Source: Puffinus mauretanicus
Lineage: Eukaryota; Chordata; Aves; Procellariiformes; Procellariidae
Length of the DNA: 64,000 bases
Assembly (NCBI GenBank): GCA_023333565.1
Contig: JAJKFH010000102.1
Coordinates: 3,100,001-3,164,000 of the forward strand
Direction: 5' to 3'
Position 1 is the first letter of the stretch. Each line of letters opens with the position of its first letter. The notes beneath the pieces were generated by a model. The model had not been told where the DNA came from and made no database searches. It worked only from the letters and a program-made list of their open reading frames with translations. The translations under genes and the position numbers were made by a program. Positions 1 through 64,000 of this stretch are shown one piece after another.

Positions 1-1057
1 AGTACCAGACAACCTTCTCCTCTTCTTCTCAATCTTTAGACAGTGGAGGCAAAACTGGGCTATGCCGAAGCCGTTTCACAAGGGCTGGGGCATTTGTCTT
101 GCACTGTATTGTATTGATTTCGGCTAAGGCAGGATCAATTCCTTAAGGTCCAGGAGTAGCAATTATAAAGCATAGCATGTTCAATAAAGCGGAAGCTATT
201 TTTTTTTGCTTCATGGAGAGGTCCTACGTTTGAATTAAGAACTCTCACTAGCCAAAGACTTTATTGAATCTTCACTGTTTTTTTTTTCTTCTGATGACTC
301 TAAATCTTGAAAAATATTTAATTGAATTGGGTAACTGAAAGATATTAAAACATACCAGGAGCTTGTAATTAGATACTCCTTTTGAATTGTATTCTTGACC
401 TCTACTTGGATGGCTCATTTTTAGAGAGATATCTGCTGAGTGAGACTACATGATCTGAAGTTCTGGGGACTGAACGGCACAGTGTGATGCAGAATTGTAA
501 GGTCAGATCCAGCTGATGTCAGAGAAATTACCAAAAGTTGTTGCTGTCTGACAGCTCCACAGTGATTTAAGGCATGCGAAGCAATATATTCCAGCAATGT
601 TCAGGAAACACTTTTCAATTGAGTTCTTAAGACACATTCTTCCACTAGACCCATTTATAGTCATTCTAATCATTAGTAGATTATAGCTCAGGATTTAGTT
701 TTGTCTTTAGGGAAGCATAATGAAATCTGCGTTGCTTAGCCTCTGCCATAATTTTTTCTAAATAGAGGACTTCACCTCCAGGTCCGTCTATCCAGCATCT
801 TTCATCAGCACTGGATTCACTCAGTTTGTCATGCTGCAGTAACCTCTGAAGCATGCATGTTCAATGAGGTTGTTTTCAACATTGTGCTGGAAGAGTGAAA
901 TCTGTAGTGCTGTGAAACAGCGATATAAAGTCAGACAGGTTCCCCAGAGAGAAAAGTTTATTATAATGCATATACTTAAACAGACATGGCTATGGTTGCA
1001 TAGGACATGACTGGCTTCTTTTCTTTTGAAGCAACTTACTGATTTTTTGTTTTCACA
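1..1057. other. Unannotated AT-rich non-coding sequence
   Basis: I see no gene, repeat family or strong low-complexity tract here. There are short T-runs near 200 and 280 only. Confidence 0.6.
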
Positions 1058-1058
1058 G

Positions 1059-1213
1059 TGCCAATTGGACTAATTCCTCTAAATGCAGGACCTTCCATTG
1101 TTGGGCTAATTTTGCACTCAGCTAAAAGTGTACGAATATTATCTGGGGCTTTCATTCCTTCACATTTTTTCTTCTCTCTAGTTGTTGAGAAATTGCACGA
1201 TGGTGACTGGCAG
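1059..1213 (+). other. Exon-like segment (weak candidate)
   Basis: A pyrimidine-rich stretch ending in TTTTCACAG (to 1058) looks like a splice acceptor, and CAG|GTAAAG at 1211-1219 looks like a splice donor. The 155 bases between them are open in one plus-strand frame, giving about 51 residues that end in KLHDGDWQ. A second good acceptor (CTTCTCTCTAG) lies inside, near 1171-1181, which would give a micro-exon of about 32 bases. I do not recognise the peptide, and no neighbouring exon in a compatible phase is evident. The opposite strand is also open for 65 codons, so the open frame alone means little. It could be a real exon of a coding or long non-coding transcript, but chance is at least as likely. 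Confidence 0.2.
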
Positions 1214-1240
1214 GTAAAGAAAATCAAAAGCAAAAAGTGA

Positions 1241-4200
1241 ATGATTGAGATATGATTGGTACAGATTTTTAAATGTGAAAATTGCCACTATGAGCCAGCT
1301 GAAGGTAATGCTGTTATTCCTGAATGTATCACTAAAATCATGAACCAGTTTAAGTGAAGTGGCATTTTGGGTGTGGATTCAGGGTTTTTCAGAAGTCACA
1401 CCACACCAAAAGCAGGCATTCTTTTTTTGCTTTCACTGGTGGAAATCCAGATGCATGTGTTAAAACTCAGTTTACTCTGGATCTGTACTGAAATAAGCAA
1501 AGACAGAATATTGGTCCAGATGAGGATGCTTAAATCACAGCCCATATCTTCATTTCTCTTCTTTTCCTTCAGTTTATCCTCCCTTTGAAATCTTGGCCAC
1601 CCAATAAAGTTTCTGAATGCTGTGATCTGGAACATTCTCTTAAAACAATACCTGCAAAGTTATTTTAGATTGCTGATTCATTGCCATCCTTCCTAGGGTT
1701 TTTAGCTTTTCAATTCTTTCTGCAATGATTCTTGATGTTGGCAAGCCCAAGGCAGTAATAAAAAGAAGCAGCTAGTCTTTTGCTCAGTACTTGGTTGTCC
1801 TATATCCTCTGATTTCCCTCATGGCAGAACAAGCTACTGGTAAGGTACTCTGGTGCTCAGCGTGATCATTTATATCATGTTTCTTCTTCATGGAAGCTTG
1901 CTTATAAGAAGTGCTGGATGCGCTGTGTTGAAATGAAATTAATTTTCTTTCTAGAAGAAGATCGCCTAAACAGAAGCTTTTATCAGACTTCCCTCCTGAA
2001 AGAGCCCAGCTGTTAGCAAGAAGGAAGGGATGCATGCAGACTTCATACTCATGCAATGCTTGGCCTTTTTTATGCAGACTGTTAGTAGGGCTGCTCATTT
2101 ATAACAACTATGGTTGTTTTTCTGGTCAAGTAAAAAACTCAGGGTCATGTCTAAGGAAATCGTGTTCCACTGGCGCAAAGCATCATCAGGTGTCATGAGG
2201 TAGATTAGAAAAAATAAATTTGCAAATCTTTCCAGCCATTTAGCCCATGACTGTTATTGTAAAAAGACTAAAGATACTCAAAATACACATTCCATTGGGT
2301 TCTCTTTCCAAATCTGGAAAAACAAATAGTCTATCTAAAGCCTCTTTAATGGAAAATGATTCCGAAGGGAATAGAGAGCTTCTGGTTCTTTTCCAGTAAC
2401 TAAAAAGTTAGCATTGAAACAAGAAGTGCATATAAATATCTATTCAGCAAATACACTACACATTTATATAGTTAAGAGTGTAGAGGTTAAGAGTGTCCAG
2501 TTGGCACTGGGAATGCTCCAAGTTCTCCAGGCTTACAGTTTCATTATTGTGTTTGAAACCTTAGGGACAAATATAAGTGCTTATCAAATATTTGCATTTA
2601 TCCACCCTCTTGCAAATCACTTGCAAGAATGATATTTTAAAGATTTCCTTGAGCTTACTTGGTGGTTGTGGAAATTCTGTGGTCTGCCCTGCCCCATACC
2701 TACAAGTTTGGGGGTTTGCTTAGTTGTTACTTTTTAAATTTTCAAAATAATGCATTAGAAAAAGAAAAATAGTTAACACACCGGAACTAGGAGAGAAGCA
2801 ATCTCCTTACCACGTCCCCTACTGAAAAAGGTTTTTACAGAGTGGGGGTGGGGGGAGAAGTGGGCCTTGGAAGCTTTGTACATAAAATCAATGGTGGGAT
2901 ATATTCCAAGGTCAACAAAATATACTGTGGATCTACTTCTGTAACCCGTAACTCCCATAAACACTCCTTTCTGATATGAAAAGTACCACAGCTCCGGTGG
3001 GATTATTCGAATGAAATGGGTTAGCAGGGGAGGCTTGGCTCTTTCTGACAGTAGTTCTGTTCGGTAATCTTAAAGCAGATGGTCCCCCTGGAATTCAGAC
3101 GTGATTTTGGGAAACATGTATCAGACACGCTAGTCTTTCTTGAACAGTTATTATGATAACACACCAGAACTGGAAACCTCAGGAAAAAGTGAAATGAGGA
3201 GCAAAAGTAAAGGAGAGCTACTACTGGGAGATACTACAGCTGCTACTACTTATAATTCAGATAAAAAGCACAGATGATACCAGGATCGGGATGGTGGGGG
3301 GATAGTGAGCAGTGATGAAGATAAGGCAGCTGTACAGTGCAATCTGTATCACTCAATAAAGTGAGTCTATTCAGATAAATTGTTGTAATGCAGCCAAAAG
3401 CAAAATCATATATCCAGGAACAAGAAAAACAGAATGAGGGATTGTATCTTCTGTGTATGAACAATATAGAAGACTCTAATAAAAATCAAATCTCGATACC
3501 TCCTTGGGGAGAGATATTGGCTACTAACAGGCTCTATGATTCTAGCAGAGAAAATCCTATCTAATAACTGGAATTTGAAGCCAGACAAGTAAATTAGAGA
3601 CACATTTTTACACTCAGGGTGATGAACCACTGGAAGAATAAGGTTTGGTTGATTCGTCATCTCTTGGTGCCATTAACAAAATGTGGCATCTGCTTTATGT
3701 TGCAGTGTCCCACAGATTTTTTTTTCTTTCTTTCAGTTCAGTAGAACCCTTAAGTGTGCTATGTAAAAACTGATTTTGGGGCTACATGTGCATTACGATC
3801 ATAAGTCCTGCCAGACAAGTCAGAATCTTTCTGATCGTGCCTGGAGCGTAAGTGTGCTGTAACAAGAGTGTTGAGCTTGTTTAATTAAAACCCCAATAGG
3901 AATACTTTCTTATAGTGGTTAATAAACTGCCATAGAGTCTGTCTGGAGGAGTTCTCACAGAAAAGTTGTCCAGAGACATCTGGAAAGACAAGAAACACAC
4001 AAAATTCAGTGCACGGAAGATAATGAGTTCTTACAGAAGAAACATGAGGGCTGATACTGGCCTACTGCAAAATGGGTTGGACGCCCTGTGCATTAGGGAA
4101 CCAGAGACTGGGAGTGATCAGCAAGGCACGCACTAGAGGCACCCACTGAATGGGTGCTTTCATGGAAGTTTTTGGACTGGAATTTATTGTAGGTTTAACT

Positions 4201-5559
4201 ATCACATTCATGACTCACTAACGTAAATTAGAGAAAGATAACATGATATAAGTGAGATGTGCTGCTCTGCTGCATCTCCAGAATGAAAGCAAACCATTTT
4301 AATAACTAATAATGATATAATCTCTAATTACAAAATGCTTCAGTAGACAGCACGTACCTCAGTGACATAATAGAACAAGAAAATGTTATTTAATGCTTAC
4401 TTTAATATCTACAGCTTATACAGAATTGAACGGACTTTGAGCTATCTGTGCCTTTCATATTAATTTTGCTTTTCGAGTTTTAGGAATAAAGTATTACTAT
4501 CTTGCACTGTGTATTTATCACTAGACTCAGTTAGTGACTGCTGATTAACAGCTCTATAGCACAATGTGGGCATGACTTAAAAACCAGAAAAACAAAACCC
4601 ATTCCTTTTAGGATCTTTATATACAGCCTAACTTTTCTGCAGAAATCAGGGCGGATGCACTTTTTTGTAGGTTTTTTCATGTGTGATATGGTGAGGAGAT
4701 GGGGGGTAGATGGAAGGAAGACTAATTCTTCTGTGGCATTTATAATCCCAAATAATTGGGAAGGTTGCAAAGAAAAGCAGCTATTAAGGAGAATGAGCAA
4801 AGTTTGTGAGGTTTTGTGGTTTTTTTTTAAAGTTCACATTCATACTCCTGAGGAGGACTAAGAGAAAAGAAAAGTAAGAAATGGCAGTGGAATTTAGCAA
4901 GAGACTGTTGAATTTGGGAGGAAAGGTGAGGAAAAAATGAAGGTAGCATTGGAGCTGCAAGTTTGGGGAAAGAGGAAGGAAGGCAAAGCTGCCAGCAGTG
5001 ATAGAGAAGACAGAAACAAGAAAGATGGGTGCAGTTTTTAAAGAATCAGTCTGAAATAATGCTGTGTAAAAGAGGATAGAAAGGAACAAACAGAAGATGA
5101 ACAGGTGATTGGAATGACAGAGTCATGGAGCTGAGATCAGTGCCAGCTCTGGGCACTACCGGAGGTGACAAACTGTAACACAGCTTTTGAAGGCTGTTGT
5201 ATTTCCATTTAGGTGTGACTTTATTTAGTATGTTGTAGCTTATTAGTGGCAATTTTGTTAATTGCGGCACTGTTCCGTCTGGTGGAAAATATATTTTTCA
5301 TGTTTAGCAACGGACATTTCACATATCTGATGGTAAAAAGTGATTCTAAGTGGAAAAAACCGCATATTTTAATGGACCAAAAGCAAGTAATAACACTTTC
5401 TAGTCCTGGAAAAAAAAATAGTGCAAGACACTTTTATGATGTAGATGTGTGTTTTTATATAAATTCCCTGCCCTCTACTCCAAAAGCTTGTGATGATTAT
5501 ACACGCTATCTTCCTATTCATCATCAGTCTTTCAGGTTTGCGTCCTGTACTTTTCTGCA
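1241..5559. other. Unannotated non-coding sequence
   Basis: No gene or clear repeat is seen. Small items are a two-copy 15-base tandem at 2471-2500, a G-rich run at 2843-2863 that lacks a fourth G-tract, and a moderately purine-rich stretch at about 4855-5000. Open frames of up to about 126 codons look like chance. Confidence 0.55.
2471..2500. repeat. Two-copy 15-base tandem repeat
   Basis: GTTAAGAGTGTAGAG is followed directly by GTTAAGAGTGTCCAG. This is a small local duplication. Confidence 0.8.
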
Positions 5560-7200
5560 AACTCCAGTCGATTGCCATTGCATTATACCCGCATGCTTTG
5601 CAGGAGTGGAGGCAATCACTTTTTTTTAAAGTCCAGAACAGCCTTTGCCCAGTGGAGCGAGTCAATACTTGAATGTCAGAATTTCCTTTGGTATCAGCTA
5701 TCTGGTTATAACTTGGGTGTGGCATAGTGGGCTTGCATTGCAATATCATCTCCAGTTCCTACTTGATGATAGCTTGCATGCACGAGAAGTTGGAACAGAT
5801 AGGCTTTCAAATGAGAGGAGCTGGATATCATCAGTTTTGTCCTTATATGTCCTTAGCAAACAGAGCTGATCCTCTGTTCAGTGTTATCTGTTACTGCATG
5901 CTTGGTGGATGTAGGCGGCATTAAGACTTGCTGTTTTCTGTGACAGGTCTGGTTGTAGTTCCAGTGTTTTGTGCAAGCTCAGAAAAAATTTGTTGGTGAT
6001 AACACACTCTCTACAAAATGTTAGGGCTTCCAGTTTTTTCTTTCCTTGAAAAGCACTAAAAGGTGTACAGGCTAAAATACTTAATTGATCTCTGTGAATC
6101 TGGCCCAGGTCAGAAGGTGGATCTGCCATCACATGAGACTTCAGAAGTAAGTTTTCATCAAAGCGGTTTTTTGTTAGCTTGAGGCAGACGATCCCATGTG
6201 TAATGTAGAATTTGTCATCTTTGTATCTTTGGAATTTTTGCTTCCATTCTTTGCCCAAGAATTTGATGAGACTTGACTTCTCGATAGGACTCCGCAATCT
6301 ATTTTTAAATTGTTCTCTTGTGACTTGAAGCTATATTTTTAAATGAGTGCTTGTGTAGGCTTCTCTGTTGCATCTTTCATCACCTTTTCTTGATGTCTCC
6401 CTGTAAATGTCAGGCACTTCATTAGTTCTATAACTTCATGTACCTTCACGCAGGGCTGGTGACCCGGGATGTTCTACAAGTCTGCATATATCTTGTCAAC
6501 ACCAGTTGTGCTTTGGACCGGGCCTGCTCCTATGCAATGCAGACAGATGGCTGGGAATGATTTCAACAGGGCCCTCGTTCCATGGCATCCCTCTGCCTAA
6601 ACATGCCTTGTTTGTTTTGCCTGCTGTTGGATCTGACAGTGCCAGTGTCCCAGGAAGAAGGACAAGGGGAATACTAGCCCTCTGTGACCGTTAGTTGGGG
6701 AACACATTTCCAGAGAAGTTTCTGGCTGCTTCAAGTATGGTATGGTCTTGACATCTTTGCAAGACCCGTCACGCTGTTGAAACTTGCAATGTGTTCAGGC
6801 TTCTGTTTGGCCATCTTGCTGTAAAATGGCTGTTGATGAGGATTTTTACCAAGATGATTCATCTTGAATTCATTGTGTTTGTCCTCTGTGTGGTTTCAGT
6901 ACGCCATTGCACAATGATTGGCAGGACTACCTGAGCAGTAACAGTGTGATAAGATCCATCTGATCAGCACTGCTTGGGTTTATGTGGTCACCCTCAGCAT
7001 TTCACACAAAGCTTTGATGTCTCTGTGCTCTTTTTGAATCTTAGGTAGCTGCACGACTTTAACCAGTTATTACTCAGTTGTACTCTGTCAAATTCTCCTT
7101 GTTCTCTTCATGTATTGCCAAGCAATACGTATAATTTTGTTACCATCTTCCAGTTCATGTAGTGTGTCTGGGTCTATGTATTATATTGCGTTGTAGCATA
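5560..7200 (-). pseudogene. Decayed fossil of a multicopy animal ORF family
   Basis: On the minus strand, the three-frame translation gives a colinear series of protein-like blocks broken by stops and frameshifts. From N to C: HYMNWKMVTKLYVLL (about 7120-7165); EHRDIKALCEMLRVTT (about 6980-7030); PFYSKMAKQKPEHIASFNSV (about 6765-6825, another frame); EAARNFSGNV (about 6705-6735); KTNKA then PVEIIP (6604-6618, 6553-6570); PDIYRETSRK (6385-6414); IEKSSLIKFLGKEWK (about 6240-6285); DDKFYITHGIVCLKLT (about 6172-6219); DENLLLKSHVMAD (6121-6159); ILACTPFSAFQGKKKLEAL (about 6022-6078); IPKEILTFKY (about 5660-5690); and a short Cys-containing block, DCLHSCKACGY (about 5590-5625). From memory, the order and motifs match an uncharacterised multicopy ORF family of fish, reptiles and invertebrates, with KTNKA, E-x-IP, DVYRE(T/N)SIK, EEADTRLLLHA, H-x-x-TGCD-x-x-SAF and a Cys-rich tail. 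Frame changes occur near 6765 and 5640, with stops near 6330, 6435 and 6495. It is non-functional. Its element class is unknown to me. A processed pseudogene of a domesticated relative is an alternative. Confidence 0.7.
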
Positions 7201-8771
7201 TATTACAGATATATCATATTATATATCTTTCCAAGCTTTGTAGTCTGGAGGAAGCAGTATCGCGATGTGGATTAGTTGGTAGTTTGTTAGGTTGGGTGTA
7301 ATGAGTGGAGATTGATCATGTGAGGCATCTATCTTCCCTATAGATTGTCAGTCAGGTTTGGCAGTGTTGCCTTCAAGTTGAAGTAGTGGGCAAATATTTG
7401 CTGAACCTGGAGTGAGTGTGTGACACTGTGGTATCTCCCATTTTTAATGTACATTTAACTGTAAGGGGTGAAATGGAGAAAGTAGTACATGTAAAAGATA
7501 TGATTTCCCTCTGCTGTGGTGGTTTTCCATTCACATAGAAACTGTACTTGATGCAGACTGGAATTAAGCCTGGATTAAAATTTGGACACTAACTGCAGTC
7601 CACATGCTTGGAAAAAATAGAGAAATAAATTCCTTCTTGATAGCTGGTTTTTGCAGAAATGCCTTTTGGTTGAAGTACTACATGCATTTTACAAAGTTCA
7701 TGTACCTCTGCAGTTTATTTTAAGAGATCTGAATTTATTTGGTGTAGATTTATTTCAATTATCTAATCAGAAGCAGACACATAACTTCTTAGGCTGTCAA
7801 AGGTATTCAGGAATGTATGACAAACTTCAAAGGAATGCATAAGATCTTGCTACACATCTTACCATACATTTTTATAGAAAAGAGTTAATTAAATTTTCTT
7901 TCTGCCCAGAAATTACTTTTAGGCTAAATTAAGTATGTGGGGTTATAAGGCTTTTGAGTGTTCTCTTTTTCTGCTTCAGCTTTGTGTCTGATTAAACAGC
8001 CAAATGCTTATCTGGATCAAAGAAATAATAAGCAAAGGGGCATCCTTAGGCCAGTTATCTGTTGAAAACAATCTTAACTGTCACGTATCCAAGTTTTAAA
8101 GCACATAATCAACTGAATGGATTAAGCAATGGGGACTATGTGTAATACTGTTTACTTGCAATGAAGAAACTTCCAGGGGGAAGAAGTGCTGTTTCCTAGT
8201 GCATGTTTCTGCAGGCATGGGTTTGCTGGGGAACAAAAGGACCATACCCTCCTTGTGAGTCCTGCCTAGTGTGGCATGTGGTCCCAGTCAGATGAGAGAT
8301 GAGTTTCCTTGTTACAGTACGGGCTTCTTCCCTGCCTCCAAATTGGGAATGCAGGTTATTCTTGGGTTAATTCCTGTGGAGACTTAATTTATGTTCACTT
8401 GCTGGGAGGGAAGAAAAAAAAGAGCTCTAGTTATCTGAATATACAGCATTCAAGTGTGTTTGCAGGGACAATATTTCAAGTTATTAGTCTCAGCAATTTA
8501 GATAAGAACATGTACTTTCCTATGAAAGACAAGGCATAGTGTCTTAATATTAATACCTGACACAAAGTAACCCTCTGTGATAAAGTACCTAGATAGCTCA
8601 ACAAGGGGTGAATTAGAAATGCCTGGGAAAGATATATGATACCATTAGTAAAACATACAGATTTATGTGTGACATTAACATCTCTAAGGCGGCAGAAGCA
8701 GAATTGTACTACTAAAGCTGCATAAATGTTTTGCTTCCCCCAGATGCAACAACAAAGAGATCTCAGAGAAA
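7201..8771. other. Unannotated non-coding sequence
   Basis: No gene is seen. The fossil to the left could begin as far right as about 7440, where minus-strand reading gives YHSVTHSLQVQQIFAHYF, but I cannot tie that piece to the same family. The rest is featureless AT-rich DNA. Confidence 0.5.
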
Positions 8772-8880
8772 GTGTTATCTAATGGGTAAAGTACTGCCTA
8801 CGATTTGGCAGACCTACCATTCCCTTCAAGTTTTCCTGTGTATCCTCTGGCAAATGACTAGGATTCAATTTTTTGAAATC
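8772..8880 (+). repeat. MIR-like SINE relic, 5' and core part
   Basis: The stretch follows the order of a tRNA-derived MIR-type SINE: CTAATGGGTAAAGTACTG resembles the 'taatggttagagcactg' segment. It continues with GGCAGACCTACCATTCC (B-box side) and CTGTGTATCCTCTGGCAAATGACT (the 'ctgtgtgaccttgggcaagtcact' core). The copy is heavily diverged, as expected for an old element, and has no intact promoter boxes. Sense orientation. Confidence 0.6.
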
Positions 8881-10025
8881 TATGGCTGATGGCCATAACG
8901 ATAGCGGCATTTTGGGTGTGATTGAACACAAGAGTTGGGTTGCCCTTTCTTGATGTTTAGGTATCTCGCTACCTGACGGGAATGCCTATGTACATCATGG
9001 GGGAGAGTTAAGCAGAAAGGATGGTCCCAGGGGAACAGGGCTGGCCAACAGCAAGCACTAAGCATAGAGGTCTTCTGAAGTCCACTTCTTCTTGAGCTGT
9101 TCCACACCAGTGCCAGGAGACAGATGAATGTTAACTCTGCTAGTTGGCTTTGTGGCACGCTTCATCTCCAATGGCTGCAGGATCAGGGGGATGAGCGAGT
9201 TTTGCATCCTCTCTGGCTGAGCCCTTTGTTGTTTTATGTTGACTACTGCTGCTGTGAGTTACTCATGTTCTTTTTGTCATGCCTGGTTAGGCTCTGTTTT
9301 GCATGCACATAGAGTGGGTCAGCAGTGACGCATCCTCATTCAGCCATGGGGCAATCCTGTACCTCCTGCCAAGAGGGAGGTTTCATTGTCTCATATTCGT
9401 TATAACATAAAGAGATGTAGCCACCATTATTATCCTCCCACAGCTCTGGAGTTTGAAAATGTTCTCCTTCCTGTTGGGAATTTCTTGCTGTACAAAGTGA
9501 ATTCAGTTGAGCAACAACTTATTTTTGAAAAGATACCCTTTCTACAATGCAGAGGAGGAGTTAGTGATCTAGGATTGTAGTTCTCACTTGTTGAGAGCCA
9601 GTGTGGAAGTTAGCAGACAATCCATGTTGTCTTAAAAGCAGAGAAGTAAGAAAAACTGTTATGGTGCCTTGAGTATGGAAAATTTGAATAATAGCTCAGT
9701 TTCCAAGTAGAGAAAGCAGGTTTTTCTTGAGCAGACCATCAGTGTGTAGTAAACTGAGGCATAATTATCTATCGAAATTGTTTTTTCCTCCTCTTTGAAT
9801 CAACTGTTAGCATTTATATATAAATAGAAGCTCTGCTGTTTTTGAGGTAAGGCACTTTAGTTTCCATACAAGGTATTGGTCATTTGGGGAAAATAGGTGC
9901 TATGGTAGGTGTGCAGCATATTGAAGTGTTTTGTTCAAACAGTTGGTAAATGTCCCCAGAAATTTGGGGATCAGAAGTTAAAGCTGACCACACCCTTTCA
10001 AGCAGATGGTTAGTTTGCTGGAGGT
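8881..10025. other. Unannotated non-coding sequence
   Basis: No feature is supported. A region near 9420-9450 weakly recalls the antisense MIR core but is too short to call. Confidence 0.55.
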
Positions 10026-10045
10026 AAAAAAAAAAAAAAAAAAAA
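10026..10045 (+). repeat. A20 homopolymer
   Basis: Twenty uninterrupted A on the plus strand. I see no retroposed body upstream and no obvious target-site duplication. Confidence 0.95.
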
Positions 10046-10138
10046 TTCTGCTTATAATATGTAAGAATAATCCTCTGGCATTAAAATAAGGAGTCCTTTT
10101 ACATTTGGTGAAATGTCATTAATAATACATTACATGTA

Positions 10139-10325
10139 AAAGCACTTTTCATCTAAAAGGTCTCAAACATCTTTACAAAAGTGAACTTTGTGCCAAACCT
10201 CATTGAAAGTATCATTCAGATCACACAGAAGAGGCTGAGGCATAGGGAGCCTGAGGATTTTGTCTTAATTTACACATGAAATGAGAAAGGGAAAACTAGA
10301 AACCTGATTCAGAACTATTAGGCTA
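10139..10325 (-). repeat. MIR-like SINE relic, antisense
   Basis: Read on the plus strand, the sequence matches the reverse complement of the SINE. AGCACTTTTCATCT and TCTCAAACATCTTTACAAA correspond to the 'atctcaaagcactttacaaa' tail. GAGGCTGAGGCATAGGGAG corresponds to the 'gaaactgaggcacagagag' core, and AAACCTGATTCAGAACTATTAGGCTA sits at the head end. There are several indels. It is an old, inactive copy. Confidence 0.6.
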
Positions 10326-13007
10326 CCTACATGACAATCTTTCGGGGTTTTTTTTCTGTCAGCTGGAAAACAACTCTAATATATGTAACTGTTGCATACA
10401 GAAAGGGTACAGAGAAGTTGACAAATATTTGAAATGCTGACTTTGCACATTTCTGATGCATTTTTTATTTTTTTTATGAGGAAAGTTGACCAGAAACACC
10501 TCCATGGTGCATAACTCTCAATTGTTTAGGGGTTTGTAAGTTCCATTTTATTGTTCATGGCATAATTTTTTTTAATCTTGTAGTCTAAAATGGAACAAAA
10601 CCTCACTTTTATGATGTGTAAGCATATATTTTACATTTATTTTCATAACTTTCCATGTAAAGAATCCCTCCAAGGAGCTGTAGTCGGGTTAATAGAGCTG
10701 GAGTCTGAGGCTCCATGGAGCAGGGAAGTCCTTTAGCTCCATTCCATAGCATGGATGATCCTGGCTGCTTTACAGAAACAAAGATGTAAGGGTGTAATTT
10801 GGCAGCACTTGTTCTCAGTAGTTGCAGGATGAAGGGCCTGATGGAAGGTCTTCAGTGAGTTTTGGATCAGATTGTGAAATAGTTTGCCTATGAAACATCA
10901 CAGAATTTAGATTTAAAAATAGATTTTATTGGAGACCAAACTTTTTATATATATAAAAAAACCCCTTCAAAAATATGGTTGGAATAAGTGTTCATGATTC
11001 CTTTAAAATCAAGAAATGAAACCATTTTAGTGATTTCTAAGAAAAGTGAAAGTTAGCATGTAAGAAACAGATGCTGAGTTTTTGGCCCTGTTAAAATTGA
11101 TGACAAAGCTTCTCCCCTATCCAGTTGTAGTCCATTCTCAGATTTGGCAGTCTCACTGATTTTTGGCTGTTGACTGTTTTTAGCAATAATCTCTGGCTGT
11201 AATACACCAGCTTTCTGGATGTCTAGTACCTTAGGCTACTAGATGTCTGTAAATCCTGTATGAATGTTTAGTGCATAAATGCAGAGCATTTCCATTTCAC
11301 ATCCTAGTATGCCTGATGCTTCAGACTGATTCCAATTGAATGCAGTGTCAATCAGTGCAGTAGACTGTAGTTCTAATACAGAAACATTTCAGACTTACTT
11401 ATTTTGACTTGTCATTGTTGACAGATTTGAGAACTCCGCACAGAAATTGCAAAGGTTTAATCAAAAGTCACCATTCTTCTAGAGTAAAACGGACCAGTTG
11501 AACAAAAACCCCATAAAAATCTTGAACCCAGCAGAATGAGTGTGTGTGCAAAATTTAAAGATCCCAAACAGTCTTGTTAAATTCACATTTTATACTGTCA
11601 CAGACAGTCATGGGATGTAAAACAATAGTCTGGCTCTTGCGATAGGTCAAAGGTCTGTTTGCTCTTTCATATTTCTCCTTACTTAATTTGGCAAGTGGAC
11701 ACTCTTTCTGTCAAAGAGAAGAGGCCAAAACAAAGGGCAGTTTTTTTCCAAGTTATTTTTGAAATGCCTTGATTCTTGGATGTCCGATTAAGATATTTTA
11801 GACCTGGCTATCATTACCCTAGAAATCAAATGCCATTGCAGCAGCTTAACACAGGCAGCCAAAATCATTAAAAGCTTTTGAAAAAATTCATCTAAACATA
11901 TTCAGGTTTTGTTCAACTGCCTACAAAACAGCAAGGCACTAATTAGAAGTTTAACAGAGGATTCATATCTTCTCTTACATATCAGTTTTTAACCAAAATT
12001 AAAAAGTTTGTCCTTTAAAGAGCTAAAGATGGAGTCTACTGTGTTCTCCTTTCTATTGTCCTCATGCACATCCATACACCTTTTTCTATATCAGAAATCT
12101 GTTTCTGTGCTTGGGTTATTTCCTCTTTTATGTGTATATATAATAAGCCAAATAGTGAAGAGCTGTGTGCTATGCTTATCTGACATTCACACAAGACAGG
12201 AATTGAATTCTGGAGAGCTTGAGCTGGGCTGCGTGCTTCCCCCACCACGCAGTGACGAGGAGTACTTCCGCTGGGTGGAAGCACCTTATTTGGTGTAAAT
12301 CTCATTAGCATTGTCAGGACCCTATGGAAGAAGCTGCTGTGAGCTCAGGTCTGTCTGATGCTTGCAACATGGATCACTGGGTGACCCACGAGCAACATCG
12401 TAGTATTCAGAAGAGGAGACTTTCCACAGCTCATGCACTTCTTTTTTTTTATGCTGGTCCTCAAATATCAGCCTGAGATTATTCATGGTTTGTCACAGAC
12501 CTGACAACATAGTCCCTGCCTGTGTTTTAAAGCAAAGGTTGTTCTTTGAATGCATTGTTCGACAGACTTTTTTTTTCCCTCAGTATTTCTACAATGTTTT
12601 GCTTTCTTTATCTGCACTTGGCATAAAAACATGAAACTAAACAACTCTAATCAGAATTATTTGTTGGGGAACTGGCAAAGCAACAATTTATTTGAGATAT
12701 TATATCAAACTCTCTTTTAGTCTCAAAGCAAGTCTTGTTACAGTGAATGTCTTTGGGTTTAGACAATTTCCTATACACTGATGCCAGTTTATCTCACTTT
12801 AGACTCTGGTAGGTGATCTTTCCCGGACTCAGGTTATCTACCTGCAGAGAATGGATGGTTATTCTCAATAACTTTCAACCCTATGTAGCTGTAAGATGTT
12901 AAATAGCTTTCTTATTATTTATTTTTAAAGAAATCTTTAAAAGATACCTTCCTTCTATAGTGTAAAATGGCATTAAGTTCAAGCTGTCAGGCATTGCTTT
13001 TTCTGTG
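10326..13007. other. Unannotated non-coding sequence
   Basis: No gene or family-level repeat is seen. A short palindromic AT stretch (TTTTTATATATATAAAAA) lies near 10940. The frame open at 12199-12297 on the plus strand contains several CpG but matches nothing I know. Confidence 0.55.
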
Positions 13008-13160
13008 TTGATCTCAAAGTTCTTTACAAAGGAGCTTGGCATTGTTTTCCCTTTTGTCAGTCTGAGGAATTGAAGCACAAAAAAGAAAAATGACTCCTGC
13101 GACAGCAGCAGGCTGGAGTTGATGCCAGCCAAGCGCTTTGTGCACTATGTCACGCTGTGC
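13008..13160 (-). repeat. MIR-like SINE relic, antisense, well preserved
   Basis: This is one of the clearer copies. On the plus strand, ATCTCAAAGTTCTTTACAAA is followed by ATTGTTTTCCCTTTTGTCAG, GAGGAATTGAAGCACAAAAA, AATGACT and GCTGGAGTTGATGCCAGCC. It ends in AGCGCTTTGTGCACTATG then TCACGCTG, the reverse complement of the SINE's 5' 'cagcgtggtctagtgg...gagca' region. The order is complete from tail-proximal to head. Not active. Confidence 0.75.
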
Positions 13161-16100
13161 TTTGAAGGGCACTAATCTCACAGTCCAACTAGTATCAAAC
13201 ATGCTACTAAAACCATTGTAACATTATTAATCAAGGAGATAGATGGGATATGAAAACAGAAAAATACTTTTTACAACAGTCCATGGCGTCATAGAGCCAT
13301 AGCAAATGACAAATCCTTTCGAAAAATTCCTCAAAGGGCAGAATTAGATTAACTTTTTAAAAGAGATTCAAGTAATAGCATAACTTGTGCTCTGTCACAC
13401 GACATTTTAGCGTGCACAAGTGAGCCAGACACTCTGTTATTTTAACCCACATTCAACATTCCTATCAGTAAATCTGCACAAAGGGCCCCGTATCCATATC
13501 TTCTGCGGTACTATCATTAAATCTCTTTTTTTGCTACTGCCTGGAATTTCATTATGAACCATTAGTGATGTAATACTAAACCTACGGAATCTTAAACATG
13601 TCTTAAAATCTGTGGAATAAATTAGACTCCTACCAAATAACAAATGGAGTACCAACAAAAAATGTTGCATCTTTTTCAAATCACTCATTCCAATTTTTTC
13701 CCAAACATGTCTGAACTCAAATGTCTCAAAATAAACTTGCTTCAGTAGATCTGTTTTCCAATAAATGTTGTTTCTCTTTTCTTCTCTCCCTTGTTCCCAA
13801 GACACTATTTGCTCGTTCATTTAAATACAAAATGTCTGTTATATGCTGCCCTCTTTTGCATGAAGAGTGTTTGAGTTGCTTCTGGTTGCTGTAGGAGCCT
13901 GCCTTTGGATTTTTCCTGCAATTGTGGGATTCTGTGAGAGTCTTTCTCACTTTTATATTCTGAGATCTCCCAATGTTTCATGAATTAGTTATGTGCACCA
14001 TATCAGTCTGAAGCGAACAGAGTGAAATTTGTGTCTTTGAGAAGCTCCTCAGCTCATAAAGGAGGGCATGATTTACACTGTAGCCACTGGTAAAAAGAAA
14101 AAAAAGCTTTAAAATGTACCTTTAATTATATGGGGAGTGATTCAGGGATGTTCCGGATCCTCTGTAAAATGTTTAGCTGGCACAGAATCATGCTTCTATC
14201 AGAAACAGGAGTAAAAATGGAAGGGTGTGCTTTAAAAGCAGCAGAACTTCAGCAGCCAAACAAGGAAAGAACTGCCTGCTTCTGATTTTTAGTCTATAGA
14301 AAGGCATGTGCATGTGTTTTTTCTGGAAGTGCTACAGAAGCTGTTCTTCTGGAGCTGGTATTTAGCGTTGAACCAGTGCTGACTAGAGGTTGGAAAGCGG
14401 GATGGGGGGTACTGGCAGGAGCGCAGCGTGCTCGGGGGTGTCACGGTCCTGCCGACTGTGGGGAGATGCTGCCCCGTAGGCCTTGCTTGCACTGTGCAAG
14501 GATGTGACAAAGGACGGACCAGTGGGCAAGGGAGTGTGTCCTGCAAGCTCATGTATATGCTTGGCTGCTAGGATGGATCAGGAGCTATGCTTAGGAAAAA
14601 TGACTCACTGCTGGCTCCCTTACTGCAAGGCGTGGGAATGAGCTGAGGTCCAGAGCGGTCTCAGCCAGAGTGTGAACATCCATTAATACTCCGTCTTCAG
14701 TGCGCTCACTGCCATATTTGCTTGTCTAGCTGTCCTCCTCGCTCTGGAGCAACAAGTTGTAAGGCTTTGCCATCAGTTCGCTGCCTTATCTTGGGGTGTG
14801 CTTTTATCTCTAAATGCATGGCTTTGACAGCTTTGTGACAATGTTATGCCTTCGTACTGCTGACACACAACCTTCAGACCCATCCAACTCTTGGCCTGTC
14901 CTGAAGCTATGCTGGGTGCCTGCTGCCAACACAGCATTTGTTAAAAGTGAGTATTTGATGCTCAGTGCATTCCCCACTTGTAGAACTATAATTGTCCTAC
15001 TGATTTGTCCTCCTGATGCCTGTAAGATGACCTTTGCTTCAAAAGCCTTATGTTTTTATGAACAAAGGCTAAATTTCAGCACTGTAGCAAAGTCGCAGAC
15101 TAGGCAAAATGTTGTTTGGCTTGTATTTTATTCCTTACGTTAGCACAGATTGAAACTCCAGAGAATTAAGTTAAGAAAATGAGGGGTGAAGTAAAAATTA
15201 TGTGTTTTATAATATAGACTACCAATGGTCAGTTTAAATGTGCAGGTGGCACTCAACTAGGTCTGCCAGCGTGTACCAAAGTAGGAATAACCCCAGGGGC
15301 AGGAGCTGGAGCATTGGTTGAGGCGTTCAGCATGGTGTGACTGGGTGCTAGAGAACCTTCAGAGCAGATGATGCTTTAAATTGCACTCTTCCTTTGAGAG
15401 CCTGATGACAAACTTGTCAAAAACAGCTTTGCAGATTTAAACAACGAAACCAAACAAAACTTCCCTCCCACAAACCCCTGTCTCTTCAGAGTTTTCTTTT
15501 CTTTGAGCTATAAATTCACTGCTGATATTGGCTTAGGAATTGGGTGGCTGCCCAATACAGTTGTCCCACAAAAATGTACAGAATCTCTATCTTTCAGTCT
15601 CCTATAAAGAAAAACATGGAACAAAAATGTCAGGGGAAAAATGTGTAAAATAGGTCATGACCTTCTTCAGAGTAAATATATGCAAGACTTAAAGGATCCT
15701 CAAAAAAGCCATTCTTTTCTAAAATGCAATGTTTCTGTTGATGATTGATACCAGAATTGACAGAGGCAGTAGGATAGATGGGTGGGTGGTGGGAGTTTTA
15801 AACGTCTGATCAGAGATTCTGCCCACACGCATCGCATTCATGCATATGCTGTGTTTTTGTAGGCTGACACGGAAGCAACAGAGAACCTGCATTGCTTTTT
15901 TTCCTGTTATATATTGGATATCACATGTTGAGTTGTCATCAAATTATTGTTAACACAAATTGTCAGAAATTCAGCTTCATGTTTGAATTATGAAAGGGAC
16001 TACAAGCTGTACTTTGAGCAAGGTTATTGATAACTGTGCTTTTTCACATCAGTGATGAAAAATACTGTGAAAAAGTAAGTGCTACTCTAGTTCAAGTAAC

Positions 16101-16225
16101 AGGTCTCTTTTAAATGCTGCTAGAGGAGAAATTAAAGGACTTCTTTTAATAGGTAAGATAAAAGTGTAACAAGTTACCAGGCAGAATTCTTGTTTTGCCA
16201 TTTTTACTATGTCCCTTTAACCTGT
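13161..16225. other. Unannotated non-coding sequence with a CpG-richer pocket
   Basis: No gene is recognised. 14390-14500 is richer in G, C and CpG than its surroundings. Minus-strand frames at 13437-13820 and a plus-strand frame at 14814-15143 are open for over 100 codons but resemble no protein I know and show no splice context. Confidence 0.5.
14390..14500. other. CpG-richer pocket
   Basis: About eight CpG dinucleotides fall within roughly 110 bases (for example AAAGCGGG, GAGCGCAGCGTGCTCGGG, CACGGT, GCCGACTG) in otherwise CpG-poor sequence. It is too short for a standard CpG island, and no promoter motif is evident. It may be an old GC-rich insertion or a small conserved element. Confidence 0.35.
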
Positions 16226-16285
16226 CATATCTATACATATATGTATGTGTATATATATACACAAATATACATATATTTATATAAA
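16226..16285. repeat. AT/CA-rich degenerate microsatellite
   Basis: Imperfect (TA)n/(CA)n and TATATG units run through this stretch, for example CATATATGTATGTGTATATA. It is simple sequence, able to form weak hairpins. Confidence 0.8.
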
Positions 16286-18655
16286 GCTTGTGAAAAATGA
16301 CATCTTAAGTGAGATTTCTGAAAGCACCTGAGAAGTCTATAAGCTGCAACCTATTACCCCCTTCTGCACATTTCTGTCTTCAGCCTTGGTCGGCTGTAGG
16401 AGTTGGGAATTTGCATCGGAGGATAACTACCCTATCAAGCATTTCAGATGTGGTTGTGTATATGTGTGACTCTGCACTGTGGGTTGCTTGCTATTAGGAC
16501 ATCAAAGAGGAGCTGCTGTCTGTGATGGGTGGTGGTTTTCATGTTGTCTCTTCAGGTGATCGTAAGTGTTGCTGCTTGCACTGAAAGATATTTTTGCCAT
16601 TTGTCTCTTTTAAAATGTCTGCAGCCCAGATCCACTTGGGTTGTGATGTCTTTTGATCTTGGGAGCTGAATAAAACCAGGCCAAGTAATCCCTGGGAACT
16701 TCTGCAGCCAGAATTGCTGGAAAGCAGGGTAATTCAGCACATATAGTGCTTTCCTCTGAATCAGCACCACACCTGATATGGTTTCAATGAGTTGCTTGGC
16801 TGCTGTTCATGCCTCCTGCTTTAATAGCTCTGAGCCAGGGCTCCAAAGATGTTCAGAAATCAAAGTTTGATTTCTATAGGTATTTAAATGTTTGTGCCAT
16901 AATGGGGGGGAGCTGTCCTCAGCATTTTTGCCAAACAAAACTTCAAAGGGTATGGCATTTCATGGGTGTGGCATGAAGTAAGACATTGTGTTTCCTTATT
17001 TAGGTTATAGAAAAGAGGATCAAGCCCCTTCCAGGAGAATGGAAGTAGGTAGCCCTTGGTGCCATCACTTTTGTTTGCTAATGCAGGCTCTACCATCTAA
17101 GTGTTCCCACATTTAATACCACGGAACAGGCCCATCAGGATTGCCCTGCTGTGACAGACTACGGTGCCTCAATCCAATTTCCAATCGGCATGTAATATCC
17201 TGACACTATTACTTGATGATGCGGGAAAGGACCAGTCTGCAGGCACCCATCTTTGTGAAACGGGGTGTGTGTGAAGCCCTGCAGCTCATCTTCCTCAGAG
17301 CTCAGGCCTGATTCTACAGCTCCTGTGCTCACATCGCCTGGCTTGACCTGATATCAAATAAGCAGCAGTGTAAGAGTGAATGAGATCTCATATTCATTCA
17401 TGTCGCCAAAATGGCCTAAACCATTAAGAAGCTGTGCTCTGAGCTGATCTGGACAACCTACAGGCACTCCAGGTTTTAAGGACTAGCTCAGAAAACTTAC
17501 AAATGTTTTTGTAGTGTACCATTAAGTTTTATTTTGAGGAAGGGGAGAGATAGACAATGTATACTTGGTTGTTTTGTTTGACCTACAAAGAATTATGGTG
17601 CTATCCCATGTTTACATAAAGCTTGCTCCAGTATGCAAAAGTAACCCACAGAAGCCAGCTTGCTTATTGTAGTGGTCAAGTTAAATTGAAGGGAAGGAAT
17701 TTCTCAAAAATATTAGACTAATGCCTTGTGATCTAAGCTATAATGACTTTATTTTCTGAAAATGATCATTTCCCCCTTCCTACAGAGAACAGAATTTCAC
17801 CTTGAAAAAGAGCAATGGAAAAACATGCTTTAGTTTGCTTATAAAAATGTAAATGGTCTGAATCTCTGTTTAGAATTAGCTATCTCTAGCTATAAAATTA
17901 TGAAAGAAAGATAGTACCTACAACTTGAAGAGGAAGTTTATATTTCCACAACTGTTTGGGTTTGGTACCCATACCTCCACTTCCCCAACCTGGTAATTAG
18001 TTGATCAATATGTAAGTAAATATAAGGATGAGAGGATCTACAGGAAAGATTAAAGAAATAATAAGGTAAATCCATTTGTATCACACTTTGGCCTCCTTTA
18101 GGAAAGAAGTGCAAGATAATTAAGTCTCAGCTTGTCTTTTGGTATGGCATCCAAAGGCTGCTTGAGTATGAACCAAAAAGATCAGTTTTATACAATCTTT
18201 TTAGTTGTTGGTGTCCCTTGACTTCGATATTTTGCAGGCTATATAGTATAAAACAGCGTAAAAGTGTATCAACAAGTGGATAAACACTCCTCTGGCTCAA
18301 ATCCTGCCTAGTCATTAGTGTTCACTCATTCGTAGTTTTTAATTTCATAGATGTTTCATTGTTGTTTCCTTTTAGGAGAGAATTCAGGTTTTGATAGCTT
18401 TGAGGGCACAAATACAGACTTTATGCATGGAAAATGTCATTGCAATTAGGAAATAAACGGTGTAAAATATATTCATTAATTTTGTTTCACTGAGGAATTC
18501 TTGAAGAGATGTGGCATAATGGATTTTTTTGGTGGTTTTTTTTTTTTGGTACTGTCTTCAGACTACAAAATAAAATGAGCCCATGAAAGAAAAACATGTC
18601 CTTGGTCAGGTATATGTGTGTGCATGTATGTTTTGGCTCTGCCTCAACAAGTGTG
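16286..18655. other. Unannotated non-coding sequence
   Basis: No gene is seen. A short stretch near 17300-17340 (CAGGCCTGATTCTACAG) recalls the start of a dispersed ancient reptile and bird repeat but is too short to assign. A T13 run lies near 18535-18548. Confidence 0.5.
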
Positions 18656-18736
18656 TGCCTAACTTCAAGTAGGTGAGTAATCTTGTTTGGCTGGTGAGGA
18701 GCATGCTTAAGTACCTTGTGAATGTGAGCACTTAAG
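18656..18736. repeat. Decayed palindromic archosaur-type repeat
   Basis: GTGCCTAACTTCAAGTAGGTGAGTAATC and, further on, GCATGCTTAAGTACCTT and GAGCACTTAAG recall the two arms of an element known from turtle, crocodile and bird DNA. In that element, 'gcatgcttaagtgctttgc' arms flank a 'gagtagtcccattgaagtcaatgggactactc' centre. This copy is much more decayed than the one at 35391-35464. The family assignment is from memory. Confidence 0.4.
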
Positions 18737-19157
18737 AATGAGGTGATGTTAAGGTATCACAGGAAACAAGGCTAAGTGAAAGTCTTAGAACAGAAATGAG
18801 ATGTTCTTCTGATTAAGACTAATGTCCACCTTTGATGGAACTTTCTCTGAAATATCTCAGCAGTTAGGAAGTTCCAGAATTTAATGCTGTTTAACTCTAC
18901 TATATTGCACCTTTGAATTTTTGTTTTCCTCGTCATATGTAAATGGTAGTTTATTTCTTTTTTTCATGGCTACAGTAAGCTATGTAGGGTGAGCAGTGTG
19001 AAAGTTGAATTCCTGCTTGAAAGAACTGGATCACCTCATGTAGCTACATGACTCCTGAATGGCATGTCAGTCATTGGATTTTATTAATGACTGGAGCAGT
19101 TTTGCATTTTATTGATGCAATGATGGATCTAGATTTTTCTCTGAATTAGAACATTCA

Positions 19158-19190
19158 ACTACTATTGACTTTAATGGGAGTTTTATTGAG
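19158..19190. repeat. Fragment of an ancient dispersed repeat
   Basis: CTATTGACTTTAATGGGAGTTTT matches the 'cattgacttcaatgggagtttt' segment that recurs in non-coding DNA of turtles, crocodiles and birds. Short and uncertain. Confidence 0.35.
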
Positions 19191-19304
19191 GCTGAGATGG
19201 TCCAGAAACCTGGACCTCTGCAATGCTCAGAGGGAATCTGTATTCCTTTCACTAGGTCTCCTGGATTTGGCAAACCTCAAAAAAAGTGAATCTCTTCAGC
19301 ACTT

Positions 19305-19346
19305 ACTGCGATGCAGTCTTAGGAAGGTCCAACTGCGATGCAGTCT
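19305..19346. repeat. Duplicated mini-hairpin, 27-base spacing
   Basis: ACTGCGATGCAGTCT occurs at 19305-19319 and again at 19332-19346. Each copy is itself a hairpin, with ACTGC and GCAGT arms around a GAT loop. The flanks (TAGGAA and GTAGGAAC) are also similar, so this is one 27-base tandem duplication. Confidence 0.85.
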
Positions 19347-22300
19347 GTAGGAACTGCCGCCTCAGCTGGACACAGCTGATTTTCCATCTGGTAATTCTTG
19401 GGCCAACAAAGGTGTTTCTTGTTTTTGTAAAACAACAGGGTACAAGTTGTGTTTAGCCATGGTGGAGCACAGTACTGTATGTGTTGTCAGACTTTGATTC
19501 CCCCCATCATCCCATCACGTACTGTCTTCATAAGACCTCATTTGGCAGGCAGTATAAAATTTAAAACAAACCCCTCAAAATTCCCTAAGATAAGCAACCG
19601 CCTCCGACACTACTGCTTAGGGATTTAGAAGAAATGGCAAAAAATGCAGTGTCACTTGCAAAAACATGATATATTTTTCCAGAGCTTTGTCAAATCTCCT
19701 GCTCGAGCCAGTTAGTCTAATGAATACTCTTAAACACATCTGCTGATGGTGTTGATTAGGTGGAGAACAGGGAAGGTAAACTGTGTATTTGTCTAATTAA
19801 AGGCTGATTGTGAAGTCAGCTCATCTTTGAGAAATCTTTCTGCACCTAGTTTAACAGATAAATGAAGTTAATCTGGACCTTGTGATACCAGCCTTTTGTC
19901 TTTTGACTATATAGACTTTTGGAAGTTTTGTCTTTTCACTGCCTCTGTAGATGAAAGGGGATGGGAGCCATCAGGGCCCCTGAGCAGCTTCCCAGTTGGC
20001 TTATGTTACTCCAAGTGGGATATCTGAGTCTGTTCTCCCAGGAACTCCCTCCAGTTCTCCTGCTGAGGCATTGCTCAGAGGCAATTTCCAGTCTCACCAC
20101 ACACTGCCCAAGCTGCTATCATTTATCCTGGCTATTACTTGGAGGTGGCTGTTCTATCACTGTAACAATCACAAAGTGGCCAAGTACGTGTAAAGGCAGA
20201 CAAACAGTCTGTCACTAAAAACTGTGTAAATGCACTCCAGCAGCTATGCAGAAATAGCCAAATGTTTTTGCATCTTTGACTGGAGGCAGCCAGCAATCAA
20301 GGAATTGTCCTGGTCTACAGCCAAAACAAATAGGGAATTCCCTCAGATATTTTTTGTGAAGAGAATCATGGGGGCATAATCAGGTTTGGCTCCATATTAA
20401 TCAGTGCAGTTTGGCTATTAAAATTCTCAGTTCTGTGGCTGATGCTTCCCAGACTGTTCTCAGGATTGCATTACACTGTGATTGGGTTACGGTCATGGCA
20501 GCAGGATCAGGTTAAATGGAGCAGTTTTCCCTGCAAGTGGAAGCAACTCTTTTCCCTTAATGGGACTTCGGATGCATAGTGCAGTCTGCCCTTTCTTGCT
20601 CGGGATTTTCTTCTTTCTCACGGAGGAGTCACTGGAAAAAGAAAAGCAGCTGCAAGTCAGCTTAGTCAGTGGTGCAATAGTATCTAGCAACTGCAGCAAG
20701 GATCGAGATCTGGTCTGCTTTCTAGATCATCCTTACTGTAAAGTTCTTCTGCCTTTGGTGCCCTCTTCATTCCCACCCACAAACACTTCTGTCTTTCCAG
20801 TGCCTGTGATAACCATTTGGTTACTCAAAGAATCCCTTGGGAACTGAAGAGGCAGCATCTTCCAGGCTCAGGGGCATCATAACTGGTGAGATATGCTATT
20901 AATGCTTATATACATATGTATAAAATTCCCTGGAGGTATTTTCTGTCCAGTTGAGACAATTGCTATCATGAGCAGCACTTTAGTGTTAGCTTAGTTTCCT
21001 TTGAAACTCAAGGTCTGGTGTGGAAAGAAGCCATTCTGGGTGGTTAGTATTAGCTTAATTTAACACATTGAGAAGATACTTTATGGGAGTCTTTAATTGA
21101 ACTGACTGTCAGAAATTGCTTGGGTATTTGGAAGTCTTCCACCCTGATGTTTCCTTTTGTTAGTGTTTTGCGTGCTAAGGACTATGACTAAGTATGTGCA
21201 CAGTAATCTAGCTCTCTGAAACGCTGGAGAAATTCTTCCCCATTGTGGCTCCTGCGGTCCCTGGACATTACCTGAATGGGAAGGGAGCATTTCTTCCCTT
21301 GAGAAGGCCTAACTCTTATTTGTCTTTGTCATTAAACTCACACGCGACATCTTTGCACACACACGTCAGTTATACGTGCAGGGTACAGACTGTGGTAGTT
21401 ATTTCAGCTCAACAGCCATACTAGTCTTTCTCCTAGTGAATATGGAGACTATTATATGTCATTAAGATAATAATGTTGCTGAATATGTTAGCAAAGTCAA
21501 TGACTCTATATTCCCTAGGTGTTCTGGTTTTAGTTTGATAGGGATGTGTAAAACAATTCTGCTTGCCAGGTGGGAGGAAATTTGCCTTTTAAAAGATTGT
21601 TGCTTCAGCACTTGATAGGATTCTTGCTAAGCAATGATAATAATAATAAATGTTCCCAGGCTACACTTGTTTTATAATTGCTGTTTAGCACAAATTGCTC
21701 CAAGTGAGGGAACTCCATCATTTTGACTACACAGGTGGGGTTATGATGTCACGCGTAGCAAATTCACTGATCCAAAAGGATGGGACATTTATATAAAATA
21801 ATAATACAATACAGAGTTACAGTCATGAAGACTAAGAAAAACAATTAAAAGCGTTTTGAAACTTAAGCGAAGAAGTCAACCTTGATGAGGAGGTGAGGAA
21901 GGGACTTGCCTTGAATGGTTACCCTGTTTATTGAACACCTCTCTGAAATGACCGGCTGCTATCAAGGGCTGTGTCTTGGATGAGAGATATCACAGATCTG
22001 ATCTTGACTTTTCCCATGAAGGTAATGTTTTGTAAGTGTCCCAAGAAGTCACGATCATATACATGGCAGCACTGATGGCTATTGTGTCTGCGTTAACTCT
22101 TAGGGAGTGAATAGCAGATAAAGGTTTGCCTTTGAGTTGTGTTGCCTGTCTTATACCATTTTTATAGTCCACCTTTTATGATGACTGGTGTTCATCAGGC
22201 AGATCCAGGAGTCCCAAGCAGGGCAGAGTCCTAAGCGCATACTGAGTTTGTGTGGTCAGCCGTAGCTTGCCTGCTCTTCTAGGCTCTGGCTATCACAGCT

Positions 22301-23209
22301 TGGGTCAGGAGATGAGGGAAAGGAGAGCCAGGGTGAGCTGGGCTAAAGCTAGGAGGAACCTAAAAGTGATAGGATGTTGGACAATATTGGCTCCCAAACC
22401 TTTTTTTTTTCATTTGCACGTAGAAGTGTAAAGGCTCCGGTTTCAGTCCTTGGGAATAATTATTCCTTAAGCAGTGGAAAACAATGCAAATGCAATTGGT
22501 GAGCTGTCCTGACAAAGGCATGTCAGAGTAAAATTTTTTTTTGAGGCTGTTAACTATGCTGACTAACAGAGAGTTGGTTAATTCTGTAAGGATAATGTTT
22601 TGGGCAAATTCCCAGCCTCCAAATGTCTGCAGGCAGACTTGTCCATATTTGTGGTATATTTGAGGTCTAGTGTTCCTCCTTTGGGCCATATATTTTAAGA
22701 GGAAATTTTAATGGAAGGAAACATTGTTGCAGAGTAACAGCCTTCTCTGAAGCACTTTCCAAAGAAATGTTAAGGCCAAAGGTCTTGTTTTTACAGGGCA
22801 AAAGATGTGAACCCTCTAATATTTACTCAGTTATAAATAGCGATGGGCAAGGCTCTAAGGATGGATTCCTGGGAGATTATATCAGGGGTGGTTATTCCCC
22901 AAACTGAGCAAAGGCAACAGTTGTCTTTAATTGTTGCATCCTCTTTGGCACAGAGAATGGCATTATCGTTAAACAGATAGCAAATAACTGTAATAAATTT
23001 ATGAGTTTTTCATTCCTCTGCTCAGATGCCTCTTTTCTCTCTTCAGTACAAACAAGAATGAAAATGTGTCTTATTTCTAATAAGAGATGGCAGTTTGACA
23101 CTGGGGGAATCTTCATTCCAAATATTTTCGTTCTCCAGCCATGGCAGCAGTGATGCAGATTGCATTAGTATTAGTATTAGGACTGTGCAGATGGTAGGAG
23201 AAAGTGCAA
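19347..23209. other. Unannotated non-coding sequence
   Basis: No gene or repeat family is recognised. The plus-strand frame at 20482-20847 is open for 121 codons but resembles no known protein. A (TTAGTA)-type triplet is at 23163-23181. Confidence 0.55.
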
Positions 23210-23372
23210 CCCGGTGGGGGGAAGCACTTAACTGGGATGCAGGAGGCGCTGCTGTTGAACGACCAACGGGGCTTGGGAAGGTAACTGCGTTTATCCATGC
23301 CTCTCTTCCCCCATCTGTAAACAGAAAGGAAGATGATTACTTTTCTTTGAGAGCTGCTGTTTGCAAATGTTG
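23210..23372 (+). repeat. MIR-like SINE relic, well preserved
   Basis: The order is that of a sense MIR-type SINE: AAGCACTTAACTGGGATGCA then GGAGGCGCTGCTGTTGAACG (head, B-box side). GGGCTTGGGAAGGTAACTGC and CCATGCCTCTCTTCCCCCAT plus CTGTAAACAGAAAGGAAGA form the conserved core ('cttgggcaagtcactt...ctcagtttccccatctgtaaaatggggat'), followed by TGATTACTTTTCTTTGAGAG. It is diverged and has no active promoter or clean target-site duplication. Confidence 0.75.
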
Positions 23373-23904
23373 TGTTACTGTCAGCTGAAAACAAAATCTG
23401 CTAATATCATTGCTGATAAATAGATGAATGTTAGCTAATTCAATTAACAGATTAGTTCGCCTCCCACAGTGAAATTTAGCCTCTTACAGTGCAGGTCTTA
23501 TAAAGCTCAGCATGCAATTTGTGCATTGCCAAAGAGTTAACGTGAAACCCAAGTGATGCATAAGCCTTGCTAAAAAGGCTGAAGGCCAGAGCCTTCATAA
23601 TGCCTCGACTTCCAAACAGAGTTATAGCATTTGAGGTGTGTTTGTAGACTCATGGGTCTGCCTGGAACCACAGGGCAGTCCTGGTGCATATGAGGCATCT
23701 GTCTTGTTCATATGCATCGCCAGGAAAATAATACCTAGATGTAAAATTTTAAAAAATAAGAAAATGCACAGCATTAATTCTTAGAAAAGGAGTGCAGTTG
23801 CTGGTTTGCTTTCTAATTTTCTATATCAGGAATGAATGTATGGTAACTAAACTGACTGGGAAATGTGTTTGGTAGTAAATGCATTAGCTAAGACCTCAAA
23901 TAGC

Positions 23905-23928
23905 AAAAAAAAAAAAAAAAAAAAAAAA
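23905..23928 (+). repeat. A24 homopolymer
   Basis: Twenty-four uninterrupted A. No recognisable retroposed body lies upstream. Confidence 0.95.
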
Positions 23929-24218
23929 TTAGTATTTTTCAAGCACTGATGTGGTTTTGTGTAGATGTATGTTTTTCTGTTAGTACTGACTGGAGAAGAA
24001 AAATCAAAATTGGCTTCTAATAGTTATTAGGTATCATTGCAAAATCTTACAATGTAGCATTTTTTTTTCTACCTGAGTAAGACGGGTATTTAACTTTTTA
24101 CAAAGTTGGAGCTAAACTCTGTAGGATACTTTAAAGTTTAGGGAACCTAACAGATATCCCATTGTAACCTGTTGTGTGCTATCCACACCCAAAAAATTTC
24201 AGTTAATACCCAGTACTC

Positions 24219-24239
24219 AAAAAAAAAAAAAAAAAAAAA
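24219..24239 (+). repeat. A21 homopolymer
   Basis: Twenty-one uninterrupted A, only 290 bases from the previous A-tract. No retroposed body is recognised. Confidence 0.95.
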
Positions 24240-25689
24240 GTTACAGGAATGAAATGCCAGAATTGCTGCTTTTTTGGTGGTTGTTGGTACTATCATATAT
24301 GCTAACGGCATTCCAACCAAGGGCATGTGACTGTAATGGAATTTGATGTACAATCAGTTTTAGGGAACAGCCTGTGCCTTGTTAATATAATCCATAAAAG
24401 GCTTCCAAACGTCCTGAAACCAGTCCCTTCTGTTTCCAAGTCTGCATATGATCTCACAGGAAATGATTTGGGAGAGGCTGGCTAACCCTTTTGCATAATC
24501 AAGGTAGCATTGTTCTTTTAATGCCTAAAGTGACTTGTTTCACTGATATAAGCTCAACGATCCACTTTTCCTCTGTCGCCAAATCCCTGTTATCAGACTT
24601 CACAATGATTTCAGTGGCATTAGATTAAAGGGTAAGTGAGAAGACTGAAGTGTGACTTAAAGACTGGCCTTGATAATGTAATTCATTTGCTTTGTCACCC
24701 TTTTTTGTCTTAACTATTTTAAAAATTCTAAACCACTTGCTGCCCAGTGAAATTTGAAAGACGAAAATGCAAATACATAACGCGAGTGGGCAAGGTTTAT
24801 TTTGCAGTGGGCTCGGAGGCAGGTAAGCAATCTGTGCCTTGCCAAATTTCATAAATGGCAGTAGTAGCAAGATGGATAGTGAGGAAAATACCTGCCCTGC
24901 ATTTAGATTTGATATTGTAAAACCGCTCGTATGTACATTAGCAGTAGATATAGAAAATGTGTTCTTGTATTGGAGCCCTTTAAAATCTCCACTTTCTGGG
25001 ATGTTTACACAAACGCAGAGTGCCTCATACAGTGCATGTTCTTTTATATCCTCGGGATACCCAGGATTTCCTTAATATGTGTAGCCCAAGAAGGGAAACA
25101 CTCCAATGAGCTTCTATCTCTGAAAGCCTTGTACGGCAGCTAGTGTTAATCTTCATTGGCAGGGGAGAGAGAACAAAAGTATCTGGGTTTTGTAACTGTG
25201 CAGAAGTACAATTATGGTCTAGTCCATGTGAATAGGTAGTAACTGTACCAAACTGAAATTACAGTGAGCCTAAGCAGAGGACTCTGTGGCACTCTGCTTA
25301 CTGCAGAGTTGTTAAGTTTGGCACCCTGCTCTGGGCTCCAGTCGAACATTTTCTTAACCATATTAGGTTATATGGAAATTGGCCAACCAGCAATAGGCTT
25401 TTGATGTACTTATTGTTTGTGCTCATATTTCATGTAGTAGACAGCCACTGCTTTTCTTAAGAACTAGCAGGTTTAATAAAATATGACAAATAGAACCCTT
25501 TAAACATTGTAATTAAAGTTTGGTAGCAAAAAAAGAACATTTCCCAAGACAAAGGAACCCAAAGTTGACATTGTTATAACACAAGTTTGTGGTTCCCTTG
25601 TGCTTTTCATCCATATATCTTGATCACTCTGTAAACCAGAACCCAGTAAAAGCCCAGTAGTTAAAGATTATGCTGTTATTCAGGTGAAA

Positions 25690-25930
25690 AACAGGAGTGC
25701 AGTGAACCTGACTGGCTAAGGCACAAGCATACCCATTCCCTTTGGCAAACTCATCCAAGACATCGTAGCCCCAGCAGAGGGGCAGGGTGAACGAGTGGAT
25801 CTGTGACACTCTAAACGGTTGCAACAAGGTTTGCTTGAGTTTGGCAGATGGAGCCTTTTGTGTCCTGATGTCAACAAGGTCGACGTATGTGCCTGTCCTG
25901 TTTCCTGGAGCAAACAAAGAGGAGAAACAG
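25690..25930. other. Coding-like block of unknown nature
   Basis: This block has more balanced base composition than its flanks. On the minus strand, a TTTGTTTGCTCCAG acceptor-like sequence (about 25912-25925) leads into an open frame of about 75 residues with pieces such as TGTYVDLVDIRTQKAPSAKL and WGYDVLDEFAKGNGYACA. The plus strand gives, in one frame with two stops, pieces such as IPIPFGKLIQDIVAPAEGQG. I recognise neither. It could be an isolated exon, a fossil of an unknown element, or chance. The strand is unresolved. Confidence 0.25.
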
Positions 25931-26534
25931 AAAATACTAAATATTGAGTTGTTTAGTTCCCTCATCATTGCAAATTATCCCAAAGCCAAATAGAACAGAA
26001 TCTGGCATTTATTTTCGTGATTGTTCTTCAGGATGGTTAGATGAGAGACAGGAGCCACTGGCGAATGTCCCATTTGGGACATTGTTCATCAACACATGCA
26101 GGCTGGTCTACTTGTGTCAGGGAGTTCCTAGTCAGAGCTGTGGCTTATACCTGGGGTAGTGCAAAAGCAATGGGCCTGACATGTCTGGGTTGCTTCAGGG
26201 TTAAGGATGTCTGAAATTTCCCCAGCCAGGGACAGAATATTCCAGTGGGGAAATTTCAAAATTTGTTTTCAACCTAAAATTTCAAAATAGAGTGTTTTGA
26301 GGTTTTAGCTGACAATTTTTGTGTTCTTAAAGGACGCAAAGTTGAGAAGCAATAGTGTTAGTTAAGCGTATTATCAGGTCTACCCCATACTCTAGTAGAT
26401 TTTGCTAGTAAGATGACTTTTCTGATCAATAAATGTTTTCATAATTTTTAATTTACTACTACTCCCTGTAGCTGTAAACTCTTGTTTCACTAAAATGATT
26501 CTTTGCCCTTGCTAATGCTTTTCTAATGCTTGCA
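25931..26534. other. Unannotated non-coding sequence
   Basis: No feature is supported. Confidence 0.55.
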
Positions 26535-26850
26535 GACAGTTGTCACGTCCCCTTCTTAGGATTTAGTCAGTCGATGCATCCTTAGCTCTTTTAATCTCTT
26601 TTTGTAAGTCAGTCCCTCTCTGCTTGCTTAACATTTTTATGGCTCTCTTGTGATCTTCCTCTGGGTTGTTATTGTCATTCAGGAAATGAGTTCTCCAGAG
26701 CTGAATGAAGTATTCCAGGTGTGATCACCACAGAGCTGTGTTAGTGATATTACCTTTCTGCCCTGTGAGATTGCCTTTGTATTTCATTTAATATCGCTTG
26801 GACTCTTTCTGCTACCACATCATGCATTATTTGATGTGTACTCCTAAGAA
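26535..26850 (-). mobile_element. Ancient CR1 (L3-like) LINE fragment, antisense
   Basis: On the plus strand the sequence follows the reverse complement of the 3' half of CR1-type LINEs. CTTTTAATCTCTTTTTGTAAG matches the 'ctcaatctctcctcataag' segment, and TTTATGGCTCTCTTGTGATCTTCCTCTGGG follows. CCAGAGCTGAATGAAGTATTCCAGGTGTGATC matches the hallmark 'cagaactggacacagtactccaggtgtggtc'. TTTCTGCTACCACATCATGCATTATTTGATGTGTACTCCT matches the following 'gctactgcaccacattg...' segment. Divergence is high, so it belongs to an old family rather than a young avian CR1. Dead fragment, no open frame. Confidence 0.75.
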
Positions 26851-27057
26851 ACGGGATTAAACAAGGCCAGCTTTAAACCCTTTGAGCCTTTTGATTGCGA
26901 ATTTTGGTAACATCTTTCGAAGACGCAAAAATGGCTGAAGCCATGCCTGTGTTTTGTAGCTAAAGATAGCACGGTGCTGCCAGGAGGCTGGAGTCATCTC
27001 GTGAGTTCTGACCCTGCTTTCTGCTGATGATGCGTATGATCTTATACAAGACATTTG

Positions 27058-27170
27058 ACTTCTTGACCCCTGTGTCTGTATATGTTAGAGTGTGATAACA
27101 CTATAGTAGCTGCATTTGGTAAGGCTGCTGTGAGGGTCAGTTCAAGTTTGTACGTGATCTGGAAAATATA
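27058..27170 (+). repeat. MIR-like SINE relic, 3' part
   Basis: CCCCTGTGTCTG, AGAGTGTGATAACACTA and AAGGCTGCTGTGAGGGTCAG follow the core and tail order of a sense MIR-type SINE ('...cctctgtgtctgtttcc...ggataataatacta...gggttgttgtgaggattaa...'). The 5' half is not recognisable. Confidence 0.5.
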
Positions 27171-29108
27171 AAGAAATGGAAATGTAAAATATTTGGGCAA
27201 AAGGCTGCAGCAAGCCACATTACAGGACCTGTAAGCTTATGTTGTCCAGGCTTGTGGAAATTGAGGAGGACCATCATTAAAAATTCTGCTTGTGCATAAT
27301 CATTTGTCACCTTGTTTGCTAAAAGAAGAGGGGAGCTAAATCAAACGAAAAAGGTGAACTTTATATTGAGTGTAACCTCTGCAAAGTTCACTAGAGATCC
27401 ATTGAGAATATGGTTTTAACATGTCCAAATTTGCTTTGTTGTTTTGCCTAGCTGTTGATTTTTATTTTGAGACCTGCACAAGCAAGTATACAATCAGCGA
27501 AAATCTTGGAAAAGGAAGTGAGCTTGTCTTTTGTTTAGGTGTGTTTATATCAGCGCAAAATGAATGCAATATCATCAAAAAATGTAGCAGAGCTAGGAGT
27601 GGAGCATGGAGAGAATAAAATGTTATTTTTACATGTACTCTGAACTCATGTAAATGATGACATGTCACAAACGCTGCTTCTGAACCCAGGCTGATAATCC
27701 ACTCACTGGCACAGCATATGGATTTACTGGATTAAAGAAAAGCGCGTCATACCCTGCTGCATGAAGCAGATGCAGCTGAAGGCAGATTTGTCCAATTCTC
27801 CTCTGCCCATCATCTTTGCGAGATACAAAGCTGGTGAAGTTTTCACTGCAGAAACATCCAGTTGATGTTAATTTGTGAGGAGCCGGTGTTTATTGGTGGT
27901 ACATACCTAGTGAGGGGTTCTCTGAGTATTCTAACATATCTGAGAGCCAGGCTGAGTCATGGGCAGTCTTTTTAATCAGGTCCAGTATTGCCTATATGAG
28001 TTGAGAAATTTGCAGTAATGGTCCCTGAGGTTTACAAATACATCCATGATTTATAGTTTTAGTAAGCTAAGTTTATATTTGGAATGCTCTGAGGTGGCTG
28101 AGGATAAACACAGTTGAAAAAAGTTTTCTTAGTGTTAGTTGAATTTTTCACTGTATATAGCTGCTTATAGAGTTTGGTGATTGAAATATTACAAAACCGT
28201 ATGTGTGAAGGCTTTTGCTATAGACTGGAGCCGTGGATGTGGACTGAAAGGTGTGCAAAAGGTTTGAAAAGTGCGAGGAGGATGTGCAAAGGTGCATGAG
28301 CTCTTGGGGCAGGAGGGAGGAGGTTCTAAGTGACTATTTGTGTTCTGCATTCCCACAACACATCAGACTTAGACAAAATAGGTGGAAATGCAGCCTCAGT
28401 GCTGAATTCACTCAAGGGAAATGGGGAGGGGGTAGAGAGAGAAACACTTCTGTTGGTTCCCATTTTAGGTCCAGTACAGAAAGGAGCTCTGCTGTAGGGC
28501 TGTATTCAGTTCTTGCAAGAAGCATTTCTATGGAATTTTGGCCTTAGGCGAACGCCCCAAGAACAGCTACTGTCCAGAAGATATTCCAGCTAAAATCTTC
28601 TGAGAGCAGTTTGAAAATGTTGGCACTGTTTCATCTGAACTCTGATCCAACTTTAACTATGAGAGGCATAAGAGGTTCTGATTTGGATCTAAATGCCTCC
28701 TCTCTACACTGTCCAGCTTGCACATAAAATGTGCAAACAGAAGAACACCCCAACCAAGCAACCCCCCAAATGACCACTTATAAAGAATATGAAAGTAAAG
28801 AAGTTGTACAGAATTTATATTTGACTACACTAAGGCATAGTTTTAACCACAAATCATTACGAGCAGAGGACACCATCTCCTCAGCAGTGAGAGGGGAGAT
28901 TGTGGCAGGGTAACATGGCACAGAAACCAAAGTGACCCACACTGCACTTGCTGAAAGCGTAGCCAGTGTTTTGGCTGGCTTTGAGCAGCCTTAGCAGAAA
29001 TCTTTCCTGCCATAGAATTGTTGTCAGCACCACAACTAATTCCGTTGTTACTGGCATCTGTATGTGGACCTTTACTTGGCTTGAACCATCAGGACTGGGC
29101 TAGTGGAT
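27171..29108. other. Unannotated non-coding sequence
   Basis: No gene or repeat family is recognised. The stretch at 28240-28460 is purine-rich and G-rich but without a defined motif. Confidence 0.55.
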
Positions 29109-29186
29109 TGAGCTGTGTGAGCAGAGACAGGAATTCAGCAAGATGCCTTGTTTTTCTGTACCTCAGTTTTCCTATTGGGAATAACC
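29109..29186 (+). repeat. MIR-like SINE core fragment, sense
   Basis: GAGCTGTGTGAGCAGAGACA, then TCTGTACCTCAGTTTTCCTA and TTGGGAATAACC, match the 'gctgtgtgaccttgggcaag...gcctcagtttccccatctg...ggataat' core. Only this part is recognisable. Confidence 0.5.
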
Positions 29187-29289
29187 TGACATGGCAGAAC
29201 CAGATTAGGCAACATATGCTTGATCAGGAGGAGTATTTGAATGTCAGTGATACCATACAGCTCTGTTCATGTGAATATTTAGTGAGAGG

Positions 29290-29452
29290 CAATTCCTGCC
29301 TGAAGTGTTTCCAACTTAAAATACACAAAAATAGGCATGTGCAGAGAGGGAGCAGAGATGCGGACTGACTTGTCTAGGGGTCAGAGAGTCTGTTTAAAAG
29401 AGGACTGGGTTTGGAGCCTGGTCCCTGGAACTCGGTAAACCCCACTGTGGCC
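29290..29452 (-). repeat. MIR-like SINE relic, antisense
   Basis: On the plus strand, AATTCCTGCCTGAAGTG and TCCAACTTAAAATACACAAA match the antisense tail 'gttcctgccccgaagagcttacaatctaa...'. GACTTGTCTAGGGGTCAGAG, TTTGGAGCCTGGTCCCTGG and CCCCACTGTGGCC follow the antisense core and head. It lies about 100 bases from a sense-oriented core of the same general family. Confidence 0.6.
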
Positions 29453-31139
29453 TAAATGTTAACTACCCTGATACAGGCAAAAGACAGTTTTGATTTGAGG
29501 TAAGGGGGTCTTGGACCCTCAGAGCTGTTCCCTTTTAAGGTGAGGTGACTTTGCTAAGGGATTCACCTGTATGAAATGTATATGCCCGTGACAGCAGGAA
29601 GGCTGGGGTGGCTGGGCTCACAGAGAATTTGGGTCTTTCCCAAGCCTAAGCATGAGTCTGGATGAGCTGGCTATAGCCTGGACCCAAACTTCAAAGTCTT
29701 CAAATAACTGAACTTCTGAACTTCTAAATAACCCCGTAGGAGATTTTTGGGTTTAATCTGTTTTCCTAGAGGTGAGCCAGCAGTATGAAGCTGACATCCC
29801 GATGTGTTCTGGATCCAGCCTCCTATTTTATGTGTATAAAAGGCAGCTATTTTGCAGCACTGATTATTATGGCCCACCTGTGTTCTTCTTGGGACAGAAA
29901 GATGGTGTTGCTTTTTTTTCTGTATGCCTCCTTCCATATGCCTGTGGCATGTAACAGAGTCAGTTAAAGAGTTACTACTACATTTACTTGTGTTTTGGGG
30001 AGAAAAGACTTCCTATTGCTGTTTTTCCTCCCGCCTATCTGTTCCAGAATTTTAGTTAATAATCTTGCCAAGAATTTGATTAAGTAGCTTGGATATAAAA
30101 GAAGACTTTGTTTTATAACTCTTAATAAAATGTGTAGATGTGCCTGTGAAGTTAAAGGTAAGCAGATCTCATGCTCCAGAGTGTAAGCTGAATGCTGAGG
30201 GATTCAGAAAAAGAATTCACCTGTCTTATCCTGCTTGTTAGTGCATGATTGGATAGGCGAATTGTGGATTTGTTTCATCTTCCTCTGAATATCTCAACCA
30301 CTGTTGGAGGCAGAATGCTGATGTTGGTAGAGTAGCAGCTACAGCTGGTATCACTGATGTTATGCTTATGATCCAAACAAAAATAACAGATCAGAGCTCT
30401 ATAATAATAGGGAAAGGAATTTTATAAACAAATTAAATATGTGGGGAAATTCAAGTGAAAGTAGTAGTGGTTAGGGGGAGAGTTTCAAGAACAGGAAATA
30501 GGCACACAGTGAAAGTCAAAGCCAGTAACTGTCCATTGTATCTCTTTAAAATCTCTCTTTAAATTTTCAGGTTCAGATCTTTTTGCTTTAAGGAAAAGAA
30601 ATTGAATTAATGGACTTTAAAACCGTATGCTTGGCAAAAAAAATTCTGCATCTTGAGTTCATTATACTTATACAGCTATCCCAATCTGGCTTTAGATTGG
30701 GGTTTTGTATGTTGATTTGATTGTTATCTATGGTTAACAGAATGTCCATAGTCGAAGTATGTTGGGTTCTGGTTTTGTTACATCTGTCATCGATTTTTGA
30801 TACCTTTTGGCTATGAGGATATGCTGACTTGCCAGTTGAATCCTTAGGAATCTTTCTCTGCAAGTGCTTCTGTGAAGAAGGTAATGACTGTGCACTTCCT
30901 CCTCCTTCGTGTGGTCTTTTGATGAGCTCCAGCTTACTGCTGTTCCCGTTGAAGACACACATATAGCACTCATGCTGAAACTGGCAGGTGGTATTACAAA
31001 AAATAGAAGGAAGGCTAGAAAAAATGTTGGCAAGTAATCCAGTCCATTCTATTGGCCCAAACCAGGGTTTACTACTTAAATAATTTTTGGGTGGCGTATT
31101 CTGTTCTGGAAGTGTCCCATGCAGAACTTTGCAGTTTGC
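29453..31139. other. Unannotated non-coding sequence
   Basis: No gene is seen. The 3' part of the CR1 relic that follows may reach left to about 31080, but the match is too weak to include. Confidence 0.5.
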
Positions 31140-31560
31140 CCCAGTTGACCTGTAACAGTGCTTAATTATCCTTCTCTTTACACAGTTTCCCCAAGTGTCT
31201 TAATTGGTAGGCAAATCACTAGCATCAGGGAAGAAAATCAGTTTCCATTGCTCCGTCTTAAGCACATTATGTCTTGTCCTGCCCTTGGTGGATATGAAGA
31301 GTTTATCATTCTCTTCTTTAATATATGTGAGGAGAATTACCATGGCTTTTAGGCTTAGCAAACCTGACCCAACCTCTCCATGGAGACCATGTTTCCCAGA
31401 TCTCTGAAAACTTTTGTTGCCCTCTTCTGGACCCTCTTCCAATTGGTCCACATCTTTCCTGAAGTGATGTATACCTGCAGATGGACTCAGGACTCCAGGC
31501 AGGAACTGACCAGTACTCAAGAGGAAGGAAGTGCTGTTTGTAATTGCTGTGTTTCCAACC
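31140..31560 (-). mobile_element. Old CR1 LINE fragment, antisense
   Basis: On the plus strand, ACCTGTAACAGTGCTTAATTATCC matches the antisense 'acctgtgccagtgcttaatcaccc' segment of the CR1 tail region. TTATGTCTTGTCCTGCCCTTGG matches 'ccttgtcctgtccctgg', and TGTTGCCCTCTTCTGGACCC then TCTTCCAATTGGTCCACATC matches 'tgttgcccttctctggacacgctcc'. CAGGAACTGACCAGTACTC marks the 'aactggacacagtactcc' hallmark. It is diverged and 5'-truncated. An open minus-strand frame of about 130 codons across it is part of the element, not a separate gene. Confidence 0.75.
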
Positions 31561-34500
31561 ATATGACATAGTGAATCGCACTGTAGGAACAATCAGCTCC
31601 GGGTGTTGGGTTTTTTTTCCTTTTTATGTTTAAGAACTGAGAATTACTGCTTCATTTAGTAAATCACTACCCAGTGTTTGTGAAAGCAATTACCAAACCA
31701 CTGTCGTCATTTTAGGAGAGATTTAGCCTGCAAGTTTAGAACGCTCAAAGCTGAAAATTGCCTTGTTTTGCATGTTCTGATACTAGTCAAAGGTGCCTTC
31801 ACTTGAAATTCCCAGCTTTTATATTTTTTTAAGCTATTAATAGCAAAATACATGTCAATAAAGATTCTTGATCTTTTTGGTCAATGTCTTGGGCTGCCTA
31901 ATATATTCAGCCACATCATGACCAAGTGGCTTCACAGGATAGGTCAGGCTGAAAAACAAAATAGGCTGAAATAAGGAGGCAAGCCCTAGAGCAATGAGGG
32001 AAATGGAAATGCATGCAAGAAATGCTTCAATAAGTTTTTGCAAGTGATTAGAACAGCAATTAGAGAAACATTTTAGGAGAGCAGGATGGATCTGGAGCCA
32101 AGTTTCTTCAACACCTATGGGCGTGCTTCATATTAATTTTTAATATCTACTTTTAGAAATCTTGAGAAAGAAGAGCCAATGTTATGACAGAAGAGCAAAC
32201 ATATTTTGTTGAAAGTGGAGTGAGTCCTGTGGAAGATGTCATGTTATTAGAGTGGAAGCGACGCTCCTTCCATATAAGATGAACAGCTTAGGGCGGGGTG
32301 CTTCTTCCTCTAATCCTCCTTGCTACTCCATGACTGAAACACTTTTAGGAGTCTTTGAAGTGAATTTACTATAGCAGTGGGAGAATCATCCAGATCTCTT
32401 CAAGCTTGGCCTCCTGGAGGTTTCCTAGACACTCAGATGATTGTTAATGAAGAGGACAGCTCTTATCACATATACCCCCTAAAGAAGTAAATTGAGAACG
32501 TCTACACTGGTGGCAAAGAGATTGTCAGTTCCTAACATTCGTTTGCCATGGTTCGAATGTGCTGAATTTGGAATAGCAGCCTTGCAGGAAAAGGTCCATA
32601 TAGGTTTTTTAACACTACTGAACCATTCATTCAATTCAAGCCAGCTTTTTCTCCTTTGTAAAATAGAGGGGGAATGAAAAAGAGTGTCCATTGGTATAAC
32701 TATGCAATAGAGAAAAAAGCTTTGGAAATACAAGGCTAAGGAAATATAAAATTGGACTTGTGATTGTAATGGAGCATAATGGTAAGAGTTCACAATGGGT
32801 CTGTCGCTAAAATCAAGCAGAGAAAAGGCTCTAATCCTTTGAAGAATACAAGTTTTTTACATTATTTGCCCAGGTGTGAGTGTGATGGGGCCAGATGTCC
32901 ATGGTGCAACTCTGTGGGCTCTGTGTGGGTCAAGCTGAATCTGGCCAATATTCTCAGAACAGACTTACTAAAGGGATAAGCTTTCTTGCATTGGTGACTG
33001 CGTAGCTACAGTATTCACCTTTAGAAATACCAAAATTTACCTCTTAGGGATAAGTGGTACACTGTAGATTTTCATTGTGCTAGGAATAGGAAATAACTGC
33101 TGTTTCAAACTTTCCCATGCACTGAATGAATAAGGACATATGTTTTTAAGCTTAGCGCCTTGTCTTTCTTTTTGAAACTGTGCTGAAAGTTTTCTGTCTG
33201 AACCTAGGAATATCTTGTGCACATTACTGTGGTACATATGTAGACCTTAACTAAGTGCTAGGTATTGTTAATAAAATTCCATTTGTGTATTATGCACGTT
33301 TACAAAATGTTAATTGAAATCCATGGAAACATGAAATAGGCTTTCAAGCAGGTTTTGAGCCAGGCTCTGAATTAGAATAAACATATTGGTAACAGTCAGT
33401 TGTGCAAAGGTAAATACTTGTTTTCCTCTTCACAGTGTAACAGAAGTGTAAGCACATTGAACATTTACTTAGTAATGTAATATCTTATTTGTGTAGACTT
33501 ATGAAGAAAAATCAAGTGTTTTCCTTTTCCCTCCCCACCCTTTCCTCTGGGGCATTGTTAGAGTGTGTGTGTATTTGACCTGATCCAAACCTCGGGAACT
33601 GAAACAATTTTTGTGACTTGATAGGTTTTGGTCATTTCCCCAAGGCTCAGGCATGTTAGTCGTGTCACTTTTATTTCCTCCGAGCTGCCTTTAAGAGTTC
33701 GTCTCTGTTACAAAGGCCATAATGGATATTCAAGAAACTTTTAAATAAAACTGTGGAAGCTGAGATCCCCATCTCACCAGTAGGTCATGGTTCAGTGATA
33801 ATGTAAATTGTGCATTAGGGCTCCTAGTAATCGATAAGAAACATTGTAGTTGGATGGTGTAATGCAACCGTGATACAAATTCTCTCTGCTAATTCCTGTT
33901 ACTAGCAAGCAAACTGAAAGGTTAACTTCATACTGGCAGGGTTTTTGGTGGATGAGGTATTGCCTTTGCTTGCAAAGCGGTCACAGAGCTGGTACAAAGG
34001 TGTAATGCTAGTGTAAACTCCATAAGCTAATAGGACAAAAATGTGACCACAGATGATCAGGTTTTCAGGCTTTGGTGGTACGTTTGTGCACAAACCTAGT
34101 GATTGTGAAACCTCAGTCTAACTGGTCAGCCAGTTACGAATTCAAACTACCTTAGTTATCCTTAGAATTACAGGTGAACTAGTGCACTTTCAAGAAAGTG
34201 TGTGAATGAAAGAAACTAACTGCTCGCAGTTCATTTTGTAGGAAGGCCACTTCCATCTCTGCCCTTCAAGCACTGTAAACACCCATTAAAGTCTAGCTGT
34301 ATGGCATCAATAGTATATTTTTACTGTTTTTTTCATTATATAGCATATGTCTACTCTGGAGATCTGGTTCAGGTGAATAAAATACACATGTAAAAATGGA
34401 AAAAAGGAGAATCATTTTAGATATCTTGTGAATGATAACAATGAGACCTCAGATATTAGTGTCCCTGTTCTGTAACTTGTGATCTTGACATTTCTAGGTG

Positions 34501-34780
34501 TATCTGTTAGATCAGGACCTTACAGTGTTAACATAAGTGATTGCTTTTGTCATACTGGAAGTGTTGTCTGTGCTCTGCAATAATAATGGTGCTAGGAAAA
34601 ACAAGATGAGTTGTTTAATAATATTTAGGTAAGGTTGACATTAGACTTGAATGTCATGGCTCCTGTAGATTTGCCTTGGCCAAAGGATTTTCCTGTCTCT
34701 AAATACAAATAAAGTGAAGTCAGCTAAAACACATGGCCGGTTAAAAAACCTCCATGATGGAGTACAGCTTGGCAAATAGA
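31561..34780. other. Unannotated non-coding sequence
   Basis: No gene or repeat family is recognised in this 3.2 kb. No open frame exceeds about 104 codons and none has splice or homology support. Confidence 0.55.
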
Positions 34781-34850
34781 GAGCTGGATTGCATCTTAGA
34801 GGACCAAGGTTATCCTCTCACTGTTTCGAACCTTTTCTATCTCTCGTGTG
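34781..34850 (+). repeat. Possible MIR-like SINE fragment
   Basis: AGAGAGCTGGATTGCATCTTAG followed by GGACCAAGGTTATCC recalls the sense 'tagagcactggattggg...cctgggttctattcc' head region. The core downstream is unclear, so this is tentative. Confidence 0.3.
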
Positions 34851-35390
34851 GGAGGGCTTGAATAGCTTGTGTTCATTCGCTGGGATTTGATCCCGTAATG
34901 TGTCTCGGTAAAAGCAGCTTGAAGCAAGTTTCAGCATGTCATGTTACCAAGCTCTTCATTTCTAGGTGGATTATACAGTGCTGGAGTGATTAATCCTGAA
35001 GTTTTGTCACAGTCAGGCAACCTTTTGGTTAGTATGTTGGATGCTGCATATTTCATGGTTGATTTAGCTGGGTTCACAGGGCTTTCTGTAAACCATGCAG
35101 TTCTAGAAAGAAATTTATGGGTTTGAATCAGTAACCAGTTACATAGGGCAAATGGCACTGTCTCCGATTACCTTATGAAAGGAAGTTTGGGTTTACCACT
35201 AATTGCAGATAAAAATTAATATTTGCAAAGGAGACACGTATGATTTATTTATAAGTGTGTTCTGTTTCCATAATGAAATTTCCTTCGGGTTTAAGTACAG
35301 TCATTTGGAGAAAAAGTGGAGGTCTGTGGCTCATTAGTTTCTGGTGGTTGTCAGAAGCCATTAATCAATTGCCCCTTTTACCAACATAGG

Positions 35391-35464
35391 TCCTAATTCA
35401 GCAAAGCATTTAGGCACATGCTTAACTGTAAGCATGTGTTTCAAAGCACTTTGCTAAATCAGGG
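35391..35464. repeat. Palindromic MITE-like archosaur repeat
   Basis: An imperfect palindrome of about 74 bases. The left arm TCCTAATTCAGCAAAGCATT then TAGGCACATGCTTA pairs with the right arm TAAGCATGTGTTTCAAAGCA then CTTTGCTAAATCAGGG around a short centre. Similar 'gattcagcaaagcacttaagcacatgcttaa' sequences are, to my recollection, dispersed in turtle, crocodilian and bird genomes. A foldback MITE-like origin is inferred from the symmetry alone. Confidence 0.65.
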
Positions 35465-38400
35465 CTTTAATGTGGTTCAAGCTTGCCGCATTTCTTTCCA
35501 AGTCCTAAGGTTACACTGAAATGACAGGAGTAGCTAATACATCAGCTAAGGTGCCATATACCTTCCTCACCTGTCTTTCTAAAAAGTCATATGCAAGGGG
35601 AAAAAATGGGTCAATTTTTCCCTCTGCTCCCTTTTCCTCATCCTCTTCAAATCCTACCTCAAATGGAGGCTTCTGTACTGAATAGTAGGGCATGTGAAAT
35701 GGTAGCAAGTCAGGAGAAGGAGAGTAAAATGAGGGGAAAGCAGTTTCCACTTGATTGTTTTGAAGTCTTCGATCTCTGTTTTTGCTAAAGCCCACTTGAC
35801 TATGTGGAGGAAAGGGGAAGGCAGCAGAGCTATGTTCTGATACGGCCAGATGAATCCTGGTATGCAGGATCTCGTAAGTCTAGGTAGAGTACGCATACGT
35901 CTTAATCTACAGAGGAGATGTAGAGTGAGGGGAACTTGAGTTTAATTCTCCCAAGCACTTCTACTCTTGTGAAAATTACAGTGGGACTTTCAGTGGTGAT
36001 GAAAGGTCAAGATTGAGGGTTATGTTCACAGTCCCAGTCTTGTCCACTTTGTCTGGTGCAAAAAGGATGCAATCCAACCACAGCTATCCTGCAGAGAAAT
36101 TGCCTGGCAGAAGCAGCATCCCAACTGGCCCAATGCCAGCGTAACTGGCCCCTGCGTCCACCCTTCCCATTTTTACTGCAGTAAGAGAATCCAAGTGACT
36201 TGAGGTGGTTTTTTTTCCTTATGTTTATTCATACATGATTCATAATTTAGTTGAGATGATTGAGAGCTGTCAGAAATTACAGCAGTTACTAGACCAATAT
36301 GATTTTTATGTATCAGCAGGAAGTTGGATGCCTTGAGAGTAAAGGGAACCAGTCTTACAGTCCTTTCAGGATTTGTTTGGCATGGGAGAGAGTATAGCCT
36401 TTATGCACTTTTTCCCTGTTCTACGCAAGTCAAAACTCCCCAGCAGTGACGACCACATATCACACAGAGACCTCGATTCATTACGGACTTTGCAGTAGGG
36501 ATGCTGCCTGTTGAATCATCAGCACCACTTTTTGATGAACATAGATTTCCTTTGGATTCCCTCCTCTCAAATGTTGCTGCCACTCAAACTTGTTTTGCTT
36601 GTGAAACCTGACATCATCTCAGCCTGAGGTTGTATGTGGGAAGGAAAATGACTTCATTGATTCATGTTTCCATTTTCTTCCCTTTCCGATTTTGACAGCA
36701 ACAAGAACACATGACGGAACATTGCACATAAACCTTGCTATGTACATTACACAGATGGAAATGACAACTGAGCTTTGCCTTCCAGACTGAAGCAAAGCCT
36801 CCATTGCTCATAATGGACCTCGACTCTGCAACATGCAGTCAATAGATTAGTGTGGAAAATTTTGCGTGCTTCCTTTGACTTTCTATTGGTACTTTCTCTG
36901 TCCCAGAGAAAAGAAACCAAAACACTTTCTATTATCTGTATTAATAGTTTTATACCACACTTGTGAGGAGCTCAAACACTGTTTATGTTGAAAAGCATTC
37001 CAAGACCTCAAAGACTTAAAATCTGACCAGATGAGAATCAAAGGGCAGCAGGGGAAGAAAAAGCACTGAGGCAAACCCCTGCCCCCAATCTCACCCCAAA
37101 CCCTTTTCCCAAATCACGTGGCAGAGTTGGGCGGGTAAGTCTCATCTTGAGCCTCAGGACACAGTTTTCTCTTTTGCTAGCGAAAGGTGTCTTTCAAAGG
37201 CCCAAACTGTTTTCTGTAGCTTGACTGATAATGGTGGCAGTGGCTGTCTCCTTAGCATGCTTTTCCTCTGGGACCCTAAATAGAATTGTCACCCATGCCA
37301 GTGGTGGAATCTTTTTGATAAAGATTATTTTGCCACTCTAGCATGAGTTACTGAGGCAGGTAAAAGCAGAGACTCTTTCTGTGGTGTTTTTTTTTCGATT
37401 TGGAACATGTTCCTTTAAATGATTTTGGTTTTGGAAAGTCAAAGCAACACTTATGGAAGTTTTAAGATAGTTTTCCTTCATGCTTTGATCATGTGGTTGC
37501 TTAGAATTCTTAGTTACCTTGTGCTTTTTTAATGTGCAAGAGATTTAGGGGGCTTCACATCTGATACCTCTGCTCTATGGTTTGCTGAGCACTGTTTGGG
37601 TATTGTAGATCCATCAGGAGCAGAAGCTGTGGGCTCTGTGCAAAACAGCACAAGGCAAGTCAGTCCTTCAGCCTATATATAGACAACTTTGAAGCAGTCA
37701 CTTGTTGCTACTTGAGAATCCTTGCTCTAGAGGAAGCGGCACATCTGAGGAAAGGGATCATTAATAGTAAATTGATTAATTATTTGTCAAGATAAACCAT
37801 CCAGTCCTGACAGATGCTGAGCAACTGTAGCTGGCCCTGGAAAGTGTGAATCCTTAGTCATCCATAGAAGACACTCAGCAACAGCAGAGATGTCATCTTG
37901 ATTAATTAAATAAAATGCCTGTATTTGTTTCTAGGCCATGAAGCCTAACAAAAAAAGAAAAGTGAAAGGATGGACAGGGAACAAAAGGAGAAATGGTGGG
38001 ATATGTGTGATTAATACAGATTTAACTTTGCTGTCTGTGATGACGATATGCAGTGATGAAGTGAATGTGTTCTGTGATTTATTTTCTTCTACTTTAAAGT
38101 AGAGGAGCTCTAAAAATGACTAATGAACCTCCTTTCAAGGTTCATATCTATGACCTAATTCATATGTGTAGGAATCTTGTCTTCCCCTTAACTGCAGCAG
38201 AAAGTTGAGGGTTGCTCATCCAAAGAGCGTTAGAGGCCAAAGCAGAGACCCTGGACAAGATCCAGCACAAATAGCTGCATTCCAGTGAAAACAGGAATCA
38301 GATGTACAGTGCACATGATAGTCTAATTGACGGATGCTATTTACCATATGTTAATTGCAAGTTCTGTTGTAAGTTATGATGTTGATTAAGGCAATAATTA

Positions 38401-38707
38401 GAGCAGTTCCATGTAAGATGCTGAGTTGTTAAAAGTAATTGTTCTGATAGAAGCATTTTTATCTGGGTGCCATTAGAACTTATTCTTTAGAGCAAAACCT
38501 TGTTCATGTGCATTGTTCATAACCTCAACAGATGCAAATTGGAATACATAGGGCTAGTTTCCACAGAGAAGTTATTACCTAAGGAACTGTTGTACTTTTA
38601 TACTGTGGAAGGTAGTATGGTTGGTGTGTTTGCACACTGTATTTTTGTGCTACATATATTGCAGAATGTGTCAGTGTATAGTCATCACAAAACTCTATTG
38701 TAATTGC
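35465..38707. other. Unannotated non-coding sequence, partly rich in homeobox-type motifs
   Basis: No gene is seen. Around 37757-37800 and 38319-38460, core TAAT and GATTAA motifs are dense; see the separate entry. Confidence 0.5.
38319..38460. promoter_or_regulatory. Possible regulatory cluster of homeobox-type sites
   Basis: Within about 140 bases there are CTAATTGA, TTAATTGC, GATTAAG, ATAATTAG and GTAATTG cores, together with an E-box (CATATG at 38345-38350). Such clusters are typical of developmental enhancers, but AT-rich DNA produces these words by chance. Without conservation data this is only a suggestion. A similar smaller cluster is at 37757-37800. Confidence 0.2.
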
Positions 38708-39248
38708 AGAATCACAGAACAGCTGAGGTTGCAAGGGACCTCTGGAGATTTTGTAGTCCACCTCCGCCATGCTCAAAGCAGGGTCAGGTAGAGTAGGCTG
38801 CCCATGCTTGTGTCCAGTTGGGTTTTGAATACCTCTAAGGATGGAGACCCCCTGACCTCTCTTTGTTGAACTTCGTAAGGTTCCCCTTGGACCATTTCTT
38901 CAGCTTGTCAAGGTCCTTCTGAATAGCAGCACAACCATCTGGTGTATCAACCACTCCTTCCAATTTCATATTGTCTGCAAACTTGCTGAGGGTGGACTCT
39001 TCCATCATCCAGGTCATTAATGAAGATGTTACAAAGTATTGGTCCCAGCGTTGACTCTGGGGTACACCACTAGTGACTGGCCTCCCACTGGGTTTCATAA
39101 CACTGATCGCAACCCTCTGGCCCTGACAGTTCTTCTGGTTTTCAATCCATCTCTTTGTTTGTCTATGCAGATGTTATGCTATGAGACAAGTGTCAAAAGC
39201 CTTACTAAAGTTGCGATAAACAACATTCACTGCTCTCCTGATCTCAGA
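38708..39248 (-). mobile_element. CR1 LINE, antisense, with internal deletion
   Basis: The 3' end is at 38708, where the plus strand reads AGAATCACAGAACAGCTGAG, the reverse complement of the CR1 terminal motif. The 3' tail runs to about 38860. The sequence then jumps to the end of the reverse-transcriptase frame. The minus strand from about 39098 to 38863 reads SGVPQSQRWDQ..., STLSKFADNMKLEGVVDTPD, GCAAIQKDLDKLKKWSKGNL and TKFNK, plainly the CR1 RT palm and connection region. The catalytic F/YADD box has decayed to FADN. Several hundred bases of the expected ORF end and 3' UTR are missing between TKFNK and the tail. 5'-truncated, ending near an A13 run at 39256-39268. Inactive. Confidence 0.92.
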
Positions 39249-39255
39249 ATAATCT

Positions 39256-39268
39256 AAAAAAAAAAAAA
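39256..39268 (+). repeat. A13 homopolymer at the CR1 5' border
   Basis: Thirteen A directly past the last recognisable CR1 sequence. Confidence 0.85.
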
Positions 39269-39965
39269 GACTACTTTGTCCATGCTTGGAGTGTTATGTC
39301 GTCTTTAAATGTAAATGAGTGTAACTAGGTTATCTAAATCTGATTTTTTTCAGTCTTTATTGAAGGCGATAGGCTTTTTTCAAAGAAATTTTCAAAGGTA
39401 CAAGGTGCGTAAATCCTATTAAAACTTATGAGGCTTGGGGACTTAACTCTTATTTATGCCTTCAGAAATCTATATTTTGCATCTCCCTAGAAATGTGCAT
39501 GTTGGCCAAGCCAAGTACTTGTCTGTCAGAACTCATTTTGGAGCTTGAGAGCAGGGCAAGGGTGGGCTGCAATCTTGAAGAACCTCTTCCAGGGTTCTGT
39601 GATCAAAGCTTCTCCATTAAGACCACTTTAGTACTTTATTTCCAAGTTTGTTTTATAAAGGACTGGTGAGTGATCACAGGAAGTTACAGTGAAGTTACTG
39701 ATATGAACGCTGTATCTTATAGATATCAGTGGAAAATAACGTTGCTTGTTAGTCATGGGAACTAACAACCCATTAACATGTTGATTTCTGTTTAAGAATA
39801 TATTCTATCCCGTTGTAACCTGTTTATGACTAGAACCCTGATAATTCTTAGTAGCTTTATTATTAATGTTTAATATTAGTGTTATCTGTGTTTTGCTTTC
39901 TATTACATTACCCTCCACCCAGAACGAAACTCTTGACATTGAGAGTTTGTATTTACTCTGGTGAA
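39269..39965. other. Unannotated non-coding sequence
   Basis: No feature is supported. Confidence 0.55.
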
Positions 39966-40020
39966 TTAGGTTGGACTCAATGATCTTAAAGGTCTTTTCC
40001 AACCTAAATGATTCTATAAA
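39966..40020 (+). mobile_element. Very short CR1 LINE 3' end, sense
   Basis: TTAGGTTGGACTCAATGATC and TTAAAGGTCTTTTCCAACCT followed by AAATGATTCTATAAA is the classic avian CR1 3' terminus, ending in the ATTCTATRA-type octamer. Only about 55 bases are recognisable, so the copy is extremely 5'-truncated. A CR1-tailed SINE is possible but no SINE head is seen. Confidence 0.9.
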
Positions 40021-42448
40021 TGGTTACCCTGGTTTTGGTCTCCTTTAAAATGTCTGATTACTTGATGCAGCCATCTGTAGGCATAAACAGGGATTGTTCT
40101 CTTAGTTACTAGGAGTGGATATTATAATACATAGAGCACCATACCCCCAGTGGGGATGCTAGTATAGAAATGGAGCTCAGGTTATGTCTTGTAGACAAAT
40201 TTCACTTATAATCTGGAGGCTGAAAATCAGTCTTTGGACTGTGCAAAGCGTGCGACAAGCCTCTTATGTTGTATTGTCTGTGTGGTGTTGGGTATTTCAT
40301 AGTAGAGGAAAGAAGAGGGGAAAACTGTTGCAAGAAAAGGATCAAAATGGTGTTCTCATCCTTCAGACCAACCCAGCAGGCACAATGCTGTAGTTCCTTT
40401 ATAGTGCAGAGTGGTCCCAAGATTTCTTCTTCTGGGAGACCAGCTGCAGCTATGGCCATGGTAGTTTGTATGGTAAAGGCTGAGCGGGTGCTTCAGCTGT
40501 ATCTCACTGCTCACATTCTTGAAAATGTTCTACTTCTGTTCAAGTAGCTGGGCTGGCCACCTTCACATGGGACCTATAAAGATATCCCAAAGGGAACAGA
40601 GCTAATCATCTGATTGCACTAATGAGCATGGTGGGGAGGTAGCAGAAAGTGCAGAGGCAGAAATCTCACAAGACTTTTCTTTTAGTGTATAGTCTTATTC
40701 TCAAAAACGTACTGAAAACCCCACCGCTGGCACATGTTTGTGGGTACAAGAGTACTTGTCATTGTCACCACACTTCCCTTATACCACAGTGCTGAGGTTT
40801 CCCTTTGTATTTAAATAGGAAAGAAGCTGACTTTCTGTTTATGTCCTACAGTCAAGTGGTTCCCCAGCACCATGTCATTATAACAAGTTTTTAAGCTTTA
40901 CCAGCAGACATGAGGAAAAAAACTCCTGAGCTCCTTTTTCTCTCCTTAAAAAAAACAACCAAACAAAAAACCAAAAAGCACCCCCCCAAAACAGTAATTC
41001 ACACAATCTAGTGAATAGTGTGTATTGCTTTGAGAGATTGATTTATAGCCATTCTCTCAAAGTGGAAGGAACTCCAAGTAGGGGAAATCGCCATGTTGAA
41101 GGAGAGGCTACTTTGATTTACGTCATCTTCAAAGTGTCCGGACTTCCAGTCACACTGTAAGCTCTCAAACTGAAATAACTATGTCTGCCCAGGGATTTGT
41201 AAGGGCTTAGCTGCATCTGTTCAGAATTGTACCTCTCATTGAAGTAGTGCAGCTCTCTCTTCCTAGAAGAAGCTTTTGCATATCAGCCAAAGGCTGTAGT
41301 TATAAAGGCAAGATTGGACTGGTGAAATTTTATGTGGGTGTTTTTTAGCTTTTCAGCTCTAGCAAGAAAGTTTATTTAGATGGTGTGGTCCATAATTACT
41401 TGGCTGTGTACATGTTACCAGGGAGGTGATGCGCGGGGCACCAAAAGAGAGCAAACAATGCTATGACCGCTATGTATGACCAAACAGTCTTTGTTTTGAG
41501 GCAGGTATTTGAAAATGGTGACAAATCAATCCACAGAGAAATCTGCACCTCTGACAGTGGAGTCGTTTTTATGAGTGTTTGTCCTAAAACTGGGAGAGCT
41601 TGGTTTGCAATTGGTTGGTCTGCTTGTGAGTCTTAGGCCACGGACACCTCATGGAAGAAGTACAAATAATTCAAGAAGTCTTGAGATTTCATGTCAGAGT
41701 GTAGATGTACATAACACTTCCGAATGCACTCAGGGAATATCCTCCTCTTTAAAAGAATGAGGAAAGTAGATAAGTGGATACTTTTTAAGCTTTGTGTCCT
41801 GATTTCAAGAATCCCAGTGACGGAAGAACCCTTAAGACTGTGGCGCATAAGTAGAAATTTTTGTTTATAGATAATCTTTCAGCTTTCTCATGAATGTCTG
41901 TCTGAAAATTTATTAGATCTATCTTGAAGTAAGAGTGCTGCACAGTTTGGGGGCTGATAAATCACAGTCTCTACATCAACTATATAGAGATTTTTAACCA
42001 TGTATGATCTTCAGAGATGTTTGGTCAATTACCAGCACAGGTGACCCTACTTGCAGTTCCAATAAGCTACTGAAGATACCGCTGCTGCTTTGTATGCTTA
42101 GAACAAGACAGTACTTGGGGCTTGTCTTGAAGCTTCCTCTCTTTTCTCCTTCCTCCTCCTCCCATTATTTGTAATGGTTTGAATGTAATTTATGGATGAA
42201 TAAAGAGGCCCTTCAATCTGGGTAAAGTGTGTGCTTTGGTTCTGGCTCAAACAAGGAAGTAGAAGTAGAACAGCAATGGAATTGCTATTTCTAAGACAGC
42301 AGTTTATCATCTTCTGCCACATTTGTCACTGCCCTCACTCCCTTTTCAGAGCATATCACTGAAAGAATTTGACAGAAACCAGTTTTGTGTTTCTAGGAAA
42401 TGAAGCATTTGTTTCTTTCAGAGAAAGTTGCTTCCCCCCCTACCCTGT
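40021..42448. other. Unannotated non-coding sequence
   Basis: No gene or repeat family is recognised. A low-complexity A/C-rich patch is at 40947-40993. Confidence 0.55.
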
Positions 42449-42475
42449 AAAAAAAAAAAAAAAAAAAAAAAAAAA
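42449..42475 (+). repeat. A27 homopolymer
   Basis: The longest homopolymer in the window, 27 uninterrupted A. No retroposed body is recognised upstream. Confidence 0.95.
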
Positions 42476-42537
42476 GCTGGTCCACTGTTTGACACACTTG
42501 GAGGCCCCCATGTAAGGTCTTCATTCACAGAACATGT

Positions 42538-42656
42538 CTGTGACTGTACAAGTTATTTATTTTCCCTTTGTTACAATCGGCCTATTGTAAAATGAAAACA
42601 GAAATTATGCCTTTCTTCATAGGTTTGTTGTGAGATTGAAAACTGTGAATCACTCA
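42538..42656 (+). repeat. MIR-like SINE relic, core and tail
   Basis: CTGTACAAGTTATTTATTTTCC, then CTATTGTAAAATGAAAACAG, AAATTATGCC and TTCATAGGTTTGTTGTGAGA follow the sense core and tail ('gcaagtcacttaacctc...catctgtaaaatgggg...ataggtttgttgtgagga'). The head is not recognisable. Confidence 0.65.
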
Positions 42657-44278
42657 GTATTGCAGTGGAAATCAGATGCATACCATAGACAGAAACAAAA
42701 ACTTTACTGTAGTTGAATGTTGACTAAAAGTGATTAGAGATAGATTTGTGCTTATGTATCGCAAGAAACCATACAAACTTAGCCAGGGGAAGAGATAATG
42801 TATTACCTGGAGCCTTCCCTATGTGGAGTTTCAACCATGTTCCTTTCATGCTGGGATGCAGCTCTTTTGATTTCCCATAGATATGCAGAGGGCAATGCCA
42901 TGTACGGAATCAGTGATTTGCTATTAGAAGGATCCCTAAAGCTACTGTCTCACTCTGGTGCCCTGGATGGAAAATGCAAAGTAGCCAAACATTAACTGGG
43001 TGTCAGTCTGTGCCTACCTGGGCTGACATAGTTGCTGCTGCCATCATCAGTACTATGTCAGCTTTGTAGATCAGTGAAAGACTTTGTTCTATGAGACTGT
43101 TAATCCAACATCACTTAGAAAACCTTGTAATTACTTATTTGGTTACCCCCCTCCCCTTCAAATTCATCCTAGAAACAAGTTATTGCTCAAATACAGAAGT
43201 GGGAGCATACTATTGGCTTTCACAGTCTTGCTGCCAAGTGATTGAATTTGACATTGTCACACAGAAGGCTAATTTCTGCAGTGTGGAGCTGGCATTCCAG
43301 GCATTGCGCTGCAATAGCAAGGTCTATGGGAAAAAGTCGAGGAGCACTGTCCAGAGGAATTATGTAGGCCAGTCCAAATTCCAGCTGAGGAATCCCTAGA
43401 TGATAATTATTTAGAAGGTTTCTGCTCTCTAGTGGGTAGAAATCAAAATTAGAAAAATATCTGAGATGATGAATGACTTGGAGGAGAACAATCTGGTTGT
43501 TTTGACAAAAGCTGTTTTGTAGATCAAACTTGGAGCTACAACACTAGCCATCTAACTTCTCAAACCCTTATTCTTCTCTCTTTTTTTTTTTTCTTCCCTT
43601 CTTCTTCTTTGATTATCTATTTTTAATCTCCTGTTTCCGGAAAGATAGGTTGAATGAGCCCTGCTGCATGAAGTATTTGTTATCATAAGGCTTTTTGTGC
43701 AGTCCTATCTGACAGTAAATCAACACAGATTCCTTCTCCGTTGGTGTGTGGGCCTCTTTTCTAGATGCAAAATCAAGCAGTGCAGATCATCTGTCTTTTT
43801 GTTGTCTGTAGAGGGGACAAGCACCACTGAGGATACTATAAATATAAAAGAATAATGTGATAATGTCTTGAATGTGACGCCATGCAGCTGCAACAAGCTT
43901 CAGCCTTAAACTGGAGGAGCTGTAGGAGTTGCTTTGTAATGGACCTAGCTCAAGCCGATTGCTCAACTTGTACCTGCTAACCAGTTCTCAGGTTGGTCTT
44001 ATTCCCTCTGTGCAACTGTTCTCCCCATCTTTTTCATCTTCTTTGATGCTTCCGTATCACTGCTGCTCTTCCTCTGTTTTTAACATCCTCTTTCCCATCG
44101 CTTTAATTTTCCACGTCTCCTTTTCTTCCCTGTGTTGTGTGTTTTGGCCGTGTTTTTTATCTAACGCATAGGGCAAATTTCTTTCTATAGCTACTCCTTC
44201 TGTCAGCTTCTTTCTCTCAACCACTAGTGGGTAATGTTATTTTTGGTCTGCATAAAGTAGATGCAAGTTGTGATAGGT
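42657..44278. other. Unannotated non-coding sequence
   Basis: No gene is seen. A pyrimidine-rich patch with a T12 run lies at 43571-43610. Confidence 0.55.
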
Positions 44279-44345
44279 AGGATGGTCTAATAGGTTTAAA
44301 AGCATTGGGACTGTAGAGACCAGAGTTCCTCTCTCTGACTTACAT
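44279..44345 (+). repeat. MIR-like SINE head fragment
   Basis: GGTCTAATAGGTTTAAAAGC then ATTGGGACTGTAGAGACCAG and AGTTCCTCTCTCTG resemble the sense 'ggtctaatggttagagcactgggactgggag...acctgggttcta' head. Only the tRNA-like part is visible. Confidence 0.5.
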
Positions 44346-47300
44346 CAAAACAAATTAAACTAAACCGGTGCTAACTTAATGTCATTGTCATGATGTGACA
44401 TTTATTCTGACAGTATAGGGCTCTGCCATTTCAGCAAAAATAGTTGCTCTCTGAACTGGGAGAAGTCATAACTTGGCACCCATTGAATGGATGAAGCTAG
44501 GCATCATTTCACGTATGAACGACTTCATTCCCAGGTTTTCAACAGGACCAGGAATGGAAGATGGAGCATATTCAAATGGGAACGTTCTTTGAACTGTGGT
44601 TTTGTATATTATGTGATAGGAGAAATTAGTGGGAGACTATTGTTTAGTTTTTGTATATTTCTACAACTTAAACATCAAGGAAATCCTGAGGCTGACAAGA
44701 GGGTTCTGTTTTAAAATAAGAAATACATAAAATTTAAGCATCAGTCTTCTTGAATTCCACTTAGTGAATGAATCCTGATGTCTATATGATACTTTGCTGC
44801 TTATTAGTCTAATGTGACCCTTATAGAAAGGTTGCTTTGGACAAACGGCATCAAGACATAAAATTAATAAACTCTGCATGAGTGTTGTTAACAATGAGAG
44901 CTGACAATAGACAACATCAACTAGTTTCCCATGAGAAACAAAGAAATATCAAAGGGCTGTAAATAGCATTCCATTTTCTGTTTGCCAGATGAAGATGAGA
45001 CATGTGGATGGTCTTAAAAGTTCTGCCCATTTTGGCACATGCTTGCATTTTCAGTGGCCTAGCTTCTTGGTCTGAGACTTAAAAGACAAAATAGTGCTGT
45101 TGTTATATGACAGGAAGAGGCTCCCAGCCTTTTAAAACATGGCAGAATCATTGAGTTATTCTTCACTGATATGACTGCTCTTCTGAATAAAAAGATGATG
45201 GCATTTCTAAGTGACTTTATTACAACCCTTTCCTGGTAGACAGGATCTCTTATCTTCCATTTGTATTTCTGAGTTTCACTTTGGTTTCTCTGTCCTCCTC
45301 AGTATTTGTGTGATTGTACATACCTCTCTGCTGTTGTACAGGCAATGGAACAATCCTCCCAAAGCTTTTGCTTTGTTTTGTTTTTTAGATTGCAAGTCTT
45401 GAAGAAAAGCAAAAATACTGTAGGAAGGATAGTAGAATCCTCTTCAGTAGTCAGAATTAGGAAGTTCCTATTCTGATAATCAAATAGTCACCCTATCTGG
45501 AAAAGGAAGAGTTTAACCGAGAAGCCTCTCTGACTTCTCTATTTTCATGTAACCCTTAGACTGAAGCAGCAAGTGACCATCTGAAAGATAAAACCATCCC
45601 TCCAATCATGTTTAATTCAACTAAATTCTATTCTTACATGGAAATCGGTGTAAAACTCAAGGAGGCTGAAGTGTAGCATGTTTAGGTTCTGGCAGTGCCA
45701 AGCTATTTTCCCCCCCTCCGCCTTCTCTTATTTTCTAATGCTGAATCCAATTTTGTGTTGCCACAAAAGAGAATTAATGTTCCTAGAATTAGTTTCAGCT
45801 CTGCTTCAATGCTTAATTACCCAGAAAAGTAATTCTCTGTTGTGTACTGTTGGTCACTAAGCTGTTGAATTATTTACATTTGGTTGGGATGAGGAATAAC
45901 ATTTGAGTTCCAAAGGCTTTTAAATGTTTTTTTTATATGGTTTGGGCAACAATGACTTGAACTCTCACTAGCTGCAGCAACATTTCTTTGTGAGCCAATG
46001 TGCTTGAGACAAAACAAATACATTGCTTTGCCTAATGTGGTTTTCTTCCCTCTTCCAAAAAATATGCAAAGCATAAAGAAAAACGTTTTGCAACCCAGTA
46101 TCCTCTTTCTCCTGCGCTTACTGTTGCATCGCAAATATGCATTATGCTATTTAGTTAGCTAACCTTATGTTCTGTGGTCAACCACAAATTTTCTCTGGAG
46201 TCAATGGAAGATTCAGCTACTAGAGGAATCTGGATGTGAGTCAGCAGATACTGACCAGAGCTGGGTGAAAAATTATTTGTCTTTATGTTTTCACAAAATC
46301 AGAATCTTTCTGGAAATGCAATGGGATGCATAGAAAGACCTCATAAGGTAGAAAAGCAGACAGAGAGACACTTTTGGTCTAATCCATTGGCTAGGTCTCC
46401 TTGAAAGACTGAAGGTTTAAATACCACTCTGTGCAGCTGGGATGAGGATTGGGTCTTTCTCTTGTGAGAATGTGGGTGCATTGACCATCCTGTACTGCAT
46501 TGTTCCTGTTCAGGACTCTTTTTAGAGCTGCTTTGCACTGAATAAATAATTCTATTTATTCTATATTCTATTCCCTTTGTCAATGGACTTTTTAAATGCA
46601 AACTGGAATGACTCCACATAGATGCAAGCTAGTCCTACTCCAGAACAGCCCTTAGGCTGGTGAGTTGCTGTGCATGACCTAGGTACTTAGCTGAGATGCA
46701 GAAGGTATATGCAATATTTTTGCTTCGCCTGAATTCTTTTTTCTCACCAGTTAGTTCAATGACTAATCATTAGATAGACCTTTCTTTGATTCAACCAGAA
46801 CTGATATCTTTACTCAGTTGAAGATGGATATTTCTATAGAAAATTTCAATTTCATTGATCTGTTTTGGGGGAGGTTTGCCCTATCAGCTCCTACATGTTT
46901 TATCAGAACAATTGCAACTCCTTCTGGATATGTATTTCATATGAATTATGGTCTAAATCATCTTAAACAAAATGTAAATAACTAGTAAAGCAGATGGGGA
47001 GAGAGAAAGTAAAAGCTGATTAAGCAAGATAAGATTTTGAAATGTGATGTGGAAGCAGGGTGGGGAAATAATTGCGATAAGGCTGGTCTGTGGCTAAGAC
47101 CTCGGTAGTAGAAAGCTTCTCTGAGGTCAGGCATAATAAAAGCACACAAGAAATGTATAAGTTAGATGACTGAAAAACATAGGGGAGAGAGGCTAATGAC
47201 GTAGTCAGCCTTCAAAAGTAGTTAACCTTTGAGTCCTTAGAATGTATGAAAAGCCTGAACCAACTCTTTGGATTCTTTGGTTTTTCTCTGCTAGTGACTT

Positions 47301-47766
47301 CACACACCTGTTTGTGAAGTGAGGACTGCAAAGAAACAGTGTAAGGCCTTTAGTGGTCTTGGACACAAGCAAATTCCATAAAAAATAGGACAAAAATAGG
47401 ACACTTACCCAGGCATTAATAAAAGCTGCTTTAGCATTTGATTGAAGAGAAGCAAGGCTGAACTTGGAAGGATTAATGTGGGTTTGCTGACACCTTCATT
47501 AAAAGGGCTGTCCAAAGAGGGCCTTTATCATTGACACACATGCAGTCTCAGGCAGTGCAGTCATGCATACTTGTATAGCTAGCAAGGAGGTCAGCAGTGA
47601 AGACGAAATAATTAACAAAATTAAAATGATAGTGTCTGACTATTTTTAATCAAGGGAGGTGTTCATGTGAGAGAAGGAGAATGCCTTAAAAATAGGTGGC
47701 TCTGTGTGGTACTGCATACTGACCTAAATTTTATGACCATGTTTTTTCTGCAAAATCTATAAATAC
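44346..47766. other. Unannotated non-coding sequence
   Basis: No gene or repeat family is recognised. A short TTCTAT-rich patch at 46548-46575 is not a CR1 end. Confidence 0.55.
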
Positions 47767-47875
47767 TTTTTTTGGGGGAAGAAGGGGAGAGAAGAGGGGA
47801 GGGAGGTTAGGAGGGGAATGAGAATGAAATAAAACAAAATTCCTCTTTTTTTTTTTTTTTTTCTTCTCTCTCTTT
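47767..47875. repeat. Purine tract followed by a pyrimidine tract
   Basis: About 47773-47825 is almost all purine, with five runs of three or more G (GGGGGAAGAAGGGGAGAGAA, then GAGGGGAGGGAGG and GGAGGGG). T17 at 47846-47862 and TCTTCTCTCTCTTT follow. The two halves could pair or form a triplex, and the G-runs could form a relaxed quadruplex on the plus strand. Confidence 0.8.
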
Positions 47876-50800
47876 AAATGGAATGCTAACCAATCCCTTG
47901 GCAACAAAGCCCATGTTTATTTTTAATTAAAAAATAACATAGCTGGGTTGACTTCAGTTTTCCCAGCTGCTATTCTTCCATCACAACAGCTCTCTGGCCT
48001 CTTTTCCCTTGCTGATTTCTTTCATCATTTGCACTTAGCTTGTATGTGTTAGATGGATTTTATGTAATATTTCCTACCATTGAAAGCAAGTCTAACAGTC
48101 TAAACAAGTAGCTGGGCCTCAGTCATCTAGATTCTCATCTACAGTACCTGAGCATGCCCTTCCTTTTGCAAAAGTAATAGGTGTGACCAGGATACCTTTT
48201 TTTATGTGCACATTCCTTGCTGTTTATATGTCTGCCAAGCGAGGAGAGATTTAAACTGCATATTGAATTTATGAGTTGTAGTTCATTAAAATAAATGGAG
48301 TGGGTTTGGCAAAGCTCAGGTATCACTGAGCACACAGGTAGTGTTTGAAGGCTGACAAGCAGCCTTGGTGGTTTTTCTTTAGATGATGGATTGCAAACTG
48401 CCAGTTTTTGTGTCTGCACATTAGGTGAAAAGTTAGAAAATAGACATGTTTGCCATGCCTTCTCCAGCAACTTCATTTCCTCTGTCCGTGGGGCAGACAG
48501 GAGGAAGTCCGGGTGATGATCCATTTCTCAGCATGTTGTGACAGAGCTGATTACTTACATAGTGGAGAAGATGGTGTCCATCTGTAACAATCAATCTGAG
48601 CGGACTAAAATTTAAGTTTTTGTGTGGACATTTAGAGGCCCTTGAGTATTCAGGAGTATCTGGTACTTTCTGCAGTCATTTTTATCCTAAATAAAGTTGA
48701 GATAGTAATGTTGTAGCCTTAAAGGTTCACGTACCAGTCATCCCTACTAAACATTGCAAGCAGCAGTGGGAGCTGACAGCATCAAAGCTGCAGCTATTCC
48801 CAGACAGAAATGTAGTAGCTAGAATAAAAGTAGTGGTTTGTTGGGTCACTGGAACCAGACCATGGAAGAAGATATAACTGTATGTATTAATCACCAATAA
48901 TGTTACTACTGGGACAGTCTTTGCGACGTGTGATTTGCAAGCTTTCCATGTATAATATAGCCACTTTAAAAAACAGTTATTTGAACTGGTTATTCCTGAA
49001 TAAGTGGCAGCCTTCTGGTATACTATATTTTTCCTCTGTGGAAGTTTAGCTCTGCTAATCTTGCCTCAGTTAGAAGCCAGAAAGGCAAGGACAAATGCAT
49101 AAGAACAATTATAATCTGAAGAAATAATGTTATCCAAGCATTTTTAAGGCCCAGAAAGGATTTGAGAAAGATTGGAGATTTTTGGAAAAACTTCTGTGAC
49201 GACTCTTATTTTATCTGGACCAGTTTGCTCTTCCCTTGTTGTATACTGCTTGAGAAATGCATAAACAGGTGAAATATAAATAAGATGGTATGTGCCAGTC
49301 TGGGCTACGGTGGATCTATCATAATACATGGAACAGTTGACATCTGTTGTGATGTTACTGAGAGCCTTAAGACGTTTGTTCTGAGAGTTCTTAAGAAATG
49401 ATTCAAGACTTCTATTAATTTCTGATTTCTGCCTCATAGTATTTGCAAATATTTTCCCTGATCCAAAAGGACCATGGTGGGATTGAACACATACATTACT
49501 TAGGAGAGGGTGCTTGCCATGTTAAACTTTTATAAGTGATAAAGTTTGCTGTTCTGATGACCTAAGGGATGAGGACAAGAAACTGAGAGGTAGCAGATAT
49601 CAGGAGGCTAGCAACAAGGAGTAGGAGGAAGCAGGGCAATAGGATCTGGGGCAAGAAATTGGTTCAGGTCTGGAGTAGAAAGAACGTGAGCAGGAGCGCG
49701 AGCAACAAAGAAGCTGGAGAACAGTACAGTGGGGGAAGCATGATGGATATGAAAGCTGGAGAAGCGCAGGGAAAATATGGGGCAAGAAAGTGAAGATATG
49801 ATGCAAATGAGGTGCCTGAAAATTGCTGGGAAGAAATCGCTGTGTCTGAATTACTTTGTCATCCTCTCTGCGGAAAGTGATTGAAAGGGATGGAGTAAAC
49901 GGGAAGAATCATCTTTTTTTCCTTTTTTTCTTTTTCCATTTCACAGTTTCTGGGAGATGGTTCCGCAAACTGGTGGGTGCTTCCTGTATGAACTGGGATG
50001 CTGTGGTCCTTCCCTTGCTTTTGCAATGCAGCAGCATTTGCTTATTTCCAGTTTCTTGTTTTGGCCTCTAATACTCTACCCTTTCTACCCCTTACTTGGG
50101 TTAGTACTTAAAGATTTGACAACGATCAAATAAAATGCAATGCTTATGGTTAATTTAATCATTTGTCCCAAGTCCTTATATGAGATTAGAGTGAAATTGT
50201 ATTTTGGGCTGAGTGTTACTAGGAGAATACTATAGATTATCTTAGTAGGAAGGTGGTATGAATTGGAAAACTGAAAGAAAAATGTATTCAGTACAAACCT
50301 GAAATAAATCCTGAAGCAAAGAAAGTGGAACCAAGTGTTCCCCTCCACAAAGTTTGGGAACATTCATTCTTAGAGTTTCATTTTGGTTCATTATAGAAAT
50401 GTTCCCCAAGGACTAACCTAGAAAACTTGAATCAAACTTTCTGCACCCAGGGGAGGGTGTTCTCCAGGGACTTTCTGCTATCCCATCTCCACAGAAAAAC
50501 CATGTGAAGGGAAGCCACAGGAGAAGTTCACATGAACCTTCCCCGCTGAGGGAATGCCTTCATTTGCACAAAGCTCTTTTCTAAACTGCTTTAGTTTTAT
50601 GGGAGCTGTGAGCTCCAGGATCCACAAATAGTAACTTTTAGTGCTGGCACTAATCCTGTCAATCAGAATTCTTCTCAGAAACACCATTAATTAAACTTCC
50701 CTGAAAAGGATACAGCTCTCAGAATTTTCCCTGTGGCTCCCTCTCTCCTGACATCCGTCCCAGCAGTGTGTTTATGTTCAATAACTGAAGAAGACACAGG

Positions 50801-52672
50801 AGAGGAGAAAATCGGAGCTTTCACAAGAGACAACCTTTTTGTTATTACAAACTTATTTTAGCTGCCTTACTCTGCTTGTTTTGAGCAAATTCTTTCATTT
50901 GTTGACTTGAATGATGCTAACAGCTGTCAAAATATGCTTTAAAGTAGCCAGTTTCCATTTGCTGTCTGTTGCAAGTGACGGTTTTCTGAATTATTATGCA
51001 GTGTTCTTTGTGGATTATTAATAATTTGGATTAGAGATCTAAGCTTTCTGTAACCCTTTTCTGAAAGGGACAATGAATTTGCAAGAAATTTGGGACGACT
51101 TATTAGCGGTTAATGGTTTCCCTCAGTAGCATGTTCTGTAGCAGACATGCCTGTATCCACTGCTGGTGATGTAGGGGATCTTATGTTCAATCTCCAGATG
51201 ATCAAAAAGGGATATGGCAAGCTTTGTTTTTTAAACTTTAAAATGTTTGTTCTTTCAGATCACAATTTGAAAGGGGAAAACCCTCCCTGAATTGTCTTTT
51301 CCTTGCTGTGCATGTTGCTGCTCTGTTGGGGAGACAGGTTTACATGAGGACAAATGGCTATTCTGGAACAGGCTTGGCCTGTTTTTGCTGCCACTGATGT
51401 CCATATGAGAACAGAAGACCCTGAGTGGAGCAAGCAAAGAACACAACCCTCTGTTTATTCCTGTGGGCAGTAATTGCTGATCAAAGCAGGAACAGACGAG
51501 GAGTCTGGTTTTCTGCTAATGTGAATGCCACTGCTGTGTGGTTAGCAAATGGTTTCTGCTTAGTAGCATGAACGTGGCCAAAGAAGGAAGCAAGTGCTAT
51601 ATTTGCATGGCCGAGGATGATGTTCCAGCCCACATCTGCTCAGATGCACACATACTTTGTTTATTTGTTAGCCTCTACTTTCAAGAATAACCACGCAAAT
51701 ATCTTGCAATCTACTTCCACTCGGTATGAGCTGTATCAAGTCCTCCTTTTGGTTGTGTTTAACCTCAGGAAGCAGTTCTCTTTCTTTCCTGTCTCATGCC
51801 AAGACGTGCAAAATGAAAGTCTGTATGTAGGGCAGTCATTGTATCCAAAAGATGTCCACTTCTATTGAGGGAGTATCACTGTGCATGTGAGAGGAGTGAC
51901 TATTCTCTAAGTATTAGGGTGCTCTACTGCTGAGGTCAGTGTAAGAATAACTGGCATTTTAAGATGGTGGAGAAGAAATATGCCATTTTCTGAAACTTTG
52001 TAGGTCAGATGAGTTGCTCTTTAAAAGGATATTAGCAGCTTGGCTGAAGGGAAGATACAGATCTTTCTCCTTCACTGACTTTCTCCCCTAATGTGTATGG
52101 CTGTCTGGCATTATTTTAAAGACCAATCATGATTATAAGCTCTGATTCAAATTTGTAATTAAGAACATTCATTGAGCAGCTTAGTACATGGGATGGGGTG
52201 TGCTCAGGGTGCCCCCGAGTCCTGCTCTGGAGAACCATTCTGTGTACTGCTGCACCCATGGCATTGGGAGTGGTTTGAAATTGAGGTCAAGTGAGCCCCC
52301 AAGAAGTTGAACTGCAAAGGGCGTGTGGATGTTGGAGAAGGATTTCTTTCCTCCCTGCTCTTCAGATCTGCAGCTGGACTAGAAAAGGCACTGCTGATGG
52401 CATGCTTTTCCTCTCCCTGACTCTTTACCTCCAGACCCCGAACACATCTGGGCAATCAGGACTATCAGCCCTGTATGTAATGCAGCCTCTGTGGTTCAAC
52501 CAGAAAATATGATGGGGTGGGAAACTTCTTCTACAGCCCACATTCTCCCTATGAATCTGTACTTATTGATACTTTTCTGCATCACTGAAATCCTCTTCAG
52601 GTGAGGCCACAGAAAGATGAAGCTGTAATGATCTGAGCGTTCCATAACATTTGAAAACTAACAATGGTATAT
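47876..52672. other. Unannotated non-coding sequence
   Basis: No gene or repeat family is recognised in these 4.8 kb. A purine-rich stretch with internally similar words (two GGGGCAAGAAA, two AGCTGGAGAA) lies at 49600-49800. The largest frame (minus strand, 48135-48524) resembles no known protein. Confidence 0.55.
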
Positions 52673-52981
52673 ACACGTAGCTACGTGTTTGAAAGATGAA
52701 GGTATTTCCTTGAAGACCGGTGGGCTGTGCCTTAATGGTCATTCTTCAGCTGAGATTAAGATGGCACTTGAACACTAAACCCCTTCTTTAATAATATATT
52801 AGCATATACAACAGAATGTTATATTAAGTTCATTGAGAGTAGCTATTAGATCAGAAATTTCTAATGTGTAGCTTCATCCCTCTTGTACCTGGATAATAAA
52901 CTCTTTGGGAGTAAGAACTACCTTTTTGTCCTACTGTTTGTATAGCACCCAGAAAGCTGGGGCTTGGTGATACTACTTCAC

Positions 52982-53011
52982 TCCTAACACTGATAGTCCT
53001 AACACTGACAG
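52982..53011. repeat. Two-copy 15-base tandem repeat
   Basis: TCCTAACACTGATAG is followed directly by TCCTAACACTGACAG. Confidence 0.85.
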
Positions 53012-53098
53012 AAAAATGGGTGACTAGGAGATGGCTGCAGCCCTCTGGGAAGTAGAGCTCAGGTATGGCAAACTGTCCGTGTTCAGCAGAGCATGTAC

Positions 53099-53172
53099 AT
53101 GTGTGCTTAGCCTGAAGTCAATGGGCTTTGACTGTGGTTTTAAAATTAAACTCTAACTTAAGTGTATTGCTG
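53099..53172. repeat. Decayed palindromic archosaur-type repeat
   Basis: GTGTGCTTAGCCTGAAGTCA plus ATGGGCTTTG, then CTCTAACTTAAGTGTATTGCTG, recall the 'gtgcttaacc...gaagtcaatggg...cttaagtgctttgctg' layout. It looks related to the palindrome at 35391-35464. Confidence 0.45.
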
Positions 53173-53744
53173 CATGAGAGGTGTTTTTATTTACTTTGAA
53201 TGCTGATGTTTTGTACTGATAAGCTGCTTGTAAGTGGTTAGGCGAGCAGTTCACAGGAGACGACACATTTCCTCGTTTTAGGTCGTCCTAGAAAACAAAT
53301 TCCTTGGGTACCTGTTTAGATAGTAATGGATGAATTCGAGGCTTCCTGTTCCCCTCTTCTGTTGGCAACACGTGTTTGCCAAACACTGTAATGAAAAGCT
53401 TTCTTTGTGCACACAGCACATCTGAGGAAAAGTTGAGAAGTTTTATTTAAGTTCTCCCTCTGTAATGTCTTCGTAAGTAAATAAACTACATGGCAACCCT
53501 GATGACATAAAAATCAAAAGGAGAAAAGGAGATCTGGAAGAAATGGGTAAACAAAGAAATACTTCACCTAGACCATTTTTTAAAAAGGTGCTTTCCTGCT
53601 CTCATTTTCATGACTCAAGGGGAAAAAAATAATTTGCACAAGAGCCAATACTGAAATCTATGGGTAAAAATTCCTAACTAACTGGAATGAGATTCAAGTT
53701 TAACAGCCACTCTATGGCTGTCACACACTGTGACTCTGTGACTA

Positions 53745-54053
53745 TGGGAAGAGGGAAGGGATGACAACAAAAAAGATGGAACCAGACTCTTCTCAATGGT
53801 ACCCAGTGAAAGGACATGAGGAGAGGGACGCGAATTGAAATACAGAAAATTCTATTTAAATGTAGGGAAAAACTTTATTAATGTAAGTAATCAACACTGG
53901 AACGGATTTCCCAGGGAGGCTGTGGAGTCTCCATCCTTGGAGATGTTCCAACCCCAACTGGACATGATCCTGGGCAGCCTGCTTTGAGCAGGGATTTGGA
54001 CTAGATGATCTCCAGAGGTGCCTTCCAACCTGAATTGTTCTGCGATTCTGTGA
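53745..54053 (+). mobile_element. CR1 LINE 3' end, sense
   Basis: Sense CR1 tail, from about GAAGAGGGAAGGGATGACAA through ACCAGACTCTTCTCAATGG (the 'ccaggctcttctcggtgg' segment), AAAGGACATGAGGAGAGG, AATTGAAATACAGAAAATTC, AACACTGGAACGGATTTCCC and GGAGGCTGTGGAGTCTCCAT. It ends in GCCTTCCAACCTGAATTG and TTCTGCGATTCTGTGA. This is the region after the RT frame, including the hallmark 3' terminus. 5'-truncated and moderately diverged. It belongs to a different CR1 3'-end type from the copy at 39966-40020 (ATTCTGTGA versus ATTCTATAA ending). Confidence 0.93.
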
Positions 54054-54240
54054 AATTTGCTATTTTTAAAGATTGGAGGAGGAATCCTTCTTTTATCTAA
54101 TAGATTAGTAACTCAGAACCCAGTAGGTAGACTGGGTTACCTCCTTTGTCCAAAAGAACTGTAAAGTGCACTCTCCAACTATTCTTCATGGTGGTTCCAC
54201 TCTCTCCTACTGATGGTTTTTCATTTTCCTAAATTAAGTA

Positions 54241-54303
54241 TGTAACTGGGACTGAAACCCAGGTGTGCTATTTCCAAAACAGCTTCTTAACCACTTCGCT
54301 GTT
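54241..54303 (-). repeat. MIR-like SINE head fragment, antisense
   Basis: On the plus strand, GTAACTGGGACTGAAACCCA, GGTGTGCTATTTCC and CTTCTTAACCACTTCGCTG match the antisense 'agctgggactcgaacccaggt...tgctcttaaccactacgctg' head, that is a tRNA-like B box and A-box side. Confidence 0.5.
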
Positions 54304-54648
54304 GGATAATTTGGGATTGCTCCATTATATGTGATGCAATGAGGAGTGCTTCCTATGTGCATACCACACCTAACCGTGCATTAGGTGAGTGAGCCTTCAG
54401 CTGGGAAGTGGCATAGCTGAATCCTAGTGTCAGTCTGAAGATTTAATTACTTGTCCAAAGTGAACTATATCTTTACATAGAACATAATTAAGTTGTGGGA
54501 CTCTCTGTTATGGGATTTTGCTGAGTGTTGGCAGCTACTGGAAATAATAATGGAAAAAAGCTGCCATGGAGATCAGTAAATACACAGATTCCGCCTTTGA
54601 CTCTGGCATTCTAGAAGTCACAAGCTGTTGTAGAGTATTTGTGGGAAG

Positions 54649-54674
54649 CATTATATGCTTTCATTATATGCTTT
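54649..54674. repeat. Two-copy 13-base tandem repeat
   Basis: CATTATATGCTTT is repeated directly. Confidence 0.85.
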
Positions 54675-56825
54675 CCCTGTTCTTATGTTCTACCCTAAAT
54701 ATCTGATATTGGCCACTGCCAGAGCCAGGATACAGAACTAGTCGGACCTTTAGTCTAGTGTGTTACAGTTCCCCTTATACTCTTAGCACCAGCACTGGTT
54801 AGGAAAGGACGTGGAAGAGCATCCTAGTGCTAGAGTGTCCTTTAGAAGATGTAGGCTAAAATCCCTGGAAGAAGAGATGAGATCTGAACCCTGTCACAGC
54901 CCTAGCTGTTGAGCTATTGGATAAAATGGAGCAGCACATAATTTTGGTAACTGGGTTCCATAACTTTATTTCCATTCAAAGCTACCTGGTATAATGGAAC
55001 CAAATTTATTAACTGCATAGAGGGGAGCGAAACCATGCTTTTCTTTGTGTGTGCGCGTATATACTTTTAATCAAAAAAACACATTTAAATGACACAGGTC
55101 AACTTCTGAATGACCTTGGATGTGATTTGGTTTCCGTAATCAAGATAGTAACAACTTCCTCATTTCTTAAGCCACAAAGTACTTCCAATAGAGGCATTTT
55201 CAAGAACTTCTGATAAAAGCATTTCTGTTATTAAAATTGCATTTAATGGTACTGAGAATCTAGTACCTATGTTAGCCGGAACTTGAGTTCCGCTGTGTGC
55301 TTGAATGTGCAGTGCTGGGTGTGTGCCTAGGTCTGCAATGCTGTTAATGCCATTGCGTGAATGAGAGCAGAACATGAACCCAATGTTTATGGTCAGGGGA
55401 ATTTGAAGGACTGAAGAATCAGTAAAAATTGTGCCAATTTTACCACTGAAGATTACAGCCCAAAGTGTGTCCAAACCCTAGTGATGTTTCTTGGATTGGA
55501 GGATTTAGATTTATGGAGTCCGGTTTTCAACCTGGACCTGAACTTCCTTCGTGCTTAAGTTGTATGGAAATTTCCTGGTTTTTAAATTGTTCTTAGCCCT
55601 TCATAGTCAGCTCACAGAGGAATTGTGGTGTGATAGAGGTTCTTTTGGATAGCAAATAGTGAGAGAGCGTATTTCAGTCATTTTGTTGATATTACAAATT
55701 ACGTTGAGCTCAATTCAGAAAAACGTTGCTTTAGGACAGAGCAAATACAAGGAGAATAGCAGAAGAGCGCTTTGTGACTTTGGGAAAGAAAAGGAAAACC
55801 TTTTGGGGTTTGTCTCCATTTTAAAAAAAATCTTGAAGAGACTGAAAGAGAGCAGACGGTCTGAAGCAGAAAAAGACTTTTAGACCCAGGATCCTCCTAA
55901 TGCATGGTCTGAATGTCATGAAGTTATGCCTGCTGGGAGTCAAGTGGGGCACACTAAACAATAGAAATGGGCAAAGTCAGCTTTTCAAGTTAGTGAAAAA
56001 GTTTGAATGAATTCAATGACCTGGAAAGACTTTCATGCTATTCATGAGTTGGAGCTCTGTGGACTGATAGAGCCCAGTCTGCTCTCGCTGTAAGCAGGAG
56101 TAATCAGTGAGAGGAAGATGACTTGGAGCTCTTGGTTGCTCTTTTCAGATCTTGATAATTAGGGATGTCCTCTTACATTGCTCTTTTCTGCTATGTGATA
56201 TATGCATAGGAACACTAAGCATCAAAAGGGGATTGAGATGACTTTTGAATCTAATACTGAAACTTCTAAAGGAATGAATCAAAATCTTGGCTTTGGCCAC
56301 CCCAAAGTTTTAAAAAATATAAATCATTGACAGGTGTCTATAAAATCTAGAGACCAGACAGTAAAATTGTTCTTGAAATTGCTGAATAGTCATTTACATC
56401 AAGAATCCTCCAAAGTCCATGAGTTTCCAATGAATAACCAGAAATTAATACAAGTAACGGCCCCACACTATGATCTTAAATTACTGAAAATAGGCTTCAG
56501 TGATTTTTAAATAATCCATTTTCTCTGTTGGCACCAGGATCTTCTGTATGAAGGTCCTTGGGTCGAAAGAGAACGGACCATGTGAGGCTCCCTGAAGAAA
56601 GCTGATGGTTTTTATTTTTACTCTGGTGGGTTTGTATACTACTAAGAGGTAGCTGAATGAAGAGCGAGTCTTCAGGGAAAAAATACCCCATTTCAATGAA
56701 GCTCGTTCTTACTGTATTTCCTGGTATCCATTACGAGTTTCTATTAGGTCACCCACAAATTGTTGTACTATAAGGGTGGCAGCTCATATGTTCTGCCCTC
56801 TGAATTTACATTTATAGAATTGTTG
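54675..56825. other. Unannotated non-coding sequence
   Basis: No gene is seen. The minus-strand frame at 55160-55474 (104 codons) matches nothing I know and has no splice context. Confidence 0.55.
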
Positions 56826-57960
56826 TCATGCCAGGTCAGAGCAGGGGTCCATCTAGGTTAGTATGCTATCTCTGACTGAGACACTGAGACAGTCACTTAC
56901 AATAAAGCAAGCGAAAGCAGATGAGTGTCGAATGGCTCTTCCTTTTATGTGCTCTCCCAGAGTCTGGCAGTCTTTGCTTTGGGACTTTCTAAGCTATAGG
57001 TCACATCCAGACTATCATATCTCATAGCTAATGAAACTATCTTCCATGGTTTTTTTGTGATTCCTTCTTGAATCACTTTTACAACAATAAACAATATTTG
57101 CTGTTTAAAAACCATTCAGGACCTTTCTCATATCCTGCCTCAATCATCTCTCTTTTTCAAATGGAAGAGTAATACTCTAGATAGCCTCCTAGATGGGAAC
57201 TGTGCCATAGCTCTGATCGTTATTGTCGTCCCTTCTTGGCGACATGAGAAAGAGTAACTAGAACTTCATGAAAAACTGAAAACATAGATATACCATATAT
57301 TTATATGCGTGACCTAGATAGAACCTAGATTTTTTCCTAATGATTCTTAACTTGCCTTTTGACAGCTACTGGCTACTCAGCTAATATTTTCAGAGAGCTC
57401 TTCCTCAGACTCCAAGATGTCTTTGCTGAATGTTATTGGCTCATTTAGAGTTGATCACTGTGTGTATACAGATACAAGGTTTTTTTCCGCTGTACCTTTA
57501 CTTAGGAACACTGAATTCAGTCTGCCCATAGAAATTCATTACTATAAACTCTTTCCCCAGTTCTTTGTATTGACTTTAGATTTTATTAAAGTGAATAGTT
57601 TTGTATCATCTACAGACTTTGTCTTCTCATTGTTCATTTGCTTTTGCAAATGCTTTTATGAATATGTTGAATACTACAGGTCTCAGTGTAGATCCTTAGG
57701 GAAGTACGCTGGAAACCTTGCTCTGTTATGAAAACTCACCTCTGGTCTGATGCTTTGCTTCCTCTCTTGCCAATCACAAGAGAATGTTCAGCTTAGCCTG
57801 TATCAGCTTCACTTCTTAAAGAGGTTTTAGTGAGTGACTTTGTTGAGAGATTTTGGGAAATCAAAGTCTGCTTTGTCAAACTCTAATTTATAGAGCTGTT
57901 GATGGTGGGTTTTGTCAGTCTCTTGCAAAATTTCTCTGGTTTATTCCATACTTTAAAAAA
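56826..57960 (-). mobile_element. Long ancient CR1 (L3-like) LINE relic, antisense
   Basis: The plus strand follows, in order, the reverse complement of an old CR1 family abundant in turtles and crocodilians. CATGCCAGGTCAGAGCAGGG plus GTCCATCTAGGTTAGTATGC and TATCTCTGACTGAG is the 3' terminal block. GATGGGAACTGTGCCATAGC and TCTGATCGTTATTGTCGTCC are the 'agctgttccatacccctaatcatttttgttgcc' segment. TTTGTATCATCTACAGACTT, TTATGAATATGTTGAATACT and GGTCTCAGTGTAGATCC are the 'tgtcatctgcaaac...atgaatatgttgaatagcactggtcccagtacagatccc' RT segment. GAGAGATTTTGGGAAATCAA and AGTCTGCTTTGTC are the 'ttttggaaatccaagtacactatgtc' segment. About 1.1 kb is recognisable, more than any other element here. It may extend to about 58540, but that part is too decayed to be sure. 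No frame survives. Confidence 0.82.
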
Positions 57961-60900
57961 CCTTTGTCGGGGTGTGGTTAAAGAAAACTTTACCAAAGAA
58001 CAATGAAGAGTATGCAATAGTTATGCCATTGCTAAACAATATTCTTTATTTTCTATTTCTGTACAGTGATCACCTGTATTTTCTGGAGTCATCATTTTGA
58101 ATTCATCAGCAGCTGGTTTGTTACTGAAAAGCTCAGAATATTCCTCTGATTGCCTTCGTGTGAGTATGATCAAAGTAGTTACCTCAGATTTCCTTGTCTG
58201 TGATATTCAGAAGGTTTTTCTGTATCAGGTTTTTTTGTATTGAGGCTTTTATATTGGATTCTTTTTCCCCTGTGTGCTTGCTTACTTCTTTGGGGGCTGA
58301 TACAAATCCCTCTGAAAATCAGCAGACAGCCCCTTGACTCCTATTCCTCTGGTACCACTGTCACCAGAGATTACTTTCTTCAGAACTGATAGTAGATTTA
58401 AAGGATTTTATCTTGAATTTTATCTTCAAATAAAAATCATTGAATTTTACAGTAATCATTTTGTGGATGTATGGCCATTCTTTGAATAGCTATATTTATT
58501 TCTCCGCTGGATTTCAGCAAGCTTTTTGCTTGCAATGGGAGTCTTAAATCATATTTACTTGTGTTAAGATCATGTGCTGGTGTGTTACTGTCCTGTTGTG
58601 TCTTCTGTTCTTTTTAGAGCACGCAGGCTCTGAGGAGTCTGTGAGAGTCCAAGTAACCGTGTTTACTGACTATTTACAACGTGTAAGACTTAGACATTTT
58701 TTACAAACATTGTTCTTTCACTGCCAGAACAAGTGAGGGCTCACAAACCATTTAGAGGAAGTGTTTATAATGTGTGTAAACTTCAGCCCCTCAATATACG
58801 GAAATTCCAGACTAGAGACAAACCGAGGACTGGCTCTAAGTTTAAGCAGTGCGTATGACAGCAGACTGATGGGGTCAGAAATATTGCAGCAGGGTCAAGG
58901 CAACTCCCTTAGATGCCATCATCTTCAATTAATTCAGGGTACAGCGAGCTGCTTATTCTCACTGATGAGTGACCATGTTCTCTGTGTGCCTGGACCTCCT
59001 CTGCACCTCTGCTCCATTCCCTCTCTTTTTGGCAAGAGCGGTGTGGAGGAGGAGAGAGACATGGCGGCAGGCTGAACACTGGTTGCATTGCCTTTCATCT
59101 CCAGCAGCCTTCCCCCCCATCAGGAATGCTGGGTCTGTTTCAGCTGTTTTTGTCATCGTCCTTGGGGAAGCGAATTTAACTTTGCCTACACTTCTGAGAA
59201 GGTTTGTGCAAGTGCTGAATGGGCTGATAATTGTTGCAGGCTGTTCTCTGTCCTGGTTGCCGTTTTGGAGTTCTGTGTTACTTTTGAGCCTTTGTGGGGG
59301 AAGTATTTAAGACTGAAGCCAGATACAATCCGGGATTTCCAGTTTGTAGGAAATGTTGATTTCCAAAATTAGGATTTCTTTCTGATTCAGAACCAGCCTA
59401 AATGTTCTAAAATTTCCCATGAAACACTTCTTCCAGTGAGATCACTGAATTTAAGTTCCCAGGTGCTTCCTTAGGTGGTGCATTTATGAGGTACCTCAAT
59501 TCCTTAAAAATTTGACCCAAGGAGAGGGAGGCCATACTGTCCAAAAGCAAATGGGATCAGAAATGCAAGTGCTCTTCCCCTGTGCTTAGGATAGGATATT
59601 CAAAGAGAGCAGTGACTGCCCTCCAGAGTTTTTCTGACAGCTCAGCAACTGGAGTAGTATTTGTAGACATGTCTGAGCGTGCAGACTGGTGTTGAAAGCA
59701 GGCATTTCAGTTCCTCAAAACTGAGACTGTGCTTCAGTGTATCTCTGAGCTGGTGCTGGTGCCTTATTTTCATGTATAAATTGCATCTGAAAATCTGTCC
59801 TTCAGGGACTTATTCATCTACTCCAAGTGCAGGATGCAGGGCGAGTGTCATCTGTCTCATGCTGAAGTCCCCATGGTGCTTGCACAGCACTTGTCAAAGT
59901 GGTGGAAGAATTCTGTCCCGAAGAAGGAAAGGCAAAATCTGATAATACTTTCCACACTTAACCTCCTCTTTCACGTTGTAAAGCTGGCCGAATAGGAGGA
60001 TGGTCTTTAGGGAACATGAATGAAAATACCATGAAAAAGGCCCATGATTAGTTGCCCTTAGAAAATAATTAGAGCAAATGGTGTGGACAAATACACTCAT
60101 TTGGAAAGGAAAAAACAAGCATTATCTCCGTAAAGTACTGGAAACAAGGCACATCTCTTTATCTGAGTATAAAAAGCAGTAATATAGTTTAGTATTATCA
60201 TGACAGTCCTGTAACTCTTCTGTTCTTGAATACAGCCAAATCTGATTTTGGAAGATAATCTGAGACATGCTCATATGAATTACTTTCAAAAATAAGTGAT
60301 ACCCTATAAGGTTAAGGTTGAAAGTCACTGGCTAGTGATGATTGTTTTTTATCTTCCTTGGAAACGTACATTTTGTTAAAAGTCAAGATGTTTGCTATTA
60401 GGAAACATTGTGTAAGAAAAGTTTTGGTCAGCTTTTCTCTTAAATATTCAAGACTGAAAGCATTTCTGTAGAGACTCTGAAGACATTTTTCTATGGCTTT
60501 ATTGTGATGAATTAAACTGAGATGAGCGTAGGGTCTTTCTTCTCTCATCTGTCCTCTCTGCTGCTTGGAAGAGGAGGTGCAGCACCCAATCTTGCCCGAG
60601 TTTCCCTGTAGCTTCAGGTGACCTCTACTTGCAGCCGGGGCACTTTTTGGTAAAAGCTCTTTTGTGAGAGATGAGAACCTGCTGGTTTTTGTGTTGCATT
60701 GCATTCCTGAAGAGGTGTTAAAGACAACTGTTTGGAGATTTGTTTAGTTTAATACCAGGGGATCAAGGTTGGGAAGTAGTAGTGTCATTCTTCCTGATGC
60801 AATTCGCAGTCCCATGAAGGGGGGAGCCCAATTGGTGGCCATCATTTGCTAGAAAAGTCTTATTGCTTGTAAGAAATTTGGAGCTAACAGGCAGCTGAAA

Positions 60901-61125
60901 CAAAGAAAACCAGAGCATCATTTAGATATAGAAAGTTATGCTTTATTTAAGGGTGAACCAAAACAAGTAAACCTGCTGTGACTCATCCAAAATTTTGGAT
61001 GAAGAACATTTTTTATTTTCCAGGAATTACACCACCTAGGAATTGTAAAACTGACACACTGAGCAGTTGAAGAGAAATCTGCTTCTAATAAACCATGCCT
61101 TGCCAGACTGAGGTTTAAGAACATT
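57961..61125. other. Unannotated non-coding sequence
   Basis: The left end to about 58540 may be further decayed CR1 (TTTCTCCGCTGG recalls an internal CR1 segment). No gene is seen. Open frames of about 104-130 codons at 58761-59310 and 60312-60704 have no homology or splice support. Confidence 0.5.
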
Positions 61126-61149
61126 AAAAAAAAAAAAAAAAAAAAAAAA
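61126..61149 (+). repeat. A24 homopolymer
   Basis: Twenty-four uninterrupted A. It lengthens a chance minus-strand frame by encoding a phenylalanine run. Confidence 0.95.
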
Positions 61150-62117
61150 TCTGAACAAGCACAAGGATCATATGTAGGGGCAGAGTCACTGCTGTGCTCG
61201 GAGTGAGGAGAGTGGAGTTGATTATCTGCATCTTCCCAGTAGGTAGAGAGCAGATATAGCTCACTGGAGAGGATGTGGCAGGAGCATGCTGCGCTTTGGC
61301 TCTGTTCGCTGGCAAGGAGTCCATCAGAGAGCAGTGCCAAGCACAGCTTAGGCACAGCAGAAGCTGTATCTTACTGTCTTCTGCACAATATTAACCTTCT
61401 AAGGCAGGAAATGCGTGCGTTGAGGGAGAGATAGACTGGGATTCTTCAGTCTTCATTGACAACTGCTCTTTCTCAGCGCCGTCACAATAAGCTCTCCTGT
61501 CACTTTAAAACTGCATTACTGATACTGCTTCTTTGAACTTCACAGGGATGTTGTTCACTTGGTGTACGTAAGTTTACGGAGCAGACCGATAACTTTCTGA
61601 TAAATGGGCCCAATTGTTCAGAACCCTGATAATCATTATACTGTGCAGCATTAAAAAAAAAATTCCCTACTTCCCAGGATGTTGTGAGATTTTTTCCTTG
61701 CCTACGTTTTGGTGATGCTTTCAGATCATGGGATGAAAAAGCCTTGGTCAAATACTTCTAGATCATCTGGAAGTGGGAAGTAGCTGAAATCTCAGAAGAA
61801 TATCTTGTCTCCAGCTAATGTTGTAGACTCAGGTGCTGTGGAGGGTAGCCTCAGAAGTGTACCAGCACTGTTAGATGTTTATCTGAACTGAGCTTGAACT
61901 CCCAATCTCTGGAAGTTCCCCCGTGCCTGTTTTCCAAGAAGAGCCTGATCTTTGCAGCTCTTTCTCACACGAACGCTGTGGGTTTGGAGCTGTTAAGTCT
62001 TTGGCCTGACTCTCGCTTTCACTAAAGTCCCTTTACACAGTTCAGGCATTCTGCTTCAGGGATCTTAAAATGAGGGTAGATGACATTTAACAGCATAAAT
62101 GAGAAACAGGTCCCTTT
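61150..62117. other. Unannotated non-coding sequence with one short repeat fragment
   Basis: At 61998-62041, TTTGGCCTGACTCTCGCTTT then CACTAAAGTCCCTTTACACA recalls the 'ggcctgattctc...acactaaggcccctttacac' fragment of a dispersed ancient reptile and bird repeat (low confidence). Nothing else is seen. Confidence 0.4.
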
Positions 62118-62140
62118 AAAAAAAAAAAAAAAAAAAAAAA
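62118..62140 (+). repeat. A23 homopolymer
   Basis: Twenty-three uninterrupted A. No retroposed body is recognised. Confidence 0.95.
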
Positions 62141-64000
62141 GTGAAATTGGCCTTCCCTAAATTGAGTGCTGACCTTGAAAAAACCCTTAAAGTCTCTGCA
62201 GGCAGACTGAAATTTTTTTTGGAGAACAGATACCCCAAACTGCAAGAGATTACCTGAGGCAAGTAAGGTGTGGGGGTTTTTTCTTTTCCTTTTAAGAGAA
62301 AATTCTTTTCCATTACACTTGGTACCCACATGTCTGTCTTAAAGCACTATTTATTTGTCACAGAACTTCAGAACTGCTGGTGTAATTTTCTCACCCTTCT
62401 TTAGGATTTTTTTTTAATTTACTAATTTTAAACATTTTCATATATTCTGCTTATGTGAAACATGTTAAAGATTCCATTTGTATTTTGAAAATTGGTTTTT
62501 TTTTTAATGTGGGAGGCGATGTTTGAATATGTTTTGAGAAGTGGGTGAGGCAAGAAAAGCTATCATCCATCAACTGGTATTAAGTCCAACTTTGAAAGTT
62601 TGATACAAACTGAATCTGACTGTTAGTGCAGACATGATACAAATTAGCTGTGACTTTATGATACCAGCTGTTTCTCTGACAGGGTAAAAGGGCACATAAC
62701 TAGAATAGCATCTTTTGTTGAAAGCAGTGTTTCCCTTTGTTAAATGTGGGAGCCTCAGGCAAAAAATGGTAGTCGTTAGTTATGTGACATGTGCAGTCTG
62801 CAACATGTTCGTGGAGCTCGGGGGGCTTTTTACTGATGTTTTTCAAAGACAGGGTTATCATAAAGGTTCTATTTTCACTAGTTTTATCACTGAAAGACAA
62901 ATCTCTGTCATGTTTTTGCCTTGTGTTAAAACTGAGGATAATCTAAGTGCTGTTTTCCTTACATGTACAAAGAAAATACTGAACAGCAACACCTTAGAAA
63001 ACTCTGCGAAAAAGAAATTACAAATCTCAAAGTAAAATTTAATTTCATTAATTATTTTTATTAATTGATTCCCTCCAGTTATTTTTTTCTTACCAGAATT
63101 TTCAGGGTTTTTATTCCATACAAACTAAGTCTACACAGTCTTTAACAAACTAACAATCAGCGTTAACTGAGTATTCTTTATTGAGGCAGCGGATTAGTCC
63201 TGACACAGATTCCGGTGCACCAGAGCCAGCTCTCTGCAGTCACGTCTTGGGTCTTGACTCACCTTGGGTGCTAGGTGGCTGTGCGCAGCTACCCTACTGC
63301 ATCCAGCACCTGAGCGAGGAGGGTGCCCGGAGCCTAGGAGATGGAAACGCAGAGTTGATGCACCTGAGGAGCGTTGTGTGGAAGCAGCTGGGGTGCTCCC
63401 TTGTTACCAGAGCTCATAAAGCCTACTCGTAAACGGAAACGGCTCTGAGCAAAGCCATTTGAGTGACTTTACATCACTGTACATCTGCGTCCCCGCTGTT
63501 TATCTGTATGACCTTAACATATCCCCTGACCACCTCAGGCAACATAAAGTTGGCTGTAGCATGTAACTAAACTGAAACAATGTGATTTATTAAGCAATTC
63601 AATTAATCTTACTTCTGCCACTTGACTAAGAGCCAGTAAGATTTCAAAATTTATTGCTACAGATAACAGACATAGTCCATTTGAATCAATCAGGAAAGGG
63701 GCAATATTAAGAATGGAGTTATGTTATTAGTATAATAACATCTAACTAGGAGTACTATGAGGAACAACACTTAGGCTAGAACTACTAAAAGAAGCAAAAT
63801 TTAGGCTGAATATCTTCTAAACTTTTTCAGATTAATGGTTATCAGTGTTGATGCTAAACTGAAAAAGAAAGCATCTCAAAAGAGATGCCTTTCAGAACTG
63901 TATTTTTTTTTTGAGGGGCCATGCAGTAACTTTAGGACTATGAGCATTGCTCCTTCCAAATTTTAAGTGGTGCTCCACAAAGGAAGGATGCCACTGCTAA
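62141..64000. other. Unannotated non-coding sequence with a CpG-richer patch
   Basis: No gene is recognised. 63190-63440 has about ten CpG and higher GC than its flanks, and is open for 83 codons on the plus strand without any recognisable product. A TTAATTATTTTTATTAATTG stretch lies near 63048-63067. Confidence 0.5.

Follow-up and report, generated by a model that had tools for sequence, protein, structure and literature searches.

The window, by which is meant the whole 64 kb stretch analysed here (C78:3100001-3164000 of a 1.21-Gb bird genome assembly), contains on its minus strand a relic of about 1.5 kb that descends from a highly multicopy animal ORF family. This relic is probably a fragment of a dead DNA transposon of the nuclease-encoding AcademX type, and one of at least 21 places left in this genome by a multicopy invasion. 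It is well supported that the relic is ordinary in kind, being a dead transposon. An earlier note, made from the letters of the sequence, had proposed a family of this sort for positions 5560-7200. The relic is there, with its bounds corrected by profile alignment to 5527-7054, and the assignment made there to a decayed, colinear copy is borne out by both a profile HMM and a frameshift-tolerant alignment.

The frameshift-aware protein search that had been proposed was carried out with a profile of 120 living relatives (P0122-P0241) and an aligner written for this analysis. The minus strand from 7054 to 5527 follows one colinear path through columns 29-615 of the 636 in the profile, scoring 187.1 bits, with 486 codons aligned, 165 of which are identical to the consensus, 20 frameshift steps, three in-frame stops, and one large deletion. 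The HMM of the same relatives, likewise proposed, was run against the 2944 six-frame open frames of the window and identified five colinear frames in the relic. Two of these, 6983-7066 (columns 29-49, E 5.5) and 6734-6895 (columns 87-123, E 2.1), are not significant alone; the others are 6499-6690 (columns 163-204, E 0.0066), 6334-6435 (columns 245-275, E 0.014), and the best, 5887-6330 (columns 284-345 and 432-479, E 1e-11). An unrelated frame at 8200-8292+ reaches E 1.3 in this search. By tblastn, the living relative P0124 matches this region of the window at E 6e-21. With a profile from another, more distant subfamily (P0002-P0121), the target frame is not significant on the window (best E 3.7). 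Taken by themselves, the pieces of the window find no Pfam family, and a PDB search with the longest of them gives no significant match.

All nine peptides spelled out in the earlier note are present in the minus-strand frames of 5400-7300, in the order claimed, starting at 7027, 6829, 6618, 6570, 6414, 6270, 6213, 6150, and 6060. The GH-x-NY start placed before them is absent from all three minus frames of 6900-7700, and upstream of 7054 the N-terminal piece of the profile (the GH-x-NY / NYARYL block) scores 14.9, a value equalled or exceeded by 21 of 51 controls. The Cys-containing block does come last, as had been proposed, and runs on beyond the bound given for it, to 5527.

Table 1. Blocks of the relic in the window, the basis on which each was placed, and their scores or lesions.
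Feature	Position	Strand	Basis	Score singly or lesion
Whole relic: broken C-terminal half (linker, predicted FEN1/XPG-like nuclease, CXC tail)	5527..7054	-	profile alignment	
Linker block with HRDIKALCEML, columns 29-49	6992..7054	-	HMM and profile alignment	profile block 1-53 singly 19.2, control maximum 15.1
Linker block with PFYSKMAKQK, columns 87-123	6731..6895	-	E 2.1 alone; colinearity supports	
KTNKA block and nuclease start	6496..6690	-	HMM E 0.0066	IIDG aspartate codon lost by frameshift at 6532
VPDIYRETSRK block (family VFDVYREtSIK)	6334..6438	-	HMM E 0.014	stop codon at 6438; N replaces the second acidic residue, third intact
LIKFLGKEWK ... KFYITHGIVCLKLT block, best-preserved part	6138..6315	-	domain i-E 2.4e-8	profile block 266-318 singly 46.1, control maximum 17.1
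EEADTR remnant (reads HVMAD) and deletion junction	6074..6135	-	profile alignment	DTDV motif deleted, along with much of the catalytic centre
ACTPFSAFQGKKKLEAL block (family TGCDtvsaFagkGKlkaL)	5925..6072	-	domain i-E 0.0059	GCD aspartate reads T
Degenerate Cys-rich CXC (tesmin/TSO1-like) tail	5527..5622	-	profile alignment	last profile block singly does not beat controls

No intact EEADTR, DTDV, or TGCD motif remains in the relic (Table 1). Because these motifs are ruined, the copy is dead and the claim made for it is one of descent, not function. A 23-nt inverted pair (5386-5408 with 7052-7074, 74 % complementary) flanks the relic on both sides; a search for termini around it revealed nothing beyond short imperfect inverted pairs of this kind.

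The colinear score was compared with several controls. The strongest independent peak elsewhere on either strand of the 64 kb is 33.9; a peak of 60.9 at 3999 would be the tail of the relic's own alignment path. Dinucleotide shuffles (300) have a mean of 22.5, a standard deviation of 3.4, and a maximum of 40.3, and the reversed sequence scores 24.7. When the 12 blocks of the profile are placed in permuted order, 200 such profiles reach a mean of 59.0 and a maximum of 93.1. Since the permuted profiles average only 59.0, block order supplies about two-thirds of the score of the relic, and the suggestion that such an order is hard to obtain by chance is upheld by 187.1 bits against 93.1. Scored singly, seven of the 12 blocks do better than every one of the 17 control stretches, and those seven are in order. 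The remaining five are equalled or beaten by control stretches, which is what could be said for the blocks being a coincidence or an unrelated gene in decay; that reading is refuted by the shuffle, rest-of-window, and block-permutation controls and retains a negligible probability.

Elsewhere in the window, two overlapping minus-strand frames at 38582-39173 (SGVPQS... and STLSKFADNMKLEGVVDT...) are presumably decayed and CR1 reverse transcriptase-like; a Pfam search of these frames did not name a CR1 reverse transcriptase identity. Both such a repeat and a genome of 1.21 Gb agree with a bird host. There is also a run of 27 A at 42449-42475, possibly a retroelement tail.

The living family is large. 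Two family queries matched 2782 and 806 proteins at E <= 0.001; the best 120 of each were listed (240 proteins), and 80 were used in alignment A1. Named sources among the proteins listed are hagfish, lamprey, several fish, sea anemone, sea cucumber, mussel, whelk, crabs, a prawn, and a beetle, and the labels among them are hypothetical, uncharacterised, or 'Tesmin/TSO1-like CXC domain-containing'. Long open genes persist in relatives from fish, hagfish, sea anemones, and crabs. The Pfam TCR domain (the CXC tail) is found weakly in 15 of the 80 living members aligned. The C-terminal half of a living member has a predicted fold like that of the FEN1/EXO1/XPG 5′-nucleases, a fold also common to the XRN 5′-nucleases, and the conserved acidic residues of the family are taken to resemble those of FEN1. 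Identity of the living member to the EXO1, FEN1, and XPG rows is about 10-14 %. Unlike these nucleases and XRN, the nuclease of the family belongs to a mobile-element protein that also carries a CXC tail; in the window relic only two of the nine acidic residues are left. No relative was found by a degenerate EEADTRLLLHA scan or by two protein-based scans of viral contigs, and phage records gave no match.

The architecture of the element can be read from two relatives. In L001 (1-6512) there is a single frame of 1466 residues, its 5′ end open, with the nuclease in its C-terminal part. The N-terminal half of L001 has a weak match to DUF6589 (E 0.003, under the Pfam cut-off), and AlphaFold modelling of residues 201-860 gave a pLDDT of 34. 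In L002 (1-3431) the nuclease half lies between inverted ends, 116 out of 160 aligned bases being identical, and the perfect outer repeat TAGTAGGGTGCCC has TTA on either side, with the boundary placed by eye. Its inverted ends make it a DNA transposon with terminal inverted repeats, and the TTA is a probable 3-bp target duplication; the duplication depends on the choice of boundary and is weak evidence alone, and the inverted repeats are displayed by this one relative only. The sequence of L001 is filed as a Planctomycetota metagenome-assembled genome and that of L002 as a mussel gill symbiont genome. By content both are probably animal transposon DNA, apparently mis-binned.

Taken together with these relatives, the living protein would be one long chain made up of a transposase-side N-terminal half, a FEN1/XPG-like 5′-nuclease, and a C-terminal CXC tail, encoded by a gene sitting between terminal inverted repeats. 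The transposase half may have excised the element and inserted it elsewhere, with 3-bp target duplications as the result, while the CXC tail may have bound DNA and the nuclease may have trimmed flaps or ends. We infer these roles in transposition, as well as the age of the invasion.

The transposase half is not recognisable in the window. The first 1000 residues of L001, compared with the window in pieces, score 24.7-32.2 at scattered places, with controls up to 29.7; upstream of the relic, the transposase half scores 22.2 and 29.1 against 27.2 and 27.6 for reversed controls; and an extended profile aligns to the window from the linker onward only.

Other copies are present in the host genome. 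The 148-residue frame of the window has no second match there at E <= 0.001. With P0124 as the query there are 38 matches at E <= 10, one of which is the window. The fetched set comprises the 20 best other places, at which seven of the matches are second pieces; the remaining 10 places are weaker (E 0.07 to 8.9) and lie outside the set. All 20 fetched places score between 53.9 and 288.1, where the maximum is 28.7 for reversed sequence and 39.2 for the opposite strand. Frameshifts or stops are present in 19 of the 20; the exception, L031, covers 32 codons only and has no lesion. The top-scoring relic is that in L018 (C421:2265501-2275500), at 4099-5350, with a score of 288.1, nine frameshift steps, and two stops. 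Over the 162 pairs that have 60 or more codons in common, nucleotide identity at these codons averages 46 %, a figure that includes alignment error, and is 67 % for the best pair. Among the first 59 blastn matches listed, those outside the relics in the same loci reach identities of 82-95 %, and these are taken for other repeats. Traces of the transposase half were sought in 18 copies (L031, L032, and L036 being excluded) and observed in two: in L023 (C211:1698601-1708600) the trace is colinear and directly upstream of the nuclease (46.6 against 19.3 reversed), and in L019 (C213:184701-194700) a weaker trace, likewise colinear and directly upstream, scores 34.1 and 42.6 against about 25 reversed. 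The copies look like what is left of a multicopy invasion that was both old and diverse.

When pieces of the window itself were joined into one query, a single protein matched, P0001 (E 2.8e-26 in a database of 5.8 billion), which is itself degenerate. It scores 179 bits against the window copy, while the next among the fetched copies scores 38. In the off-frame stretch 6551-6477, P0001 is identical to the window in 17 of 25 residues, the figures for the adjoining stretches being 29 of 64, 30 of 41, and 22 of 33; it stays similar through a second off-frame stretch, 6351-6316. Because these off-frame stretches are common to both, the frameshifts are older than the split between the two copies, and the element would have died before they parted. 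In a neutral simulation, the amino-acid identity seen between the two (63 % of 166 pairs) is reached at about 20 % nucleotide divergence. The avian neutral rate is near 2e-9 per site per year, and at this rate such divergence suggests that the window copy and P0001 split about 60 million years ago.

The existence of P0001 bears on whether the relic could be a nuclease gene that birds or reptiles once domesticated and that has since died. Its 215-residue open frame crosses the two shared off-frame stretches, in the manner of compensated frameshifts, a stop-free partner of this kind arose in only 2-8 % of the neutral-simulation runs, and the window copy is without a transposase half. Against this, the openness of P0001 is biased, since a sequence enters the protein database only as an open frame. 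Codon positions 1 and 2 require about equal minimum numbers of changes (34.7 and 39.0), the severity of the mismatches is as in simulated neutral change (12-25 % of runs reach it), the IIDG aspartate region has been lost from both P0001 and the window copy, and there are 20 more places with remnants in the host genome, 19 of them visibly broken. Domestication is therefore not supported, on what is an indirect test made on the P0001 protein, and is considered quite improbable. The earlier note had left an old invasion and a lost domesticated gene side by side; of these the old invasion is favoured, because of the 20 further places, 19 of them broken, and the mostly neutral differences of P0001.

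As to which transposon this was, Academ appears to be the best label, set by description, that is, by the nuclease, the 3-bp duplication, and one literature statement. Academ elements encode a nuclease of XPG type along with a Cys8 zinc finger, and an XPG-like nuclease is not known from any other superfamily. The nuclease encoded by AcademX is likened here to the FEN1/XPG-like nuclease of the living relatives, whose CXC tail and single long protein are also counted as points of likeness. The window copy differs from AcademX in being a dead C-terminal fragment with neither recognisable termini nor a transposase half. In the part of the source available, duplications of 3 or 4 bp are given for AcademX and of 9 or 10 bp for AcademH, lengths apparently tied to the encoded nuclease and helicase respectively (PMC10045372); the AcademX lengths would accord with the probable 3-bp duplication at the inverted repeats of L002. 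Academ elements in bivalves have a mean length of 5,565 bp in the accessible portion of another report (PMC10294476), a length compatible with a protein of at least 1,466 residues. In favour of another terminal-inverted-repeat superfamily, Kolobok- or Zisupton-like or unnamed, it can be said that the Academ label is no broader than the three points on which it is set and that pairings of nuclease and transposase do occur elsewhere, as in KolobokP with its His-Me finger endonuclease, according to the sections available of one source (PMC9587614). Against it, the text available describes AcademX as having a nuclease together with duplications of 3-4 bp (PMC10045372), and a superfamily other than Academ is held to be unlikely.

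A protein fossil of Academ is already on record in an amniote. In the available part of the report, it is described as a 152-bp human fossil near NDST4 at chr4:115,452,994, of amniote age, which was aligned to Academ-1_NV (PMC9004415). Like the window relic, it is a decayed protein-coding remnant and the superfamily name is shared; it is much shorter than the relic described here, as far as that part of the report goes (PMC9004415). In the titles and abstracts of bird-directed literature no Academ fossil in a bird was found, subscription papers being mostly outside this coverage, so that absence is unproven. It is very improbable that the relic represents the avian copy of an Academ insertion older than crown birds, perhaps the amniote-age human NDST4 insertion itself, which would have stayed recognisable for more than 100 (possibly 300) million years through a part co-opted as non-coding regulatory DNA. 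The dead transposon fragment from a multicopy invasion is the preferred reading.

For the family, a very common set of animal ORFs, hitherto uncharacterised, hypothetical, or CXC-containing among the proteins listed, would gain a structural identity from the predicted fold, as a FEN1/XPG-type nuclease with a CXC tail. For birds, remnants of the family are present at no fewer than 21 places in one genome, the window included, so that this type of DNA transposon is documented in a bird at at least 21 places, as against the one short human fossil in the part of that report available (PMC9004415). The transposon type remains widespread in fish and invertebrates. Dating the copies in birds and crocodilians, if it can be done, would show when this transposon type was lost.
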